Shown here piece after piece: positions 1 through 64,000 of a DNA stretch of 64,000 nt. Under the pieces are notes generated by a model, which had not been told where the DNA came from, did no database searches, and worked only from the letters and a program-made list of their open reading frames with translations. Every line of letters begins with the position of its first letter. Positions within the stretch are counted from its first letter, which is position 1. A program made the translations under genes and the position numbers. The DNA is from Aequitasia blattaphilus (GTDB taxonomy: Bacteria; Bacillota; Clostridia; Lachnospirales; Lachnospiraceae). The stretch covers positions 1 through 64,000 of the forward strand of contig NZ_JAMXOD010000001.1 of NCBI RefSeq assembly GCF_024721305.1. The letters are read 5' to 3'.

Positions 1-110
1 TAGTGGATATGGTGCGGTTGGGGCCCATATTTCGTAGGGCCTTTGAGGCCCAAGCCGGTAACAGTCCCTTACAGGGACAGAGCAAACCACCGGCTGAGCC
101 GGTGGTCATG
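1..110 (+). ncRNA. Possible 3' end of a TnpB-type guide RNA / IS200-IS605 right end
   Basis: Three perfect hairpins follow each other closely: GGGCC/GGCCC at 37-51, GTCCCT/AGGGAC at 64-78 and ACCACCGGC/GCCGGTGGT at 86-106. The last is followed by a short T-run. Hairpin clusters of this kind, ending in a strong GC stem, are typical of the right ends of IS605-type elements, where the TnpB omega RNA is encoded. The tnpB gene itself would lie to the left and is outside the window. The alternative is an unrelated structured RNA or a strong terminator. The identification rests on resemblance only. Confidence 0.35.
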
Positions 111-418
111 ATTTTTCATCTTGTGCACCCTTTCTATCAAGTGAGTCTATTTTTCACAATCCATATTTTTCGTTAGATACTAGGCAGAGCCTACCTGTGT
201 AAAGGCTTCAAATCCGTTTTCGGAAGTTATATCGTGTTATATTTTATCAAGAATAGGGTGGGTGATTGACCCGAAATTGAATATTGGATGAATTAATATA
301 AATTCACTATTATAAGAAAGAAGAAGGAAAAGTTCAATTTATAATTGAAGAAGTTATAATTCGCTTATTTTTTAATTTCTTGGTAAAATAGAAACAGAAA
401 GAAGCATTACTTTGTCGA
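111..418. other. AT-rich intergenic stretch, no gene seen
   Basis: About 300 bases between the hairpin cluster and the promoter of the next gene. No open frame with a credible ribosome site and no RNA gene were recognised. If the hairpin cluster is a transposon end, the first bases here would be the insertion-site flank. Confidence 0.5.
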
Positions 419-448
419 TTGTAATTATCATAAATGGCATATTATAAT
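419..448 (+). promoter_or_regulatory. Sigma-A type promoter for the AlbA-domain gene
   Basis: A TTGTAA -35 box (419-424) and a perfect TATAAT -10 box (443-448) are separated by 18 bases and lie just upstream of the AGGAGG ribosome site at 461-466. Confidence 0.5.
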
Positions 449-474
449 CAGATATAAAATAGGAGGTGAGTCCA

Positions 475-1899
475 ATGACAGCAGAAGAGATTTTTGTCGG
501 TGAGACCGATAATGTTGAATTCAAAGAGGACATTCCAGCTAGAAGCGAAAAGTATATGAAAACAGTTGTTGCTTTTGCCAACGGTAAGGGTGGCAAGTTG
601 ATTTTTGGCGTGGAGAATAATACATGGAAGGTCACTGGTTTCACAAAAGAAGAGGTCTTTCAGAAGATGGATGCTATTACCAATGCCATCTTTGATAGCT
701 GTGAGCCGAAAATCACGCCCAATGTTGGTGTGCAGGAAGTAGACGGTAAGGCAATTATTGAAGTGGAGATCCTGCCCGGTATGCCCCGGCCTTACTATAT
801 CAGGAGTCAAGGCATTTTGGATGGAACCTATATCCGAGTAAGTGGAACTACTCGCCATGCAGAGCGCTATCAGGTGCAGGAATTGATTCTGGAAGGGCAG
901 AACCGACACTATGACTGCGAACCTGTGGAAGACCTCACGCTCACAGAAGAAGATATTACAAAGCTGTGTGCCAATATGAAGGAAATGGCTATCCGAAATG
1001 CTGTATCGGAGGTTGAGAAGGCTAAAGTCCGTGATGTTACCAAGAATACCCTGCTTTCATGGGGGGTTTTGTCCGAAAAAGATGGAGCAGTTATTCCTAC
1101 CAATGCGTATGCGTTGTTGACAGGCAGGGCACAAGTCCAGCCTGTTGTGCAGTGTGGAATTTTCAAAGGCAGTGATCGAGCTTACTTCGTAGACCGTCGT
1201 GAGTTTAAAGGCTCCATACAAGACCAGATGGAGGCTGCTTTCCAGTATGTACTGGAGAAAATCAACCGTGGTATGACAATACAGGGTGTGCAGCGGCAGG
1301 ATATGTATGAACTACCTTTGGACAGTGTACGCGAGTTGATTGCAAATTCGATTGCCCATCGCAGTTACTTGGAGCCAGGCAATATCCAGATTGCTTTGTT
1401 TGATAATCGGCTAGAGGTTACTTCTCCTGGTATGTTGTTGAATGGTGTTTCCATTGCTAAGATGAAGGAAGGGTATTCCAAGATCAGGAACCGTGCCATT
1501 GCCAATGCATTCTCTTACATGAAAATTATTGAGAAATGGGGCAGCGGTATTCCTCGTATTATCCGAGAATGCAAAGAATACGGGCTTCCGGAACCAGAGT
1601 TTCTTGATTTTGATGGAGATTTCCGGGTGAATATGTTCCGGCAAACCACTTCCAACGTGAAAGGTATCAGTGATACCAAAAATGAGACCAATGATACCAA
1701 AAATGATACCAATGAGACCATTGCAATGAGACTGATAGATGAAAATCCAGCAATCACCCAGAAAGAAATGAAAGAGAAGATGGGGGTTTCATTGGCGACA
1801 ATAAAGAGGCTCATGTCGAATTTGCAAAAGAGTGGAAAAATTCAAAGACAGGGATCCAGTCGAAGCGGAAAGTGGTTGATTGCAGACCCGAAGGAGTAA
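475..1899 (+). CDS. AlbA_2 (Schlafen-like) DNA-binding / HATPase_c_4 putative transcriptional regulator
   Basis: The N-terminal part (about residues 1-125) has the AlbA_2 pattern, with NVEFKEDIP followed by VVAFANGKGGKLIFGV. The middle and C-terminal part (about 275-390) carries the divergent ATPase-like domain common in these proteins (ELIANSIAHRSY, then IEKWGSGIPRI). A winged-helix domain closes the protein (about 425-470, ITQKEMKEKMGVSLATIKRL). The family is usually annotated as an ATP-binding or putative regulatory protein, often in accessory regions; its ligand is unknown. ATG 475 is chosen because AGGAGG at 461-466 is 8 bases away. A GTG at 466 would overlap that site. The linker between ATPase and HTH contains a short tandem repeat. 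It stands alone, with its own promoter and terminator. Confidence 0.75.
   Translation: MTAEEIFVGETDNVEFKEDIPARSEKYMKTVVAFANGKGGKLIFGVENNTWKVTGFTKEEVFQKMDAITNAIFDSCEPKITPNVGVQEVDGKAIIEVEILPGMPRPYYIRSQGILDGTYIRVSGTTRHAERYQVQELILEGQNRHYDCEPVEDLTLTEEDITKLCANMKEMAIRNAVSEVEKAKVRDVTKNTLLSWGVLSEKDGAVIPTNAYALLTGRAQVQPVVQCGIFKGSDRAYFVDRREFKGSIQDQMEAAFQYVLEKINRGMTIQGVQRQDMYELPLDSVRELIANSIAHRSYLEPGNIQIALFDNRLEVTSPGMLLNGVSIAKMKEGYSKIRNRAIANAFSYMKIIEKWGSGIPRIIRECKEYGLPEPEFLDFDGDFRVNMFRQTTSNVKGISDTKNETNDTKNDTNETIAMRLIDENPAITQKEMKEKMGVSLATIKRLMSNLQKSGKIQRQGSSRSGKWLIADPKE
1672..1713 (+). repeat. Two tandem 21-bp repeats inside a coding linker
   Basis: Two adjacent 21-base units differ at one position. They encode the hydrophilic linker DTKNETN-DTKNDTN between the ATPase-like and winged-helix domains. 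The repeat is in frame, so gain or loss of a unit would only change linker length. Confidence 0.85.
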
Positions 1900-1914
1900 C
1901 TATAGCAGAGAACC

Positions 1915-1941
1915 AGGCTGAGTCTTGTGCTCAGCCTTTTT
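1915..1941 (+). terminator. Rho-independent terminator
   Basis: AGGCTGAG (1915-1922) pairs perfectly with CTCAGCCT (1930-1937) and is followed by a short T-run. It lies 15 bases after the stop of the AlbA-domain gene. Confidence 0.8.
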
Positions 1942-1953
1942 GTGTTAAGGGGA

Positions 1954-2154
1954 AGTATTTACGTACACATTAGTCCAGCTACTTGAACAATTTTCAGAAA
2001 AAATTCGACTATTGGAGCAGAGCTATCACTAAGCCCCGATTTGTCAACTACAACGGGAAAGCTATTTGATGAAAAAGGGAGAATAATACCATTATCATCA
2101 AAATATAATTCTGCTCTTGCAATGGAGTTATGGGAGTATAGTTTAACATTCTAA
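1954..2154 (+). pseudogene. C-terminal remnant of a short-chain dehydrogenase/reductase
   Basis: Read in the frame ending at the TAA 2152-2154, this stretch gives SPDLSTTTGKLF and later SALAMELWEYS. This is the usual C-terminal signature of classical SDR oxidoreductases (segment, GKYF-like motif, acidic loop, LWEYS end). An in-frame TGA at 1984-1986 interrupts it, and the Rossmann and catalytic parts are absent, so it cannot be functional. It lies directly upstream of a truncated TetR gene; SDR and TetR genes are frequent neighbours. The call rests on motif memory, not on an alignment. Confidence 0.5.
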
Positions 2155-2177
2155 GTAAGTTAGACAGATACAGAAAA

Positions 2178-2564
2178 ATGTTTAAACATGTACAGCTGGA
2201 GATAAACTGTAGATTGATTTTAGATGAGTATGAGCAGATGCCGCCGAAGGAAAGTGTGTATATATTCTTTGACCGTGTATATAATCTCATTGAAGAGAAT
2301 ACGGATAGGATTGAGAAAATGTTCAAGAATAACAAAGAGACGGACTATGCCTTTAGCAGCTTTCAAACTTATATGAGATCAAAAGTCAGAGAAATCTTCG
2401 ATAAGTGCGCTCACTCATCTGACTATAAGATTCCAGCGGGAATGGTTGCGGAGCATTACAGTAATATTCTGCTGCTTGTAATGGAGTGGAGCTTTTGGAA
2501 AGGTAATAAGCTAAGCAGAAAGCAGGCACATGAATATTTGAGGGCTCTTATTGGAAATCAATAA
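2178..2564 (+). pseudogene. TetR-family C-terminal ligand domain, DNA-binding domain missing
   Basis: The 128-residue product looks like the C-terminal dimerisation/ligand domain of Firmicute TetR regulators. It has an amphipathic helix region followed by the ending MVAEHYSNILLLVMEWSF and a last helix with EYLRALIG. The roughly 50-residue helix-turn-helix that should precede it is absent, and only 23 bases separate its ATG from the SDR remnant. No convincing ribosome site precedes the ATG. It is probably a dead fragment, although a short ligand-domain protein could still be made. Confidence 0.5.
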
Positions 2565-2571
2565 TAAAATA

Positions 2572-3870
2572 TCAAATGAATTCTTGCTGATATTTAATAG
2601 CGTTATGAATTACTTCCAGAACTTTATCTTCAGCGACCTCTAAGGTATTCTCAACGATTGCTAGAGTTGGAATTACTCCTTTGCGATATGGAACCGTTTG
2701 GATGGGATTGTAACCAAGTTCATGCACACCAGTACTGCCTCGGCCTAGATCACCAAGGCATAAGTGACCAAAATTACGGCAGTACGTGTCAAACATAGGA
2801 GAATAGGGCTCATCGTGATAGTGAAGGAGACCATCGGTGTGCCCGCACTGCATTAATGGCGTTAGCGTAGCCAAGGCATCGTACCAACCTTCGCCAGCAA
2901 TTAAGATATCTTCTGGCAGCTGCGACTTTAGGGATTTGATGAAGGAACTAATACCTTCAAAATCATCATAAGATTGTTCATTAGTCCAGGCAGCGGAAAT
3001 GTCAAAAAACATGGCATCATAGGCAAAATCCCGATGAAGTGAAAGAACTTCTTCAATAAGATGAGTTTGCCACCCTGGTGCACCAATTGTCAGCATTGCA
3101 TTGAAACCGTGGAGATAGTGTCTCGAACCATCCCAATCTACTAAAGTATACTGAGGGATGCCAGAGACATTCATAGAAAGAGAAGGTTGCCCCCATTGTT
3201 CAAAGTTCTCGCAAGTTTTGCTAACCATATTCATTCCGACCATTAACATAGTTCTAAACCCCATGTTGTTTAACTGAGTCATCATTTCCTCAAAGCCCTT
3301 TCTTCCGCCCATTGAATCGGCGGGAGAATATTCACCGTAATTCCAGTAATAGCGTCCATCCCAACCTGGAAGATAAAGAAGAACATTGCGTGGATTTATA
3401 TGTTTTGCAATCCAGTGCGCCTTTTCAATGACGGTACGATAAGTATTAAATGTATATCCGGTCCAGTGTTCCATGTGGATTGTAACAATTAAAGAGATTT
3501 CTCTGACCCACTTGGGCACATCTGTGCGAGATTCCCAAGTGGGTATTTTGTATGTATCTTGAAGATGTTGTTGGTGCCTTTGATATATAAGGGTATCGTC
3601 AGAGCAAAAACCAAATTCCCATGGAGAAACGGAAATACTTGTAGATAAATTCTTTCCTGTTTCTTCGTATATCATTTCTAGAACCATTAGGTTCTCTTGA
3701 GGAAGTAAGCAAAAACGTTTTTCACGAACCCTTGTATCTAGTGAGCGTGCAAAAAAATAGTCATTTTCAGCATGTTTAAAAATCATAAGTGGAGTGTATA
3801 GACCTCGCCAACCACTAGGATATGTATATATAATACCCTCGTCAGGTATAGCGGTGACTCCCTCTCGCAA
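2572..3870 (-). pseudogene. DUF6259 family glycoside-hydrolase-like protein, N-terminally truncated
   Basis: The readable protein (432 residues) carries the DUF6259 TIM-barrel pattern. IPTWESRTDVPKWVREI is followed by a barrel with LPGWDGRYYWNYGEYSP, acidic residues at the ends of strands (AMFFDISAAW, ILIAGEGWYDA) and the LLHYHDEPYS segment. These are putative carbohydrate-active enzymes. Members I know of are longer, with an N-terminal beta domain of which only the last part remains. The only start available is TTG 3870 without a clear ribosome site. The frame stays open upstream to beyond 3990 with no ATG, which fits a gene cut by a rearrangement. It runs head to head into another remnant (3899-4036). 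Confidence 0.6.
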
Positions 3871-3898
3871 ATTCGTGATTTCCCCACGTGGTAAGTCT

Positions 3899-4036
3899 AA
3901 GATAGATATTTTGACAGAGCGAATTGTTTTCGATAAATGGCAGGAAAGAGAAAACGTGCAAGATGTGGCAACAGGACAAGATATTACTAAATCATTAGAA
4001 GAAGTGCAAAAAGTTTCTGATGAAATTGAGCGTTAA
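3899..4036 (+). pseudogene. C-terminal fragment of an unidentified protein
   Basis: The last about 45 codons before the TAA at 4034-4036 encode a charged helical tail (DITKSLEEVQKVSDEIER). A strong hairpin terminator follows 35 bases later, so this looks like the real end of a former gene. The tail resembles those of extracellular solute-binding proteins, which is a weak guess. Upstream the frame runs into the oppositely oriented DUF6259 remnant, so the two were joined by a deletion or inversion. Confidence 0.35.
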
Positions 4037-4071
4037 CAAGTAGATATATATTTTCGATATTAATATGTTAG

Positions 4072-4106
4072 CAAAAGAACCGGTATAAAATATAGCGGTT
4101 CTTTTG
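4072..4106. terminator. Bidirectional hairpin terminator
   Basis: CAAAAGAACCG (4072-4082) pairs perfectly with CGGTTCTTTTG (4096-4106). It serves the minus-strand MGMT-family gene ending at 4120 and, originally, the plus-strand gene whose tail ends at 4036. Confidence 0.75.
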
Positions 4107-4119
4107 TTCCCAAAGCTGA

Positions 4120-4599
4120 TTATCCCAAAGTATAAAGGAAGTTCTCATAATTTTGTACATAGTATTTCAGATTAGTTCTCCCACGCTGAATAACTGTATG
4201 GCCTTCGCTTTCCAGCATTTCTTTTTGCGCCAGAGTGCCGCCGGGGTATTTAGGGTTCAATTCCCCCCGGGCTTTTAAGGTTCGCCAGTAGGGGATTTTA
4301 TCACTATCACGTTGATGGCTTGCCCACGCAGCAATGGATACAAATATCCCTGCGGTAATTGGTTCCGTAAAATCTGCACCGCTTTGCGTTGCGAAGTATC
4401 CCCGTATTTCTCCAATCGTGATTACCTTTCCAAAAGGCACTAATCTCATAACTTTATCGTACTCGATGGGAGGAGCAAAATACATTCTGTCCCCGCCGTA
4501 CTTAGCAATACTTCTTGTATCAGTGATGATCTGGATTTTAGGCATATCCTTACTGTCGTAAAGCATCGCATTAAAATCTTTCTTATCTTCATTTGCCAT
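4120..4599 (-). CDS. MGMT-family (alkyltransferase-like) protein
   Basis: The protein contains the DNA-binding domain of O6-methylguanine-DNA methyltransferases. VPFGKVITIGEIRGYFA is followed by AGIFVSIAAWASHQ and YWRTLKARGELNPKYPGG. The methyl-acceptor PCHR motif is not present: the corresponding position reads PYWR, as in the MGMT-like families without acceptor cysteine. It may therefore recognise alkylated bases without repairing them itself, as described for alkyltransferase-like proteins; this is inference. ATG 4599 is chosen because GGAGGT (4607-4612) is 7 bases upstream. The longer frame to 4647 has no such site. It is the last gene of the minus-strand accessory block. Confidence 0.75.
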   Translation of the reverse strand: MANEDKKDFNAMLYDSKDMPKIQIITDTRSIAKYGGDRMYFAPPIEYDKVMRLVPFGKVITIGEIRGYFATQSGADFTEPITAGIFVSIAAWASHQRDSDKIPYWRTLKARGELNPKYPGGTLAQKEMLESEGHTVIQRGRTNLKYYVQNYENFLYTLG

Positions 4600-4749
4600 T
4601 TTCAACACCTCCATATCAAGCATAGCCTCCTTTTGCGTTTCATGCAATGAGGCAATTTGAAAATTATTCTAAGACTTATAAAGCTGACGAAAGCAGTTTT
4701 TAATACCTTATGCTGCTTGCTTAACCCATTTCCGAAGTATTTCATCGCA

Positions 4750-5478
4750 TCACCCCAACACTGCCAAGGTAAAAGCAATTGTTGAAAACAAATTACAGCC
4801 ACAATGAAAGTATATACTCAAAGATATATTTTTCTTCTTATAGCTGATATATGCAACTGGTAAAAAGGCCAATATACGAAAAATATTGTTGAAAGGCAGC
4901 CAGAAATGATATAAAGAGAACAATATCGTTATTAGCACTGGCTTGATTGTACCTTGCATTTTGTAATGAGATGTCAAATAGCCTCTGAAATACAACTCTT
5001 CTGTAATCGGTCCAATCAACACGTTAAAAATACCATAGTACAGGCAAGTGGATATTAGTATTGGCCTAGAGAAAGATTTCAAATACTCATAATTTGTCCA
5101 GTCAAATCCTATTGGCAAATGGTTAAGTAAAGCGGTCCTCGCGTCGGCAAAAATACGATTTTCGATAGGGGCTACAAACGCAGATAGTAGCCCAGCGATC
5201 CCAACGAATGCAAGCACGATTATCAGTACTTGCCATGCCGGCATTTTTACCTGTCCACGTAGCACGCTTCCAAAGGAATAAACACCGGTTTCCTTTTTGC
5301 CGGCGTATAAAAGCATTCCTATCTCCATGGGAACCAAAACCACAGTGCCCAAAACGCAAAACAATAACAGATGCGGTATGTGGCAAAACCGGCCAAGCAA
5401 CAAGTACAGCGAAGAAAAAACTATCGTGGGTACAAAAACCATCACCAGGAGTTGTTTAGTATTTATTGTGTTTGTCAT
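4750..5478 (-). CDS. CPBP family intramembrane glutamic endopeptidase
   Basis: A polytopic membrane protein of 242 residues with all three CPBP/Abi signatures: E160-E161-xxx-R165 (EELYFRG), the histidine of FSLYHFW (H191) and the HxxxN motif (H225, N229, in HCGCN). These residues form the glutamate/histidine active site of the type II CAAX-protease family. In Firmicutes such proteins process or protect against peptides; the substrate here is unknown. It follows an ABC exporter on the same strand, a common pairing for peptide or drug export and self-protection. Confidence 0.85.
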   Translation of the reverse strand: MTNTINTKQLLVMVFVPTIVFSSLYLLLGRFCHIPHLLLFCVLGTVVLVPMEIGMLLYAGKKETGVYSFGSVLRGQVKMPAWQVLIIVLAFVGIAGLLSAFVAPIENRIFADARTALLNHLPIGFDWTNYEYLKSFSRPILISTCLYYGIFNVLIGPITEELYFRGYLTSHYKMQGTIKPVLITILFSLYHFWLPFNNIFRILAFLPVAYISYKKKNISLSIYFHCGCNLFSTIAFTLAVLG

Positions 5479-5502
5479 GAATGCTCCTTTCAGGCTGGTC
5501 TT

Positions 5503-6249
5503 TTATTCCTTTGACAATCTATTGAACGCCCATGCAAAGCTGATACCCGACATAGCAATAAGCAAGATGATTACCTTTATCATATCCGCATATATGACTG
5601 TGCTTTCCAGTATCAATGCCCTTAACGCATTAATTACATGGGTGAATGGGTTCAGGTTCACAGCTATTCCCAATCCACCCGTTAAAGTATTAGCCGGAAA
5701 CAGGGCGGTGCTTAAAAAGAATATCGGTAGTACAATTGCGTTCATTGCTGTTTCGTAGACTACCTCGTTAGGTAGTATCAAGCTAACTGCATAGGCCAAT
5801 CCCGCCATAAAGAAAGCCGACAGAAATATGATGATTATGATAAATACAATGCCGATTACACCGGACGCAATTTTCACAGAAAACAACAGGCTCACTAAAA
5901 ACATAATGCCGATTTCAAGAAACGTACATAATACAGCTTCTAATATCTGTCCAAGCACAATGGAGCTTCTTTGTATCGGTGCGATTAACACGCGGTAAAA
6001 GCTGCCGTTTGTTTTCATCAGGTAATTCATAATGCCGCCGCTGCTGCAAGAGCTAAAGATAACTAAAACTACAAGTCCGGGGAAAATAAACGCGGTGTAG
6101 TTTTCTATTCCTATACCCTGCATGGATTGTCTGGCGACAGCACTATACAGGACAAGCCAAAGCATGGGCTGCAAAATTGTTATAACAATTGTAAATACAT
6201 TGTGAAACCGCCACTTAATATTTCGGTAAAGGATAGGCAAAATGCTCAT
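5503..6249 (-). CDS. ABC-2 type exporter permease
   Basis: A 248-residue membrane protein with about six hydrophobic segments and the ABC-2 layout. A short N-terminal cytoplasmic helix (ILYRNIKWRF) precedes the first span, followed by the FPGLVVLVIFSS region and an IVLPIFFLSTALFP segment. This is the DrrB-like exporter permease class. Its start overlaps the stop of the ATPase gene in a TAATG arrangement, so the two are translationally coupled and form one transporter at the cytoplasmic membrane. The substrate is not indicated. Confidence 0.85.
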   Translation of the reverse strand: MSILPILYRNIKWRFHNVFTIVITILQPMLWLVLYSAVARQSMQGIGIENYTAFIFPGLVVLVIFSSCSSGGIMNYLMKTNGSFYRVLIAPIQRSSIVLGQILEAVLCTFLEIGIMFLVSLLFSVKIASGVIGIVFIIIIIFLSAFFMAGLAYAVSLILPNEVVYETAMNAIVLPIFFLSTALFPANTLTGGLGIAVNLNPFTHVINALRALILESTVIYADMIKVIILLIAMSGISFAWAFNRLSKE

Positions 6250-7199
6250 TAACCCACCTCCTTTGCTGGGTTGCTTGTCAGACGGATAAAAACATCTTCC
6301 AATGTCGGTTTTACAATTCCTATTCCCGTAAAGATGATTTGATTGTCCAGTAAAAAATGGTTGGTTCGCTCTAACTCCATAAGCCCGTTATCCACATTGA
6401 AAACAATCTGGCTTTCCCGCACTTCCATCTTTTTGATATTCAGGCTTTGGGCGAGGATTGCGGTATGTTCCTTTGCTTGCCCTTTCGTGGCAAAGCTGAT
6501 TTGCAGCATATCCTGCCGTAAATATTCACGCAAGGCCAGGGGCGTACCCTGTATGATTTCTTTTCCGTCTTTCATAATACAAATGCTGTCGCTTAACTGG
6601 TCTGCTTCTTCTAGATAATGTGTTGTCAGAAAGATAGTTGTTCCAAAGTCTGAACGAATTTTTTTCATCATATTCCACATAGCCAAGCGGGATTGAATAT
6701 CCATCCCAACCGTCGGCTCGTCCATAAACAGGATTTTTGGATTTGACATCATATTCAGTGCAATATCAAGCCGTCGCTTTACGCCGCCGGAGTAAGACGA
6801 AACCGGGTATTTCATGTATCGCTCCAATCCAAAAGCAACAATCAGAGCTTTCATGCGCTCGGTGGCTTCCGCTTTCGGTATCTTGTAGAGCTTACTTTGG
6901 AACATCATGTTTTCAGTCAAGGACAAATGGGTATCTATTGATGTGCGCTGCGCTACACAAGCGATTTCTGAGCGGATTTCGGCGGCGTTTTTGTAAAGGT
7001 CTTTGCCAAGCATACGAGCATTGCCGCTTGTCGGGCGAAGATAGGTTGTAAGTATGTTTATCAGCGTGGACTTTCCTGCCCCATTTTCACCTAAAAGCGT
7101 AAAGACTTCACCTGTTTGAACGGAAAGGGAAAGTCCCTTTAGAGCTTGTACACCATTTTTATATGTTTTTTCAAGAGCTTCAACACAAATCGCGGTCAT
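6249..7199 (-). CDS. DrrA-type ABC transporter ATP-binding protein
   Basis: All nucleotide-binding motifs are intact: Walker A GENGAGKST (residues 37-45), signature SYSGG (135-139), Walker B ILFMDEP (156-162) and the H-loop in LTTHYLEEADQLS. The C-terminal extension after residue 220 is the regulatory tail usual in DrrA/CcmA-like exporters. At 316 residues it has the normal length. It energises the permease encoded immediately downstream. The neighbouring GyrI-like and AraC/GyrI genes, which bind small amphipathic drugs, suggest a drug- or toxin-responsive export operon (inference). Confidence 0.88.
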   Translation of the reverse strand: MTAICVEALEKTYKNGVQALKGLSLSVQTGEVFTLLGENGAGKSTLINILTTYLRPTSGNARMLGKDLYKNAAEIRSEIACVAQRTSIDTHLSLTENMMFQSKLYKIPKAEATERMKALIVAFGLERYMKYPVSSYSGGVKRRLDIALNMMSNPKILFMDEPTVGMDIQSRLAMWNMMKKIRSDFGTTIFLTTHYLEEADQLSDSICIMKDGKEIIQGTPLALREYLRQDMLQISFATKGQAKEHTAILAQSLNIKKMEVRESQIVFNVDNGLMELERTNHFLLDNQIIFTGIGIVKPTLEDVFIRLTSNPAKEVG

Positions 7200-7200
7200 G

Positions 7201-7656
7201 TTACCCCTCCTGTATCGGGAACAGGATTTCCGTTACATATTTTTCGGGATTGCCCTTTAACATCATTCCCGGTCCCTTGATAAACACTTCCCGAAAGGGA
7301 GGCATTAACTGCAAGCCATTTTCAGCGGTATATCTGTCAATCTCTGCATATGCGTTATTCAGCGTTTCATAAGAGCCGATATGTGTAACACAAACCGCTT
7401 TAATTCGCGGCATTTCCTTTACCTCTATCCCATTTCCGACGGGGATTTCGGCGGTTGGCACACACAATTCCATTTCTCCAATTCTGCTTTCTGGGTTCAT
7501 GAATAAGTAACTGAAAAATGGCGCACCATTTGTTTTTCCACGGACAGACTGAAAGACTTTTGGAAAAACCTTATTGGCTTCGATAGCAATTCCCTGATAG
7601 CGAATATAAGCTACGCGGATAGGTTCAATATCTCTAACTTCAATTTCATAATTCAC
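7201..7656 (-). CDS. GyrI-like small-molecule-binding protein
   Basis: A stand-alone 151-residue GyrI-like/AraC_E_bind domain. A duplicated alpha/beta pattern begins with [18 protein letters not shown], the family's first strand-turn, and includes [15 protein letters not shown] in the second half. Such domains bind hydrophobic ligands as the effector modules of MerR and AraC multidrug regulators or as free proteins. It starts 4 bases after the AraC-type pseudogene ends and stops one base before the ABC ATPase, so all are one transcription unit. Confidence 0.75.
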
Positions 7657-7659
7657 AGG

Positions 7660-8389
7660 TCAATTCTCCTTTTCTTTTTTGACTGCAATCCATACTTCGG
7701 AATGGCCGCTTTGTTGGATATCTTTTCCGATAGGGTATACTTCAATGTCCGGCAGCTCCGCATAAACATATCCCGAAAACGGAAGCCATTCGGTAAGAAA
7801 ACGGCGGAAAACACTTTGCACACTTTCTTTGAACCGTCCCTCGCTCTCAAAGATTACCCATGTGGAAGCCGGTATTTCGTATTCATACATTCCGGGCGGA
7901 ACCGGCTTGTCTGTCGCGGCAGCAATGTAATAATAGATTTCATCGGGGGTTTGATATGCGGTAATTCCAAGTACGCCAACCGGGGAAGTATTTGAAAGCT
8001 CGCATATTTCTCCGAATTGCTTATCTTTTATTACATTATTCCAAAATGCGGGTGCAATCTGTTGATTTTCTTCCATGTTCTCCGTTATCGGCACTCTTGC
8101 GCCGACAATACGCATGGACGATTTTTCTTCAATACGATACGGCATGGCATGGCCTCCTGTAATTTGTACAGAAAATTTAATAGAGGGATAAGCGTTGAGT
8201 AATGTACCTTGCAGCTTTGCGGCGGCGTATATATTCAGACAGCGATATACCGGCTACATACGAAAACATGCGCCTAAAGTAGAATGTCGAACAATATGCA
8301 ATTTTTGCAGCTTCTTCATGTGATATTTCACTATCTAAATTGTTTTCTATATAGGCAACAGCCTTTTCCAATCGCATTAGCCAGTCCAT
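7660..8389 (-). pseudogene. AraC-type regulator with GyrI effector domain, split by an internal deletion
   Basis: Two frames together make one regulator. From ATG 8389 to the stop at 8177 runs the first AraC helix-turn-helix (LEKAVAYIENNLDSEISHEEAA to SLSEYIRRRKAARY). A different frame then reads NAYPSIKFSVQITGGHAMPY and continues into a complete GyrI-like effector domain (MPYRIEEKSSMRIVG onward) ending at 7660. AraC/GyrI regulators normally have a second helix-turn-helix of about 50 residues exactly where the frames change, and it is missing. A single out-of-frame deletion near 8190-8215 explains this. The effector half may still be translated alone, since AGGAGG precedes the ATG at 8145. 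Confidence 0.75.
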
Positions 8390-8596
8390 ATTCTCACCCT
8401 CTGAATTGATTGTAGCATAATAAAAAATTACCTACCTCTCTTTTCGTGTTCTGTTTTGTAAACTCGAAAATAAAAACAATGTATTTTATCATATTAGACC
8501 TATGTCAATTTTTTGCGTCCACACTTATATACTAACACCAATGTGTGGTCTTACCTGGGATAACATTGATTTTTAAAAGCTGCATAGACAACAGAA

Positions 8597-8626
8597 AACC
8601 CTGCAAACACTAGGGCTTGCAGGGTT
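8597..8626. terminator. Ten-base-pair hairpin, terminator-like
   Basis: AACCCTGCAA (8597-8606) pairs perfectly with TTGCAGGGTT (8617-8626). There is no strong T-run on the plus strand and only TTTTC on the minus strand, and no gene ends close by. It may be a leftover terminator of a lost gene or a leader structure. Confidence 0.45.
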
Positions 8627-8703
8627 ACCGTTTATAGTTATCTAAAGGAATGAGAGTAAAGTCTACATCTTTTTGATGCAACTTTATGAGGGGGGTGATA
8701 GAT

Positions 8704-8862
8704 GTGTTATTCATCTATCTGAGACCTAGTATAAGGGATAAATATGTTCAAAGTTTGTCTGAAATCTTAAAGAAAACAGAAGATTCTTATGGAATGCTTA
8801 AGAAATCATCTTCATATTATATTAAGAAATTCCAAAAGTTTATCTTAAAATACTTCTGTTAA
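8704..8862 (+). CDS. Possible 52-residue basic peptide upstream of the two-component system
   Basis: A short open frame starts at GTG 8704, 8 bases after a purine-rich GAGGGGGG run, and ends at TAA 8860-8862. The predicted peptide is rich in Lys and Tyr (ending YYIKKFQKFILKYFC) and fills the spacer before the response regulator. It resembles nothing I know. It could be chance, because this is also where promoter sequences are expected. Confidence 0.2.
   Translation: MLFIYLRPSIRDKYVQSLSEILKKTEDSYGMLKKSSSYYIKKFQKFILKYFC
8767..8850 (+). promoter_or_regulatory. Repeated TTAAGAAAT-like boxes upstream of the response regulator
   Basis: TTAAGAAAT occurs exactly at 8798-8806 and 8822-8830 (24 bases apart). 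Looser copies, TTAAAGAAA and TTAAAA, lie near 8767 and 8845. Direct repeats roughly two helical turns apart upstream of an OmpR-type regulator gene are typical of autoregulatory binding sites. The exact promoter is not clear. The rest of 8390-8891 shows no other gene. Confidence 0.35.
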
Positions 8863-8891
8863 TCTTGTATAGTATAAGGGAGGTGATGAAA

Positions 8892-9587
8892 ATGAACAAT
8901 ATATTAGTATGTGATGATGATAAAGAAATCGTAGAAGCAATTCAAATATATCTGGAACAGGAAGGCTATTGTATTTATAAAGCATATGATGGAATGGAAG
9001 CTCTTCAAGTTTTGGAAAGGGAGGAAATTCAACTTCTTATTATCGATGTGATGATGCCAAAGCTGGATGGAATTCGGGCAACACTTAAGATTAGAGAGAA
9101 GAACAATATTCCAATCATTATTTTGTCAGCAAAATCAGAGGATGCAGATAAAATTCTTGGATTAAACGTAGGTGCAGATGATTATGTTACAAAGCCTTTC
9201 AGCCCGTTAGAGCTTGTGGCAAGAGTAAAATCTCATATGCGAAGATACACAAAGCTGGGAAGTGGAATGAATGAAAAAAAGGAACAAGTATATTCCACAG
9301 GCGGGCTGATGATTAATGATGATTTAAAGGAAGTAACAGTTGATGGAGAAGCGGTAAAGCTTACACCAATAGAGTATAATATCTTATTATTACTTGTGAA
9401 AAATCAGGGGAGAGTCTTTTCTATTGATCAGATCTATGAAAATATTTGGCAGGAAGACGCAATTGGTGTTGATAACACGGTAGCAGTTCATATTCGCCAT
9501 ATTCGGGAGAAGATTGAGATTAGTACAAAGGATCCCAGATATTTAAAAGTAGTGTGGGGAGTCGGCTATAAGGTGGAAAAGCTTTGA
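8892..9587 (+). CDS. OmpR/PhoB-family response regulator
   Basis: The receiver domain has the acidic pocket DDD (residues 8-10), the phospho-acceptor D52 (IIDVMMP), the switch Ser in ILSAKSED and the conserved Lys in VTKPF. The C-terminal winged helix (about 135-231) has LTPIEYNILLLLVKNQGRVF and VDNTVAVHIRHIREKIE. Length (231 residues) is normal. ATG 8892 is chosen because GGGAGG (8878-8883) is 8 bases away; ATG 8886 is too close to it. The gene is followed after 11 bases by its cognate sensor kinase. Confidence 0.9.
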   Translation: MNNILVCDDDKEIVEAIQIYLEQEGYCIYKAYDGMEALQVLEREEIQLLIIDVMMPKLDGIRATLKIREKNNIPIIILSAKSEDADKILGLNVGADDYVTKPFSPLELVARVKSHMRRYTKLGSGMNEKKEQVYSTGGLMINDDLKEVTVDGEAVKLTPIEYNILLLLVKNQGRVFSIDQIYENIWQEDAIGVDNTVAVHIRHIREKIEISTKDPRYLKVVWGVGYKVEKL

Positions 9588-9598
9588 AAGGATAAAAT

Positions 9599-12037
9599 AT
9601 GAAGAAATGGTACAAAAATAATTTGACAAAAGGTATCCTGATTGTTCTTTCCTACATTGGGGTTTTGGTTATGGGGATATGTTTTACAGGAATGGCATTT
9701 TTTTCGGGAGATATCAGTGATTTATTTTCCTTAAACGCTCCGAAGAAATATGAAGAGACCGTTACATTTGAAGAGCAATTTTATAATGATATTTCTCATA
9801 TTATTAATGGGATAGCCTTGAATGAGAATGTAGAAAATGAAAAAATAATTGATTTAGAACAATATTATAATTTTAGAGAGATTACCGAAGGGAAAAATGC
9901 TACGGTAGCTTACAAAGGAAGTGATTTGGTTAAGTGGGCAGATTCAGGTAGTGCACATACAACGGAGCAAAAAGACCAATTGTATGTTTTATCCCACCAA
10001 GGTGAATATACATACTATACCTATGAGGAATTGGAAAAAAGAATTGAGAATAAAATTTTAGTTCCCAATTATGATGAAGGTCAGAAGGAATTATCCACCC
10101 AGGAAGTGATACAGCTTTTTGAAAATGGAACAATGTATACTGTCATGAGCGGGATAGTCGATAAAGAGCGGGAAACGGTTTATGATGAAATATGGTTGTT
10201 TGGAGAAGAACTTTTAAAGGAAGAGTATAAGCCACAGGGATATGAAAGTCTGGTGGAAATTGCAAATACTGTTCCGGAGTGGAATGGAAGACTGGATGAG
10301 CTTTATCAAATGGTAGAGTCCTGTATTTATACTTTTGCAGACGAGTATGAAGAGGCAGTAGATGTAAATCGTTCATTTTTGGAAGGGAACACAAGCTTAT
10401 CTTATATCTATGAGGATCACGAAAACAAAAAGACTTACACGAATGTAAAAGATAAAGATATAGAGGATTTAAAAAAGACAGGATTCTACGTGTCAATCAG
10501 ACCCACTCTAAAAGAAGCAGAGACGAATATTAAAAACTTAAGTAAACAAAAGTGGTATGGGATGATAAAAGAGTCCGTGAGCAGTGAAAATTATACATTT
10601 ATTGCCAATATAAATATTGAAAAAGGAATTCCGGATTACTATCAACAAGGGGAAGAGAATTTTAACACCTTTGGAAAGAATTTAGGTAACTACGGAAAAG
10701 GTGCCGGGGCTGCATTGTTCTTAATTCTTGTTTCTTTAATCGGACTCACCGCTGGGGCAGGAGAATTAAATTGGTTTGATCGATGGAAAACAGAGATTGG
10801 AGCAGGATGTGTAATCTTTGCCTGGATGGGAACGATGTTTACAATTGGAAGCAATCTCAATGATATCGGGCAGATAAATAGGATGGAACCCGCTGTAATA
10901 ACAGCTATTTCAATTGGCTTTCTAATAAGCTGGAGTTGTTTTTTAATTGGATATTTAAGCTTGGTTCGCCGCATTAAGGGAAAAAACCTATGGAGTAACA
11001 GTGTTTTAAAGGCTTTCTTGAGTCTGGCAGGTATGCTGATTCGAAATATAGGGACGTTGTGGAAGACCCTGATTGCATTTATCGTATGGATTCTGCTTCA
11101 CTATACTGCATTTGGCAGTGTGGGGACCGGTTATATCTTCATGCTTTTTGCCATTGATGCATGTGCATTGATTTATATGTTACGGCAGGCATATGGGAAA
11201 AGTGTTTTGTACAAAGGGATAAAAGCGATTGCAGAAGGGGATTTAAATTACAAAATATCTGTAAAGCATCTCAAAGGAACCCAAAGGGAGATGGCAGAGA
11301 GAATCAACTCTATTGGCGAAGGCCTTGAAAAAGCAGTGGAAGAAAGTCTGCGAAGTGAGCGAATGAAGACAGACTTAATAACGAATGTATCTCATGATAT
11401 AAAAACACCTCTTACGTCGATTATTAATTATGTGGGTCTTTTAAAGCAGGAGGACTTTACAGATGAAAAGATTAGGCGTTATATAGAGGTATTGGAAGAA
11501 AAGGCAGAGAGGCTTCGGGTTTTGACGGAAGATGTAGTAGAGGCGTCTAAAGTAAGCTCAGGAAATGTTAAGCTGGAGTTTATGGACATTAATATTGTGG
11601 AAATGATTCAACAGGTAAGCGGAGAGTTTGAGGATAAATTAAAAGAAAGAAGATTAACGGAGATTTTAAATTTACCAGACCGGGAACTAATGATTTGTGC
11701 AGATTCGAGACACACATTCCGGATACTGGAAAATCTATATAATAACGTAAGCAAATATGCATTAGAAGGTACCAGGGTTTATGGAGATTTAAAAGTTGAT
11801 GGGAATCAAATAGAATTTAGCCTTAAGAATATTTCGGAAGAGGCACTGAATATTACGCCAGATGAACTTACCGAAAGGTTTATCCGAGGTGATGAATCCA
11901 GGACAAAGGAAGGCAGCGGACTTGGTTTATCGATTGCAAAAAGTCTGACAGAGCTGCAGGGTGGAAGCTTTGCCCTACATTTAGACGGAGATTTATTTAA
12001 AGCAGTATTACGTTTTAATATCATAGGAAAAAAATAA
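9599..12037 (+). CDS. Large membrane sensor histidine kinase
   Basis: 812 residues. One N-terminal membrane span (about 12-36) and a long extracytoplasmic region (about 40-355) precede a cluster of about five further spans (about 365-530). A HAMP-like linker (AIAEGDLNYKI) is followed by HisKA with the phospho-acceptor His at about residue 599 (NVSHDIKTPLTS) and an HATPase_c domain (N-box LENLYNNVSKYAL, G-box GSGLGLSIAKSL). This layout resembles the VanS-like kinases with an additional multi-span module that are common in Lachnospiraceae. It is co-transcribed with the response regulator just upstream; its signal is unknown. The second Asn of the N-box is followed by Val-Ser-Lys rather than the usual Ala-x-Lys, which is tolerated in related kinases. 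Confidence 0.88.
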   Translation: MKKWYKNNLTKGILIVLSYIGVLVMGICFTGMAFFSGDISDLFSLNAPKKYEETVTFEEQFYNDISHIINGIALNENVENEKIIDLEQYYNFREITEGKNATVAYKGSDLVKWADSGSAHTTEQKDQLYVLSHQGEYTYYTYEELEKRIENKILVPNYDEGQKELSTQEVIQLFENGTMYTVMSGIVDKERETVYDEIWLFGEELLKEEYKPQGYESLVEIANTVPEWNGRLDELYQMVESCIYTFADEYEEAVDVNRSFLEGNTSLSYIYEDHENKKTYTNVKDKDIEDLKKTGFYVSIRPTLKEAETNIKNLSKQKWYGMIKESVSSENYTFIANINIEKGIPDYYQQGEENFNTFGKNLGNYGKGAGAALFLILVSLIGLTAGAGELNWFDRWKTEIGAGCVIFAWMGTMFTIGSNLNDIGQINRMEPAVITAISIGFLISWSCFLIGYLSLVRRIKGKNLWSNSVLKAFLSLAGMLIRNIGTLWKTLIAFIVWILLHYTAFGSVGTGYIFMLFAIDACALIYMLRQAYGKSVLYKGIKAIAEGDLNYKISVKHLKGTQREMAERINSIGEGLEKAVEESLRSERMKTDLITNVSHDIKTPLTSIINYVGLLKQEDFTDEKIRRYIEVLEEKAERLRVLTEDVVEASKVSSGNVKLEFMDINIVEMIQQVSGEFEDKLKERRLTEILNLPDRELMICADSRHTFRILENLYNNVSKYALEGTRVYGDLKVDGNQIEFSLKNISEEALNITPDELTERFIRGDESRTKEGSGLGLSIAKSLTELQGGSFALHLDGDLFKAVLRFNIIGKK

Positions 12038-12047
12038 TAAAGCATTG

Positions 12048-12090
12048 AGAAATGGGTTGGAGCAAATTGCACAACCCATTTCTTGCCTTT
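12048..12090 (+). terminator. Hairpin after the two-component operon
   Basis: AGAAATGGGTTG (12048-12059) pairs perfectly with CAACCCATTTCT (12072-12083), followed by a C/T-rich tail. It ends the response regulator-kinase unit 10 bases after the stop. Confidence 0.65.
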
Positions 12091-12118
12091 CAAAGAAAAA
12101 AACAGTAGAATATAGATT

Positions 12119-13249
12119 ATGAAAGAATTAGAAAAAATAGTAAATAAAATAGTAGATGAGAATTTAATCGATATAGTATTGAGCAATTCAAGAGAGAAAG
12201 AAAAAGAACAAAAAATTAAAATGCGTCCGGTTCAAAAAGGGACAACTCAGCTTTTTCAGGTTGAGACGTTTGTTGGGAAGCAAGTTTTTCATCAAAATTT
12301 ACAAGGAGAGGAAGCGAAACAAGTCCTTCAGGAGAAGCTGGAGTTATACAGACAGATGCAGGCAAGAACTACATCTGCCTTTTATAATGTCATAATCAGT
12401 AAAAAAGGAAAGGTAACAGTAAAAACAAGAAAAGAGGAAAATAAAAAAATAGACGCTTCTCATAATCGGCAGAAAAACTATATTATCAATGAAGGGGATT
12501 CTGTGCCATTTCTACAGGATCTTGGAGTTATGACGAAAGAAGGGAAGATTCATAAGGAAAAATACAGTAAGTTCAAACAGATCAATCGATTTCTTGAGTT
12601 CATTCGGGACGTGCTTCCCCATCTGGACAAAAACAAGAAACTTAGAATCATAGATTTTGGGTGCGGGAAGTCTTATCTTACTTTTGCCATGTATTATTAT
12701 CTGAAGGAACAACTTGGTTATGAAGTAGATATGACGGGATTGGATTTAAAAGTCGATGTTATACAGCATTGCAATCAGCTTGCCCAGAAGTATGGATATC
12801 AGGATTTGACCTTTATGATAGGCGATATTAAGGATTATGAAGGTGTTAATGAGGTGGATATGGTCGTTACATTGCATGCATGTGATACTGCGACAGATTA
12901 TGCTTTGGCAAAGGCAATTCAATGGAATGCAAAAGTAATATTATCGGTTCCATGCTGTCAGCATGAATTAAATGGACAAATGAAAAGTGAACTGATGAAG
13001 CCAGTTTTTAAATATGGCTTAATTAAGGAACGCATGGCTGCCTTGTATACAGATGCGCTTCGTGCTATGTATTTGGAGAACAAAGGATATCAGGTTCAAA
13101 TCTTAGAATTCATTGATATGGAGCATACGCCGAAGAATATTTTGATTCGTGGCGTGAAAGGTAAAAGTGAACAAAAGAACCAGAAAGAGATTGAGCAGCT
13201 AGAAAGCTTTTTACATGTTGATCCAACAATTAAGAAATTACTGAAATAA
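12119..13249 (+). CDS. Class I SAM-dependent methyltransferase (Methyltransf_32-like)
   Basis: 376 residues with a C-terminal Rossmann methyltransferase domain: motif I LRIIDFGCGKSYLTFA (about 177-192), motif II with the acidic MTGLDLKVDV, motif IV VVTLHACDTATDY, and a conserved SVPCCQHEL segment. Domains with the HACD...PCCQHE pattern belong to a family related to tRNA- and GSTCD-like methyltransferases; the substrate of the bacterial members is not established to my knowledge. The N-terminal about 140 residues form a basic, possibly RNA-binding region. The ribosome site before ATG 12119 is weak. It precedes the C39-like protein gene by 12 bases. Confidence 0.75.
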   Translation: MKELEKIVNKIVDENLIDIVLSNSREKEKEQKIKMRPVQKGTTQLFQVETFVGKQVFHQNLQGEEAKQVLQEKLELYRQMQARTTSAFYNVIISKKGKVTVKTRKEENKKIDASHNRQKNYIINEGDSVPFLQDLGVMTKEGKIHKEKYSKFKQINRFLEFIRDVLPHLDKNKKLRIIDFGCGKSYLTFAMYYYLKEQLGYEVDMTGLDLKVDVIQHCNQLAQKYGYQDLTFMIGDIKDYEGVNEVDMVVTLHACDTATDYALAKAIQWNAKVILSVPCCQHELNGQMKSELMKPVFKYGLIKERMAALYTDALRAMYLENKGYQVQILEFIDMEHTPKNILIRGVKGKSEQKNQKEIEQLESFLHVDPTIKKLLK

Positions 13250-13261
13250 AGAGGTTTCCAG

Positions 13262-15694
13262 ATGAAAATAAAAGAAAGAATTATAAATGGAGGAGTCTTG
13301 ATACTCATCTTTGTAGTGGCTGTATTCATCTTTACAAAGGTTACGAACAGAGGAAATGATAGTATGACTGCAGATATGAGCAAAGCAACGCTGCCGCAAA
13401 TATCTTTTTCGGCTAAGGAGTATCCTGTCAATTTGCTAAGTGGATACACAAAAGAGATGGATATTGCAGGAATGCGTGATACAATTACCCCGGTTTATAA
13501 CGAAAAGCTAAAGGTGACAGTTTTGCCCTATGAGAATGAAGTACCTAAGGTTGGATACAAGATTTACACTCTCAATGGAGAAGATATTTTAGAAGAGGGA
13601 GAGGTCAAGAATCCGAAAGAGGAGATGGAACTGGATTTGTCAAAAGAGGGTCTTCTGGATGAAGAAAGAGTACTTAAAATAGAAGTATTCACAGGGACAA
13701 AGAATGCTACTAATTTTTATACGCGAATCGTAAGAGGAGATACCGGCTATTCTTATGAGTGCATAAATTTTGCTCATCAATTTCATGAAGATGCAATTAC
13801 AAAGAAAGAAGACAGTGATATTGCCACATATCTAGAGCCGGAAACAAAAGATGCGAACGAAAATTATGCAGTTGCATCGATACATTCCAATATTGAGAAA
13901 ATAAACTGGGGGAGCTTAAACCCGGTACAAGAGGGAAAGATATATTATGATATCACAGAAATAAGACCGTCATACACATCTGTAAAAATGCGGTATCAAG
14001 TAAGCATAGAAGTAGGGGATGGAATACAGAAAAAATTTAGTGTGGTGGAATTCTTTAAAGTCCGGTATGCTCAGGATGCAAATCTATTCTATTTACTGGA
14101 CTATGACAGGACGGTGGAGCAGCAAATTGATGACGGAGGAGATATTCTTACAGAAAAAGGTGTAATTGTGGGGATTACAGGAGCTCAAACACCTTATTTG
14201 ATTAACAGCGAAGGAAGTGCAGTTTCTTTTGTACAAGCAGGAGAAGTGTGGTGCTACGAAAAAACGACAGACGAGCTTTCTCATGTATTTGGATTTGAGG
14301 ATGCAGAGAACAAAGATCCACGATCTACAATCCAAAACTATAGCATAAAACTTTTGAGTATTGATAAAAAAGGCAACACAACATTTGTTGTTAATGGTTA
14401 CATGAATCGAGGGGAACATGAAGGAGAGGCAGGGTCTTCAATTTACTATTTTGATATAGAAAAAAATTCAATTGATGAAAAGCTTTTTATTGCTTCGGAT
14501 CAATCTCCTCAAAGTGTTCGGTATAATATGGGAGAACTTCTTTATTACAGTGTGAAAATGGACTCATTTTATGCGTTAGTAGATGGAACTCTTCACAAAA
14601 TTAAGCGGGAAGATAAAGGAAAGAGTCAAGAAATTCTTGTAGAGAACTTAAAGAAAGATGAGTATGTTTATTCAGCAGACGGAAGGCAAGTTGCGTATCA
14701 AGAGAATGAAGAAGTGGTTCTGTTAAACTTAGAAAGCGGTAAAGAGAGGCGAATTGCAGGGGAAGAAAAAGGAAAAATCAAGCCGCTCGGGTTTATTAAT
14801 GAAGACTTTTTATACGGATATTCCAGAGAAGGAGACCAAGGGAAAATACTTACTGGTGAAGAGGTGATTCCGATGCATCAGCTTGTAATTGAAAATAAGA
14901 AGGGCGAAGTAGTTAAGACCTATGAAGGAGAGGGGATTTATATAACAGATATAGTGCTGGAAGAAAAAATGGTGACATTAAAGCGTGCGGTTTGGTCTCA
15001 GAACACTTATACACCAATAGGAGATGACTACATTATCAATAATGAAGAAGAGAAGGAGAGTAACATCAATTTAGAAAAAGTACAGACAAAGAGCTTAGGC
15101 GTGCAGACCAGAATTACATTTGCAGATGGAATTGAGGATCAAGAACCGAAGGTTTTGCGCCCAAAACAGGTGCTGTATGAGAATCCTCTAACGATATCTT
15201 TTGAACGGGAAAGTGAAAAAGAAAATTACTATGTGTTTGGCTATGGAGAACTGAAGGGAATCTATGCTGCTGGCGGAGAGGCAATAAATGCAAGCGGAAA
15301 GTATAATGGGGTCGTTACAACTTATGGGCAACGGTATTTGTGGGAAAGAGGAAACCGTTTGCTAAACTATCAGCTGGTGGATATGGATGGGACAGTTTCT
15401 TCTATTACAGAGAAGTTAAAGGCGGGACAACTTCCTCTGGATGTACTAAATGAGATGGAGGGTTATAAAAGTGTTAGCTTGAGTGGCGCTTTAACAGAAG
15501 ATGTTCTTTACATTCTTGCACAGAATAAGCCAATAATAGGAGTCTTGAAGGATGGCAATATGGTAGTGCTGACAGGATACAATGAAACCAATGTTTTTTA
15601 TACGGAAGTGCAAAACGCTCAGGGACAAAGCGTGCCCTATAAAGATATGGACAATATGATAAATGACTATATTGGATATGTGGAAGAGTTTTGA
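13262..15694 (+). CDS. Membrane-anchored extracytoplasmic protein with degenerate C39-peptidase-like C-terminus
   Basis: 810 residues with a single N-terminal membrane anchor (about 10-28) and a long hydrophilic, beta-rich extracytoplasmic region with no family I recognise. The end (about 700-800) resembles the papain-like C39 fold, with LTEDVLYILAQNKPIIGVL and DGNMVVLTGYNETN. In active C39 peptidases a catalytic Cys precedes this block and a His sits before the VLTGY strand. I find no Cys at the expected place, and Asn-Met replaces the His, so it is probably a non-catalytic domain. An AGAGG ribosome site precedes ATG 13262. It lies in a plus-strand run with the methyltransferase and the P-loop gene. 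Confidence 0.6.
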   Translation: MKIKERIINGGVLILIFVVAVFIFTKVTNRGNDSMTADMSKATLPQISFSAKEYPVNLLSGYTKEMDIAGMRDTITPVYNEKLKVTVLPYENEVPKVGYKIYTLNGEDILEEGEVKNPKEEMELDLSKEGLLDEERVLKIEVFTGTKNATNFYTRIVRGDTGYSYECINFAHQFHEDAITKKEDSDIATYLEPETKDANENYAVASIHSNIEKINWGSLNPVQEGKIYYDITEIRPSYTSVKMRYQVSIEVGDGIQKKFSVVEFFKVRYAQDANLFYLLDYDRTVEQQIDDGGDILTEKGVIVGITGAQTPYLINSEGSAVSFVQAGEVWCYEKTTDELSHVFGFEDAENKDPRSTIQNYSIKLLSIDKKGNTTFVVNGYMNRGEHEGEAGSSIYYFDIEKNSIDEKLFIASDQSPQSVRYNMGELLYYSVKMDSFYALVDGTLHKIKREDKGKSQEILVENLKKDEYVYSADGRQVAYQENEEVVLLNLESGKERRIAGEEKGKIKPLGFINEDFLYGYSREGDQGKILTGEEVIPMHQLVIENKKGEVVKTYEGEGIYITDIVLEEKMVTLKRAVWSQNTYTPIGDDYIINNEEEKESNINLEKVQTKSLGVQTRITFADGIEDQEPKVLRPKQVLYENPLTISFERESEKENYYVFGYGELKGIYAAGGEAINASGKYNGVVTTYGQRYLWERGNRLLNYQLVDMDGTVSSITEKLKAGQLPLDVLNEMEGYKSVSLSGALTEDVLYILAQNKPIIGVLKDGNMVVLTGYNETNVFYTEVQNAQGQSVPYKDMDNMINDYIGYVEEF

Positions 15695-15761
15695 CATCCG
15701 ATAGTGCGTATGATAAACTAGAAAGAGCGTAAAATTAACGAGATTGTCGAGGTGAGAAACT

Positions 15762-18287
15762 TTGGATAAATACGAATATAAAGTTAAAACAGAACAGATG
15801 CTTGAGTATATGGAGAACAAACAATACGATAAAGCAATGGAGATTGCAGATACAATTGACTGGAGAAGAGTGAAGAACGCTTCGATGTTGAATAGTGTAA
15901 GTGAGATCTATGAACAGTGTAAAGAATATCAAAAGAGCAGGGATGTCCTTTATATTGCCTTTGACCGTTCTCCTACCAGCCGTAAGATTATGTATCGTCT
16001 GGCGTTACTGGCACTGAAAGTCAATGAAGTTGAAGAGGCTTCCGATTGCTATGATGAATTTGTTAAGCTTGCACCGAGAGATCCGAATCAATATATACTT
16101 AAGTATAAGATTTTGCGGACACAAGGTTCAAGCATTAATGAGCAGATTGGTGCATTAGAAGAGCTGAAAAAAGCGGAATATGTTGAACGCTGGGCCTATG
16201 AATTGGCAGAGCTTTATGATAAAGCCGGTATGACGACAAAGTGTATTGAAGAGTGTGATGATTTGATTCTTTGGTTCAGTGAAGGAAAGTATGTGTATAA
16301 AGCCATGGAGCTGAAAATGAAATACAAACCATTAACTCCTATGCAGCAAGACAAGTACGACACAAGAGAAGGGGCCAAGAAAACTTTTGAAATGCCGGAA
16401 GCACCCAAGAAGGAACCGACAATAGAAGAACTTGACCAAAAGGCGTCGGATGAAGATACGGTAGAAGATGTAGCAGAAGAAACAGGGGACGAAGAGCCTG
16501 AGGCTGAAGCTGTGGAAGAACACACCGAGGAGGCTGAAGTAAGTACACCTGTATCGGGGATTCCATTGGAAGAAGATACCCAGAGTATGAAGGAAAAAGA
16601 CGAGGAGCTAAAAGCTTCTGGTCAGATGAAAATAGAAGATATCCTTGCGGAATGGGAAGAAAAGCAAAAAGAAAATGCTGCAGCCATTAAGGCACAGCGT
16701 GAGATTGATAAAGTCAGACTGGACCGGGAAAAGAAAGAAGCAGAGGTCAGAATTGCTGCAGAGCGAAAGAAGGTTGAAGAAGCAATTCAAGAAGAAAGAC
16801 GGAAGCAAGAAGAAGAAAAAGCAAAACGTCAGGCTATTGATAACACATCACCGAGAGATATTATGGATGAGCTGGATGCCTTGGGTGAAGAAGAAGACTT
16901 CGAAGACTATGACATGGATACAGAAGTGGAAATCATTAATGAGTTTGATGATGATGAAGAGCTGGAGATTGTGGCAGAAGACAACCAGGAGGAAGACACA
17001 GAAGAAGATTTCGAAGACTTTGAGGAAGAGATTTTAGAAGAGTCAGAGGATTTGGAAGACTTTGAAGAAGGCGAAGAGCTGGAGGTTACAGAAGAGCCAG
17101 AAGAAGTAAGCAGCTTAGAAGAAGATGACTTAGAACTTGCCCCAGCTGAGGATATCAAAGAAGTTGAAGATGATTTTGATGAAGACGATTTCTGGGATGC
17201 AGAAGAAGATTTCGATGAGGAATATGACGACGATTTTGAGGAAGACTTCGAAGAAGACGATTTTGCAGAAGAAGAGTTTGAAGAGGAGATAGAGGAAGCG
17301 GACTTTGAAGAAGAGGCCCTGACTGCTTCAGACTATGAGGAAGAAGCCGAAGAAGAGGAAGAAGAACTGGATTTAGAGCTTGAATTGGCAAGAGCCATGG
17401 GGGAACCCACAGAAGAAGAAATCCAAAAGAGAATTAAAACTTCCAAGGGTGGTGTTCCTTTTGATACAGGCTTTGTTGTAACGGGAAGATACGATTTAAG
17501 TGCAACCAGTGAAATTGGTTTAAAGGCCGGCCTTACAGAAGAGCAAAAGAAACTATTTTCTTACTTTGTTCCGGTTCGTGGAATGAGCGAGCAGATTGTA
17601 GAAGTATTAGATAATGATCGTAGAGCAAGAAAAGAAGGTACATCTAAGACAGGAAATCTATTGATTGTTGGACGGAAAGGCTCAGGAAAGACGGTTTTAG
17701 CAGTAGATATCGTAAAAGCGATTCAAAAGCAGCGTAATCTCAAGCAAGGAAAAGTTGCAATCGTAACAGGAGATTCCTTGAATAAGAAAGAATTAACGAA
17801 CATCATACAGAAGCTGAAGGGTGGAGCAATTATTATTGAAAAAGCCGGGAAGCTAAATTCCAGAACAATTAAAGAATTAAACATGTTGATGGATAAGAAA
17901 ACAGGGGAGCTTCTCTTTGTTCTTGAGGATCAGAGAAAACCACTGGAGAGAATTCTGACAGCAAATCCGGAGTTTAGAAAGAAGTTTACCTCAAGACTGG
18001 AACTGCCAATTTTCATCAATGATGAGTTAGTTACCTTCGGTCAGACGTATGCGAAGGAAAATGGATATAAGCTGGATGAGATGGGAATCTTAGCACTTTA
18101 TAGCAGAATTGATGCAATGCAAAGAGAAGACCATGCAGTAACGGTTGCGGAAGTAAAAGAGATTATGGATGAGGCAATTGATCATTCACAAAAAGCAAAT
18201 GTGAAGCATCTTGCAAGAAGAGTATTTGGAAAAAGTACGGATGGATCAGATAGAATCATTCTAAAAGAAGAAGATTTCAAATTATAA
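15762..18287 (+). CDS. TPR / acidic low-complexity / P-loop ATPase protein
   Basis: 841 residues in three parts. Residues 1-200 are tetratricopeptide-like helical repeats. Residues 200-380 are a charged coiled-coil region. About 380-546 is an extremely Glu/Asp-rich stretch. The C-terminal third is an AAA-like P-loop domain with Walker A GRKGSGKT (about 636-643). Where Walker B should be the sequence is GGAIIIEKAGKL, with EK in place of DE, so hydrolysis may be impaired. Its architecture resembles SpoVK/CbbX-like proteins only in the ATPase part. It starts at TTG 15762, supported by GAGGTGA 6 bases upstream. Function unknown; a scaffold or regulatory ATPase is a guess. Confidence 0.7.
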   Translation: MDKYEYKVKTEQMLEYMENKQYDKAMEIADTIDWRRVKNASMLNSVSEIYEQCKEYQKSRDVLYIAFDRSPTSRKIMYRLALLALKVNEVEEASDCYDEFVKLAPRDPNQYILKYKILRTQGSSINEQIGALEELKKAEYVERWAYELAELYDKAGMTTKCIEECDDLILWFSEGKYVYKAMELKMKYKPLTPMQQDKYDTREGAKKTFEMPEAPKKEPTIEELDQKASDEDTVEDVAEETGDEEPEAEAVEEHTEEAEVSTPVSGIPLEEDTQSMKEKDEELKASGQMKIEDILAEWEEKQKENAAAIKAQREIDKVRLDREKKEAEVRIAAERKKVEEAIQEERRKQEEEKAKRQAIDNTSPRDIMDELDALGEEEDFEDYDMDTEVEIINEFDDDEELEIVAEDNQEEDTEEDFEDFEEEILEESEDLEDFEEGEELEVTEEPEEVSSLEEDDLELAPAEDIKEVEDDFDEDDFWDAEEDFDEEYDDDFEEDFEEDDFAEEEFEEEIEEADFEEEALTASDYEEEAEEEEEELDLELELARAMGEPTEEEIQKRIKTSKGGVPFDTGFVVTGRYDLSATSEIGLKAGLTEEQKKLFSYFVPVRGMSEQIVEVLDNDRRARKEGTSKTGNLLIVGRKGSGKTVLAVDIVKAIQKQRNLKQGKVAIVTGDSLNKKELTNIIQKLKGGAIIIEKAGKLNSRTIKELNMLMDKKTGELLFVLEDQRKPLERILTANPEFRKKFTSRLELPIFINDELVTFGQTYAKENGYKLDEMGILALYSRIDAMQREDHAVTVAEVKEIMDEAIDHSQKANVKHLARRVFGKSTDGSDRIILKEEDFKL

Positions 18288-18293
18288 AATTAA

Positions 18294-18343
18294 AAAGAAA
18301 GAGTATTGTTAAGGGAAACTCTAGCAAAACTCTTTCTTTTTTT
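18294..18343 (+). terminator. Rho-independent terminator
   Basis: AAAGAAAGAGT (18294-18304) pairs with ACTCTTTCTTT (18329-18339), followed by a T-run. It ends the P-loop protein gene. Confidence 0.85.
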
Positions 18344-18355
18344 ATAGGGCAAGAG

Positions 18356-18361
18356 TATAAT
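18356..18361 (+). promoter_or_regulatory. -10 box for glgB
   Basis: A perfect TATAAT lies 29 bases before the glgB start codon. The -35 region falls in the T-run of the preceding terminator and is a poor match, so the promoter may need an activator. Confidence 0.35.
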
Positions 18362-18390
18362 TAATTCAAACATGCAAAGGGGATTATCAT

Positions 18391-20304
18391 ATGGAAAAAG
18401 ATTTTATTTATCAAGAAATTGGAGAATTAGATCACTATCTGTTTGGACAGGGAACACATTATGATATCTACAAAAAATTAGGTGCTCACATAGGAGAAAA
18501 AGACGGTAAAGCGGGAGTTTATTTTGGAGTTTGGGCTCCAAGAGCAAAAGAAGTTTTTGTTGTTGGTGAGTTCAATGGCTGGGATAGGAATCAAAATCCT
18601 ATGGAGAGACAAGAACCTCTGGGCATATATACGTGTTTTGTTCCAAATGCAGCGATTGGAATGCTCTATAAATATTGTATAAAAACGTATCAGGATGAAT
18701 ATATTTATAAGGCAGATCCTTTTGCAAATTATGCAGAGCTTCGTCCTGGGACGGCATCAAGAATAGTGGATATCAGTAACCTGAAATGGACCGATCAAAC
18801 ATGGATGGAAAAACGTGAAACATTTAAGTGTGAAGAGGCGCCAGTGTCCATTTATGAGGTACATATGGGGTCATGGAAAAAGCACCCTCATGAGAACTTA
18901 GAGGAGGATGGATTTTATTCTTATCGGGAATTTGCGAAAAGTGTTACCGAATATATCAAAGAGATGGGATACACACACATAGAGTTAATGGGAATATTAG
19001 AGCATCCCTTTGATGGCTCATGGGGATATCAGGTGACAGGATATTTTGCGCCTACCTCTCGATACGGCAGTCCAGAGGATTTCGCATGGATGATTGATTA
19101 TTTTCATAAGAATCAAATTGGTGTAATCCTGGATTGGGTTCCGGCTCACTTTCCAAAGGATGCTCATGGACTGGAAAATTTTGATGGAACTCCAACCTTT
19201 GAATATGCAGACTCAAGACTGGGAGAGCATCCAGACTGGGGCACAAAGATTTTTGATTATAGTAAAAACGAAGTGAGAAACTTTTTGATTGCTAATGCAA
19301 TGTTTTGGGTTGAAGAATTTCATATTGATGGATTAAGAGTGGACGCAGTAGCATCCATTTTATATCTGGATTATGGAAAGCAGGACGGCCAATGGGTTGC
19401 CAATAAATATGGTGGAAATGAAAATCTGGAAGCAATTGAATTTTTCCGTCACTTAAATTCTGTGGTGTTGGGAAGAAATAAAGGTGCTATGATGATTGCG
19501 GAAGAATCCACAGCCTGGCCCAAGGTAACCAAGCCTGTGGAAGAAGGTGGACTTGGCTTTTCTATGAAATGGAATATGGGATGGATGCATGACTTTTTGG
19601 AGTATATGAAGCTCGACCCATATTTTAGAAAAGGGCACCATAATCAAATGACTTTTGCGATGAGCTATGCTTACAGTGAAAATTATATTCTGGTGTTATC
19701 TCATGATGAGGTTGTACATCTAAAAGGATCTATGATTGAAAAGATGCCAGGTGTAGGTGCAGATAAATTTGCGAATCTAAAGGTAGGATACGCATTTATG
19801 ATGGGACACAATGGAAAGAAGCTTCTTTTTATGGGACAGGATTTTGGACAGTTTCGAGAATGGAGCGAGAAAAGAGAACTGGATTGGTATCTACTTGCTG
19901 AAGAAGAAAATAAGACACTTCAGACGTGGGTGAAGGATCTTTTAGGATTGTACAAGGATTATAAGGCTATGCATGAGCTGGATGACAGCTATGAAGGTTT
20001 TGAGTGGATTAATGCAGATGATGGGACAAGGAGTATTTTTAGTTTTATTCGAAAGAGTAAATCAAAGAAAAAGAATCTACTCTTTGTGTGCAATTTTACA
20101 CCGGTAGAACGTGAAGATTATAAGGTAGGTGTACCAAGTTTAAAGGAGTATCAATTGATTTTAAACAGTGACGCCAAGAAGTATGGCGGAACTGGAAAAA
20201 GAAGAGCGAAAACATATAAGGGGATTAAGGGAGAGTGTGATAACAGACCGTATCATATTTCCTATAGTCTGCCACCTTACGGTGTAGCTGTTTTTGAATT
20301 TTAA
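18391..20304 (+). CDS. glgB: 1,4-alpha-glucan branching enzyme
   Basis: Forms alpha-1,6 branches in glycogen by transferring a cut alpha-1,4 chain. The 637-residue GH13 protein has an N-terminal CBM48 domain (about 35-115, VYFGVWAPRAKEVFVVGEFNGW), then the catalytic barrel with the nucleophile D318 (GLRVDAVAS), acid/base E371 (MMIAEES) and the transition-state pair in LSHDEVVHLKGSM. The C-terminal beta domain is complete. The start is set by AAAGGGG before ATG 18391. It stands between two terminators with no other glycogen genes beside it, so it is a single-gene unit. Confidence 0.95.
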   Translation: MEKDFIYQEIGELDHYLFGQGTHYDIYKKLGAHIGEKDGKAGVYFGVWAPRAKEVFVVGEFNGWDRNQNPMERQEPLGIYTCFVPNAAIGMLYKYCIKTYQDEYIYKADPFANYAELRPGTASRIVDISNLKWTDQTWMEKRETFKCEEAPVSIYEVHMGSWKKHPHENLEEDGFYSYREFAKSVTEYIKEMGYTHIELMGILEHPFDGSWGYQVTGYFAPTSRYGSPEDFAWMIDYFHKNQIGVILDWVPAHFPKDAHGLENFDGTPTFEYADSRLGEHPDWGTKIFDYSKNEVRNFLIANAMFWVEEFHIDGLRVDAVASILYLDYGKQDGQWVANKYGGNENLEAIEFFRHLNSVVLGRNKGAMMIAEESTAWPKVTKPVEEGGLGFSMKWNMGWMHDFLEYMKLDPYFRKGHHNQMTFAMSYAYSENYILVLSHDEVVHLKGSMIEKMPGVGADKFANLKVGYAFMMGHNGKKLLFMGQDFGQFREWSEKRELDWYLLAEEENKTLQTWVKDLLGLYKDYKAMHELDDSYEGFEWINADDGTRSIFSFIRKSKSKKKNLLFVCNFTPVEREDYKVGVPSLKEYQLILNSDAKKYGGTGKRRAKTYKGIKGECDNRPYHISYSLPPYGVAVFEF

Positions 20305-20321
20305 ATGAAAAAAGTAAAAGA

Positions 20322-20365
20322 AGCCTCGCAATTCTATCAGCCTTTTGGATTGCGGAGCTTTTTTG
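20322..20365 (+). terminator. Terminator after glgB
   Basis: An imperfect hairpin, AGCCTCGCAATTC with GGATTGCGGAGCTT, is followed by a six-T run ending near 20364. The following bases to 20545 hold no recognisable gene. Confidence 0.65.
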
Positions 20366-20546
20366 TTATACGGGCCATTGGAAGATAGTGAAAAGACGAA
20401 TAGAGGAGTATTTTGTGGAATTCGTTACACTTAAATATTAACTGGGTACAATTTCCTTGAAAGGCAGATTCACATTTGGCATAATACATTATGGGGCTCG
20501 CAGTTTGCGCCTAAAAATAAAAACACCTCGCATTTATTTCAAAGTT

Positions 20547-20555
20547 TGTTATACT
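20547..20555 (+). promoter_or_regulatory. Extended -10 promoter before the integrase fragment
   Basis: TGTTATACT has the TGnTATACT form of an extended -10 element, 33 bases before the start of the integrase remnant. No good -35 box is present. Confidence 0.4.
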
Positions 20556-20587
20556 ACAAAGGATGTAATAAATTAAGGAGGTTAAAA

Positions 20588-20818
20588 ATGGAGGCGTGTA
20601 ATACAGGAATAGAAAATGAACAAACGGCTGTCCAGACATGGGATATGGAAGCGGCTCGTAAGAAGCTCTTTCTCTATTGTGAGAGACTAAGAGAGGAAGA
20701 GAAAAGCAAAGCGACTATTGAAAAATACAAACGAGATGTGAAAAAGTTTTTACTTTTTCTGGAAGGACAGTGCAGTAGTGTGGAAGAGATGAATAAAGCG
20801 ATCCACGGGAAATGGTGA
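20588..20818 (+). pseudogene. N-terminal SAM-like domain of a tyrosine recombinase, truncated
   Basis: A good ribosome site (AAGGAGG at 20575-20582) leads into a protein starting MEACNTGIENEQ. Its segment SKATIEKYKRDVKKFLLFLEG matches the core-binding (Phage_int_SAM) domain of XerC/D-type integrases. After about residue 72 the similarity stops and the frame ends at a TGA. The whole catalytic domain (R-H-R-Y) is absent. It is joined directly to an unrelated fragment, which points to a deletion. Confidence 0.7.
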
Positions 20819-21128
20819 GTTAAAAGGAATCTATATCAGGGCATATATTCCAGAAGTTGCTCAGTATATTTCCCACATGGATTCAAGAGAAGGTGCGTAC
20901 GGTGTGATTCAAGGAAGAGAGCACGTAACTTACTTTATTTCTAGCATGGCACCGGGAGAAGAAAGAGACTTAAGTATTAATTATCGCCTTCATACTTGCC
21001 GGAAGGCAGAAAGTACCATTACCCCGAAATGGTATTATGAGGTGACAGGAGGAGACCAAAGACCATCCACAAACGGTTTTCGAAATCCGGAAGAAGTCAT
21101 AACGATGCATGAAATTCAGGGACTTTAA
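20793..21128 (+). pseudogene. C-terminal fragment of an unidentified, probably extracellular protein
   Basis: An open frame without its own ribosome site encodes KGIYIRAYIPEVAQYISH, then REHVTYFISSMAPGEERDLS and WYYEVTGGDQRPST. The alternating beta pattern and the APGEERDLSI block look like the last immunoglobulin-like (DUF11-type) domain of a surface protein. It overlaps the integrase remnant in a different frame, and its upstream part is lost. It ends 29 bases before the next gene. Confidence 0.4.
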
Positions 21129-21157
21129 TCTCTAAAAAAGAGAAAGGGTGAAGAAGA

Positions 21158-21847
21158 ATGAATGTACTTCTTGTAATCACAATTGTTGTAGGAAGCTGTA
21201 TTTTCTATGGATTCTTTTTGAATCGGGGATATGTGGAGTGGGCCTGTGCAGCTCTGATACTTCCTATGGTGGTTTTGGGCGGGTATTTAGCCATTACCCT
21301 GACTATTAATGGAATGCCTCCTCTTATTATTGCTCTAATCGGAATGGGAATTGTCATCCTTCCTACCCAGATTTTCTATCGGGTACTAAGAAAGACGAAG
21401 AGATTGGTATCACCCTTTCCAATCCAAAAAGAGGCAGACAACAGAGAAGACTTGTGTCAAAAGGCAAGAAGCTTAGGACAAGAGATTGAGATGGAAGAGC
21501 GGAAGCCAAAGTTGAAACAGAAGCCTCAGCCTAAACCTCAGCCTAAACCTCAGCCTAAACCTCAACCCAAAACATCATCCGTTCCAAAACAAGTGAAGAA
21601 ACCAGTGGAGAGAACGATGCCAAAATCTGTGGACGATCCTCACAGTCAGGAGATGTTCCAGAAGGCAAAGCTCCTTTTTGAAAAGGAACAGTACCGTCTT
21701 TCCTATGAGTTGTTAAACTATTGCATGCAGAATATAACGGATTTTCGTACTTTGCAGGAGCTTGTAAGCTATAAGCGCCGTTGCATGGAAGCCCTTGAGA
21801 AACAAGAGAAAAAGCGAGAGTATGAGACTGGGAGAAAAAATTCATGA
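21158..21847 (+). CDS. Hypothetical membrane protein with a Pro-Gln-Pro-Lys repeat
   Basis: 229 residues. Three hydrophobic segments (about 3-20, 26-50 and 53-75) are followed by a cytoplasmic basic region with four PQPK units (about 123-138) and a helical C-terminal domain (about 160-220, SQEMFQKAKLLFEKEQYRLSYELL-like, resembling a single TPR hairpin). No family is recognised. An AAAGGGTG ribosome site precedes ATG 21158. The next gene overlaps its stop by 4 bases (ATGA), so the two are translationally coupled. Confidence 0.65.
   Translation: MNVLLVITIVVGSCIFYGFFLNRGYVEWACAALILPMVVLGGYLAITLTINGMPPLIIALIGMGIVILPTQIFYRVLRKTKRLVSPFPIQKEADNREDLCQKARSLGQEIEMEERKPKLKQKPQPKPQPKPQPKPQPKTSSVPKQVKKPVERTMPKSVDDPHSQEMFQKAKLLFEKEQYRLSYELLNYCMQNITDFRTLQELVSYKRRCMEALEKQEKKREYETGRKNS
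21524..21571 (+). repeat. Four tandem 12-bp repeats (CCTCAGCCTAAA)
   Basis: Three exact units and one with two changes encode (PQPK)4 inside the membrane protein gene. The repeat is in frame, so copy-number change would alter only the linker. Confidence 0.9.
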
Positions 21848-22071
21848 ACAAAAAAATGTTAACAGAAGAACCCTATTATGAAGTCAGCCAGATGTTAGCA
21901 TCTGAGATAAAAGGAGGAAAGAATCCTTATCCGTTCAGACGGTTTTTTTACGGTGTTTACGAACCGCAAATCAAAAAAGTAATTTATCGTGCTCACGACA
22001 TTGAAACGAAAGAGGAAATTTTCTTTTATGAAAAAGAATTTGCCGTTCAATGGTGTGAAAATGGAAAATAA
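21844..22071 (+). CDS. Small hypothetical protein
   Basis: 75 residues, soluble, with mixed charge and several aromatic residues (PYPFRRFFYGVYEPQIKKV). It overlaps the previous gene by ATGA and is clearly its partner, but no family is recognised. It ends 9 bases before the end of the convergent FtsZ-like gene, with no obvious terminator between them. Confidence 0.6.
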   Translation: MNKKMLTEEPYYEVSQMLASEIKGGKNPYPFRRFFYGVYEPQIKKVIYRAHDIETKEEIFFYEKEFAVQWCENGK

Positions 22072-22080
22072 AAAATATTC

Positions 22081-23769
22081 CTACAAACCCATCAGTCTTT
22101 GCCGTATGACATCAAAGCTGAATTCACCTGCGTTAAGTGCCCTGGCGTTATCCGGCTCATTCACGATTTCCATTATAAGGTTGAGTTCCTCTTGTAACGC
22201 ACTATTAGAAAGATTAAACACATCCTTGGTTAATGGATTGGCTTCGGAAATAATTCCAGCTACTTCTCGCACGTTATTATATATCCGCTCACTGTACAGA
22301 GGCCTAGTCCTCTGGTCAGTGAGTTTTTCGCATATCACTTTAAAAAGATAGTCATTGGAAAACGAGATTACACCGTCACACACTTCAACCAGCCGCTCAA
22401 TACCTGCTTCGGCTTTTGCTATACGTTCTTCTCCTTCAAAATCGAAAGGCGTAATTGCCATAGATATCACTAAGCAACCCATTTCTTTGGCAATCGTAGC
22501 AATTTGGGGCGCAATGCTTGTAGCAGTAGTCCCGCCAACACCAGCCACAAGGATAAGCAGATTAGCATTACGCAAGGCCGCTAAAATACTCTCCATATTC
22601 TGATTTACAGCAAACATGCCTAGGTCTATATCAGATGACTGCTCATAGAACCCCTCTAATTTCAACAAAACTTTATTGGTGCAGAGATTTTCTTTAAGTA
22701 TAAGTTCGTCGGTATCCATGACGATAAAATCTATTCCTTTGTATATGCCAGTGTTCTGACAATTTGTCGATAGATCATATACAATGTTTGTACCGGCGCC
22801 GCCAACGCCGATGATCTTTGTTTTCTGGATCATTGGATTCAAATTTTCGTTTTCATCCCAAAATCCATCTAAGTTAATCCACATAGCGGGTCGAATATTT
22901 GGTACACCAAACCACATCCAAGGCATAGTATCCTCCAACGCCTTTTCACCATGACCATTGATGGCACCGTCCTCATCAACGTGACATGGTCCATAAAGGC
23001 CTGTCGTGCGAAGCCACCATTCATCCGAACTGCGACGATCCAAATCATTTTTAAAATACTTTTGAGCCTCATCAGCAGAGAGTAAGAATACTTTATCGCA
23101 AGTATCATTACCCTCGTTTGTGCCTAACCAATCATTTATGTTTTTATTAGTGACTTCCAACACTCTAGAACGAACAGCCGCCGGAAGGATACGATAAAAG
23201 TCATCATTAAGCCACGCCCGGAGGCTACAGTTTTCCCAGGTTTCGTGATACGTTCCATTGTCATCATATCTGTGATAATGCATAAACACGATGTTATTGG
23301 TGGTTACGGCAAGTACACGATTTTGAGTTTCATCAAAGTCTAAAATCCGCCAGTTCCATTCACCATTGACGGCATCTTGTATGGCTTTTAAAGACAGTAG
23401 ATTCAGTTCATATTCATTCAGCAAATCATTTATTCTGCGTTTGGAAGTGTTCATATGGATAAAAATCGTCTTTAGATGGTCAATTGCTTCCCACAGTTCT
23501 GCAATGCTTCGTCCTCTAGGCTCATGATCAGGATTATATATTTCCATCATGCTGGGTTTTAGGTAGTCAGGTGCTTCTTTATCAAACAGAGTTAAGTTCA
23601 AACTTCGAATTGCATCAGTAAGATCCACAATACGAAGATCAAGTTGACCAATCTGACGCTTCAAAGTCTGGGCTATATCATTGGGGGGGTTATCATCCAG
23701 AAACTCCTTGACCGTTTTCATGACAATGCCTTGCCATGATTCTGAGATATGTAGACTTAAGTCATCCAT
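22081..23769 (-). CDS. DUF6273 - FtsZ/tubulin-like GTPase fusion protein
   Basis: 562 residues in three parts. Residues 1-135 are helical, probably coiled coil. About 138-300 is a DUF6273 domain (WNWRILDFDE, CSLRAWLNDDFY, DKVFLLSADEAQKYF, WWLRTTG, IRPAMWINL). About 316-562 is an FtsZ/tubulin-like domain: KIIGVGGAGTNIV (318-330), DFIVMDTDE (347-355), a degenerate tubulin signature AGVGGTTATSIAP (409-421), PFDFEGEERIAKAEAGIERL (441-460) and SNDYLFKV (471-478). It ends just after a T7-loop-like AGEFSFDVI (547-555), so the second FtsZ domain is missing. AGGAGG overlapping the upstream stop sets ATG 23769. It is the last gene of a three-gene operon. No role in ordinary division is implied; its function is unknown. 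Confidence 0.7.
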   Translation of the reverse strand: MDDLSLHISESWQGIVMKTVKEFLDDNPPNDIAQTLKRQIGQLDLRIVDLTDAIRSLNLTLFDKEAPDYLKPSMMEIYNPDHEPRGRSIAELWEAIDHLKTIFIHMNTSKRRINDLLNEYELNLLSLKAIQDAVNGEWNWRILDFDETQNRVLAVTTNNIVFMHYHRYDDNGTYHETWENCSLRAWLNDDFYRILPAAVRSRVLEVTNKNINDWLGTNEGNDTCDKVFLLSADEAQKYFKNDLDRRSSDEWWLRTTGLYGPCHVDEDGAINGHGEKALEDTMPWMWFGVPNIRPAMWINLDGFWDENENLNPMIQKTKIIGVGGAGTNIVYDLSTNCQNTGIYKGIDFIVMDTDELILKENLCTNKVLLKLEGFYEQSSDIDLGMFAVNQNMESILAALRNANLLILVAGVGGTTATSIAPQIATIAKEMGCLVISMAITPFDFEGEERIAKAEAGIERLVEVCDGVISFSNDYLFKVICEKLTDQRTRPLYSERIYNNVREVAGIISEANPLTKDVFNLSNSALQEELNLIMEIVNEPDNARALNAGEFSFDVIRQRLMGL

Positions 23770-23781
23770 AGCATGACCTCC

Positions 23782-24951
23782 TTATACGTTTATATGATGA
23801 TTATCTGCCGCCAGAATAGTTATATTTTGTTGCATCTGCTCCCAATCGCGTGAGCAGGCACCAACTTTCGAGGCAGGAACACTTAGTAAAAATGCGCGAA
23901 GCCGAGGCAGGGACTTGCGTATACATCTTCCAGCAACAACCAAAACAGGAGGCGTTTCAAGAAACTTGGTCCAGCTCAAATGGTTGTACTCCTGGGTGGC
24001 GACAATTATTTGCTTCTCTTGCTCGAACACGTTGCTCCACGCGGATATTGCCATCCGAATGAAAGTCTCATCACCATCTTTCAAAAAATCCTGCATGTCT
24101 GACCCTGTGCTAAAACAAGAGTAAAGCACCAACGCATCTCTGAAGTGGGCGCATTCCTCCTCGCTGAAATCCTCATAAAGCCTGTAGCGCCAGATTGCTT
24201 TGACGACGTTGTAGAGGGTGGAAGCAAACTCAGCTTGGCCGTATAAATCATTCCCCCAAAGATCATGTCTTATGGCTGTAAGCCCATTTATGCAGTTAAA
24301 TCGGATTACGGGTAGGCTGAGCTTGAAGGATGTCCCGCACTCCTTGCTGTAAAATGGAAGTCGGGGATTGTCATTTTCGGATTCGAGCATATAGTGGCAA
24401 AACAGCGAGGCGATGGATGCGTCTGCTGGTGTGCTTCTTAACTGAAAGCAGTGGGCAAAAACAAGATTCCATTGATTAATGTGTTTCGGGTCTTTGAAGT
24501 GCTTATTCAAATGATTTGCCAGAAAGTTCAGATGCTGTGCACCTTTCAGCCTTTCAACAAGCATCCAGTCTCCACGTTTCTCATCAAAGCTTCCGTATCT
24601 TCGCTTGTGTTCACGGGAAACATAATGGGCAATTTCGCTTAGATAAGTGGAAAACGATGATGTAAAGCGACACATCTCTCCGTCCTGTTGAAAAGAAGCA
24701 GACCATGCACACAGTGCGGTGTCCATTAACTCGCAAATAGCATCGTTTTCCGCAAAATTCTCCAGCTGTACAAACTTGGCGAATAATATCCGTTTGCTGT
24801 CTAGACCGTTTTTTGTAATATATTTGCGAATTTCATCTGGTGAATCAGGTCGTTGCACGAAGGCGTAAGCGTATTGCGCAACGCTTATATCGGTAAAAAA
24901 ACGTTCTACGATTTCTTGTGTGGACAGCTGATTGATATTTAAAGTGTTCAT
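23782..24951 (-). CDS. Unknown 389-residue protein between XRE and FtsZ-like genes
   Basis: A soluble, mostly helical protein with no signal peptide or membrane segment and no family I recognise. It is Cys- and His-rich in places (REHKRRYGS, FAHCFQLRS, FCHYMLESE). Its start overlaps the XRE gene by 4 bases (ATGA), and its stop lies within the ribosome site of the FtsZ-like gene, so the three are co-translated. The base composition is high for this window (33 G+C of 60 at 24181-24240, against 20 of 60 at 21841-21900), which suggests recent transfer. Confidence 0.6.
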   Translation of the reverse strand: MNTLNINQLSTQEIVERFFTDISVAQYAYAFVQRPDSPDEIRKYITKNGLDSKRILFAKFVQLENFAENDAICELMDTALCAWSASFQQDGEMCRFTSSFSTYLSEIAHYVSREHKRRYGSFDEKRGDWMLVERLKGAQHLNFLANHLNKHFKDPKHINQWNLVFAHCFQLRSTPADASIASLFCHYMLESENDNPRLPFYSKECGTSFKLSLPVIRFNCINGLTAIRHDLWGNDLYGQAEFASTLYNVVKAIWRYRLYEDFSEEECAHFRDALVLYSCFSTGSDMQDFLKDGDETFIRMAISAWSNVFEQEKQIIVATQEYNHLSWTKFLETPPVLVVAGRCIRKSLPRLRAFLLSVPASKVGACSRDWEQMQQNITILAADNHHINV

Positions 24952-25229
24952 TTTGTATTCTCCTCCTCACCAATTGATTTTTTAACTAACATATCAACAG
25001 AATATCCTGCAAAAAAATCACTATAATCGCATTTGAAGATATCAGTCAGTGCTAATAATTCGGTAAAATTGACATTATATCGACCCAATTCGATTTGTGA
25101 ATATTGGCTTCTAGTCATGTTTATTCCATACAATTGAAATTTAATTACAACGTCTTCCTGTGTTAGATTATTCTTGTATCTAAGTTTTTTAAAGTTTTCC
25201 CCAAAATTTAAATCTTGCTTAACTTTCAA
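24948..25229 (-). CDS. XRE-family helix-turn-helix regulator
   Basis: 93 residues, almost entirely one Cro/CI-type HTH. NFKKLRYKNNLTQEDVV is the first helix pair, NMTRSQYSQIELGRYNV the recognition and following helix, and TDIFKCDYSDFFAG the last helix. Start TTG 25229 is supported by AGGAGGA within 6 bases; the next ATG is inside the HTH. It is the first gene of the operon with the unknown protein and FtsZ-like fusion, and probably represses that operon. The AT-rich region upstream (25241-25330) must contain its promoter, which I could not place with confidence. Confidence 0.85.
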   Translation of the reverse strand: MKVKQDLNFGENFKKLRYKNNLTQEDVVIKFQLYGINMTRSQYSQIELGRYNVNFTELLALTDIFKCDYSDFFAGYSVDMLVKKSIGEEENTK

Positions 25230-25437
25230 TTCTTCCTCCTTATTGAAAACATATTAGTTATTATAAACTCTTGATATTCACTTTTGTGCTATGTATTCAT
25301 TTCACAAACAAATTGTTAATATTAATTTACTACTATTATTCAAAAATATCAAAAGACGAATCGGCAATTGAACATGAGTGAGGAAGACGGATTACGAGAT
25401 AACTTTAACTTTGAGAGTATTAAAATGTATTAGTAGA

Positions 25438-25475
25438 GAAAAACTCCCCAGTGTATCAATACCTAGGGAGTTTTC
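25438..25475 (-). terminator. Terminator of the codB-codA unit
   Basis: GAAAAACTCCC (25438-25448) and GGGAGTTTTC (25466-25475) form a hairpin. Read on the minus strand it ends in GGGAGTTTTTCTC, 13 bases after the codA stop. Confidence 0.75.
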
Positions 25476-25487
25476 ATTTATCATATC

Positions 25488-26723
25488 TTATATATACAAT
25501 TGTTTAACAGCCGGGATTGTTTCGGAAATCAATCGACCAGTGCGGTATGATGCAAGGACAGCACCCTTTTGGTTCAGAGTCTGATAGAAGTCTGAGCCAT
25601 CTAAGACAATCAGATTAGCTGGTCTTCCCACAGCAATGCCATAATTTTCGCCTAAGTGCAAAGTCTTTGCAGCATTGGTGGTCACAAGCTTGTAGCTATC
25701 AAGGATTTCTTGATACCCCATCATTTGGCATACGTGTAGTCCCATAAAAACCACATCCATCATATTGCCGGTTCCGAGAGGATACCAAGGATCAAAGATA
25801 TCATCATGTCCCATTGAAACATTACAGTTGTTCGCTAATAATTCCTTGACGCGGGTTACACCACGGCGTCTTGGATAGGTATCCGTGCGTCCCTGTAGAT
25901 GTGTATTTACCAGTGGGTTACATACAAAGTTAATTTCACTCATGGTGAGCAAACGAAATAACTTCAGTGTATAAGCGTTATTATAGGAATGCATTGCAGT
26001 GGTATGACTTGCAGTGACCCTATCTTTCATTCCAGACTCTAATGCTCGAGTCGCTAAGGTTTCCAGGCCGCGAGAGGCTTCGTCATCAATTTCATCACAA
26101 TGAACATCAACAAGAACATCATATTTTTCAGCAAGTTTCATTGCCATATTTAAAGATTCTACACTGTATTCCCGGGTAAACTCATAATGAGGAATTGCAC
26201 CCACGGCATCAGCTCCCATACGAAGAGATTCTTCAAGGAGTTTGGCGCCATTGGGATAGGAAAGAATACCTTCCTGAGGAAACGCTACAATTTGTATGGT
26301 GACATGATCTTTAAATTCTTCCCGAAGCTCAATGAGGGCTTCCATTGCGGTTAACTTGGGGTCGGTGGTGTCAACATGAGTGCGGACAAATTGTACACCG
26401 TTTGCAACCTGCATCTTAATAGCACGGCGAACACGTTCTTTTACATCTTCTTTGGTCAGAGATTCCTTGCGCTTGGACCAACATTCGATTCCTTCAAAAA
26501 GTGTACCGCTTTCATTCCAACAAGGTTGCCCAGCAGTTAAGCAAGTATCCAGATGGACGTGAGATTCGATAAAAGGAGGAAGGGCTAATTTACCGAAATA
26601 ATCCTTTACCTCCTCCCCGTCTTTTGCTGTTAGACTGGGAGCAATTTCCTTGAAAAGTCCATCTTCGATTCGAACATCACTTGTTTCTTTATTATTTTCA
26701 ATATGCAATCCTTTTAGTAACAT
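25488..26723 (-). CDS. codA: Cytosine deaminase
   Basis: Hydrolyses cytosine to uracil and ammonia in pyrimidine salvage. The 411-residue amidohydrolase-fold protein has the metal ligands in order: HVHLDT near residue 58, DVHCDE (His about 208, the usual catalytic Glu two residues later), SHTTAMHS and MGHDDI (the Asp ligand). Substrate-loop features such as TNAAKTLHLG are also those of CodA. Its AGGAG ribosome site lies before ATG 26723. It is 34 bases downstream of codB on the same strand, giving an uptake-plus-deamination unit. The order permease then deaminase is the usual one. Confidence 0.9.
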   Translation of the reverse strand: MLLKGLHIENNKETSDVRIEDGLFKEIAPSLTAKDGEEVKDYFGKLALPPFIESHVHLDTCLTAGQPCWNESGTLFEGIECWSKRKESLTKEDVKERVRRAIKMQVANGVQFVRTHVDTTDPKLTAMEALIELREEFKDHVTIQIVAFPQEGILSYPNGAKLLEESLRMGADAVGAIPHYEFTREYSVESLNMAMKLAEKYDVLVDVHCDEIDDEASRGLETLATRALESGMKDRVTASHTTAMHSYNNAYTLKLFRLLTMSEINFVCNPLVNTHLQGRTDTYPRRRGVTRVKELLANNCNVSMGHDDIFDPWYPLGTGNMMDVVFMGLHVCQMMGYQEILDSYKLVTTNAAKTLHLGENYGIAVGRPANLIVLDGSDFYQTLNQKGAVLASYRTGRLISETIPAVKQLYI

Positions 26724-26757
26724 ATTAACTCCTATCTGTCTGCTATTAGCAGGCGTA

Positions 26758-28020
26758 TTAATTCGATTCCCCGGGCATTTCCCAAGCGCTGCCTGGAATC
26801 TGTTCTTTCCTTCTGTCTAGTAAGGCGCCGATAAAGTAAGATATTGCTGCAATGACCATTGCATTGATGGATGAAATACCGATTGGAATAAAATTCGCAC
26901 CAATGGCACCAGCAATTACACCAAGTATGGAAAAAATGCGGAAATCCTTTTGAGGTTCTTCGGATTCATAGTCTTTTTTCCGACAAAAGTAATCAAGAAT
27001 CAGGATGATTCCGACTGGAGGAAGAGTCGTATTGAGAAGATTTAACCAACCTACAAAATTGTCATAGAGCCAAAGGGCAGCAACTGTTCCCAGTATTCCT
27101 CCAACCAAAGTGGTGATTTTCTTGGACTGACTTGTGATATTTGAAAGCCCGAGACCAGCAGAATATAATGCATTATCGTTGGTGGTCCAGATGTTAGCAC
27201 CAAGTACTAAAATAGCAGGTATGGTAAGTCCTTGTGCAATCATTACGTAAAAGATATCTTCACTATTTGTATAGGCACCGCCAATTGCTCCAAAAAGGAA
27301 CATTAAGCAGTTACCTGCAAAAAATGCGGTTACGGTAGTTGTAACAGCAATCCCCTTGCTTTTTGCAAAGCGGACAAAGTTTGGAGTGGTAGTTCCGCCA
27401 CTGACAAAGGATCCAACAACAAGACCAACAGCAGTTAACATTGGCATCTGATCCGTGCCGAACATGCTTGATAAACCGCCAGATTGTGTAATAGCCATAT
27501 ACATAGAAATGATTCCGAGAATGGAGATTAACGGAACCGAAATACTACTTACAATTGTTAAGGCATCAATGCCAAACCAAGCCGATACAGTCATCAAAAC
27601 ACCGGCGATTACAACAAAGATGATTGGTGAAATCCCAAAAAGTTCGCTTAATGGATAGGCAAGCATTGCGACACCGACACCAAACCATCCAACTTGAGTT
27701 AAGGCAATCATTGCAGAGGGTAGATAAGAGCCTTTTTTCCCAAAAGAATAGTGAGCCAGTAAATCCATACTAAGTCCGGTGGAACTGCCCACATAAGCTA
27801 ATAATCCTGTATATGCTCCTAAAATAACACTCCCAATTAAAATAGCTGTTAAAAAACCTGAAAATGATAAAGAATTTCCAAGTCTTGCACCAACGCTCAT
27901 GCTGGCAGAAAAAAAGGTGAAACCAAGCATAATCACAAAGAGAGATAAAAATCCTTTGCGCTTGCTCAGAGGCACCTGAGATGATTCGAAATCTTTGCTT
28001 TCTTTGGTCTGTTGAACCAT
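26758..28020 (-). CDS. codB: Cytosine/purine permease (NCS1 family)
   Basis: A 421-residue, roughly 12-span transporter of the nucleobase:cation symporter 1 family. The N-terminal LGFTFFSASMSVGARLG and the segments GLSMDLLAHYSFGKKGSYLPS and WTTNDNALYSAGLGLSNI are characteristic (the last is the substrate-site region of CodB). ATG 28020 is chosen because AGGAGG precedes it closely; the frame extends to 28134 without another ribosome site. It takes up cytosine for the deaminase encoded next. No purine riboswitch structure is seen upstream. Confidence 0.88.
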   Translation of the reverse strand: MVQQTKESKDFESSQVPLSKRKGFLSLFVIMLGFTFFSASMSVGARLGNSLSFSGFLTAILIGSVILGAYTGLLAYVGSSTGLSMDLLAHYSFGKKGSYLPSAMIALTQVGWFGVGVAMLAYPLSELFGISPIIFVVIAGVLMTVSAWFGIDALTIVSSISVPLISILGIISMYMAITQSGGLSSMFGTDQMPMLTAVGLVVGSFVSGGTTTPNFVRFAKSKGIAVTTTVTAFFAGNCLMFLFGAIGGAYTNSEDIFYVMIAQGLTIPAILVLGANIWTTNDNALYSAGLGLSNITSQSKKITTLVGGILGTVAALWLYDNFVGWLNLLNTTLPPVGIILILDYFCRKKDYESEEPQKDFRIFSILGVIAGAIGANFIPIGISSINAMVIAAISYFIGALLDRRKEQIPGSAWEMPGESN

Positions 28021-28053
28021 GATATTTCCTCCTAAGTTAAAATTATTAGTAAG

Positions 28054-28059
28054 AGTATA
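28054..28059 (-). promoter_or_regulatory. Extended -10 promoter of codB
   Basis: On the minus strand the sequence reads ATGGTATACT, a TGn-extended TATACT box about 35 bases before the codB start. The -35 is weak. Confidence 0.4.
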
Positions 28060-28105
28060 CCATAAATGAATATAGCAGGAAAGAAAAAATCCAGACATCG
28101 TAGAT

Positions 28106-28140
28106 AAACCCCTGCTAACCATAAGGATTAGCAAGGGTTT
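28106..28140 (-). terminator. Terminator of the V-type ATPase operon
   Basis: AAACCCCTGCTAA (28106-28118) pairs with TTAGCAAGGGTTT (28128-28140) apart from one mismatch. It lies about 20 bases after the subunit D stop and before the codB promoter. The T-run on the minus strand is short. Confidence 0.65.
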
Positions 28141-28161
28141 GCAATTTTCTAAATATAAAAA

Positions 28162-28785
28162 TTATCTGCCGCTTCCATGCATTTTTTTAATAACCTTCAG
28201 TCTTGTAAACTCTTCCCGTTCCTTTTCTTCCAGCGCATTATTAATGTTTCGCACAAGAGAAGAATACATGGGAATGGTAATGTTTTTAAGCGCATTGGCG
28301 CGTTTTTGAGTCTTTTTGATATTTGTTGCAAGACGATACGCTGCATTTTCTACCATAGAAAGCTCAGCAGTCAGCTTTTTTACATCCCGAAAAGCTGCTC
28401 TTGTCATATCAATGGATTCGTGAGTTGTGCCGAAGGAATAAGTCATTTCATTTTTTCGCATATCATATTTCACGTGAGGTATTTCTGTTCCCATGATACT
28501 TCTGAGTTGTATCTGTATATTATCGTCGATTGGAACAGTAAAAGCAATTTCCTGTACTTTACTAATACCATTCTCAATATTAGCACGCTGTAAACTTTGA
28601 TATGCTTTTGTAAAGGTGGAATCAATTTTATCCTGAATCTCTTTTGCCTGGTCAATAAGCCCCATAAGCTCTTTCAGAAGAATGTTTCTCTTCTTATCCA
28701 TGAGGTCGTAACCCTGGTGTGCCAGAACAAGAGAGTTCTTTGCTAAAATCAAATTACCCTTTGTGGGAAACTCTCGTGGATCCAT
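28162..28785 (-). CDS. atpD: V-type ATP synthase subunit D
   Basis: Central rotor-shaft subunit of the V/A-type ATPase. The 207-residue protein is nearly all helix, with the N-terminal PTKGNLILAKNSLVLAHQGYDLMDKKRNIL and C-terminal NIKKTQKRANALKNITIP segments that form the coiled-coil shaft. It is the last gene of the operon and starts 12 bases after subunit B. The start ATG is preceded by GGGAGG. Confidence 0.92.
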   Translation of the reverse strand: MDPREFPTKGNLILAKNSLVLAHQGYDLMDKKRNILLKELMGLIDQAKEIQDKIDSTFTKAYQSLQRANIENGISKVQEIAFTVPIDDNIQIQLRSIMGTEIPHVKYDMRKNEMTYSFGTTHESIDMTRAAFRDVKKLTAELSMVENAAYRLATNIKKTQKRANALKNITIPMYSSLVRNINNALEEKEREEFTRLKVIKKMHGSGR

Positions 28786-28797
28786 AGGCTACCTCCC

Positions 28798-30195
28798 TTA
28801 AATTTCTGGTACTTCATCAGGTGAATTATGATAGTACTTGTCAATAATCTTTGTATCAATACGGTCTAACTCTTCTTTTGGAAGAAGGGATAGAAGCTTC
28901 CATCCAAGATCTAAAGTTTCTTCAACCTTTCGGTTTTCGGTAGGTCCTTGTCCAATATAATGCTTTTCAAATTCTTTACCGAATTCCAGATACTTTTTGT
29001 CAATGGGTGAAAGTTCGTCTTCACCAATAACAGAAGCTAAGTTTCTTGCCTCTCCTACTTTAGCATAAGAGGAGAAGAGCTGATTTGCCAAGTCTTGATG
29101 ATCTTCTCTGGTATATCCTTTACCGATACCATCTTTCATAAGACGGGAAAGGGAGGGAAGGATACTAATAGGCGGATAAATAGATTGACCGTTCAGATTA
29201 CGATCCAAAACTACCTGTCCCTCGGTAATATATCCGGTTAAGTCTGGAATTGGATGGGTAATGTCATCATTTGGCATGGTTAGAATCGGAAGCTGTGTTA
29301 CCGATCCTGAAGCATCCTCTATAATACCTGCACGTTCGTATATGGTTGCCAGCTCACTGTAGAGATAGCCGGGATAACCTTTTCTGGAAGGAATCTCACC
29401 CTTTGAGGAAGAAACCTCACGAAGTGCCTCACAAAAAGAGGTCATATCCGTTAAAATAACAAGAATATGCATATTACATTCAAAGGCCAGATACTCTGCC
29501 ACAGTAAGGGCTACCCTTGGAGTAATTAATCTTTCTACTACAGGGTCATTTGCTAAGTTTAAGAACATACATACGTGGTCAGATACACCACTTTCATCAA
29601 AAGTTTTCTGGAAGAATTCTGCTACATCGTGTTTTACACCCATAGCTCCAAATACAATTGCGAATTCTTCGTCGGAGTTGCTTCCAAGAGAAGCTTGTTT
29701 TACGATTTGTGCTGCGAGCTGGTCATGAGGAAGACCATTTCCGGAAAAGATGGGAAGCTTCTGCCCACGAATTAAAGTGGTTAATCCATCAATTGCTGAA
29801 ATTCCGGTGTTAATATAGTTTCTGGGATATTCTCTTTTTACAGGATTAAGAGGCAGACCATTTACGTCCCGGAAATCTTCTGAAACTACGGGACCCAATC
29901 CGTCAATTGGTTTTCCTACACCATTAAAGGTTCGTCCAAGCATATCTGGGGAGACACAAACTTCCATGGTATGCCCAGACAGACGGGTATGGGTGTTTTC
30001 AAGAGACATGTTTTCGGTTCCTTCAAAAACCTGAATAATTGCCTTATCCTCATAAAGCTCGATAATACGTCCCATTTTCCGTGTTGTATCATCAACAAGG
30101 AATTCTACTATTTCATCAAAAAATGCGTCCTGCAGGCCTTCCAGCACGACGAGAGGGCCGTTAATATTACTGAGTCCAAGATATTCTATAGCCAT
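28798..30195 (-). CDS. atpB: V-type ATP synthase subunit B
   Basis: Non-catalytic, regulatory nucleotide-binding subunit of the V1/A1 hexamer. At 465 residues it has normal length. It shows the family block [18 protein letters not shown] in place of a Walker A P-loop, and [35 protein letters not shown]. It lies 11 bases after subunit A in the operon. Confidence 0.95.
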
Positions 30196-30206
30196 AATTT
30201 TCCCTC

Positions 30207-31973
30207 CTACGCATTTTTACTAATTACATTATTGTAAAACGTATCAATATCACGTTTATACATATCCAATAGTTGCAAATTATCATTTGGTACATCGTAT
30301 TTGATTGCAATAACCTTTTCAAAAATACCCTCAGACTTTAATACCGACATAGGCATTCCCATTGCAATAAGTTTACGGCTTACCTTGTAAAGATACAAAA
30401 TGACATCCATCATCTTAAACTGTTTTTCCAAAGTGACACTCGTGTCATCTTTATGGAATGCATTTTGCTGTAAGAATCCCAGACGGATGACCCGGGCAAT
30501 CTCCAGAGTCAGCTTTTGATCATCAGGGAGAACATCTCCACCAATCAGCTTTACAATCTCCATTAATGAGCTTTCTTGATTTAAAAGTGTCATAAGACGA
30601 TTTCGATAGTCAATAAATTTTGGAGACACATTATCGGTATACCATCCGCTTAAATCATTTAAATATTCACTGTAGCTGGTAAGCCAGTGAATTGCAGGGA
30701 AGTGTCTTGCATAAGCCAAAGACTTATCCAGACCCCAGAAGCAGCGGACAAACCGCTTTGTATTCTGTGTAACCGGCTCCGAGAAATCCCCACCCTGAGG
30801 GGAAACAGCTCCAATAATGGAAACGGAGCCGGTGGAACCATTTAAAGTCTGCATCATGCCTGCACGCTCATAAAAAGCAGAGAGACGAGAGGCCAGATAA
30901 GCAGGGAAGCCTTCTTCGGCAGGCATCTCTTCCAAACGTCCTGATAATTCACGAAGAGCTTCTGCCCAGCGTGAGGTTGAGTCTGCCATGATGGCTACAT
31001 CATAACCCATATCACGATAATATTCTGCCAAAGTTAAGCCTGTGTAGATAGATGCTTCACGGGCTGCAACAGGCATATTGGAAGTGTTTGCAATTAACAC
31101 CGTACGATCCATAAGAGGGTTTCCAGATTTCGGGTCAATCAATTCACCGAATTCTTCTAAAACCTGAGTCATTTCGTTTCCACGCTCGCCACAGCCAATA
31201 TAAACAATGATATCGGCATCAGACCATTTTGCAATCTGGTGCTGAGTCATGGTTTTTCCAGTACCGAAGCCACCGGGAATTGCGGCAGTACCACCCTTGG
31301 CAATTGGAAACATGGTATCAAGGATTCTTTGTCCTGTTACCAAAGGAATACTTGCTGGATAACGGTGATGCACTGGGCGGGGAACACGAATAGGCCATTG
31401 TTGTGTCATCGTTAAATCGACGGTTTCGCCGTTGTTTTGCTTTAGGGTTACTAATACTTCGTCAATGGTATATTCTCCGTCTGGGACAACCTTAATGACC
31501 GTTCCGGAAATATTTGGAGGAACCATACATTTGTGAACAATTGCCTGAGTTTCAGGTACTTCAGCAATGATAGTACCACCACTTAAGACATCTCCCTCGT
31601 TGACAGTAATGTGGGTTTGCCACTTTTTCTGCTTGTCCAAAGAGTCAACGGAAACTCCTCGTGTAATAAAGGCGCCTCCTTCTTCTGCAATGTTCTCTAA
31701 AGGCCGTTCGATTCCGTCAAATATATTATTTAAAATACCGGGTGCCAAGGTTACCGAAACGGCACTACCAGTAGATTCTACATGTTCTCCCGGACGAAGG
31801 CCGGAGGTTTCTTCATATACTTGAATCGTTGTAGTATTTTTATCCAGAGAAATAACTTCTCCTACAAGATGCTCATCACCTACATGTACCATTTCTGACA
31901 TCTTAAATGAAGTCTTTCCCTTTAGGTAGATAACGGGACCATTGATGCCATGAATTACTCCTGTACTATTCAA
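30207..31973 (-). CDS. atpA: V-type ATP synthase catalytic subunit A
   Basis: Catalytic subunit that binds and hydrolyses (or makes) ATP in the V1/A1 head. It has the Walker A GGFGTGKT, the catalytic Glu region [10 protein letters not shown], and the A-type non-homologous insertion (about 90-200). TTG 31973 is chosen because it overlaps the end of subunit E just after a GGAGGTGGGGG ribosome site. It gives 588 residues, the usual length, and begins at the conserved [11 protein letters not shown]. The longer frame to 32036 would run 71 bases into subunit E. Confidence 0.95.
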
Positions 31974-32553
31974 TTCCCCCACCTCCCTTGAATGCGAAAT
32001 TTTCGTACTCTGTTTCCAGAGCATCTTTAAAAGCATGATCGATTAAGATATTACGATCTTGAATGACACAGCGTACACCACCAATAAAATCCTCAGAGCT
32101 TAAGGTGAGCTTCATCCCGGTTACTTCCTGAATATGCGCCATCTTGCCTTCGTCGGAAGGGTTGATATAGATCGTCATAGAAGCACCGTTAGCATACCTG
32201 GCAGCCCCTTGTATGTAGTTGATTAGTAAATTTTCATAAGCTGGGGTTTTCATATAATCATCCAGAAGCTCACGAACTTCTACAAACAACTTTTTTTTCA
32301 GCTGCAACTGTGTGCTGCTGAGTTCCTTTTTCAGCTCTAGCTGAGCTTTTGAAGATGCCATATTTAGTTGCTGTTTTGCTGAAATACGCTCTGCCTTTAT
32401 ACGGGTTTCCTTTTGTAGAAGAGTCTCTTGTTTATGCTGATTAAAGACATCATTCAGAGCATTTTCGTGCTGCTTAATAATTGCATTGCCTTTTGCTCTG
32501 GCTTCCTCCATTGCAGCCTCTCTAAGAAGATCCAGTTTCTTTTCTATATTCAC
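31966..32553 (-). CDS. atpE: V-type ATP synthase subunit E
   Basis: Peripheral-stalk subunit that, with G/H, holds the catalytic head against rotation. The 195-residue protein has a long N-terminal coiled coil (about 1-100, EEARAKGNAIIKQHENAL and similar) and a C-terminal alpha/beta head with EDFIGGVRCVIQDRNILID, the typical subunit E ending. It overlaps subunit A by 8 bases. Confidence 0.9.
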   Translation of the reverse strand: MNIEKKLDLLREAAMEEARAKGNAIIKQHENALNDVFNQHKQETLLQKETRIKAERISAKQQLNMASSKAQLELKKELSSTQLQLKKKLFVEVRELLDDYMKTPAYENLLINYIQGAARYANGASMTIYINPSDEGKMAHIQEVTGMKLTLSSEDFIGGVRCVIQDRNILIDHAFKDALETEYENFAFKGGGGIE

Positions 32554-32566
32554 TCACTTCACCTCT

Positions 32567-32875
32567 TTACAGTTTTAGTCCTATTGCTTCGTTTACATAG
32601 GAAGTGATAAAATCTTTTTTACGTCCGGTTCCGTGTCTGTCAGGAATCTCAATCAAAAGAGGCATGGTACGTTCTAACTTAATTTCATCAATTAAGTCGG
32701 GAAATTCTCTTCCGAATTTCTCGGTCAGCAAAATGATTCCAATGCTTTTATCATTCATCGCATCTTCAATTGCGTTCCGAAGCTCTTCTTTCTCATGAAC
32801 AACGATGCCGTCAACACCAGCGAGGCGCATCCCTGTCAGAGTATCGATATTATCACTGATTAAGTACATTTTCAT
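32567..32875 (-). CDS. atpF: V-type ATP synthase subunit F
   Basis: Small rotor subunit that binds the shaft (subunit D). The 102-residue Rossmann-like protein has the family signatures NIDTLTGMRLAGVDGIVV at the N-terminus and IGIILLTEKFGREFPDLID in the middle. It lies between the membrane-ring gene and subunit E. Confidence 0.9.
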   Translation of the reverse strand: MKMYLISDNIDTLTGMRLAGVDGIVVHEKEELRNAIEDAMNDKSIGIILLTEKFGREFPDLIDEIKLERTMPLLIEIPDRHGTGRKKDFITSYVNEAIGLKL

Positions 32876-32876
32876 A

Positions 32877-33308
32877 TTAAAGCTTACCTATGATCATGAA
32901 GGAGATGATCAGTCCATAAAGACAAACACCTTCTGCAAGACCAACGAAAATTAAGGACTTACCAAGTGCGCTTGGGTCTTCACTAATTGCACCAAGTGCA
33001 GCACTGGCAGCGCTGGCAACGGCAATACCACCACCTACACATGACAAACCGGTTGAAAGTGCAGCGGCCAGATAGCCAAAGCCTGTTGCGTTAGAAGCGG
33101 CAGACGCAGTCTCAGCAGCGAGTACAGAATCGCCACCGAATAGCATAATTCCGCCGATTACAAGAGCTCCAAAGAAAAAGAAAACATTGGTTCCAATTGC
33201 CTTTTTGTATCTCTTTTTATTTTTTTCTCCGATTAGATAATATCCGAAAGGAATAATAATACTTAGAATAAGAGTTGCAACTAATAATAATTTGATTGGT
33301 AAAGTCAT
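32877..33308 (-). CDS. ntpK: V-type ATP synthase subunit K (membrane rotor proteolipid)
   Basis: Forms the ion-carrying membrane ring. The 143-residue protein has an N-terminal span (about 5-25), a second span (about 42-58) and then a helical hairpin (about 75-105 and 117-141). The hairpin carries the ion-binding Glu126 in LAEGVCLYG. I see no glutamine in the preceding hairpin helix (STGLSCVGGGIAVASA), whereas sodium-type K subunits use one, so proton coupling seems more likely; this is inference. It is shorter than the doubled-hairpin K subunit of Enterococcus. Confidence 0.88.
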   Translation of the reverse strand: MTLPIKLLLVATLILSIIIPFGYYLIGEKNKKRYKKAIGTNVFFFFGALVIGGIMLFGGDSVLAAETASAASNATGFGYLAAALSTGLSCVGGGIAVASAASAALGAISEDPSALGKSLIFVGLAEGVCLYGLIISFMIIGKL

Positions 33309-33328
33309 GATAATATCCTCCTAATTTT

Positions 33329-35266
33329 TTACTTTACTTTATTGTGGTTATTAAAGGGTTTAAATTCACGACCCGTCCCCTTATAAAACCGGCTAAACAT
33401 TTCATAATATTCTAAACGTAGTACTTGGATGCCTACGATTAGTCCTTCAATTCCGACTACAATTAAATTTCCTACAATGATTCCAATCCAGTTAATCTGA
33501 CCTTTATCAGCACCTGCCAGCATTAGAACAACCTGCATAATTGCAGCATGACTGACAGCGAAGGCACCAATACGAACATAGGATAAGGTATTGGAGAAAT
33601 AGCTTAATAGTGTTTCAAAAAGTTCAAAAAATCCTTGAACAAGGAACATACCTTTTCCTTCTTCGATTTTCTTGTGGTTCCGGGTGACCAGATTTGTCAG
33701 TGGCTCCTTGAAAACAAAGAGAATAATCGGTACTCCTAAGAAAATAGCTAATATTATATTGCTTGGTGTCTTGTGTCCGGTGAAGTACAAAAAGACCACG
33801 AAGGCAAGAAAACCATAAAATACCAATCCTGCGACGCCGTTTTGTGAGAACCAGAGATTCTCTGTGTCTTTTGCACGGATTGAGTTGATAATCTGAAAGA
33901 TCATTACCAGCAGATTTAATGCAATACCAAATGCAATTGCAACAATAAATACGGTATTAAGCTGTCCAACAAAAGGAAGCTTTGTCATTGCATGTACTGG
34001 CCTTAACCAGTGAGCTTCAATAATGTCTTCAAATCCAAATACACTTCCAAACATTAATCCGAAGAACATCGAAAAAATTCCTGCAATGGAAATGATTCCA
34101 GCTAAATTAGACTTTTTCGTGAAGTAAACGAGTCCACCAATGAGGAAAAGGCAGAAGCCCTGACCTAAATCACCAAACATTGCTCCAAAGATAAAAGTGT
34201 AGGTAACAGCTAAAAAGATGGTAGGATCCATTTCGTTTTGATCCGGAAGACCATACATACGTACAAACATCTCAAAAGGCTTGAAAAGTTTTGGGTTTTT
34301 CAGTTTGGTAGGAGGTTTTCCGAAGAATTTCTCTCGATCCTCCTCTACAACAGCAAAAACTTTTTCATCATGTTCGATTTCTTTTAAAAATGATGCAACA
34401 TCTTTTTCCCCCATCCAACCACAAATAATGTAGTGATCTTCTTGGTTGTTTTTAATGCGGGCTGCCATTTTACGAACATCAAAGTTGTTGGAAAGCTCTT
34501 CCAGGCGATGTTTAGCCGCGATTAAGTTAGTGCTATGATCCACAACTAATTGCTTCATCTGTTTATCAAGAGCAATCATTTCCTGCTTCATACCCTTTAC
34601 CTGCTTATCCAACTCATTGTATGCAGAAGCAGGGGAGCCAGTATAGGCGTCAGGCAATCGGATGCGTTCAAAATGCAGAGAACTGAATATGGAGTCTACT
34701 TTTCCCATATCTGCGTTCGCAACGAAGTAGCAGCCATATACGTAATTCTCATCTCTGGTAGATTCGATAAAAATCGCCTTAATATCTTTAAACAGATATT
34801 TTTCCAGCTTTTGATAATAATCAATGCCAATACGGCCAAAGCGTGTTTTGATAAATTCATAGTTTAAAACCTGGTGCAAATCCATTTCTAAAGAACGAAA
34901 GGGAAGAAGTAAATTTCTCTTTTCTTTCAGGACTGCACGGTCTTTGCGGATTTTATCCTGCTTATCCTGTAGCTCAATTGTTTCATGATTGAGTTCACGG
35001 ATTAAATCTAAAATTTCCTCTGTGGATAATTTTGTTTCAGGAGTATCTTTATCCGGTACATCCAGAGCAGCTACAAACTTTTCGGCTTTTGCCAGTGCAT
35101 CCCGATAAGGGTTCACGTCCACAAAGGGCATAAGGTTATCTGTAGTTTTTAACTCTGTTACGGCATTTTCAAGCTGCATCTCATACTTACTAAGATAGAG
35201 ATCACTTACTCTGTCGATATCTGTCCTTGGACCTGTGATACTTAAAAACTTCATTTTGACTATCAT
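33329..35266 (-). CDS. ntpI: V-type ATP synthase subunit I
   Basis: Membrane stator subunit that makes the ion half-channels. It has an N-terminal cytoplasmic half of long helices (about 1-330) and about seven to eight C-terminal membrane spans beginning near DPTIFLAVTYTFIFGAMFGDLGQG. The conserved arginine-bearing segment SYVRIGAFAVSHAAI is present. ATG 35266 is chosen because GGAGGTG is 7 bases upstream and it overlaps the subunit C stop in ATGA. A longer frame to 35326 is unsupported. Confidence 0.93.
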   Translation of the reverse strand: MIVKMKFLSITGPRTDIDRVSDLYLSKYEMQLENAVTELKTTDNLMPFVDVNPYRDALAKAEKFVAALDVPDKDTPETKLSTEEILDLIRELNHETIELQDKQDKIRKDRAVLKEKRNLLLPFRSLEMDLHQVLNYEFIKTRFGRIGIDYYQKLEKYLFKDIKAIFIESTRDENYVYGCYFVANADMGKVDSIFSSLHFERIRLPDAYTGSPASAYNELDKQVKGMKQEMIALDKQMKQLVVDHSTNLIAAKHRLEELSNNFDVRKMAARIKNNQEDHYIICGWMGEKDVASFLKEIEHDEKVFAVVEEDREKFFGKPPTKLKNPKLFKPFEMFVRMYGLPDQNEMDPTIFLAVTYTFIFGAMFGDLGQGFCLFLIGGLVYFTKKSNLAGIISIAGIFSMFFGLMFGSVFGFEDIIEAHWLRPVHAMTKLPFVGQLNTVFIVAIAFGIALNLLVMIFQIINSIRAKDTENLWFSQNGVAGLVFYGFLAFVVFLYFTGHKTPSNIILAIFLGVPIILFVFKEPLTNLVTRNHKKIEEGKGMFLVQGFFELFETLLSYFSNTLSYVRIGAFAVSHAAIMQVVLMLAGADKGQINWIGIIVGNLIVVGIEGLIVGIQVLRLEYYEMFSRFYKGTGREFKPFNNHNKVK

Positions 35267-36309
35267 TGAATCACACCTCCTATATATCCTAATATTTCTC
35301 TTGAAGATAAGCCGTAACGAATACATTCAAGGGCTGTTGTTAGTTTGGTGATTTCAGTTTCCTTTAGAAAAAAATACGTATTAATAGAGGCGACAGAATA
35401 AGGATTACTCCTTCTATCTGCCAAATAAAGCTTAATCATACAATCGTTATACATTTGTTCCAGTGTTTTGGTATTATCGATGTTATATTTCTTGGCGTAA
35501 GAAGTCTCTTGAACCTTTGCAATAAACTCGTCTACGCTTGGGGCTTCTACAAGATCCTTGAATTCATCCACGCTGAATCGATATTGTACGGGGATGGTCA
35601 TGGAATAGATATCAGGAGCCAGCATATTGTAATACTTTTTTGCTCTGTATATCCATTGTAGATTTATTAAATCAATGGCTGTACCCATATCTCTTGTAAA
35701 TAAATCTAATTCCTTTTTGTTAAGAGCCCTTTTTCTGGATTTCCAAATGGCGGAAAAAGAGTACAGCTCCAGTGCTAAATCATAATCAAATATGGTAGCT
35801 GCTCCAGACTCATGTATTTGTTGCAGTGGTTTATAATATTCCGTGTCCTTAATATTCTCAATCAGGTCATCTACACTTTTGGAGGTAACCAACCGATCAA
35901 TTGAAAGCTGAGAGTATTGATCATAAAATGGTTTTTTATAGTCCAGGTCAAAGGGCCAGTCGTAATGGTTAAACAAAATACGAAGGCAGTAGTTAATTAA
36001 ATCCACTTCGTAGTGCTTAATATAAAACTTCATGAATTTTCGTTGTGTTGCATTTGCAAAACGGTAAACTCTTGTGTAATCATCATAAAGTGATTGAATT
36101 AACATCTTTTCAACGTGACGCCGATGATATAAGGATGGATCCATCTGGTTAATATATTTCTCGTAACCAGGGCGCTGCTTTAGAAATTCAATTACCTCAG
36201 GAACATTTTTCATATTGGAGATTTCCTCAAAATCCTGCTCCGTCAAAAGCTTTGCTTCCATTGCTTTGATTTTGGTTACGATTCCACTGTATGCCATCAT
36301 ACTACTCAT
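35263..36309 (-). CDS. ntpC: V-type ATP synthase subunit C
   Basis: Connects the central shaft to the membrane ring (V-ATPase subunit d family). At 348 residues it has normal length and is helical, with the typical start SGIVTKIKAMEAKLLT and FYIKHYEVDLINYCLRI in the middle. It starts 2 bases after subunit G/H and overlaps subunit I by ATGA. In Enterococcus C lies between E and G, so its position here before I is a variant order. Confidence 0.9.
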   Translation of the reverse strand: MSSMMAYSGIVTKIKAMEAKLLTEQDFEEISNMKNVPEVIEFLKQRPGYEKYINQMDPSLYHRRHVEKMLIQSLYDDYTRVYRFANATQRKFMKFYIKHYEVDLINYCLRILFNHYDWPFDLDYKKPFYDQYSQLSIDRLVTSKSVDDLIENIKDTEYYKPLQQIHESGAATIFDYDLALELYSFSAIWKSRKRALNKKELDLFTRDMGTAIDLINLQWIYRAKKYYNMLAPDIYSMTIPVQYRFSVDEFKDLVEAPSVDEFIAKVQETSYAKKYNIDNTKTLEQMYNDCMIKLYLADRRSNPYSVASINTYFFLKETEITKLTTALECIRYGLSSREILGYIGGVIQ

Positions 36310-36311
36310 AA

Positions 36312-36626
36312 TTATACCCCTGCCGTGATTCGATGAAGGATTTCACCTGCATACTTGCCGTGGTTCTCATCATAATCAGCGATTAATACATCGATGGTGT
36401 GCTGATTTTCTTTTTTTTGTTCTGCAAGTAAATCTGCCATCTTTTTTTCTGAATTTTGACGTATATCGCCAATTTCTTTTTTTAATTCGGCATCAAAATT
36501 ACTGTCAAATTGATTTCGATTATTCTGAAGTGACTTTTCCACTTCGAATTTTTGTTCCTCAGCATGGCTTACAATAGCTTTTGCAGTGTTTTCGATTTCG
36601 GTTAATTTTTCAACTATGCTATCCAT
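36312..36626 (-). CDS. V-type ATP synthase subunit G/H (peripheral stalk)
   Basis: A 104-residue coiled-coil protein, the first gene of the ATPase operon. Its heptad-rich sequence (VSHAEEQKFEVEKSL, KKMADLLAEQKKEN) and position match the NtpF/AtpH subunit that pairs with subunit E in the peripheral stalk. ATG 36626 is chosen because GGGAGG is 6 to 7 bases upstream; a longer frame starts at 36647 over the ribosome site. The promoter must lie in the very AT-rich 36640-36740 stretch but is not clear. Confidence 0.8.
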   Translation of the reverse strand: MDSIVEKLTEIENTAKAIVSHAEEQKFEVEKSLQNNRNQFDSNFDAELKKEIGDIRQNSEKKMADLLAEQKKENQHTIDVLIADYDENHGKYAGEILHRITAGV

Positions 36627-36745
36627 TGCGTGCCTCCCTTTCTTCATATTAAATACGGTACAGTCAATTCACTAACATATAATACACCATATAATAAAAA
36701 ATACTATAGTAATTATACACCTATTTTGTAGGTATAGAATAGTTA

Positions 36746-36759
36746 AATTTAGCTAAATT
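36746..36759. promoter_or_regulatory. 14-bp perfect palindrome AATTTAGCTAAATT
   Basis: A perfect palindrome between the divergent V-ATPase operon and trmB. The core TTTAGCTAAA recurs at 40389-40398 between two other divergent genes, so it may be an operator. Confidence 0.35.
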
Positions 36760-36844
36760 AAATACGAAGAGGCAGTTATGACTTGACTTTTCGTTAATTT
36801 CTACATAGACTGGAAAAGATTAATCACATTGGAGGAAATTGATA

Positions 36845-37495
36845 ATGAGACTCAGAAATATTCCCAGAGCCGACGAAGTACTTAAAGAGAACGAAAATGT
36901 AGTAAACAATCCACAAAAGAGAAAAGGGAAATGGAAGAAAGAGTTTGGAAATGAGAACCCTATAGAAGTGGAAATTGGAATGGGAAAAGGACGATTTATT
37001 TTAACCCACGCATCAAAAAATCCAGATAAGAACTATATTGGTATTGAACGATATTCCAGTGTGCTTTTACGAGGCGTGGAAAGTATAGAAGAATACGTAG
37101 AAAATCTCCGCCTTCTTTGCCAAAACGCAGTAGAATTAGAAGAACTCTTTGAGAAGGAGGAAATTGACCGTATCTACTTGAATTTTTCAGATCCATGGCC
37201 AAAGAAGCGACATGCAAGGAGACGCCTTACATCAAGAGAGTTTTTAAAACGGTATTATTGTATACTTAGAGAAGAAGGAGAACTGGAGTTTAAGACAGAT
37301 AATAGGGATTTGTTTGAATTTTCCCTGGAAGAAATAAAGGAGTCAAAGGAATTTGAACTGTTAGAGCATACTTTTGACTTACACAATAACGAAGAGATGA
37401 ATCAAGGAAACGTGATGACAGAATACGAAGAAAAATTTTCTGCCAAGGGAAACCCTATCCATAAGCTAATTGCAAGAAAAACAGCGCTGAAATGA
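36845..37495 (+). CDS. trmB: tRNA (guanine-N7-)-methyltransferase
   Basis: Methylates G46 of tRNA using SAM. The 216-residue protein has VEIGMGKGRFIL (SAM site), YIGIERYSSVL, and the family-defining LNFSDPWPKKRHARRRLT loop, followed by ELEFKTDNRDLFEFS. ATG 36845 fits GGAGGAAA at 36831-36838 better than the TTG at 36839. It is transcribed away from the V-ATPase operon and ends in a shared terminator with proC. Confidence 0.95.
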   Translation: MRLRNIPRADEVLKENENVVNNPQKRKGKWKKEFGNENPIEVEIGMGKGRFILTHASKNPDKNYIGIERYSSVLLRGVESIEEYVENLRLLCQNAVELEELFEKEEIDRIYLNFSDPWPKKRHARRRLTSREFLKRYYCILREEGELEFKTDNRDLFEFSLEEIKESKEFELLEHTFDLHNNEEMNQGNVMTEYEEKFSAKGNPIHKLIARKTALK

Positions 37496-37518
37496 GTGAA
37501 ATCATAACAGCGCTTTTA
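37483..37518. terminator. Bidirectional terminator between trmB and proC
   Basis: AGCGCTG (37483-37489) pairs with CAGCGCT (37508-37514). T-runs lie on both sides in the respective directions. The trmB stop codon is inside the loop. Confidence 0.75.
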
Positions 37519-37532
37519 AATTATATGGATAT

Positions 37533-38330
37533 TTATAAAGATTTAGACTTTTCAGTAGCAGCAGTAACACAATCCATAACGGTGCCGCGAAACGCACCGT
37601 CTTCCAGAGCTTGAAGACCAGCCATTGTTGTACCGCCAGGGGAAGTAACCCCATCCTTTAAGACGCCAGGATGCATATCCTCATCTAAAATCATTTTTGC
37701 TGTTCCAAGACAGGTTTGTGCGGCTAAGCGGTAAGCGGTTTTTCTGGGAAGACCCATTTTTACAGCTCCATCAGCTAAAGCTTCAATGAAAACAGCGACA
37801 TATGCAGGGCCTCCGCCACTTAGTCCGGTTACGACATCAATAAGAGATTCCGAAATCCATTCTACGACTCCGATAGAGGAGAAGATTTCTGCCACCTCTT
37901 TTTTGTCTTCCTCTGTGGCATTTTCATAGGGAGCTATTCCGTAGGCGCCTTCATTTACCAGAGCTGGAGTATTGGGCATAATACGAATCAGGCGTGGACG
38001 TACGTCCATCATTGCAAATAAGCGTTCACTTGTAATTCCAGCAACGATAGATAAAAATAATTTGTCCGCATCGATTTTACCGCAGTTTGCGAAAACATCT
38101 TCTGTATACTGGGGTTTTGTGGCCAAAAGAATGATATCTGCATTTTTAATTACTTCTGTATTATCCTTAGCCACATGAATTCCTAATTTTTTTGCACGGT
38201 CGGTTGCTTCAGAAGAAATGTCATAAGTAGAAATGTTTGATGCAGCAAGGACACCCTTTTTTAATGCACCTGTTATAATAGCACTGGCCATATTTCCAAA
38301 CCCTATTACACCAATTTTTTTTGTAATCAT
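37533..38330 (-). CDS. proC: Pyrroline-5-carboxylate reductase
   Basis: Last step of proline synthesis: reduces 1-pyrroline-5-carboxylate with NAD(P)H. The 265-residue protein has the nucleotide-binding IGVIGFGNMASAII, IMPNTPALVNEGAYG, and the C-terminal signature DGVTSPGGTTMAGLQALEDG. AAGGAGA precedes ATG 38330. It begins 3 bases after the ATC-hydrolase gene and is probably co-transcribed with it and the M20 peptidase. Confidence 0.95.
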   Translation of the reverse strand: MITKKIGVIGFGNMASAIITGALKKGVLAASNISTYDISSEATDRAKKLGIHVAKDNTEVIKNADIILLATKPQYTEDVFANCGKIDADKLFLSIVAGITSERLFAMMDVRPRLIRIMPNTPALVNEGAYGIAPYENATEEDKKEVAEIFSSIGVVEWISESLIDVVTGLSGGGPAYVAVFIEALADGAVKMGLPRKTAYRLAAQTCLGTAKMILDEDMHPGVLKDGVTSPGGTTMAGLQALEDGAFRGTVMDCVTAATEKSKSL

Positions 38331-38333
38331 TTT

Positions 38334-39035
38334 TTATTCTCCTTTGTATTTGCCTTTCAGGACGTCCAGGTATTCTTGTCCGAAAGTGTTTATATAATCT
38401 TTCTTTGCATTCTCAATAATCTCTGTGGCATCCTCCCCTAATTCCTTTTTCAGAGTACGACTAATGCTGTATAAAAGATGAGCTGTATGGAAATTAAAGT
38501 CCTTTATACAAGAATCGCCAAGAGCGGTCTTTTTTTCGTTTAAATAGATGAGCTCTTCATCTGTAATGGGATTTTGCCAGTCAAACTCACAACGCTGACC
38601 ACCCCAGCTCATAGGCGGGGTAAGCTGTGTACAGACATTGTCGGGATTAAAGCCCTGATACCAAGCGTTATCAATATTGGAGCAATAATACTTTCCATAT
38701 TCCATGAGATTGTGTTTTTCCCAAGCATCACACCAGGCACATTTGGCGATATAAGTCTGAAGAGTGGGGGTGGTTTGCATTCGACCAAAATCCATTTGGC
38801 CATCATAATCTGGCACCCATTCACCGTAGACTTGGCTCATGGCGGTACTTAAGTGATCTCCGTTTGCCAAGGCATTTCCAGCCATACGTGCACCCCGTTC
38901 TTTTCCATAGATGGTCATAGCCTTTAAAATAACTTTTTCGCCATCCTGTGGTCTTTTTTCAAATGTCCGTTTTGACAAATAGGCAAATAAAACAGCATGA
39001 TGTTCAATTTTACAATTTATCTCTGTGGTTTCCAT
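38334..39035 (-). CDS. L-2-amino-thiazoline-4-carboxylic acid hydrolase family protein
   Basis: 233 residues matching the ATC hydrolase family, whose founding member opens 2-aminothiazoline-4-carboxylate on the way to cysteine. Visible features are KAMTIYGKERGARMAGNA, the Cys-rich middle KCAWCDAWEKHNLMEYGKYYC and NPDNVCTQLTPPM. The natural substrate in gut anaerobes is not known, and annotation by family name should not be read as proof. It lies between an M20 amidohydrolase and proC, a context suggesting hydrolysis of amino-acid conjugates or cyclic amino acids (inference). Confidence 0.75.
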   Translation of the reverse strand: METTEINCKIEHHAVLFAYLSKRTFEKRPQDGEKVILKAMTIYGKERGARMAGNALANGDHLSTAMSQVYGEWVPDYDGQMDFGRMQTTPTLQTYIAKCAWCDAWEKHNLMEYGKYYCSNIDNAWYQGFNPDNVCTQLTPPMSWGGQRCEFDWQNPITDEELIYLNEKKTALGDSCIKDFNFHTAHLLYSISRTLKKELGEDATEIIENAKKDYINTFGQEYLDVLKGKYKGE

Positions 39036-39077
39036 AATTCATATAGCTCCTTTCTGAATATTCGTAAGTCTATCATA

Positions 39078-40307
39078 TCATATTTCTTTTTTTGCTTCAT
39101 GGATTATTTCGGGATTTTGAATCAGTTTATAGGCGCCGTTACTCATTATCTTCGCTGCATAAATCATTCCCTTGTGTCCAATGCTCATACCTGCCTGGGC
39201 AGCGGCAGCAGGGTGATGAAGGGGAGTTCCTTTGCACATAGTTGCAGCACTAATGGTAATGGTTGGGATATCGTGGCTTATCTCAGAAACATCTGTTCCG
39301 ATGGCGATTGGAACAGGGGAATCCTCTAAGGGCTCCAATCCTGTAAAAAGAGGAGAGGAAGCATTGGGATTTATCTCTTCAGAGATTTTTGCGGCAAAAG
39401 AGAGTTCTGCTTCGGTATAGGAGGGAACCTCCAGCTCCTTCATTACCTCAAAAAACAGGTGGTTTAGTGTGGAATTAAGCTTCATTTCTTTGCAATAGGA
39501 AACAAGTTCGATATCTACAGTGGTTCCAGTCATTAAGGCAGCACCTTGGGCACAGGCATCCACGCGTTTGCTTACTTCTTCCGTCAGAGCTCTTTTTGAA
39601 GACCGAATAAAGTAATTGGTTTTGGCATAGTCTGGGACAACATTCGCAGGGATTCTATTATCCAGATAAGCGTAATGCATGCGCACATCTGTGGGGACAT
39701 GCTCCCGCAGATAATTTACACCAATATTCATCAGCTCTGCAGCGTCTAAAGCAGAACGACCCTTGTCAGGGTTCTTGGAGGCATGGGCACTAATGCCGTG
39801 AAATGTGTAATTCTTAATATCCTGAGACTGCCAGATATCATTGCTGATTCGGTTGCGGTCAAAGGGATGCCAGGTAATTGCGGTATCAATATCATTGAAT
39901 AATCCAGCGTCTTTCATCTTTATTTTACCAGAGAGTATTTCCTCAGCAGGACAGCCGAAAACCTTTATCGTTCCTTTTAAATTTTCACGGATCATGCGAT
40001 CCTTTAAATCACAGGCAGCACCGACAACGCCACTTCCAAGGAGGTTGTGTCCGCAAGCGTGTCCTAATTCTGGCAGAGCATCATATTCCGCAAGAAAGCC
40101 TAAAACAGGGGAACCCTCTCCCCAAGTGGCACAAAACGCTGTGTCAATATTAGCGACAGGAGCAGTAATTGCGAAGCCTTCTGATTCCAAGAAATGAATT
40201 AGGCACTGAGAGGATAAAACTTCCTGATAAGCCGTTTCAGGATGAGAAAAAATATATTCGGCAAGTTTGATAACAGATGAGGTGTGAGCATTTAGCCATT
40301 GATTCAT
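39078..40307 (-). CDS. M20-family amidohydrolase / peptidase
   Basis: 409-residue zinc hydrolase of the AbgB/aminoacylase-like M20D group. It has FSHPETAYQE near the N-terminus, the metal ligand motif ACGHNLLG (about 98-105), AITWHPFDRNRISN and a terminal HHPAAAAQAGMSIG. The dimerisation lid domain (about 170-290) is present. Relatives cleave N-acyl or gamma-linked amino-acid conjugates such as p-aminobenzoyl-glutamate; the substrate here is unknown. It is the first gene of the unit M20 - ATC hydrolase - proC. Confidence 0.85.
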   Translation of the reverse strand: MNQWLNAHTSSVIKLAEYIFSHPETAYQEVLSSQCLIHFLESEGFAITAPVANIDTAFCATWGEGSPVLGFLAEYDALPELGHACGHNLLGSGVVGAACDLKDRMIRENLKGTIKVFGCPAEEILSGKIKMKDAGLFNDIDTAITWHPFDRNRISNDIWQSQDIKNYTFHGISAHASKNPDKGRSALDAAELMNIGVNYLREHVPTDVRMHYAYLDNRIPANVVPDYAKTNYFIRSSKRALTEEVSKRVDACAQGAALMTGTTVDIELVSYCKEMKLNSTLNHLFFEVMKELEVPSYTEAELSFAAKISEEINPNASSPLFTGLEPLEDSPVPIAIGTDVSEISHDIPTITISAATMCKGTPLHHPAAAAQAGMSIGHKGMIYAAKIMSNGAYKLIQNPEIIHEAKKEI

Positions 40308-40387
40308 GGGAAATCTCCTTTCGATTCGAATATCGTAATCTCACTATAATTAATTTTGAGAAGTACGTCAATGGATGAGAATGCCTA

Positions 40388-40431
40388 TTTTAGCTAAAAA
40401 GGTATAATATAAGTAAGAAATAGTGTATAAT
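40388..40431 (+). promoter_or_regulatory. TTTTAGCTAAAA palindrome and double TATAAT promoter region
   Basis: A 12-bp palindrome (40388-40399) is followed by TATAAT at 40403-40408 and again at 40426-40431, upstream of the lipoprotein gene. The palindrome core equals that at 36748-36757. Confidence 0.4.
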
Positions 40432-40463
40432 GAATTGACGTTAAAAATAGGAGGAAATGAGAA

Positions 40464-41273
40464 ATGAAAAAAATGAAACGAATGACAGGAGCAATATTGG
40501 TGATGATATTGACTCTTAGTGTTGCACTTGGAGGATGTGGAAAAAAGGCGACTCCAGAGAATTTATTTGGGGATATTGTTAAGAACTTTGAAAAAACAGA
40601 GTCTACTTCTTCTAATCTAAAGATTGAAATGGAAGTATCGGTAATGGGAATGTCTGGAACAGTAGGAATGGATATGGATATTGATACGATAACCAAACCT
40701 TACGCATGTAAAATCTTGGGAACAGTAGATGCGGATATGGCAGGTGAGAACATGTCGATGGACATGGAAGTGTATCAGGTTGAAGAGAAGGAGAAGCTCA
40801 TGACCTATCTCTATACAGATGGATTATGGGATACATCAGAAGAAGACATTGAGGATAAGACCGATATGGCAAATCCACAGGCGTATCTGGCGCTCCAAAA
40901 GGATGCGGAGAAATTCACCTTGGAGGAAGAAAGTTCAAAGGTAAATGGGAAAGAATGCTTCCGTTTAAAAGGAGAAATTAGCGGAGAAAATCTTTTTGCT
41001 CTGATTGATGGAGAGCTGATGGATTCCATGGGAGCAGGCGAGCTTATAGATATGGATGAGATTAAAAGCGAAAGTTTCCCATGCACAATTGATATTTATA
41101 AAGATAAAATCCTTCCGGCAGCTCTATCCTTTGATATGAAGAACATGATGAACGGGATAGAGGGCGCGGATTCCTATGGCATGGAAATTGATAAATATCT
41201 GATGACTCTTACGATGAATGAATACAATAGCGTTAAGAAAATTGAGGTTCCGAAGGAAGCATTGGAGAACTAA
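40464..41273 (+). CDS. Secreted lipoprotein of unknown function
   Basis: 269 residues with a lipoprotein signal peptide (positive MKKMKRM, hydrophobic core, lipobox ALGGC at about 22-26). The mature part is a mixed beta protein of the LppX/DUF6612-like type, with repeated Met-rich strands (SVMGMSGTVGMDMDID, AGENMSMDMEVYQVE) and LYTDGLWDTS. Such proteins bind lipophilic or unknown ligands at the outer face of the membrane. AGGAGG precedes ATG 40464. It converges on and overlaps the deacetylase gene by 4 bases. Confidence 0.75.
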   Translation: MKKMKRMTGAILVMILTLSVALGGCGKKATPENLFGDIVKNFEKTESTSSNLKIEMEVSVMGMSGTVGMDMDIDTITKPYACKILGTVDADMAGENMSMDMEVYQVEEKEKLMTYLYTDGLWDTSEEDIEDKTDMANPQAYLALQKDAEKFTLEEESSKVNGKECFRLKGEISGENLFALIDGELMDSMGAGELIDMDEIKSESFPCTIDIYKDKILPAALSFDMKNMMNGIEGADSYGMEIDKYLMTLTMNEYNSVKKIEVPKEALEN

Positions 41274-42145
41274 TTATTTACTCCATGATGAGGGGCATAG
41301 CTTTCACGGTCAAGAGCCTTAAAGACATAGCCGAGATTTTGGTAATGCTCAATAATGCGGGGAAGAGCCTCTACAGTTGTTTGCTTTGCTGCAGAGTCAT
41401 GGGATAAAAGAACAATATTATTCTCAACACCAGTAGTTGCTTGGGCAACCAGCTGATCAGCAGAGCGAACGGCTCCATCACCAGAGCTTACATTCCAATC
41501 GTAGTATTGGTAGCCCTGGGCTTGCACTTCTTGAACTAAAGCAGACATAATTCCGTGAGTATAGGATGCGGAAATGGTATTGGATGAGCCGCCAGGGAAA
41601 CGAATAAAGCATGGTACATATCCAATTTCTTCTTTTACGAGATTTCCTATGGCATCCAAGTCGGCAAAATAGGCATCAACGGAAGAATATACAGAGGGAT
41701 AGTCATGGGAATAGGTGTGCAAAGCAATGGTATGCCCTTTGTCATACGTTTCTTTAATCATGTGGCGGTGCTCAGGCATGGCACCTGTTACAAAAAAGGT
41801 GGCCTTTACCTTGTAGCGGTCCAAAATATCTAAGACGGATTGTGTATTTTGGGAGGGACCATCATCTAAAGTTAAATAGACAACCTTTTCATCTGTCGGA
41901 GTAAGTGAACCGGCAGGAATTTCCGGATTTACAGCGAAGCTGGAGCGATCGGGAAGAATGGCCTTAGGCTCTTTGTCTTTCAGATGAAGAGCCTTTGTTT
42001 TATGTGGCACTTCTTTTGAAGGCTTTGCCTCATTTTTGGGGAACAACCTATAGGTAGCGAGAACGCATAAAAGACAGATCACTGCAATTGGGATTAACAG
42101 ATAGCTGCTTTTTCTGTTTTTTCTTTTTCTTCTTCGTTTTGACAT
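41270..42145 (-). CDS. Membrane-anchored polysaccharide deacetylase
   Basis: A 291-residue NodB-domain protein with a very basic start (MSKRRRKRKNRK) and one membrane anchor (about 12-33). The catalytic domain shows LTLDDGPS (Asp-Asp), the zinc site HTYSHDY, RFPGGSSN, and ILLSHDSAAKQTT. It removes N-acetyl groups from peptidoglycan or another cell-surface glycan. ATG 42145 is supported by AGAGGT 6 bases upstream; the longer frame to 42166 covers that site. Confidence 0.9.
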   Translation of the reverse strand: MSKRRRKRKNRKSSYLLIPIAVICLLCVLATYRLFPKNEAKPSKEVPHKTKALHLKDKEPKAILPDRSSFAVNPEIPAGSLTPTDEKVVYLTLDDGPSQNTQSVLDILDRYKVKATFFVTGAMPEHRHMIKETYDKGHTIALHTYSHDYPSVYSSVDAYFADLDAIGNLVKEEIGYVPCFIRFPGGSSNTISASYTHGIMSALVQEVQAQGYQYYDWNVSSGDGAVRSADQLVAQATTGVENNIVLLSHDSAAKQTTVEALPRIIEHYQNLGYVFKALDRESYAPHHGVNN

Positions 42146-42202
42146 AGAAACCTCTTTTCCATTCATTTAGTACTTTTATTATTATAGCGAAAAAAAGTAT
42201 GC

Positions 42203-42208
42203 TATACT
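42203..42208 (+). promoter_or_regulatory. -10 box (TATACT) of the EamA transporter gene
   Basis: TATACT sits 35 bases upstream of the preferred start. The -35 is only TTATTA-like. Confidence 0.35.
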
Positions 42209-42243
42209 AGCCCTTGAAGAGAAAAAAGGAGTCTAAAAAGGGA

Positions 42244-43131
42244 ATGGAAAAAAGAGAACATGCAAGAGGAACGGCGCTTGCAATTATTGGTGGAGTATTC
42301 TGGGGATTCTCAGGGGTTTGTGGTCAATATTTATTTCAGGAAAAGTACCTTACTGCAAAGTGGCTGGTATGTGTACGGCTTTTAATAGCAGGAGGAATTT
42401 TACTATTTACAGTATATCGGAAGCAAGGAAGGAATATGTTTTTGATATGGAAGAATAAAAAAGATGCTGTTGCACTGTTGCTGTTTGCAATTTTTGGTAT
42501 GGCAGCATGTCAGCTCACTTATTTCTCAGCAGTAGAGACTTCTAATGCGGGAACTGCAACGGTGATTCAGTATACGGCACCTATTTTGATTATGGCTTAT
42601 ACTTCTTACATCAAAAAAAGGCTTCCAACGAAGCTGGAAGCTTTGGCACTGATTATGGCGGTAGGGGGAACCTTTATTCTGGCAACGGGGGGAGATATTA
42701 AAACGATGGTGCTTTCGAAGGAAGCGCTCCTTTGGGGAATTGGCTCTTCGATAGCAATGGCTCTATACAATTTAATTCCAACCTCAATTATGCCAAAATA
42801 CGGTACCTTTTGTGTGGTAGGGTATGGAATGCTGATAGGGGGAATTCTTTTAAGCCTGTTTGTGCATCCATGGAACATCGTGGGACACTGGGATGGAGGA
42901 ACCTTTGCTGCATTGATAATTGTAATTATTATTGGAACTTTACTCTCTTTTGCATGCTATATGGAAGGGGTTCGAATCATAGGTCCGGAAAAAGCCAGCC
43001 TTTTTGCGGCAGTTGAGCCAGTAACAGCAACTATTGCGGTGGTGGTATTTATGCATGTTGCCTTTGGTGTTACCGATATTTTAGGTCTTGTTTGCATAAT
43101 TGGAGCCGTATTTCTCCTTACAAAAGCTTAA
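42244..43131 (+). CDS. EamA/DMT-family transporter
   Basis: A 295-residue, ten-span drug/metabolite transporter with two EamA halves (about 7-140 and 150-285). GGVFWGFSGVCGQYLF opens the first half, VIQYTAPILIMAYTS closes it, and AAVEPVTATIAVVVF lies near the end. The substrate is unknown; relatives export amino acids or other metabolites. ATG 42244 follows AGGAG at 12 bases, a long spacing; TTG 42214 is possible but has no ribosome site. It overlaps the convergent GGDEF gene by 14 bases. Confidence 0.85.
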   Translation: MEKREHARGTALAIIGGVFWGFSGVCGQYLFQEKYLTAKWLVCVRLLIAGGILLFTVYRKQGRNMFLIWKNKKDAVALLLFAIFGMAACQLTYFSAVETSNAGTATVIQYTAPILIMAYTSYIKKRLPTKLEALALIMAVGGTFILATGGDIKTMVLSKEALLWGIGSSIAMALYNLIPTSIMPKYGTFCVVGYGMLIGGILLSLFVHPWNIVGHWDGGTFAALIIVIIIGTLLSFACYMEGVRIIGPEKASLFAAVEPVTATIAVVVFMHVAFGVTDILGLVCIIGAVFLLTKA

Positions 43132-44191
43132 AATCCTTATAATAAACTTGATTTTTGCCTCTATGTTTTGCTTCATAGAGGCATTTGTCTGCCCTGTCCA
43201 GAATAGAAGACATCGTATCTTCAGGTCTTGAAAGTGCAACACCTATGCTGACAGAAATCTGAATATTATTGCGAAACTTTAATGAGTGAACTGCTTTCCG
43301 CCCACGTTCGGCAATGTCAAGAGCTTCTTTAAGCTCAATGTTGTGGAGAATTACAACGAACTCTTCACCACCAAATCGAGTTAATACATCGTAAGGTCTT
43401 AATGTGCGTTGGATAGCAGCGGCAAATTCAACGAGCACAATATCGCCGAAACCATGGCCATAGGTATCGTTTATTTTTTTGAAATCATCTAAATCAAAGA
43501 GCAAAACACTCAAGGTTTTGTTGTTTTCTTTACAGGAAGATAACTCTGTTTCCAGGAACCAATCCAGATAGCGGCGATTGTATACCTTGGTCAAAGCATC
43601 CCTCTTAGACAATTCTTCTAATTGTTCATTTGTCGAAGTGAAGGCGTTACTTATGGAAGCGCTCATAATAGAAAGTCCAGCCAGGGATAGAATAAGAGCT
43701 ACTAGCAGGTCTAAGAGTTTATCAAAGGGGGTATTGTGGGCAATAATCAGGGAAGGGTTAAAGTACTGAATTAAAATGCAGACCACCCATTCGAATATAT
43801 TGGCTCCGACTAGAAATATCCGGATTTTTCCTCTAAATGTAATGGAAACCAGAAAAAATGCAAGAGGTGCAAAAAAAAGTGCTGTTCCATCATATCCTGC
43901 TGTTTGGAAAAAGAGGAAGGGAATATAGATAAAAGAAACGATTAATAATACAGGGTAATAAGTTTTCAAACGCGTACTTCTGGACATAAAAAGTAAGAGG
44001 GTGGACAAGGCAATAAAAGTCCATTGGAAAATAATTCCAAGTAACCCCTTTCCAAGTAATGTATTTGTTGTGGCAGAAAGGATTGATATAAAATAGCTTT
44101 CTAACAAAAATATCATATAAACCCGATATTCCAAGGGCTGATTTTTATCCAGTATATTATCATAAAAATAGGTTTTGACTCTTTTTAGCAT
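43118..44191 (-). CDS. Membrane diguanylate cyclase (GGDEF)
   Basis: A 357-residue protein with about six N-terminal membrane spans (about 25-185) and a C-terminal GGDEF domain (about 200-355). The active-site motif is RFGGEEFVVIL, with the inhibitory RxxD site (RPYD) five residues before it, so it should make cyclic di-GMP and be product-inhibited. LSKRDALTKVYNRRYLDW begins the domain. GAGGT 9 bases upstream supports ATG 44191. The longer frame at 44209 includes the ribosome site. Confidence 0.88.
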   Translation of the reverse strand: MLKRVKTYFYDNILDKNQPLEYRVYMIFLLESYFISILSATTNTLLGKGLLGIIFQWTFIALSTLLLFMSRSTRLKTYYPVLLIVSFIYIPFLFFQTAGYDGTALFFAPLAFFLVSITFRGKIRIFLVGANIFEWVVCILIQYFNPSLIIAHNTPFDKLLDLLVALILSLAGLSIMSASISNAFTSTNEQLEELSKRDALTKVYNRRYLDWFLETELSSCKENNKTLSVLLFDLDDFKKINDTYGHGFGDIVLVEFAAAIQRTLRPYDVLTRFGGEEFVVILHNIELKEALDIAERGRKAVHSLKFRNNIQISVSIGVALSRPEDTMSSILDRADKCLYEAKHRGKNQVYYKDFKLL

Positions 44192-44311
44192 GGCGGTTAC
44201 CTCATTCATTTACGGTTGATATATAATAAGATTATACCTTAATATTCTTCCACAAAAAAGGAAAATGTGCTAGAATGGTTCAAATTGACAAAAGATTAGG
44301 GAGTGAATAAA

Positions 44312-45085
44312 ATGAACGAGATTGAAAAATGTCGAGAAGAACTGGATTTGTGTGATGATCAGATTTTTGAGCTGTTATTGAAAAGAAATGCAATTGTAGA
44401 AGAATTAATGGTTTATAAAGAAGCAAGGCAGATTCCGATTTTTCAACCGGAACAGGAAGAACGAAAAAACAAGAAATGGCAAGCCAAGCTGGAAGGGAAA
44501 AAGCACCCGGAAGAAATTATGGGGATTATGAACCGTATCATCAGAACCAGCAAGAGAATACAGGCCAGAAAATTATTTTCACATAACATTGTACTAATCG
44601 GCTTTATGGGAGCAGGTAAAAGTACCATATCAGAATTCCTGAGCACTATGTTTGCCATGAAGATAGTGGAAATGGATCAAGTAATTGCTGAACGGGAAGA
44701 AATGAGCATCCCAGATATATTTGCAACTTATGGGGAAGAGTACTTTAGAAACTTAGAGACCAAACTTCTGATTGAGCTTCAGGAAGAAAAGAACACCATT
44801 ATTTCCTGTGGAGGCGGTGTGGCAATGCGCAAGGAAAATGTGGTAGAGATGAAGAAGAACGGAAAGGTTGTGCTTCTAACGGCACAACCGGAAACCATTT
44901 TAGAGAGGGTAAAGGATAGTGATGAAAGACCTCTTTTGAATGGAAATAAAAATATCGAGTTTATCCGGGAGCTGATTGGGAAAAGGCGTGAGAAGTATGA
45001 AGAGGCAGCAGATGTTATTCTTCATACAGACAATAAGACCATTATGGCAATTTGTGAAGAGCTGATTGAGAAGCTGACGGAATAG
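44312..45085 (+). CDS. Chorismate mutase - shikimate kinase fusion
   Basis: 257 residues. Residues 1-88 are an AroQ-type chorismate mutase (EKCREELDLCDDQIFELL, KRNAIVEEL, final IMNRIIRTSKRIQ). Residues 92-257 are a shikimate kinase with Walker A GFMGAGKS (97-104), the shikimate-binding Asp in EMDQVI, the glycine loop CGGGV and the lid DERPLL. The fusion joins shikimate phosphorylation with the branch step from chorismate to prephenate. ATG 44312 lies 8 bases after AGGGAG. It sits beside a YdiB-type dehydrogenase cluster that could supply shikimate from outside (inference). Confidence 0.9.
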   Translation: MNEIEKCREELDLCDDQIFELLLKRNAIVEELMVYKEARQIPIFQPEQEERKNKKWQAKLEGKKHPEEIMGIMNRIIRTSKRIQARKLFSHNIVLIGFMGAGKSTISEFLSTMFAMKIVEMDQVIAEREEMSIPDIFATYGEEYFRNLETKLLIELQEEKNTIISCGGGVAMRKENVVEMKKNGKVVLLTAQPETILERVKDSDERPLLNGNKNIEFIRELIGKRREKYEEAADVILHTDNKTIMAICEELIEKLTE

Positions 45086-45086
45086 A

Positions 45087-45125
45087 GAAAAATAAGTGCG
45101 CTCCATTTGGAGGCACTTATTTTTC
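45087..45125. terminator. Bidirectional terminator
   Basis: GAAAAATAAGTGC (45087-45099) pairs perfectly with GCACTTATTTTTC (45113-45125), extended by CTCC/GGAG in the loop. It ends both the plus-strand fusion gene and the minus-strand LysR gene. Confidence 0.9.
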
Positions 45126-46004
45126 TATGCTCATACTTTGTATAAAATCAATAAATTGGTTGGTAACCGGAGAGTGATATTTTTCCTTCATATAAGCGAG
45201 ATAGATAAAGCGCTGATAATTTTCCTCTTCCAATTGGCGGATTGTTACAGGAAAAGAGTTTAACATCGGAATTTCCGGCATAATAGCAAACCCAAAGCCT
45301 TCGGAAACCAAACCTGCAATTGAGGAATCTTCACCAATCTCATAGGCAATGTCAGGAACTATGTTTGCGGATTGGTAAAGCTCCTCGATAGTCGGGCGGA
45401 GACCACTTGATTTGGTAAAAGTAATAAGAGGTTCTTCCTTTAAATCATGAAGGCACAGTTTCTTTTTCTCACCAAGTGGATGGTTCTGGGGAAGTACCAC
45501 GACGAGCTTTTCACGTATGAAGGGGACAAAGATGATATCGTCCCGTAATCGTTCTTTGGAGCAAAAAGCAACATCATAAAGTTCTGATTGAAGCCCTTTA
45601 ATGATATCTGTAGAATTACCAACAGAAAATTGAAAAGAAACATCATAGTTGCTATTTTGTGTTAAAAAGTTTCGCACAAGCTTGGGTGCAAGAGAACTTC
45701 CTAAAGTATAGATATATGCGAGATTGATACTTCCGGAGTTTTCTCCTGCCATTGCCTGAATCTTACGTTTTCCGGCATCGAGTGACTGAACACAGTTCTT
45801 TGCATAATCAAGGAAAAGATAACCATATTTTGTCAGGGATATATTGCGTCCTTTTTTTTGGAATAGCTTCACCTGTAATTCATTTTCAATTGAGTGAATC
45901 GCATGGCTTAAATTGGGTTGACTGACACCCAATTGATCCGAAGCCTTTGTATAGTGTTCCAGCTCCGCTAAAGTAATGAAGTAATGCAAATGGTGTGTAT
46001 TCAT
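45117..46004 (-). CDS. LysR-family regulator (cluster copy 1)
   Basis: 295 residues. The N-terminal winged HTH (about 1-62, LEHYTKASDQLGVSQPNLS) is followed by a two-lobed co-inducer domain. It begins 4 bases after the downstream end of the OYE-type reductase gene, on the same strand. It is a clear paralogue of the second LysR in this cluster: both share YFxxLAxLEHYTKA, GRNIxLTK and the IAYEIxED motif. It probably controls the reductase or transporter genes in response to their substrate. Confidence 0.88.
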   Translation of the reverse strand: MNTHHLHYFITLAELEHYTKASDQLGVSQPNLSHAIHSIENELQVKLFQKKGRNISLTKYGYLFLDYAKNCVQSLDAGKRKIQAMAGENSGSINLAYIYTLGSSLAPKLVRNFLTQNSNYDVSFQFSVGNSTDIIKGLQSELYDVAFCSKERLRDDIIFVPFIREKLVVVLPQNHPLGEKKKLCLHDLKEEPLITFTKSSGLRPTIEELYQSANIVPDIAYEIGEDSSIAGLVSEGFGFAIMPEIPMLNSFPVTIRQLEEENYQRFIYLAYMKEKYHSPVTNQFIDFIQSMSIEK

Positions 46005-46008
46005 ATTT

Positions 46009-48009
46009 TTATAGATAACCTTCTCTTTCTAATATGTTTAAAATATTTCGACCTTCATGAACACCTTCAATAATTCGTCTTGCCCGTACACTGTCTCCAA
46101 TGTTGGAAAGAGTAACATCCTCACCGAAAGCAAGGGCAAGAGAATCATAAACTGGTGAGTATGCTTTCATACCCAAGCAGACAAAGCCATAATCAAAGTC
46201 TAAATCTTGTGTGGTACCATCAGGATTTTTTACAGAAAAGGCAGAGTCCTTAACCTCTAAGAGAGCGGTATTGGTCAGTTGCGTCACATTATTGTCTGTC
46301 ATCATTGTTGTCATCTGTACTTTCGATACAGGATCCAAACCATTTCCAATGATTGGCATCATCTCAACGATGCTTACATCAGCCCCTCTTGGTGCAAAAA
46401 ATTCTACCACATCAAGTCCTACTGCGCCGCCGCCGATTACCACGATCTTCTTTCCTGTCAGGTCATCACCATAGCAATCAATATTTTCAATCATATGGGT
46501 GATAGAAGCTACTTTTCCACCGGGCTGATTCATACGCTCATGGAGTCCCTTGATTGGCGGCAGAAGTGGCGTGGAGCCAGTTGCATTGACAATAATGTCA
46601 GGATGAAGATTTTGAATAAAGGATACAGTAGGCTCTGTTTCAGTAAATATACTTAGGTTCTTCAAATTCTTCGCTCTTTGAATCATATAGTTTGGAAAAT
46701 CAGCCAAACGTTTCTTTTCCGGAATCTTCGAGATCTGAAGGGCAAGTCCGCCAAGTTCTTTTTCCTTTTCAATGAGGAAGGTCTGACAGCCAACCTCGGC
46801 AGCAGTACAAGCGGCTTCCAGTCCAGCAGTTCCACCACCAATAATCACAACGTTACAAGGTTTTGACACATTTTGCTTTTTGTATACTTCCCCAGAAAGT
46901 GTAGAGGGGTTTACAGTACAGCGAATGGGGCGGTTGTTTCCAATTCGATTACCGGCACATCCAATATTACAGGAAATACATTTACGTATCGTTGAGACAT
47001 TTCCTTTAGCTGTTTTATTTACCCAGTCAGGATCGGCAATGAGTCCGCGTCCAATTCCGATTAAGTCCGCATCTCCTCGCGCAAGAATATCCTCAGCAGC
47101 CTTTGGATCACGAACATTCCCCATAGCCATGCAAGGCTTATTGAACTTTGCCTTTACGGCCTTCGCCATGTAAGAACGCCATCCATCTTCGTAGTAACTG
47201 GCGTCAATTTGTTTGTGTATCGATCCATTAAGCCCGGCAGATACATCAAATATATCTACCTCTTCACCGATAAATTCAAGGTACTTTAAGGTATCCTCCA
47301 GGGTGTTTCCACCGGCTAAAAATTCATCCGCACTGACACGCATGATAATGGGGAAGCCGGGACCGACTTGAGAGCGAACTTCTTCTACAACCATCTTTGC
47401 AAAGCGGGAACGATTTTCAATAGAACCACCAAATTCATCCTCTCTTTTATTGGTAAGAGGGGATAGAAATTGGCTGATTAAATAAGAGTGTCCAGCATGA
47501 ATTTCCACAGAATCAAAACCGGCAATTTGAGCACGTCTCGCAGCCTGGCCATATTTTTTGACAATTTCCTGGATTTCCTCTTTCAGAAGAGGACGTGGGA
47601 GCTCGCCGCCGTCTTTAGAGGGAATGTTGGATGCAGATACTGGCTGCATCCCTGTTCGTGATGACATTGCAGATGCACCGGCATGGTTAATCTGTACAGC
47701 AATACAGGCGCCATGGTTGTGTACGCTTTCCGTAAGCTTATAGAGCTGAGGCAAAAAACTATCGTGATCAATACGAATCTGGGTGGTCCCATTTGAGCCT
47801 AGCGGATAATCGATGCCAATATTTTCAACGATAATCAGACCAGTGCCTCCTCTCGCCCGTAGTTCGTAGTAATGAATATGATCGTTGCTGATTTCGCCAC
47901 TCTGAGACCCGTAATTCGTTCCCATAGGTGTCATGACGATTCTGTTTTTTAAGGTCATATTTCGAACTTGAAGGGGCTCAAAAATATGGCCAAAGTCTGA
48001 TTTGTTCAT
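46009..48009 (-). CDS. OYE-family NADH:flavin oxidoreductase with Fe-S and FAD domains (copy 1)
   Basis: 666 residues, the length of 2,4-dienoyl-CoA reductase FadH and of BaiH. An FMN barrel (about 1-350, NRIVMTPMGTNYGS, IHAGHSYLISQFLSPLTNKR) is followed by a 4Fe-4S motif CISCNIGCAG plus a later Cys (CTVNP), then FAD and NAD Rossmann folds (VVIIGGGTAGLEAA; KIVVIGGGAVGLDVVEF). Such enzymes reduce activated C=C bonds of enones or enoates. The substrate here is not shown; its place beside a YdiB-like dehydrogenase suggests a hydroaromatic enone. AGGAGG precedes ATG 48009. Confidence 0.85.
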   Translation of the reverse strand: MNKSDFGHIFEPLQVRNMTLKNRIVMTPMGTNYGSQSGEISNDHIHYYELRARGGTGLIIVENIGIDYPLGSNGTTQIRIDHDSFLPQLYKLTESVHNHGACIAVQINHAGASAMSSRTGMQPVSASNIPSKDGGELPRPLLKEEIQEIVKKYGQAARRAQIAGFDSVEIHAGHSYLISQFLSPLTNKREDEFGGSIENRSRFAKMVVEEVRSQVGPGFPIIMRVSADEFLAGGNTLEDTLKYLEFIGEEVDIFDVSAGLNGSIHKQIDASYYEDGWRSYMAKAVKAKFNKPCMAMGNVRDPKAAEDILARGDADLIGIGRGLIADPDWVNKTAKGNVSTIRKCISCNIGCAGNRIGNNRPIRCTVNPSTLSGEVYKKQNVSKPCNVVIIGGGTAGLEAACTAAEVGCQTFLIEKEKELGGLALQISKIPEKKRLADFPNYMIQRAKNLKNLSIFTETEPTVSFIQNLHPDIIVNATGSTPLLPPIKGLHERMNQPGGKVASITHMIENIDCYGDDLTGKKIVVIGGGAVGLDVVEFFAPRGADVSIVEMMPIIGNGLDPVSKVQMTTMMTDNNVTQLTNTALLEVKDSAFSVKNPDGTTQDLDFDYGFVCLGMKAYSPVYDSLALAFGEDVTLSNIGDSVRARRIIEGVHEGRNILNILEREGYL

Positions 48010-48096
48010 TGTGTATCCTCCTAATTTACATTTTTTAACTTTGTTAATTTTATGTTAAAGGAAGAAAAACAATAAAACAAATTGGTAAATATAGGC

Positions 48097-48123
48097 AAAT
48101 CCATAAATAAAATTTATGGATTT
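48097..48123 (-). terminator. 11-bp inverted repeat after the second LysR gene
   Basis: AAATCCATAAA (48097-48107) pairs perfectly with TTTATGGATTT (48113-48123). On the minus strand it overlaps the LysR stop and precedes the OYE gene, so it may act as a weak terminator or as an operator for the OYE promoter. Confidence 0.5.
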
Positions 48124-49006
48124 ATTGAGCATTGTCCAGAATGTACTGTTTAAAAGCTTGAGCGGCAGGAGCAACGTAAGTGTTTTTTAAGGTGGCAATA
48201 TAGAAGTTTCGTTCCCATACTGGAGAGATAAGAGGGATTGCTTTTATATCCATATGACTTAATAAGGGCATGTTGGGAATAACTGCGATTCCAAAACCAT
48301 GGGATACAAATCCGGCAACCACTTGATCTTCTTCGATTTCATACGCAATCTCAGGAAAATGTCCAATACTGCGGAACAGTTTATCAATAATGGATCGAAG
48401 ACCACTTCGCTTGCGAAAGAAAATATGTGGATAGGGAAGAGTTTCTTCTAAATGAATGCTTGTCTGGTCTGCAAGGGGATGGTTACTGGGAACAGCAACG
48501 ACTAAATCCTGTTTTGAAAAGGGGGTAAAGTCGATGAGAGGTTCATTCTCCATTTTTGAACAGAGCACAAGGTCATAAACTCTATCTTTAAGTCCAGTTA
48601 ACAAATCCGGGGTCAAACCATTATCACCGGATATGTGAAAGTCAATGTTTGAATTGGGATTCTGATCTAAAAAGCCCTTGATGAGTCGAGGGACTAAATC
48701 AGAGCCTAAAGTTCGAAGAAAGCCAATCTCAATCACACCTTCACCTTTTCCAACAAGCTTTAAATTGTTAATACTAGAATCTAATATGCGCAAAGATGCC
48801 TCTACCTCTAAGAGAAAGCTTCGTCCGCATTTTGTTAAAGCGATGTTTCGACCAGCTTTTTCGAATAGTTTTACACCCAATTCTTCTTCAATGGAAGAAA
48901 TGGCATGGCTTAAGCTTGGTTGAGTTATCATTAGTTGTTCAGCGGCTTTTGTATAGTGTTCCAGATGAGCTAAAGCGACAAAGTAACGTAAATGATATAG
49001 GTTCAT
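48122..49006 (-). CDS. LysR-family regulator (cluster copy 2)
   Basis: 294 residues with an N-terminal HTH (LEHYTKAAEQLMITQPSLSHA) and a complete co-inducer domain. It is divergent from the isomerase-reductase-dehydrogenase operon, the classic position of a LysR activator, and shares the 200-base control region with it. ATG 49006 is supported by AAGGAGC upstream. It is paralogous to the LysR at 45117-46004. Confidence 0.88.
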   Translation of the reverse strand: MNLYHLRYFVALAHLEHYTKAAEQLMITQPSLSHAISSIEEELGVKLFEKAGRNIALTKCGRSFLLEVEASLRILDSSINNLKLVGKGEGVIEIGFLRTLGSDLVPRLIKGFLDQNPNSNIDFHISGDNGLTPDLLTGLKDRVYDLVLCSKMENEPLIDFTPFSKQDLVVAVPSNHPLADQTSIHLEETLPYPHIFFRKRSGLRSIIDKLFRSIGHFPEIAYEIEEDQVVAGFVSHGFGIAVIPNMPLLSHMDIKAIPLISPVWERNFYIATLKNTYVAPAAQAFKQYILDNAQ

Positions 49007-49038
49007 ACGGGCTCCTTTCATAATATATTCTTAAAATT

Positions 49039-49054
49039 TGGTATGATTGTACCA
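49039..49054. promoter_or_regulatory. Dyad TGGTA-N6-TACCA, likely LysR box
   Basis: A perfect 5-6-5 dyad lies between the divergent LysR gene and the catabolic operon and contains the T-N11-A pattern of LysR sites (42-54 within the dyad region). It is about 44 bases upstream of the -35 box of the operon, a usual activator distance. Confidence 0.5.
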
Positions 49055-49097
49055 TGACCTATTAGAAAAATCTATGAATTCCGACAAGAATATCAAT

Positions 49098-49126
49098 TTG
49101 TTTTTTATTTAACGACCCAATATAAT
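49098..49126 (+). promoter_or_regulatory. Promoter of the hydroaromatic operon
   Basis: TTGTTT (49098-49103) and TATAAT (49121-49126) are spaced by 17 bases. A leader of about 75 bases follows before the ribosome site AAGGAGA. Confidence 0.6.
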
Positions 49127-49206
49127 TATTTTAATAACAAATGCAACAAGATTGGACGAATATTCGAAAAAAAATGTTCAATTTTTACAATGGAAGGAGA
49201 ATTGAT

Positions 49207-50052
49207 ATGTCAAAAAAATATCCAATAACAATAAGTTCATGGACATTAGGAGATCAATGTAAATTTGAGGAGCGGGTAATAGCAGCGAAAGAAGCAGGTT
49301 TTGAAGGAATCGGATTAAGAGCAGAAACCTATGTGGATGCCTTGAATGAAGGATTGTTTGATGAAGATATCATGGAAATACTTAAAAAGCATGATATGAA
49401 GGTTACCGAGGTAGAGTATATTGTACAGTGGGCAGATGACAACAGAACATACGAACAAAAATACAAAGAGCAAATGTGTTTCCATATGTGTGAATTGTTT
49501 GGTGTTAACCATATCAATTGCGGGTTGATGGAAGACTATACAGTTGAACATACTGCACAGAAACTGAAAGAGTTATGCCAAAGAGCAGGTAAATATACAA
49601 TTGGTGTAGAGCCAATGCCATACAGTGGAATCCCGAATATGAAAAAAGGATGGGATGTTGTGAAAATGGCAGATTGTGAAAATGCAAAATTGATTTTAGA
49701 TACATGGCACTGGGTAAGAGCAAACCAACCGATAGATCTTGAGGTGATAAAAGACATACCTGCTGATAAAATTGTGTCCGTTCAGATTAATGACGTATGG
49801 GACAGAGCATATGCAGAAGCTATTTTGAGAGATGAGTCAATGCATGACCGCTTAGCACCAGGTACAGGAATTGGTTCCACTGCGCCGTTCTTAAAAATGA
49901 TTAAGGAAAAAGGAATTGAGCCAAAGGCAGTAGGAGTTGAAGTAATCAGTGATGCTATTTTAGCAACTGGTGTAAAAGAGGCTGCAAAGCATAATTTTGA
50001 AAATGCGAAGAAAGTAATCAACGAAGTTTGGCCGGAATTGTTAGACGCATAG
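49207..50052 (+). CDS. Sugar-isomerase-fold (AP_endonuc_2) protein, candidate 3-dehydroshikimate dehydratase
   Basis: A 281-residue TIM barrel of the xylose-isomerase-like family. The metal ligands are visible in order: E135 (IGVEPMP), D165 and H168 (LILDTWHW), Q193 (VSVQIND) and E245 (VGVEVIS). The Glu-Asp-His-Gln-Glu set is that of QuiC/AsbF-type 3-dehydroshikimate dehydratases, but also of other sugar and inositol isomerases. A YdiB-like dehydrogenase two genes downstream makes a dehydroshikimate substrate plausible. The start is fixed by AAGGAGA 6 bases before ATG 49207. It is the first gene of the operon. Confidence 0.65.
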   Translation: MSKKYPITISSWTLGDQCKFEERVIAAKEAGFEGIGLRAETYVDALNEGLFDEDIMEILKKHDMKVTEVEYIVQWADDNRTYEQKYKEQMCFHMCELFGVNHINCGLMEDYTVEHTAQKLKELCQRAGKYTIGVEPMPYSGIPNMKKGWDVVKMADCENAKLILDTWHWVRANQPIDLEVIKDIPADKIVSVQINDVWDRAYAEAILRDESMHDRLAPGTGIGSTAPFLKMIKEKGIEPKAVGVEVISDAILATGVKEAAKHNFENAKKVINEVWPELLDA

Positions 50053-50074
50053 AAAGAGAAGTGAGGTAAGATTT

Positions 50075-52000
50075 ATGAAATTTGAAAAAATGTATGAGTC
50101 GATTCAAATCGGACCAATGACGGTAAAGAACAGGTACGTTGTTCCCCCTATGGGAAACAATTTTGCCAATACAGATGGAACATTAAGTGATCAGTCTAAA
50201 GCTTACTATACAAAAAGAGCAAAAGGTGGATTTGGGCTTATTACGATAGAAGCAACTGTTGTTCACCCGGGGGCAAAGGGGGGACCAAGAAAACCTTGTC
50301 TTTATGACGATTCAACAATTGAAAGCTTTAAAAAAGTAATAGACTCTTGTCATAATGAAGGAGCAAAAATTTCCATTCAGTTACAGAATGCAGGTCCGGA
50401 AGGAAATGCAAAGAATGCAGGAGCCCCCATCAAGGCGGCATCTGCAATCCCTTCTGTAGCAGGAAAAGATACACCGGAAGCTTTGACAACAGAGGAGATA
50501 TATGAATTAGCCAAAGGATACGGCGCCGCTGCAAAGCGTGCTATGCTCGCAGGAGCGGATGCAGTGGAAATCCATATGGCTCATGGATATTTAGTGAATA
50601 CCTTCTTATCTCCAAGAACGAATAAAAGAGTGGATGAGTTTGGTGGAAATCTTGAAAATCGTTTAAGATTCCCGAAACTGATTATTGAAGAAATCAAAAA
50701 AGAAACCGAGGGGAAAATTGCAGTTCTTGCTCGTATTAATAGTACAGAGGATATCCTTGGCGGAATGGATGTTAATGATAATGCCACTTTAGCAGTCTGT
50801 CTGGAGTCTTATGGTATTGATGGACTTCATGTATCAAGAGCAGTACATATTAAAGACGAGTATATGTGGGCACCTACAGCAATTCATGCAGGATTTTCAT
50901 CTGATTTAGTGAAGAAGATTAAGGACATGGTTTCTATACCAGTTATCACAGTTGGACGTCATACAGAGCCTTATTTTGCAGAAATGATGGTGCGAAAAGG
51001 AATGGCAGATCTTGTAGCATTTGGAAGACAGAGTCTTGCAGATCCTGAACTACCCAATAAGGCAAAAGAAGGACGGCTGGAAGATTTAAACCCATGTATT
51101 GCCTGTCTGCAGGGATGTGTGGCAAATATGTATAAAGGTGAACCAATTTGCTGTCTTGTAAATCCAGAGCTTGGACATGAGTCGGATGAGGTGACAAAAG
51201 CAGGGGAAGCAAAGAAGGTTATGGTTATTGGTGGTGGTGTTGCCGGATTATGTGCAGCATATACTGCAGCGGAAAAAGGTCACGATGTTACTTTGTATGA
51301 GGCATCAGATGTTTTAGGTGGAAATATGCGACTTGCAGCTTATCCTCCTGGAAAGGGAGATATCGCCAATATGATTCGCAGCTACATAAAAAGAGCAGAG
51401 AAGGCTGGCGTGAAAATATTAATGAATACAGAGGCAACTCTGGATACAGTAAAAGAGGAAAAACCAGATTCTGTCATTGTTTCTACTGGATCAAAGACAT
51501 TAATTCTCCCAATAAAAGGAATTGAGGATCCGGCAATTATCCATGGCTCAGACCTTTTAGATGGAAAAACAGCAGCCGGAAAGAAGGTTCTTGTAGTTGG
51601 AGGCGGAATGGTTGGTTGTGAAACTGCGGCCTTCCTGGGAGAGCAAGAGCATGATGTGACAGTAATTGAGTTTAGAGATACCGTTGGAGCGGATGTAATT
51701 CACGAGCATAGGGTATTTCTGATGGAAGATTTTAAACAGTATGGCATTAATGAAATTACAGGTGCAAAGGTATGTGAGTTCTTCACAGATGGCGTAGCTT
51801 ATGAGACCAGTGACGGAGTAAAGCATGAGACGAGAGGTTACGATTCAGTTGTGCTCTCTATGGGCTTTAGAAACTATAATCCATTTGCAGAAAAGCTAGA
51901 GGAAATGGGTGAAAATGTATTCGTTGTAGGGGATGCAACAAGGGCAAGAAGAGCCTTAGATGCGACGAAAGAAGCGTATGAAGCGGCAGTACAAATATAG
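50075..52000 (+). CDS. OYE-family NADH:flavin oxidoreductase with Fe-S and FAD domains (copy 2)
   Basis: 641 residues with the same architecture as copy 1 (46009-48009). The FMN barrel (VVPPMGNNFANTDG, IHMAHGYLVNTFLSPRTNKR) is followed by Fe-S cysteines in CIACLQGC plus ICCLVNP, an FAD fold (VMVIGGGVAGLCAAYTAAE) and an NAD fold (VLVVGGGMVGCETAAFLG). The family includes dienoyl-CoA reductase and the bile-acid enzymes BaiCD/BaiH; by analogy it reduces a conjugated C=C bond with NADH. It is second in the operon, 22 bases after the isomerase-fold gene. Confidence 0.85.
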   Translation: MKFEKMYESIQIGPMTVKNRYVVPPMGNNFANTDGTLSDQSKAYYTKRAKGGFGLITIEATVVHPGAKGGPRKPCLYDDSTIESFKKVIDSCHNEGAKISIQLQNAGPEGNAKNAGAPIKAASAIPSVAGKDTPEALTTEEIYELAKGYGAAAKRAMLAGADAVEIHMAHGYLVNTFLSPRTNKRVDEFGGNLENRLRFPKLIIEEIKKETEGKIAVLARINSTEDILGGMDVNDNATLAVCLESYGIDGLHVSRAVHIKDEYMWAPTAIHAGFSSDLVKKIKDMVSIPVITVGRHTEPYFAEMMVRKGMADLVAFGRQSLADPELPNKAKEGRLEDLNPCIACLQGCVANMYKGEPICCLVNPELGHESDEVTKAGEAKKVMVIGGGVAGLCAAYTAAEKGHDVTLYEASDVLGGNMRLAAYPPGKGDIANMIRSYIKRAEKAGVKILMNTEATLDTVKEEKPDSVIVSTGSKTLILPIKGIEDPAIIHGSDLLDGKTAAGKKVLVVGGGMVGCETAAFLGEQEHDVTVIEFRDTVGADVIHEHRVFLMEDFKQYGINEITGAKVCEFFTDGVAYETSDGVKHETRGYDSVVLSMGFRNYNPFAEKLEEMGENVFVVGDATRARRALDATKEAYEAAVQI

Positions 52001-52021
52001 AAAATGCGGGGAAATATAATT

Positions 52022-52894
52022 ATGGAAAAGAGAATTACGGGAAGAACAGGTTTACTGGCATTGTTTGGAAGTCCGGTAGGCCACTCCGGATCACCAGCAA
52101 TGTATAACTTTAGTTTTCAGCATGGAGGACTTGATTATGCTTATATGGCATTTGACATCAAAGAAGACCAGATGGAAGAGGCACTAAAGTCAGTTAAGCT
52201 TCTAAATATGAGAGGCTGTAATGTAACAATGCCTTGTAAAAACATCGCAGCAAAGCTTGTGGACGAGATTTCACCGGCAGCAAGAATTATTGGAGCCTGC
52301 AATACCATTGTGAATGACAATGGAACCCTGGTTGGACATATCACAGACGGAACCGGATTTGTACGAAATCTGGAAGAAGAGGGTGTGGACATAAAGGATA
52401 AAAAGCTTGTGGTTCTTGGTGCAGGCGGTGCCGGAACAGCACTTCAGGTTCAGTGTGCTTTAGATGGAGCAAAAGAGATTGCGATTTTTAATGTAAAGGA
52501 TGCATTCTTTGAAAGAGCGTTGGATACCGCAAAGAAGATTGAAAAAGAAGCACCCAATTGTGTAGTGCATGTTTATGACATTGAGGACAAAGGATTGCTA
52601 GCAAAGGAAATTGAAAGTGCAGATATATTAGTGAACTCTACCATGATAGGTATGAAACCTTATCAAGACAGATCTCTGGTAGAAAAAGAATGGTTAAGAA
52701 AGGATTTGGTTGTGGCAGATACAATCTATAATCCGGAAAAAACAAAATTAATCCTGGAAGCTGAGGAAATAGGCTGTAAGGCAATCGGTGGAAAAGGAAT
52801 GCTTTTGTGGCAGGGAGCGGCAGCTTATCAGCTTTATACCGGTCAGGAAATGCCAACAAAAGAATATCAGGAGTTTCAACGAAGCCAGATATAG
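52022..52894 (+). CDS. Quinate/shikimate dehydrogenase, YdiB-like
   Basis: 290 residues. Substrate-site residues of the family are present: S22 and S24 (GHSGSP), K73 (TMPCKN), N94, D109 (TDGTGF) and Q264 (LLWQGA). The cofactor loop GAGGAG (133-138) is followed by FNVKDAFFERA, with Asp160 where biosynthetic AroE has the NRT motif. This loop and MKPYQDRSLV match YdiB, which uses NAD as well as NADP and oxidises quinate and shikimate. It is therefore more likely catabolic than biosynthetic. ATG 52022, 9 bases after GGGGA, is preferred to ATG 52004. It lies between a reductase and an MFS transporter gene. Confidence 0.85.
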   Translation: MEKRITGRTGLLALFGSPVGHSGSPAMYNFSFQHGGLDYAYMAFDIKEDQMEEALKSVKLLNMRGCNVTMPCKNIAAKLVDEISPAARIIGACNTIVNDNGTLVGHITDGTGFVRNLEEEGVDIKDKKLVVLGAGGAGTALQVQCALDGAKEIAIFNVKDAFFERALDTAKKIEKEAPNCVVHVYDIEDKGLLAKEIESADILVNSTMIGMKPYQDRSLVEKEWLRKDLVVADTIYNPEKTKLILEAEEIGCKAIGGKGMLLWQGAAAYQLYTGQEMPTKEYQEFQRSQI

Positions 52895-52918
52895 AACAGA
52901 GTTAAAAGGAGAAGAGGA

Positions 52919-54199
52919 ATGAAAGAGAAAAAGTATATATTATCATTAGTAGTAGTTTATCTGTGCTATTTTACCCATGGTATGCAGGCAATTATTCTAC
53001 AGCAGAATAAGGCGAATTTCTTTACACAGTGGGGATATACAGATGAAGTATTAGGGGCTGCCGCTGTATCATTGGTGGTAACAGCTACCGGATTTGGTAA
53101 GCTTTTAACCGTATGGATTGGTGGAGAAATATCCGATAAAATCGGGCGTAAGGTTATGGCAGTTGCAGGTGGAGTTTTATACGTAATCTGTTTTGCATTA
53201 CTTTATTTTTCCACAAGCTTTACCGCAGCTTGTGTGGCTGGGTTTTTAATGGGAGTTGCAACATCAGGTTTTTGGGATGCATCTTTATATCCAGCTGTTC
53301 AGGAAGCAGTACCGAAGTATTCGGGTTCCGCACTGGTTGGAATCAAGTTGTTTGTGTCTATATCCGGAATTATATATCCGCTATTGGTTGTGTATTTCGC
53401 AGACCAGGGCAATTGGAAAATCAATATTTTGATTCCACTTGTATTGTCAATTGTATGTGTTGTTGTGTCAGTAATTGCACGTTTTGCTTATGATGATGAG
53501 CTAAAGACTGTAGATAAAAAATCAGTAACGGATAAGAAGAAATTTGTGGATCCAGAGGTGGAGAAGGCAAAAGCAAGACAGCTTGTGCCTCCAAACACTA
53601 TGGTACAGATTATTACAATGGCATATGGTTTCTTATGTATGTTTATTATGTTCGGTGCACAACAGTATACAAAGGCATTTGGTATGAATAGTCGTGGACT
53701 TTCGGAAATGCAGGCAGCAGGATTGACATCTATTTATACAGCAGGATCTATTGTTGCAGTTATCTTTTGGGCGATTATGATGGGAAAATTGAAATGGAAT
53801 CCACTCAAGGTTGTTTTGATTGATTCGATTTTCACAGCAGTAGCCTTAGTGATTACATTATTGGTACAAAACGTTATGGTTGTTTATGTTGCCATTGCTC
53901 TCTTAGGCTTCTTTGCGGCAGGTGGAGCTCTTCAGACAGGATTGGGTGTACGACAGCTCTTTTGTCCTGGCCCAAAGGGGAGAAATACAGGAATCTATTA
54001 TACATTTATGAGTCTGGCAAGTTGTTTCCTTCCCTACATTGTATCAGCAATGACAAAATCAATTGGAGAAGCAGCAGCAGTAAATACGATGATGGGATTG
54101 TTGTTAGCAGCAGCAGTAATCTGTATTCTTGCAATGAGCTATCTTGTGGTACAGCATAAGAAAATGTACGGAGTAAGTGCTCTTAAGAAGGCAGAATAG
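52919..54199 (+). CDS. MFS transporter
   Basis: A 426-residue, 12-span major facilitator. The loop between spans 2 and 3 has GGEISDKIGRKVMAVAGG, close to the family consensus, and a long hydrophilic central loop (about 195-225, rich in Lys and Asp) separates the halves. The context with a YdiB-like dehydrogenase recalls the E. coli ydiN-ydiB arrangement, so it probably imports quinate, shikimate or a related acid (inference). A GGAGAAGAGG ribosome site precedes ATG 52919. Confidence 0.85.
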   Translation: MKEKKYILSLVVVYLCYFTHGMQAIILQQNKANFFTQWGYTDEVLGAAAVSLVVTATGFGKLLTVWIGGEISDKIGRKVMAVAGGVLYVICFALLYFSTSFTAACVAGFLMGVATSGFWDASLYPAVQEAVPKYSGSALVGIKLFVSISGIIYPLLVVYFADQGNWKINILIPLVLSIVCVVVSVIARFAYDDELKTVDKKSVTDKKKFVDPEVEKAKARQLVPPNTMVQIITMAYGFLCMFIMFGAQQYTKAFGMNSRGLSEMQAAGLTSIYTAGSIVAVIFWAIMMGKLKWNPLKVVLIDSIFTAVALVITLLVQNVMVVYVAIALLGFFAAGGALQTGLGVRQLFCPGPKGRNTGIYYTFMSLASCFLPYIVSAMTKSIGEAAAVNTMMGLLLAAAVICILAMSYLVVQHKKMYGVSALKKAE

Positions 54200-54215
54200 T
54201 AAGAAATAATGTGGG

Positions 54216-54254
54216 GAGACTGTCGCAGGTACAATACCTTCGGCAGCTCTCTTT
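54216..54254 (+). terminator. Branched hairpin terminator after the MFS gene
   Basis: GAGACTGTCG (54216-54225) pairs with CGGCAGCTCTC (54241-54251) with a one-base bulge. The inner part has a second stem, AGGTA/TACCT. Three T residues follow. It separates the MFS operon from the TRAP genes. Confidence 0.6.
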
Positions 54255-54333
54255 ACTATTGAAGAAGAAATATACTTTTTTGTCTTTTTAAGTTAAAATA
54301 ATAACAAAGTGATTTCAGGAGGTGGAACTTATA

Positions 54334-54822
54334 GTGAAAGTGATAAAATGGCTGGATAAGCATTTGGAGGAAGGAATATTACTGGTATTCTTAATATTAA
54401 TGGTTGTAATAATGGGCATACAGGTAATTGCCAGATACCTTTTTTCGGCATCCTTATCATGGTCAGAGGAATTAACCCGCTATTTGTTTGTCTGCTCTGG
54501 ATTTTTAAGTGCAAGCTATTGCATAAAACATAGTTTATCCATAAAAATTATACAGCTTATTGAATTATTACCGGAAAAGCTGATGCATATCTCTAAGCTC
54601 ATCAGCTATACAATTCAAATGTTCTTCTTTGCTTATTTAACACCCTTTGCAGTTAAATTTGTAGTATCTGCCATTGAAAGTGGGCAAAGAACGGCTGCGA
54701 TAGGTCTTCCTATGTGGATTGTGGAATCCTCTACAGTGCTTTGCTGTATTCTTTCCGTAATTAGATTGCTGCAAAAATGGGTGGAAAGAGTAAAATTAAT
54801 GAAGGGTAGGTCGGGGAAATAA
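54334..54822 (+). CDS. dctQ: TRAP transporter small membrane subunit (DctQ)
   Basis: 162 residues and four membrane spans, the usual form of the small TRAP permease. It has the ARYLFSASLSWSEELTRYLFV segment (family signature with Arg-Tyr and the SWSEE motif). GTG 54334 is preferred because AGGAGG (54318-54323) lies 10 bases before it; the GTG at 54322 overlaps that site. It is coupled to the large subunit by a TAATG overlap. Confidence 0.85.
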   Translation: MKVIKWLDKHLEEGILLVFLILMVVIMGIQVIARYLFSASLSWSEELTRYLFVCSGFLSASYCIKHSLSIKIIQLIELLPEKLMHISKLISYTIQMFFFAYLTPFAVKFVVSAIESGQRTAAIGLPMWIVESSTVLCCILSVIRLLQKWVERVKLMKGRSGK

Positions 54823-56114
54823 TGTCATCAGGAATTGTAATGCTTTTATTTGTAGTTTGTTTATTAATTGCAATCCCCATTTCTACTTCTTTGGGAATTG
54901 CGTCTATATTACCAGGACTTTTTGATTCCTCATTTACGGCAAGTGCAACGTACGTTATCCGCTCAATGTTTGGAGGGCTGGACAGTTTTCCACTTTTAGC
55001 AGTGCCGATGTTTATTTTATCTGGACTTGTTATGGCAAGAGGAGGAATTTCAAAAAGACTATTTGATTTGTTTTCCTACTTTTTGGGAAAAAGAACAGCT
55101 GGATTGCCTTGCGCAGTAGTGGTAACCTGTCTGTTTTATGGGGCGATTTCCGGCTCAGGAATTGCCACAACGGCAGCAGTAGGAAGTATGACTATACCCA
55201 TTCTGGTAAATCTGGGATATGATCGGAAGTTCTGTACAGCATTAGTAGCAGTAGCAGGAAGCTTAGGAATTATTATTCCGCCAAGTATTCCCTTTATTAT
55301 GTATAGCATGTCCTCTAACGTATCGGTGAGTGATATTTTTATTGCAGGGATTATTCCAGGAGTTTTGATTGGTGGAATGCTCATGGTTTACACCTTTATT
55401 TATTGTAAGAAAAATGGTGAGGATAAGGAAAAGATTAATGAAGAAATTGGAAAGCTTCATGAAAAGGGATTATTTAGTATTTTCAAAAGCAGCTTTTGGG
55501 CATTGCTATCACCAGTAATTATCCTGGGATGTATTTATGCAGGGATTACTTCTCCTACAGAGGCAGCAGTTATTTCGGTAATCTATTCTTTAGTCATCAG
55601 TGTCTTTGTGTATAAATCCATCAAGCCGAAAGAAATCATGGGTATCTTTATTGAAGGACTGCGTACGTATGCTCCAATTCTTTTTATCTTGGCGGCATCA
55701 ACTGCATTTTCAAGGGTATTGACTCTTATGCAGGTACCTCAAAGTATCAGTGGTTGGATTATGAGTCATTTTAACAGCTATGTTTTGATTATTTTGGTGA
55801 TTAATGTATTTCTTCTTATTGTGGGTATGGTTATGGATACTACGCCAGCAATATTGATATTAACTCCCATTTTACTTCCTATTGTAGAAAGCTTTGGAAT
55901 GGATCCCATTCATTTTGGAATTATGATGACGGTAAATTTAGCCATTGGTTTTGTTACGCCACCGATAGGTGTAAACCTGTTTGTCGCCAGCTCGATTACG
56001 GATATACCTGTAATGGAAATAGCAAAAAGAGCGATGCCGATTATTGGCTTTTTTATCCTTGCATTGCTTCTCATTGCTTTTATCCCAGAAATCAGCCTTG
56101 TTTTACTGAATTAG
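54822..56114 (+). CDS. dctM: TRAP transporter large permease (DctM)
   Basis: 430 residues and about 12 spans. It has family segments AVPMFILSGLVMARGGI, SGSGIATTAAVGSMTIPIL, IIPPSIPFIMYS and a final VTPPIGVNLFVAS. It is the sodium-coupled transport channel, working with DctQ and the DctP binding protein for an organic acid. Its place after the dehydrogenase/reductase cluster suggests the same substrate class. Confidence 0.92.
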   Translation: MSSGIVMLLFVVCLLIAIPISTSLGIASILPGLFDSSFTASATYVIRSMFGGLDSFPLLAVPMFILSGLVMARGGISKRLFDLFSYFLGKRTAGLPCAVVVTCLFYGAISGSGIATTAAVGSMTIPILVNLGYDRKFCTALVAVAGSLGIIIPPSIPFIMYSMSSNVSVSDIFIAGIIPGVLIGGMLMVYTFIYCKKNGEDKEKINEEIGKLHEKGLFSIFKSSFWALLSPVIILGCIYAGITSPTEAAVISVIYSLVISVFVYKSIKPKEIMGIFIEGLRTYAPILFILAASTAFSRVLTLMQVPQSISGWIMSHFNSYVLIILVINVFLLIVGMVMDTTPAILILTPILLPIVESFGMDPIHFGIMMTVNLAIGFVTPPIGVNLFVASSITDIPVMEIAKRAMPIIGFFILALLLIAFIPEISLVLLN

Positions 56115-56127
56115 TTAAGGAGACTTT

Positions 56128-57135
56128 ATGAATAGACGAAAAATAATTGGAATTCTAGGAGTGATTTCTCTGTTAGGAGGAATACTGATGGGATGCCAGA
56201 AAATAGGAGAAGCGGAAGAACAGCGCTACGCCTGGCCCCTAGCAACAGCCAGCACAGAGGATACCGTTACCCATGTATTTGCTACAACCTTTGCTGAGGA
56301 GGTAGAGCGTTTAAGTGATGGAGAGATGAAGATTACCGTGTATCCCCAAAGTACTTTAGGAGTGGACCGGGAGCTTTTAGAAAGCTGTAAGGATGGGGAT
56401 ATTCCTTTTATGGTACAATCACCAGCGACCCAGGTAACCTTTATGAAGGGGCTTTGTATCTTTGATACACCTTGTATCTTTGAAAATACAGAAGAAATCC
56501 GAGCGGCGATTGACCAGCCAGAGTTTCAGAGTCTGATACAAGATATTTATGTGGATTCAGGTTATCGTCTTTTGGGAATTTCGGATCAAAACTTTCGTGT
56601 AATGACCTCCAATAAACCATTTATAGGCATGGAAAGCTTTAAGGGGCAAAAAATCCGGACGATGGAGAACCCTTATCATCTTCAGTTTTGGAAAGAGGTA
56701 AAGGCAAATCCAACGCCCATGACCTTTAGTGAGGTATATATAGGGTTGCAGCAGGGTACAATTGATGCCCAGGAAAATGCATATACATTAATTGATAGTG
56801 CTAAAATATATGAACAGCAGACGTACTTAATTGAGACGGATGTTGTCCCAGATTATACAACCCTGATTATCAGCGAGGATTTTTTTCAAGAGCGAACGGA
56901 AGATGAGAAAGAAATTTTAATTGAAGCGGGGAGATTTGCCCAGGAAAAGACAAGAGAAGCTTCGGATGAAAGATGTGCGGCAAAGAAGGAAGAGCTGCAA
57001 GAAAAAGGAATGACTCTTGTACCTGTGGATGAGGAAACAAGGGAAGAAATGCGAGAGGCTAGCAAGCCAGTATATGAAAGCATTAAAAAGGTAGCAGGAG
57101 AAGAATTATTTCATTACTATACGGGTATGAATTAA
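56128..57135 (+). CDS. dctP: TRAP transporter solute-binding protein (DctP), lipoprotein
   Basis: 335 residues with a lipoprotein signal peptide (MNRRKIIG start, lipobox LMGC at about 20-23). The mature protein shows the TRAP binding-protein pattern. FAEEVERLSDGEMKITVYPQSTLG is followed by the substrate-anchoring Arg in QKIRTMENPYH, and then FSEVYIGLQQGTIDAQENAY. The conserved Arg binds the carboxylate of the ligand. It begins 13 bases after dctM. Confidence 0.9.
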   Translation: MNRRKIIGILGVISLLGGILMGCQKIGEAEEQRYAWPLATASTEDTVTHVFATTFAEEVERLSDGEMKITVYPQSTLGVDRELLESCKDGDIPFMVQSPATQVTFMKGLCIFDTPCIFENTEEIRAAIDQPEFQSLIQDIYVDSGYRLLGISDQNFRVMTSNKPFIGMESFKGQKIRTMENPYHLQFWKEVKANPTPMTFSEVYIGLQQGTIDAQENAYTLIDSAKIYEQQTYLIETDVVPDYTTLIISEDFFQERTEDEKEILIEAGRFAQEKTREASDERCAAKKEELQEKGMTLVPVDEETREEMREASKPVYESIKKVAGEELFHYYTGMN

Positions 57136-57168
57136 ATTGTTAAAAAAATAACCAAATGGGTAGTGCCT

Positions 57169-57206
57169 CTTACGTTTTGTGGATTATAATACATCTATAA
57201 CGTAAG
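57169..57206 (+). promoter_or_regulatory. 8-bp inverted repeat flanking a TATAAT box
   Basis: CTTACGTT (57169-57176) and AACGTAAG (57199-57206) are perfect inverted copies. A TATAAT (57185-57190) sits between them, directly before the zinc-ribbon gene. This looks like a repressor operator over the promoter. A -35 box is not evident. Confidence 0.5.
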
Positions 57207-57217
57207 GGGGTGACCGT

Positions 57218-57382
57218 ATGGAAATAGTAACTGTAGAGTGCCCTACATGTAGAAAGGTTCATGACGTAAACCCAAATACAGATTTCTTTTGTGTTGGATG
57301 CTACAATCATTTCTTTGTTTACAAAGAGGGCAAAACTGTTCAAGTAAATGACATACACAAAAATAGAAAATCACACCAATGA
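57218..57382 (+). CDS. 54-residue zinc-ribbon protein
   Basis: A short gene starting at ATG 57218 after a GGGGGTGA ribosome site. The product has two Cys pairs, CPTC (8-11) and CVGC (25-28), forming a compact zinc ribbon, followed by a basic tail with two His (DIHKNRKSHQ). No named family is recognised. It has its own putative operator-promoter and a terminator, so it is a complete transcription unit. Small zinc ribbons of this type often bind nucleic acid or another protein; that is inference. Confidence 0.65.
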   Translation: MEIVTVECPTCRKVHDVNPNTDFFCVGCYNHFFVYKEGKTVQVNDIHKNRKSHQ

Positions 57383-57390
57383 ATGAAGGA

Positions 57391-57425
57391 AAAGAGAAAC
57401 TCAAAAAATTTGGGTTTCTTTTTTT
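57391..57425 (+). terminator. Rho-independent terminator
   Basis: AGAAACTC pairs with GGGTTTCT (one G-T pair), followed by a seven-T run ending near 57425. Confidence 0.8.
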
Positions 57426-57486
57426 GCGTGAATAGGATACCATAAAAGCAAATATTGGAAGAGACGTTAATAAAAAGGAGTTCAAG

Positions 57487-58105
57487 ATGAAGCGTTCAGA
57501 AATCAATAATGCATTAAAAGACATGGAAAAATTAGTGAAGGACAACGGGTTTAATCTTCCACCTTTTTGCAATTTTACTCCTCAGGAGTGGGAAGAAAAG
57601 GGAGAAGAGTATGATGAAGTAAGAGATAATATGCTGGGCTGGGATATTACGGACTATGGTGAAGGTCGTTTTGAGGAGCTATGCAGAAAAGTTGCTTATG
57701 CTAAAAGAAGGACAGCATTCTCCAATGCATTTTCACTGGGTAAAGAGTGAGGATATTATTAATAGAGGTGGTGGAACGCTGATTATCCATGTCTATAACG
57801 ATAAAGACGGTGAATTAGATAATACGGATGTGTTAGTAAATTCAGACGGACGCTCTTACTACGTTCCAGCAGGAACAGGAGTAGAATTAAAGCCAGGAGA
57901 AAGTATTACTTTGTGGCCTCATCAATACCATGATTTTGATATTAAGCCTGGAACCGGTGATGTACTCATTGGTGAGGTTTCTATGTCCAATGACGATAAT
58001 ACAGATAATCGATTCTATGAAGAGCTGGGACGTTTTCCAACAATCGAAGAGGATGAGGAACCATACAGACTCCTTTGTAATGAATATCCCACAGGTAAGA
58101 AGTAG
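57487..58105 (+). pseudogene. D-lyxose/mannose-type sugar isomerase, frameshifted by an internal deletion
   Basis: The first frame (ATG 57487, AAGGAG ahead) reads the family N-terminus MKRSEINNALKDMEKLV to DNMLGWDITDYGEGRFEEL and then becomes nonsense up to the stop at 57750. A second frame, shifted by one, takes over at about 57678 with YAEKLLMLKEGQHSPMHFHW, the metal-binding cupin core (two His, then KSEDIINRGGG), and continues to the normal end. Family members have about 20 more residues between these parts. One out-of-frame deletion near 57675-57680 explains both. The promoter and terminator are intact, so the inactivation seems recent. Confidence 0.75.
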
Positions 58106-58119
58106 GTTTATTTTTAACC

Positions 58120-58151
58120 AAAGAGCAAAAGTTTATCTTTTGCTCTTTTTT
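58120..58151 (+). terminator. Rho-independent terminator
   Basis: AAAGAGCAAAAG (58120-58131) pairs perfectly with CTTTTGCTCTTT (58137-58148) and runs into further T residues. Confidence 0.9.
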
Positions 58152-58207
58152 AACATTTAGACTCATAAAAACAACAAAAATGTATAACACATACAAAAGA
58201 AAATGGA

Positions 58208-58213
58208 TATAAT
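58208..58213 (+). promoter_or_regulatory. -10 box of the glycoside ABC operon
   Basis: A perfect TATAAT about 80 bases before the solute-binding protein gene, with TAACAC 17 bases upstream as a poor -35. GACTCATA occurs at 58160-58167 and again at 58214-58221, a possible pair of AraC sites. Confidence 0.4.
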
Positions 58214-58295
58214 GACTCATATAAGACATAAGTGCACAAATGTTTTTGGATTTGGAAACTGATTTTAAACAATATACACAAAACGGAGGCATCGT

Positions 58296-59573
58296 ATGAG
58301 AAAGAGAATTATATCAATGATATTAGTTTTAACATTGTTACTGTTAACCGTTGTAGGATGTACAAATTCAAAAGATACGAAAACGGGAGAGACATCCACC
58401 AAAAAGAAAAGTATTACTCTTGCGATATGGGATAAAGTTCAGGAGCCTGGAATTCGTAAAATATGTGATGATTTCACAGAAAAAACAGGCATTAAAGTGG
58501 ATATTCAGATTACGCCTTGGGATCAGTACTGGACAATGCTAGAGGCTGGGGCTACAGGCGGTTCTTTGCCAGATGTTTTCTGGATGCATGTACGGGAAAT
58601 AGAAAAATATGCAAGGGCAGACATGCTTTTAGATTTGTCATCGCGAATTGAACAAAGTAGTGAAATTTCTTTGGACAACTATTTTGAAGATGTAACAGCA
58701 GTGTATCAGTATGATGGAAAACAATATGCAATACCAAAGGATATAGATACTATAGCACTTTGGTATAATAAAACACATTTTGATGAGGCAGGTATTTCTT
58801 ATCCAGATGATACATGGACATGGGAAGATTTAAAAACAGCAGCGGAAACATTGTCTAATGACGAGCATAAAGGATTTGGATCTCGAATAAAGAACTATCA
58901 AGAAAGCTGGTATAACCTAGTGTATGGAAATGGTGGATTTATTATTAATGAGGGTAAAACAAAGTCGGGATTTGACGATCCGAAGACGGTAGAATCCATT
59001 GAATATTTTGTAAACCTTGTAAAAGATGGATCATCACCAGACAATACAGTTACAGCAGAAACGGACTTAATTGCACTATTTGAATCTGGGGCAATATCTA
59101 TGTCATTGATGGGGTCATGGACAGCAGGAGAACTTACTGGAAATGACTACGTAAAGGAAAATTGCGCAGTAGCATCTATTCCTATGACTGAGGATGGAAC
59201 AAGAGTTTCCATTTACAATGGCTTAGGCTACGCGGCGGCAGAAAATACGGAGAATGAAGAGGAAGCTTGGGCTCTGATCGAATATCTTGGCTCAAAAGAA
59301 GCACAGGAAAAACAGGCTGAATATGGGGTGACACTTTCTGCATATCAAGGAGCGTCAGAAAAATGGGCAAGCCATGCAGAGGGATTTGATCTTTCACCTT
59401 ATATTGATGTTATGGAAGATACTTTAGTTTTTTACCCTCATTCTACGAACACAACAGCTTGGGAAGATATGGCAATGGAATCTTTAGTAGAAGCTTGGAA
59501 TGGAACGAAGAGTACAAAGGATGTTTGTGCAGAAATTGCAGGAAAAATGAATACTTTACTTGAGGAAGAATAA
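58296..59573 (+). CDS. ABC sugar transporter solute-binding lipoprotein
   Basis: 425 residues with a lipoprotein signal (lipobox VVGC at about 18-21) and the family 1 extracellular binding-protein fold. LAIWDKVQEPGIRKICDDF is the first lobe, then YAIPKDIDTIALWYNKTHFDEAGI, and SMSLMGSWTAGEL in the second lobe. It delivers a sugar, probably an alpha-glycoside judging by the downstream family 4 glycosidase, to the two permeases encoded next. The ribosome site GGAGG is 8 to 9 bases from ATG 58296. Confidence 0.9.
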   Translation: MRKRIISMILVLTLLLLTVVGCTNSKDTKTGETSTKKKSITLAIWDKVQEPGIRKICDDFTEKTGIKVDIQITPWDQYWTMLEAGATGGSLPDVFWMHVREIEKYARADMLLDLSSRIEQSSEISLDNYFEDVTAVYQYDGKQYAIPKDIDTIALWYNKTHFDEAGISYPDDTWTWEDLKTAAETLSNDEHKGFGSRIKNYQESWYNLVYGNGGFIINEGKTKSGFDDPKTVESIEYFVNLVKDGSSPDNTVTAETDLIALFESGAISMSLMGSWTAGELTGNDYVKENCAVASIPMTEDGTRVSIYNGLGYAAAENTENEEEAWALIEYLGSKEAQEKQAEYGVTLSAYQGASEKWASHAEGFDLSPYIDVMEDTLVFYPHSTNTTAWEDMAMESLVEAWNGTKSTKDVCAEIAGKMNTLLEEE

Positions 59574-60458
59574 ATGAAAAAAGCGAATCGGAACGAATTT
59601 ATATGGGGATGGCTATTTATATTACCTACGATGATAGGGCTCCTAGTGCTTAATATCATACCGATTTTTCAAACCATTTATCAAAGTTTTTTTAAGACAG
59701 GTGATTTTGGAAAAGGAAATATATTTATCGGATTAGATAATTATAGCAGATTGATACAGGATGATGCTGTATGGCAATCATTGATTAATACAATCAAATA
59801 TGCAGTTATTGAAGTTCCTTTTTCTGTAATTATAGGCCTGCTTGCAGCAGTGTTGCTAAACCGTAAGATGAGAGGGCGTACAGTATTTAGAACAATCTTC
59901 TTTCTCCCTATGGTTATGGCACCAGCGGCAGTTGCAATGGTGTGGAGGTGGATGTATAATTCGAAATTTGGTTTACTGAATTTTTTGCTAGGTAAGATAG
60001 GACTTGGTCCAGTGAATTGGATTTCTGATCCGAAAATCGCAATTATATCTATTGCTGTAGTTGGAATATGGTCTGTTATTGGATACAATATGATTTTATT
60101 TTTAGCAGGTTTACAGGAAATCCCACGAGATTATTATGAGGCGGCTGAAATCGATGGGGCAAGCCCTGTTCGTCAATTTTTTCAGATTACTATTCCGCTG
60201 ATTTCACCAACCATGTTTTTCGTCTGTATTACAAGGGTGATTGCTGCATTTCAAATTTTTGATTTGGTTTTTATGATGATGGATACAACAAATTCAGCAC
60301 TACCAAAGGCACAGACTCTTTCGTATCTCTTTTATAAGTATTCGTTTATGCAAAATAATAAGGGATATGGGTCTGCGATTGTAATCTTGCTTCTGGCACT
60401 TATATTGGTGATTACCTTTGTACAGATGAAGATTGAAAAGCATGTTAATTATGAGTAG
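59574..60458 (+). CDS. ABC sugar transporter permease (MalF-like)
   Basis: A 294-residue, six-span permease of the CUT1 carbohydrate type. The cytoplasmic EAA loop reads EAAEIDGASPVRQFFQIT, the coupling helix to the ATPase. It starts directly after the binding-protein stop. No ATPase gene is present in the operon, so a shared MsmK-type ATPase elsewhere must energise it. Confidence 0.9.
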   Translation: MKKANRNEFIWGWLFILPTMIGLLVLNIIPIFQTIYQSFFKTGDFGKGNIFIGLDNYSRLIQDDAVWQSLINTIKYAVIEVPFSVIIGLLAAVLLNRKMRGRTVFRTIFFLPMVMAPAAVAMVWRWMYNSKFGLLNFLLGKIGLGPVNWISDPKIAIISIAVVGIWSVIGYNMILFLAGLQEIPRDYYEAAEIDGASPVRQFFQITIPLISPTMFFVCITRVIAAFQIFDLVFMMMDTTNSALPKAQTLSYLFYKYSFMQNNKGYGSAIVILLLALILVITFVQMKIEKHVNYE

Positions 60459-60473
60459 AAAAGGGTGAGAACA

Positions 60474-61304
60474 ATGAAAGATTCAAAAAAAAGAACGAAG
60501 ATATTGATTTATCTCATTATGTGTATTGGTGCTGTGGTTATGATTGTTCCTTTTATTTGGATGATATTAACGGCGTTTAAAACGCCTACAGAAGCCACCA
60601 GCTTAAATCCTTTTGTGTTTTTTCCAAGGAAGTGGAAACTAGATGCTTTTATAGATGCATGGTCAAAGATGGATTTTATCAAACTATACTTAAATACGAT
60701 TTTGATGATTGTTGGAAGAGTAATCTGTGCAGTAGTGACAGCGACAATGGCTGGATATGCTTTTGGACGACTGAACTTTAAAGGTAAGAATTTTGCATTT
60801 TCACTGGTTTTGTTTCAGATGATGGTTCCACCCCAGATTTTTATTATTCCTCAGTATTTAATCGTGAATAAGCTAGGGTTATTGAACACAACATTTTCGC
60901 TAGTGTTTCCAGGTTTAGTATCTGCGTTCGGAACATTTTTGCTACGTCAATCTTTTAAAAGCCTTCCGAAAGACTTAGAAGAGGCAGCTAGACTAGATGG
61001 ATGTAATATAGGGCAGACATTCTTACACATTATGATGCCACTTGCAAAATCGAATATGGTTGCACTAGGAATATTTACAGCAATCTTTGCTTACAAGGAT
61101 TTGATGTGGCCGCTGGTTGCAAATACAGAACAATCCTCTATGCCACTATCCAGTGCATTGGCAAAGCTACAGGGACAATTTCAAGCGAACTACCCACAAT
61201 TGATGGCAGCTGCACTAATCTCATGTATTCTTATCGTTGTAATCTATTTAATTTTTCAACGACAGTTTATTGAAGGGATTGCAACATCTGGTGGAAAACT
61301 ATAA
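60474..61304 (+). CDS. ABC sugar transporter permease (MalG-like)
   Basis: 276 residues, six spans. EEAARLDGCNIGQTFLHI is the EAA loop, and LVVPFIWMILTAFKTP-type sequence (IVPFIWMILTAFKTPTEA) opens the protein. It is the partner of the MalF-like permease. ATG 60474 is preferred because AAGGGTGAG lies before it; the GTG at 60465 overlaps that site. Confidence 0.9.
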   Translation: MKDSKKRTKILIYLIMCIGAVVMIVPFIWMILTAFKTPTEATSLNPFVFFPRKWKLDAFIDAWSKMDFIKLYLNTILMIVGRVICAVVTATMAGYAFGRLNFKGKNFAFSLVLFQMMVPPQIFIIPQYLIVNKLGLLNTTFSLVFPGLVSAFGTFLLRQSFKSLPKDLEEAARLDGCNIGQTFLHIMMPLAKSNMVALGIFTAIFAYKDLMWPLVANTEQSSMPLSSALAKLQGQFQANYPQLMAAALISCILIVVIYLIFQRQFIEGIATSGGKL

Positions 61305-61329
61305 ATAATATTTGGAGGTATGTAACACG

Positions 61330-62652
61330 ATGATTAAAATTACTTTTATTGGTGCAGGAAGCACAGTATTTGCAAGGAATGTTTTAGGAGATTGTATGTG
61401 TACTCCAGCACTAAGAGAAAGCGAGATTGCACTTTATGATATTGATAAAGGAAGACTGGAAGATTCGGAAACCATTCTAAATGCAATCAATCAAAATATA
61501 AATAGCAATAGGGCAAAGATAAAAACATATTTAGGGGTTGAAAATCGGAAAGATGCCCTCAAGAATGCAGATTTTGTGGTTAATGCAATACAGGTAGGTG
61601 GATATTCACCAAGTACGATTATTGATTTCGAGATTCCAAAGAAATATGGTGTAAACCAAACAATCGCTGATACTTTAGGGATTGGAGGGATTATGAGAGG
61701 GCTTCGCACGATTCCTGTTTTGAGGGATATTGCAAGAGAGATGGAGGAGGTGTGCCCTGAAGCGCTATTTTTGAATTATACAAATCCAATGTCAATTTTA
61801 ACTGGATACATGCAGAGATATACAAAAATCAAAACAGTTGGTTTATGTCATAGTGTACAAAAATGTACAGAAGAATTATTTACAAACTTGGACATTAAAG
61901 ACCAGCTAGAGGGACATACAGAATTCATTGCAGGAATAAATCACATGGCATGGCTTCTTGATATTAAGAATAAAGAAGGAAAAGATATGTACCCGATGAT
62001 TCGAAAGATGGCAAAAGCAAAAAATGAACAAGAGAAACATGATGATATGGTTAGATTCGAGTATATCAATAATTTTGGTTACTATTGTACTGAGTCTAGT
62101 GAGCATAATGCGGAATACAATAATTTCTTCATTAAAAAGCAATACCCAGAATTGATTGAAAAATATAATATTCCTTTAGATGAATACCCAAGACGATGTG
62201 AAAAACAAATTGCGGAGTGGGAAGAAGAAAAAGCGGGTATTTTAAAAAATGGAGAAATTACCCATGAAAGATCTCATGAATATGCTTCCTATATCATGGA
62301 AGCGATTGTAACAAATAAACCCTATAAAATCGGGGGAAATGTAATGAATACAGGGCTGATTACCAATTTGGTAAGCGATGCTTGTGTGGAGGTGCCATGC
62401 TTAGTGGATGGGAGCGGTGTTACACCTTGTTATGTAGGAGAGCTTCCAACTCAACTGGCAGCAATGAATATGACCAATATTAATGTGCAGCTTTTGACAA
62501 TTCAAGCGGCAGTAACGAAGGATCGAAATTATATTTATCAAGCAGCTATGCTGGATCCTCACACTTCTTCAGAACTTACTATTGAAGAGACGAAAAGAAT
62601 GTGTGATGAATTGATTGAAGCACATGGAGAGTATATGGTGGATTACCAATAA
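61330..62652 (+). CDS. Family 4 alpha-glycosidase (MelA/AglA-like)
   Basis: An NAD- and manganese-dependent GH4 glycosidase of 440 residues. It has N-terminal IGAGSTVFARNVLGD (NAD fold), VNAIQVGG, FLNYTNPMSIL, the metal-binding C173-H174-S175 (GLCHSVQ) and INHMAWLLDI. The CHS motif is that of alpha-galactosidases and alpha-glucosidases acting on unphosphorylated sugars, which agrees with an ABC rather than a PTS uptake system. GGAGGT precedes ATG 61330. It is the last gene of the operon. Confidence 0.9.
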   Translation: MIKITFIGAGSTVFARNVLGDCMCTPALRESEIALYDIDKGRLEDSETILNAINQNINSNRAKIKTYLGVENRKDALKNADFVVNAIQVGGYSPSTIIDFEIPKKYGVNQTIADTLGIGGIMRGLRTIPVLRDIAREMEEVCPEALFLNYTNPMSILTGYMQRYTKIKTVGLCHSVQKCTEELFTNLDIKDQLEGHTEFIAGINHMAWLLDIKNKEGKDMYPMIRKMAKAKNEQEKHDDMVRFEYINNFGYYCTESSEHNAEYNNFFIKKQYPELIEKYNIPLDEYPRRCEKQIAEWEEEKAGILKNGEITHERSHEYASYIMEAIVTNKPYKIGGNVMNTGLITNLVSDACVEVPCLVDGSGVTPCYVGELPTQLAAMNMTNINVQLLTIQAAVTKDRNYIYQAAMLDPHTSSELTIEETKRMCDELIEAHGEYMVDYQ

Positions 62653-62660
62653 GTATAGAG

Positions 62661-62691
62661 ATAAAGAGGAAGCGTTGTGCTTCCTCTTTAT
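62661..62691. terminator. Bidirectional terminator
   Basis: ATAAAGAGGAAGC (62661-62673) pairs perfectly with GCTTCCTCTTTAT (62679-62691) between the convergent GH4 and AraC genes. Confidence 0.9.
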
Positions 62692-63572
62692 TTGAACGTG
62701 TGCTTTTCTTTGTGGACATCCAGTTGCTTTTTGTTTTGTGTCCATACTTTTTTGCGATAATCTCGAGGTGATATCCCTTGCCTTTGCTTAAAAGCTTTAG
62801 AAAAAACCAGAGGATTTTTATATCCGCAGGACGAGGCGATATTTTCAATCGATAAATCAGACAAACTCAACATATCCATCCCTCGGTCAAGACGAAAATC
62901 CGAAAGATATTTTTGTGGTGATATTCCCAGCTCTTTCTTAAAGAGAGTACATAGGTAGCTTCTGTTTATGCAGACAAAGTCGGCAACATTTTGTACAGTG
63001 ATTTCATGCACATAGTTATTACCAATATATTCTAGCGCCTTTTTGATATAGAAGGTTTGTTTTTCGTTAGGCTTGTAAGGCAACTCTACGGTTAATTCTT
63101 TTGCAAGGTAACCAAGAAATTGATAAAAATAGCCTTGTAAAAAGTAGTCATGGTATTCGCCAATTTTACTATGATTGAGCATTTCTACAATAAGAGATTT
63201 GAGTTCAGTGCCATAGCTTGTTTTGAAAATAGGGTGCCCCATATTGATGCCTAATTTTTGCAGATATTCAGGACATTTCGTTCCATTAAATCCAATCCAA
63301 ATGTAGGACCAAGGATTCTGTGAGGAAGCCTCATAATAGGTGCGTACATGGGGTTCAATTAAAAATCCTTGCCCTTTTTGCAGATGATACACTTTTTTAT
63401 CTACATGAAAAGTGCCTTCTCCCTCTAAGATTACATGTAGGACGTATCCTGTTCGTGCGGCAGGACCAAAGCTATGACTAGGAGAGCACTCGCCATATCC
63501 ACAAAAACACAAATAAAATTCCTGATGTTTATTTTCACTTTCGTTTAATTGAAGAACATATGCATTTTCCAT
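62688..63572 (-). CDS. AraC-family regulator with cupin sensor domain
   Basis: 294 residues. The N-terminal AraC_binding cupin (about 20-150; LHVILEGEGTFHVDKKVYHLQKGQGFLI) is followed by a double HTH (about 190-285; VADFVCINRSYLCTLFKKELG and IENIASSCGYKNPLVFSKAFK). This is the usual MsmR/RafR-like activator of alpha-galactoside operons, and its place next to the ABC-GH4 operon fits that role. AGGAGG about 10 bases upstream supports ATG 63572. Confidence 0.9.
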   Translation of the reverse strand: MENAYVLQLNESENKHQEFYLCFCGYGECSPSHSFGPAARTGYVLHVILEGEGTFHVDKKVYHLQKGQGFLIEPHVRTYYEASSQNPWSYIWIGFNGTKCPEYLQKLGINMGHPIFKTSYGTELKSLIVEMLNHSKIGEYHDYFLQGYFYQFLGYLAKELTVELPYKPNEKQTFYIKKALEYIGNNYVHEITVQNVADFVCINRSYLCTLFKKELGISPQKYLSDFRLDRGMDMLSLSDLSIENIASSCGYKNPLVFSKAFKQRQGISPRDYRKKVWTQNKKQLDVHKEKHTFK

Positions 63573-63619
63573 AGAAGGAATCCTCCTGAATTTTTTAATA
63601 TGTCATAGGGAAAAACCCT

Positions 63620-64000
63620 CTAATATCCATGATCAAAATGTTCCCAGTCACCACTTTCGTTCCGAATAAGAACCCAACTCCAATCACTGTAAGTTGAATT
63701 TGGGTTAAAACCATCTCCAGCAAAGGAATTAACATCAAAGGATGATAATATTACGATTACTTCAGCACTATCCCAATCTTTATATTCATCGAGGTAGGTA
63801 TCTCCGGGGTAATAAAGTTCTGTTAGTGTACAGCCACCAAATTCACTATGAAAATAGTCTTTTATTGTTTGAAAGGCTGATTCAATTTCAGCATTTGAAT
63901 ATATTTTAGAGGGGTTACCATCAGAAATTTGAACATTGTGAATATTTCCTCTACTATTTTTTAAAATAAATACAGTAAACAATAACGTAACGAAAGCTAT
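63620..64000 (-). CDS. Anchored or secreted hypothetical protein (DUF4829-like), cut by the window edge
   Basis: The frame is open to the right edge, where it reads a hydrophobic stretch (IAFVTLLFTVFIL) that looks like a signal peptide or membrane anchor, so the true start is beyond 64000. The visible domain (AEIESAFQTIKDYFHSEFGGCTLTELYY, VIVILSSFDVNS, FNPNSTYSDWSWVLIRNESGDWEHFDHGY) belongs to a family common in Lachnospiraceae as small exported proteins, usually hypothetical or DUF4829-like. Function unknown. It is upstream of the AraC gene on the same strand. Confidence 0.6.
   Translation of the reverse strand: MAFVTLLFTVFILKNSRGNIHNVQISDGNPSKIYSNAEIESAFQTIKDYFHSEFGGCTLTELYYPGDTYLDEYKDWDSAEVIVILSSFDVNSFAGDGFNPNSTYSDWSWVLIRNESGDWEHFDHGY

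Follow-up and report, generated by a model that had tools for sequence, protein, structure and literature searches.

The bacterium Aequitasia blattaphilus carries a three-gene unit whose last product joins a DUF6273 domain to the GTPase half of FtsZ, and this observation of the initial annotation was confirmed. In nearly all cases FtsZ belongs to the core proteins and forms filaments; in this unit one half of it, with altered or missing catalytic parts, is attached to a putative binding domain on a variable segment of the genome. The protein is real, unusual and found once, and the present evidence points to known building blocks and to no new kind of system. We tentatively read the operon as an accessory sensor module of an immune or conflict type, with a probability of roughly 0.3. 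The features lie in the window, by which we mean the whole stretch of 64,000 nucleotides that was analysed:

20305..28161, no strand: segment of 7,857 bp, lying between the glgB-like gene and the V-type ATPase subunit D gene (synteny, Pfam)
20546..20818, plus strand: N-terminal remnant of an integrase (Phage_int_SAM_1, 22.1 bits, just below the cut-off of 22.3)
24948..25229, minus strand: first gene of the operon, XRE/Cro-type HTH regulator of 93 aa (Pfam, PHROGs)
23782..24951, minus strand: orphan protein of 389 aa without a family match, partner of the fusion
22081..23769, minus strand: fusion of 562 aa with a helical N-terminus, DUF6273, an FtsZ GTPase domain and a helical end
aa 1-134 of the fusion: helical N-terminus (low-confidence model)
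22873..23274, minus strand: DUF6273 domain, aa 166-299 (Pfam PF19789, 74.6 bits, cut-off 23.5)
22333..22818, minus strand: FtsZ/tubulin GTPase domain, Pfam match aa 318-479, domain about aa 312-510 (PF00091, 91.7 bits)
22195..22242, minus strand: region of the synergy loop (T7), degenerate, aa 510-525 (aligned to 30 canonical FtsZ rows)

The frames of 93, 389 and 562 codons are all intact, their starts overlap and their ribosome sites are good, and the codon usage of the operon is approximately that of the host. The first product scored 36.2 bits against HTH_19 and 27.4 bits against HTH_3 (Pfam) and also matched PHROG repressors, and in PADLOC-DB 2.0.0 it gave generic HTH matches only. In the region of its gene, 11 promoter-like sites were counted where 10.7 are expected by chance, and the inverted repeats there, listed without a chance control, were short ones of which none was judged an operator. 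The 389-aa protein had no match in Pfam, PADLOC or PHROGs and nothing above cut-off in NCBIfam, and its single-sequence AF2 model was mostly helical and, with a pLDDT of 43, unusable. The fusion returned one partial match to PDC-S32 (16.5 bits) in PADLOC-DB 2.0.0 and no known anti-phage system. NACHT/STAND, TIR and kinase domains (Pfam) were absent from all three proteins, and that the operon holds no recognised effector speaks against the sensor module.

The segment is variable, as had been proposed. Among 15 relatives searched for synteny, two are of the same genus (G077 and G1025), and in both the flanking genes abut: the gap between the glgB-like and ATP-synthase subunit D genes is 41 bp (L042) and 22 bp (L041), respectively, compared to 7,857 bp in the window. 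The same two genes do not adjoin each other at the six loci that were read from other genera; the argument for an insertion, as opposed to a loss, accordingly depends on two genomes. Both codon usage and base composition are close to those of the host, and the earlier description of the operon as GC-shifted should therefore carry no weight. Apart from the operon and the integrase remnant, the segment contains ORFs of 83, 229 and 75 aa and a pair of genes for an amidohydrolase and a cytosine/purine-type permease (window 25488-28134; Pfam). Its position in an otherwise closed gene junction is consistent with the sensor module; on the other hand, the intact neighbours look metabolic, and PADLOC found nothing in the six other ORFs of the segment.

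This pair would also fit a non-conflict regulatory or stress module, in which the DUF6273 and FtsZ domains would detect a nucleotide or metabolite on behalf of the XRE regulator. The XRE protein is encoded first, and an XRE-DUF6273 fusion is encoded on a viral contig (L100:3752-4579), but such a module leaves the orphan protein and the FtsZ part unexplained and seems rather improbable. That the fusion is evolutionary debris, i.e. a functionless chance product on a decaying segment, we regard as very unlikely. The adjoining integrase is a remnant, and all searches made returned the fusion from a single genome; against this stand the three intact frames with their overlapping starts and ribosome sites, a codon usage near that of the host and the retention of core motifs.

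An assembly error as the origin of the fusion was rejected, because the frame is continuous, 18 residues separate the two Pfam matches and the contig is 288 kb long. Both scores exceed their cut-offs and place the protein, within the same frame, in DUF6273 and, by its GTPase domain, in the FtsZ/tubulin superfamily, in agreement with the initial annotation. The structure comparison that it had proposed for the C-terminal part bore out the fold: among solved structures, the best matches of the modelled GTPase domain were FtsZ. The DUF6273 part, in which a C-type-lectin fold was looked for, was modelled with low confidence (block means 30-57). Against the cell-division FtsZ equivalog TIGR00065 (NCBIfam), the fusion scored 117.7 bits, far below the cut-off of 295.2. 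The second domain of FtsZ is indeed missing: FtsZ_C (PF12327) was absent at E ≤ 1, and the C-terminal end falls where FtsZ_C would start, with about 43 residues, predicted as helices, remaining after T7. PF13809 (Tubulin_2/FtsZl1), found at loci L037 and L038, and the TubZ C-terminal domain, found at L035 and L036, were absent from the fusion as well, and this domain content ruled out membership of TubZ or FtsZl1.

The residue tally compares the fusion with 30 canonical FtsZs of the order, among them that of the genome itself; eight of these rows are cut before T1. Conservation of at least 95% was seen in 106 columns, of which 83 have a counterpart in the fusion up to residue 525, and at 38 of these 83 the fusion is identical. 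The loop names in part, and the tubulin signature GGGTG(S/T)G, follow PMC2875224. T1, T5 and T6 are largely kept, and retained residues include most of the GVGG-G-N loop, the TD pair, PF-FEG and the SND asparagine. T3 is altered from GLGAG to FYEQS. T4 reads GGTTATS instead of the signature, a degeneration that had been recognised before and in which three glycines, each G in 30 of 30 canonical rows, are replaced. T7 reads T-K-D-V-F-N compared to the catalytic N-x-D-x-x-D of the canonical rows, with N changed to T and the second D to N. Because residues of T3, T4 and T7 are changed and the C-terminal domain is missing, we predict from the sequence that the domain hydrolyses weakly or not at all and forms no ordinary filament. 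With cell-division FtsZ (TIGR00065; PF00091 plus PF12327) the fusion thus shares the GTPase fold and T1, T5 and T6, but not FtsZ_C, the other three loops or the equivalog score, and it is joined to DUF6273. The retained guanine-side motifs and the 38 identical positions favour the sensor module, whereas the T3 and T4 changes may abolish nucleotide binding and would then count against it.

The genome carries a separate canonical ftsZ of its own, on contig C23. The FtsZ part of the fusion shows 32-35% identity to nine FtsZs of the order, and the own FtsZ had the lowest score of eight equally trimmed rows (67.7 vs 78.9-86.8 bits). A recent duplication of the host ftsZ was rejected, as the own FtsZ is no nearer than FtsZs of other families; the best matches listed for the whole fusion, to 6.7e-29, belong to other families of the order. 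In a tree, the domain tentatively falls on the FtsZ side of the split from TubZ, on a saturated branch (length 10).

These values bear on the possibility that the fusion is a division-arrest effector, whose FtsZ half would bind host FtsZ at its synergy-loop face and, as a poison, cap polymerisation once XRE repression is lifted or the DUF6273 ligand is bound. Having an altered T7 and no C-terminal domain, the GTPase domain might retain a single face for pairing with host FtsZ, which is geometrically reasonable. However, T3, which is part of the FtsZ pairing face, is lost, and a closer resemblance to host FtsZ would be expected of a poison; we hold this explanation to be unlikely. The FtsZ-blocking toxin CbtA of cryptic prophages, which according to the accessible part of PMC5624674 binds the H6/H7 loop, is a precedent.

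Alternatively, the FtsZ half could be a bait that captures phage FtsZ inhibitors, upon which DUF6273 or the partner protein would signal in the style of an integrated decoy. As described in the available text of PMC13423816, FtsZ bound by Gp0.4 of phage T7 activates the defence protein CapRel-Ebc, and sensing through FtsZ therefore exists. The link between FtsZ and phage sensing would be common to both, but CapRel-Ebc uses the synergy-loop/C-terminal side of host FtsZ and itself has no FtsZ domain. The synergy-loop face and C-terminal domain to which Gp0.4, SulA and MciZ bind (same part of PMC13423816) are altered or absent in the fusion, and its H6/H7 loop, the CbtA target in the part of PMC5624674 cited above, differs from the canonical one, which makes a bait quite unlikely.

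The 60 family genomes searched for DUF6273 contain 67 matches, spread over 29 genomes and including the fusion. We scanned 18 other DUF6273 proteins, mostly chosen for their length or for showing no obvious signal peptide: six were of the NACHT/STAND type, three TIR-TPR proteins, one a protein kinase and one an acyltransferase, and seven had nothing else above cut-off; the signalling share is inflated, because the set was selected and some members were fetched as signalling-like by their first piece. All six NACHT/STAND-type proteins carry pentapeptide repeats, and their NTPase domain exceeds the Pfam cut-off in five and lies below it in L093:4550-8650. Four large pentapeptide-repeat proteins with a C-terminal DUF6273 are encoded within 18 kb at L093:689-19121 (G007:C32), with NACHT above cut-off in three, and form a small NLR-like cluster. 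The 1588-aa protein of L096:675-5438 has an LmuA-like N-terminus (Lamassu; 54.7 bits), a P-loop NTPase, pentapeptide repeats and DUF6273, and TIR-TPR-DUF6273 proteins are found at L094:841-7453 (two adjacent) and L095:4067-6520. In 10 of 10 signalling-type proteins DUF6273 is C-terminal to the signalling domain (about 215 residues follow in L094:841-4197), whereas in the fusion it is N-terminal to the FtsZ domain, and this reversed order argues against the sensor module. DUF6273 is also not specific to immunity: by a crude measure, a hydrophobic stretch falls within the first 60 residues at 11 of 30 loci.

In the accessible parts of two studies, DUF6273 has a C-lectin fold in predicted models (PMC10743442) and is a target of DGRs in phages (PMC10743442, PMC11792537). 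The genome itself carries a DGR on contig C2 (L109 = C2:75500-82500), aimed at a secreted-looking DUF6273 protein of 731 aa (C2:76978-79170), which is followed by a 135-aa frame and then a 383-aa reverse transcriptase frame. The end of the target (C2:79035-79155) matches the template (C2:79834-79951) at 81%, and 17 of the 20 substitutions affect template adenines; the domain would therefore serve variable binding here too. The fusion was rejected as a live DGR target: a search of the own-genome DNA for a template repeat of its gene returned the gene itself plus matches of at most 30 bases at E 0.4 or worse. Template and target of the C2 DGR had no match beyond 20 bases in the DUF6273 DNA of the fusion, and the three RVT_1 matches in the genome are confined to contigs C10 and C2, whereas the window belongs to contig C1. 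That the fusion is not a target of this DGR weakens the sensor module.

Because DUF6273 occurs on NLR-like, TIR and kinase proteins and is exploited by DGRs, its most likely role is that of a binding sensor, in which case the switch would be the putative nucleotide-binding domain derived from FtsZ. Whereas genes, domains, residue changes, the variable segment and the rarity were observed, the working of the sensor module is inferred throughout: the XRE protein would repress the operon, and the DUF6273 domain with its putative lectin fold, by its role elsewhere, would bind the trigger. The FtsZ-derived domain may still hold guanine nucleotide, by prediction without efficient hydrolysis or filament building, and would serve for dimerisation or as a switch gated by the nucleotide, in place of the NACHT, TIR or kinase domain of other DUF6273 proteins (L093-L097, L070). 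The helical N-terminus and the 389-aa partner would relay the output. The Lamassu-like start of L096 and the viral XRE-DUF6273 fusion are in line with this reading. Further support comes from proposals in the literature, as far as the available parts of the papers go: C-lectin domains on STAND proteins, diversified by DGRs, are proposed as antigen sensors (PMC10907252), and for conflict systems it is suggested that tubulins are analogous to STAND NTPases in their assembly, with rare FtsZ/tubulin effectors noted (PMC7159879). The fusion would likewise combine a putative C-lectin-type domain with an NTPase-type one, but has neither a STAND domain nor a template repeat in its own genome. The defence or conflict role put forward initially draws its support only from analogy with the NACHT, TIR and kinase proteins of the family, and PADLOC recognised no system. 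A narrower version is doubtful: in it, an immune-type receptor would have acquired an FtsZ GTPase domain that no longer catalyses and serves as nucleotide switch or as integrated decoy for phage proteins directed at cell division, beside a second, lectin-fold sensor and with the 389-aa protein as output. If a sensor, the fusion would be a bacterial counterpart of receptors carrying a copy of an attacked host protein, and the NLR-like, TIR and kinase proteins together with the DGR target of the same genome give DUF6273 a testable role.

Like the structure of the protein and the variability of its segment, the claimed rarity held up, as neither fusion nor orphan was met elsewhere in searches of family, order, class and phylum genomes. 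The orphan had matches in 0 of 298 other family genomes (299 sampled from 298 genera, own included) and none in plasmid or phage collections. Among 390 other class genomes, which partly overlap the family set, two matches had E < 0.01; both were rejected, as the first corresponds to a short part of a PPIC-type isomerase protein and the second was not reproduced. The N-terminal 163 aa of the fusion matched only itself among 398 phylum genomes (0 of 397 others). When 392 order genomes were searched with the whole fusion, all matches listed except its own covered the FtsZ part only, and no second DUF6273-FtsZ fusion was seen among them. Against plasmid and phage sequences (87 and 17 records), no place covered 80% of the query, and pattern scans of genome and viral contigs for orphan and fusion, in which single-protein patterns reach close relatives only, found no relative. 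This lack of a relative in which co-occurrence or selection could be followed counts against the sensor module.

Tubulin domains were scanned in 140 family genomes, five of which had no match. Low-scoring or second copies were the fusion, L035-L039 and further canonical-type ones in G010, G039 and G082; unlike the fusion, the L035-L039 tubulins each keep their own C-terminal domain or family. In 146 order genomes, overlapping with these 140, the fusion was the sole match below 100 bits in a frame of more than 400 aa among the matches listed. A 545-aa open frame in G415 was rejected as an ordinary FtsZ with FtsZ_C plus an upstream extension. Membrane remodelling, the other function suggested initially, was not borne out, since the tubulins proposed for it (FtsZl1, Tubulin_2) are a different family, met at L037 and L038. 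Such systems, in the parts available of PMC2875224 and, for GAP1-N2 systems, PMC7159879, also combine a non-division tubulin with a multigene locus, but the fusion lacks PF13809 and a vWA or GTPase partner and has a different C-terminus. The Tubulin_2 (FtsZl1-like) proteins of L037 and L038 are about 1150 aa long and have, by eye, vWA-like secreted and large membrane-like proteins as neighbours. L035:6419-7498 and L036:6288-7355 encode TubZ-like proteins, each after a gene of about 95 aa, on stretches that look plasmid-like by eye. L039:3055-4266 encodes an FtsZ paralogue with FtsZ_C, near a gene that by eye is SPFH-like.
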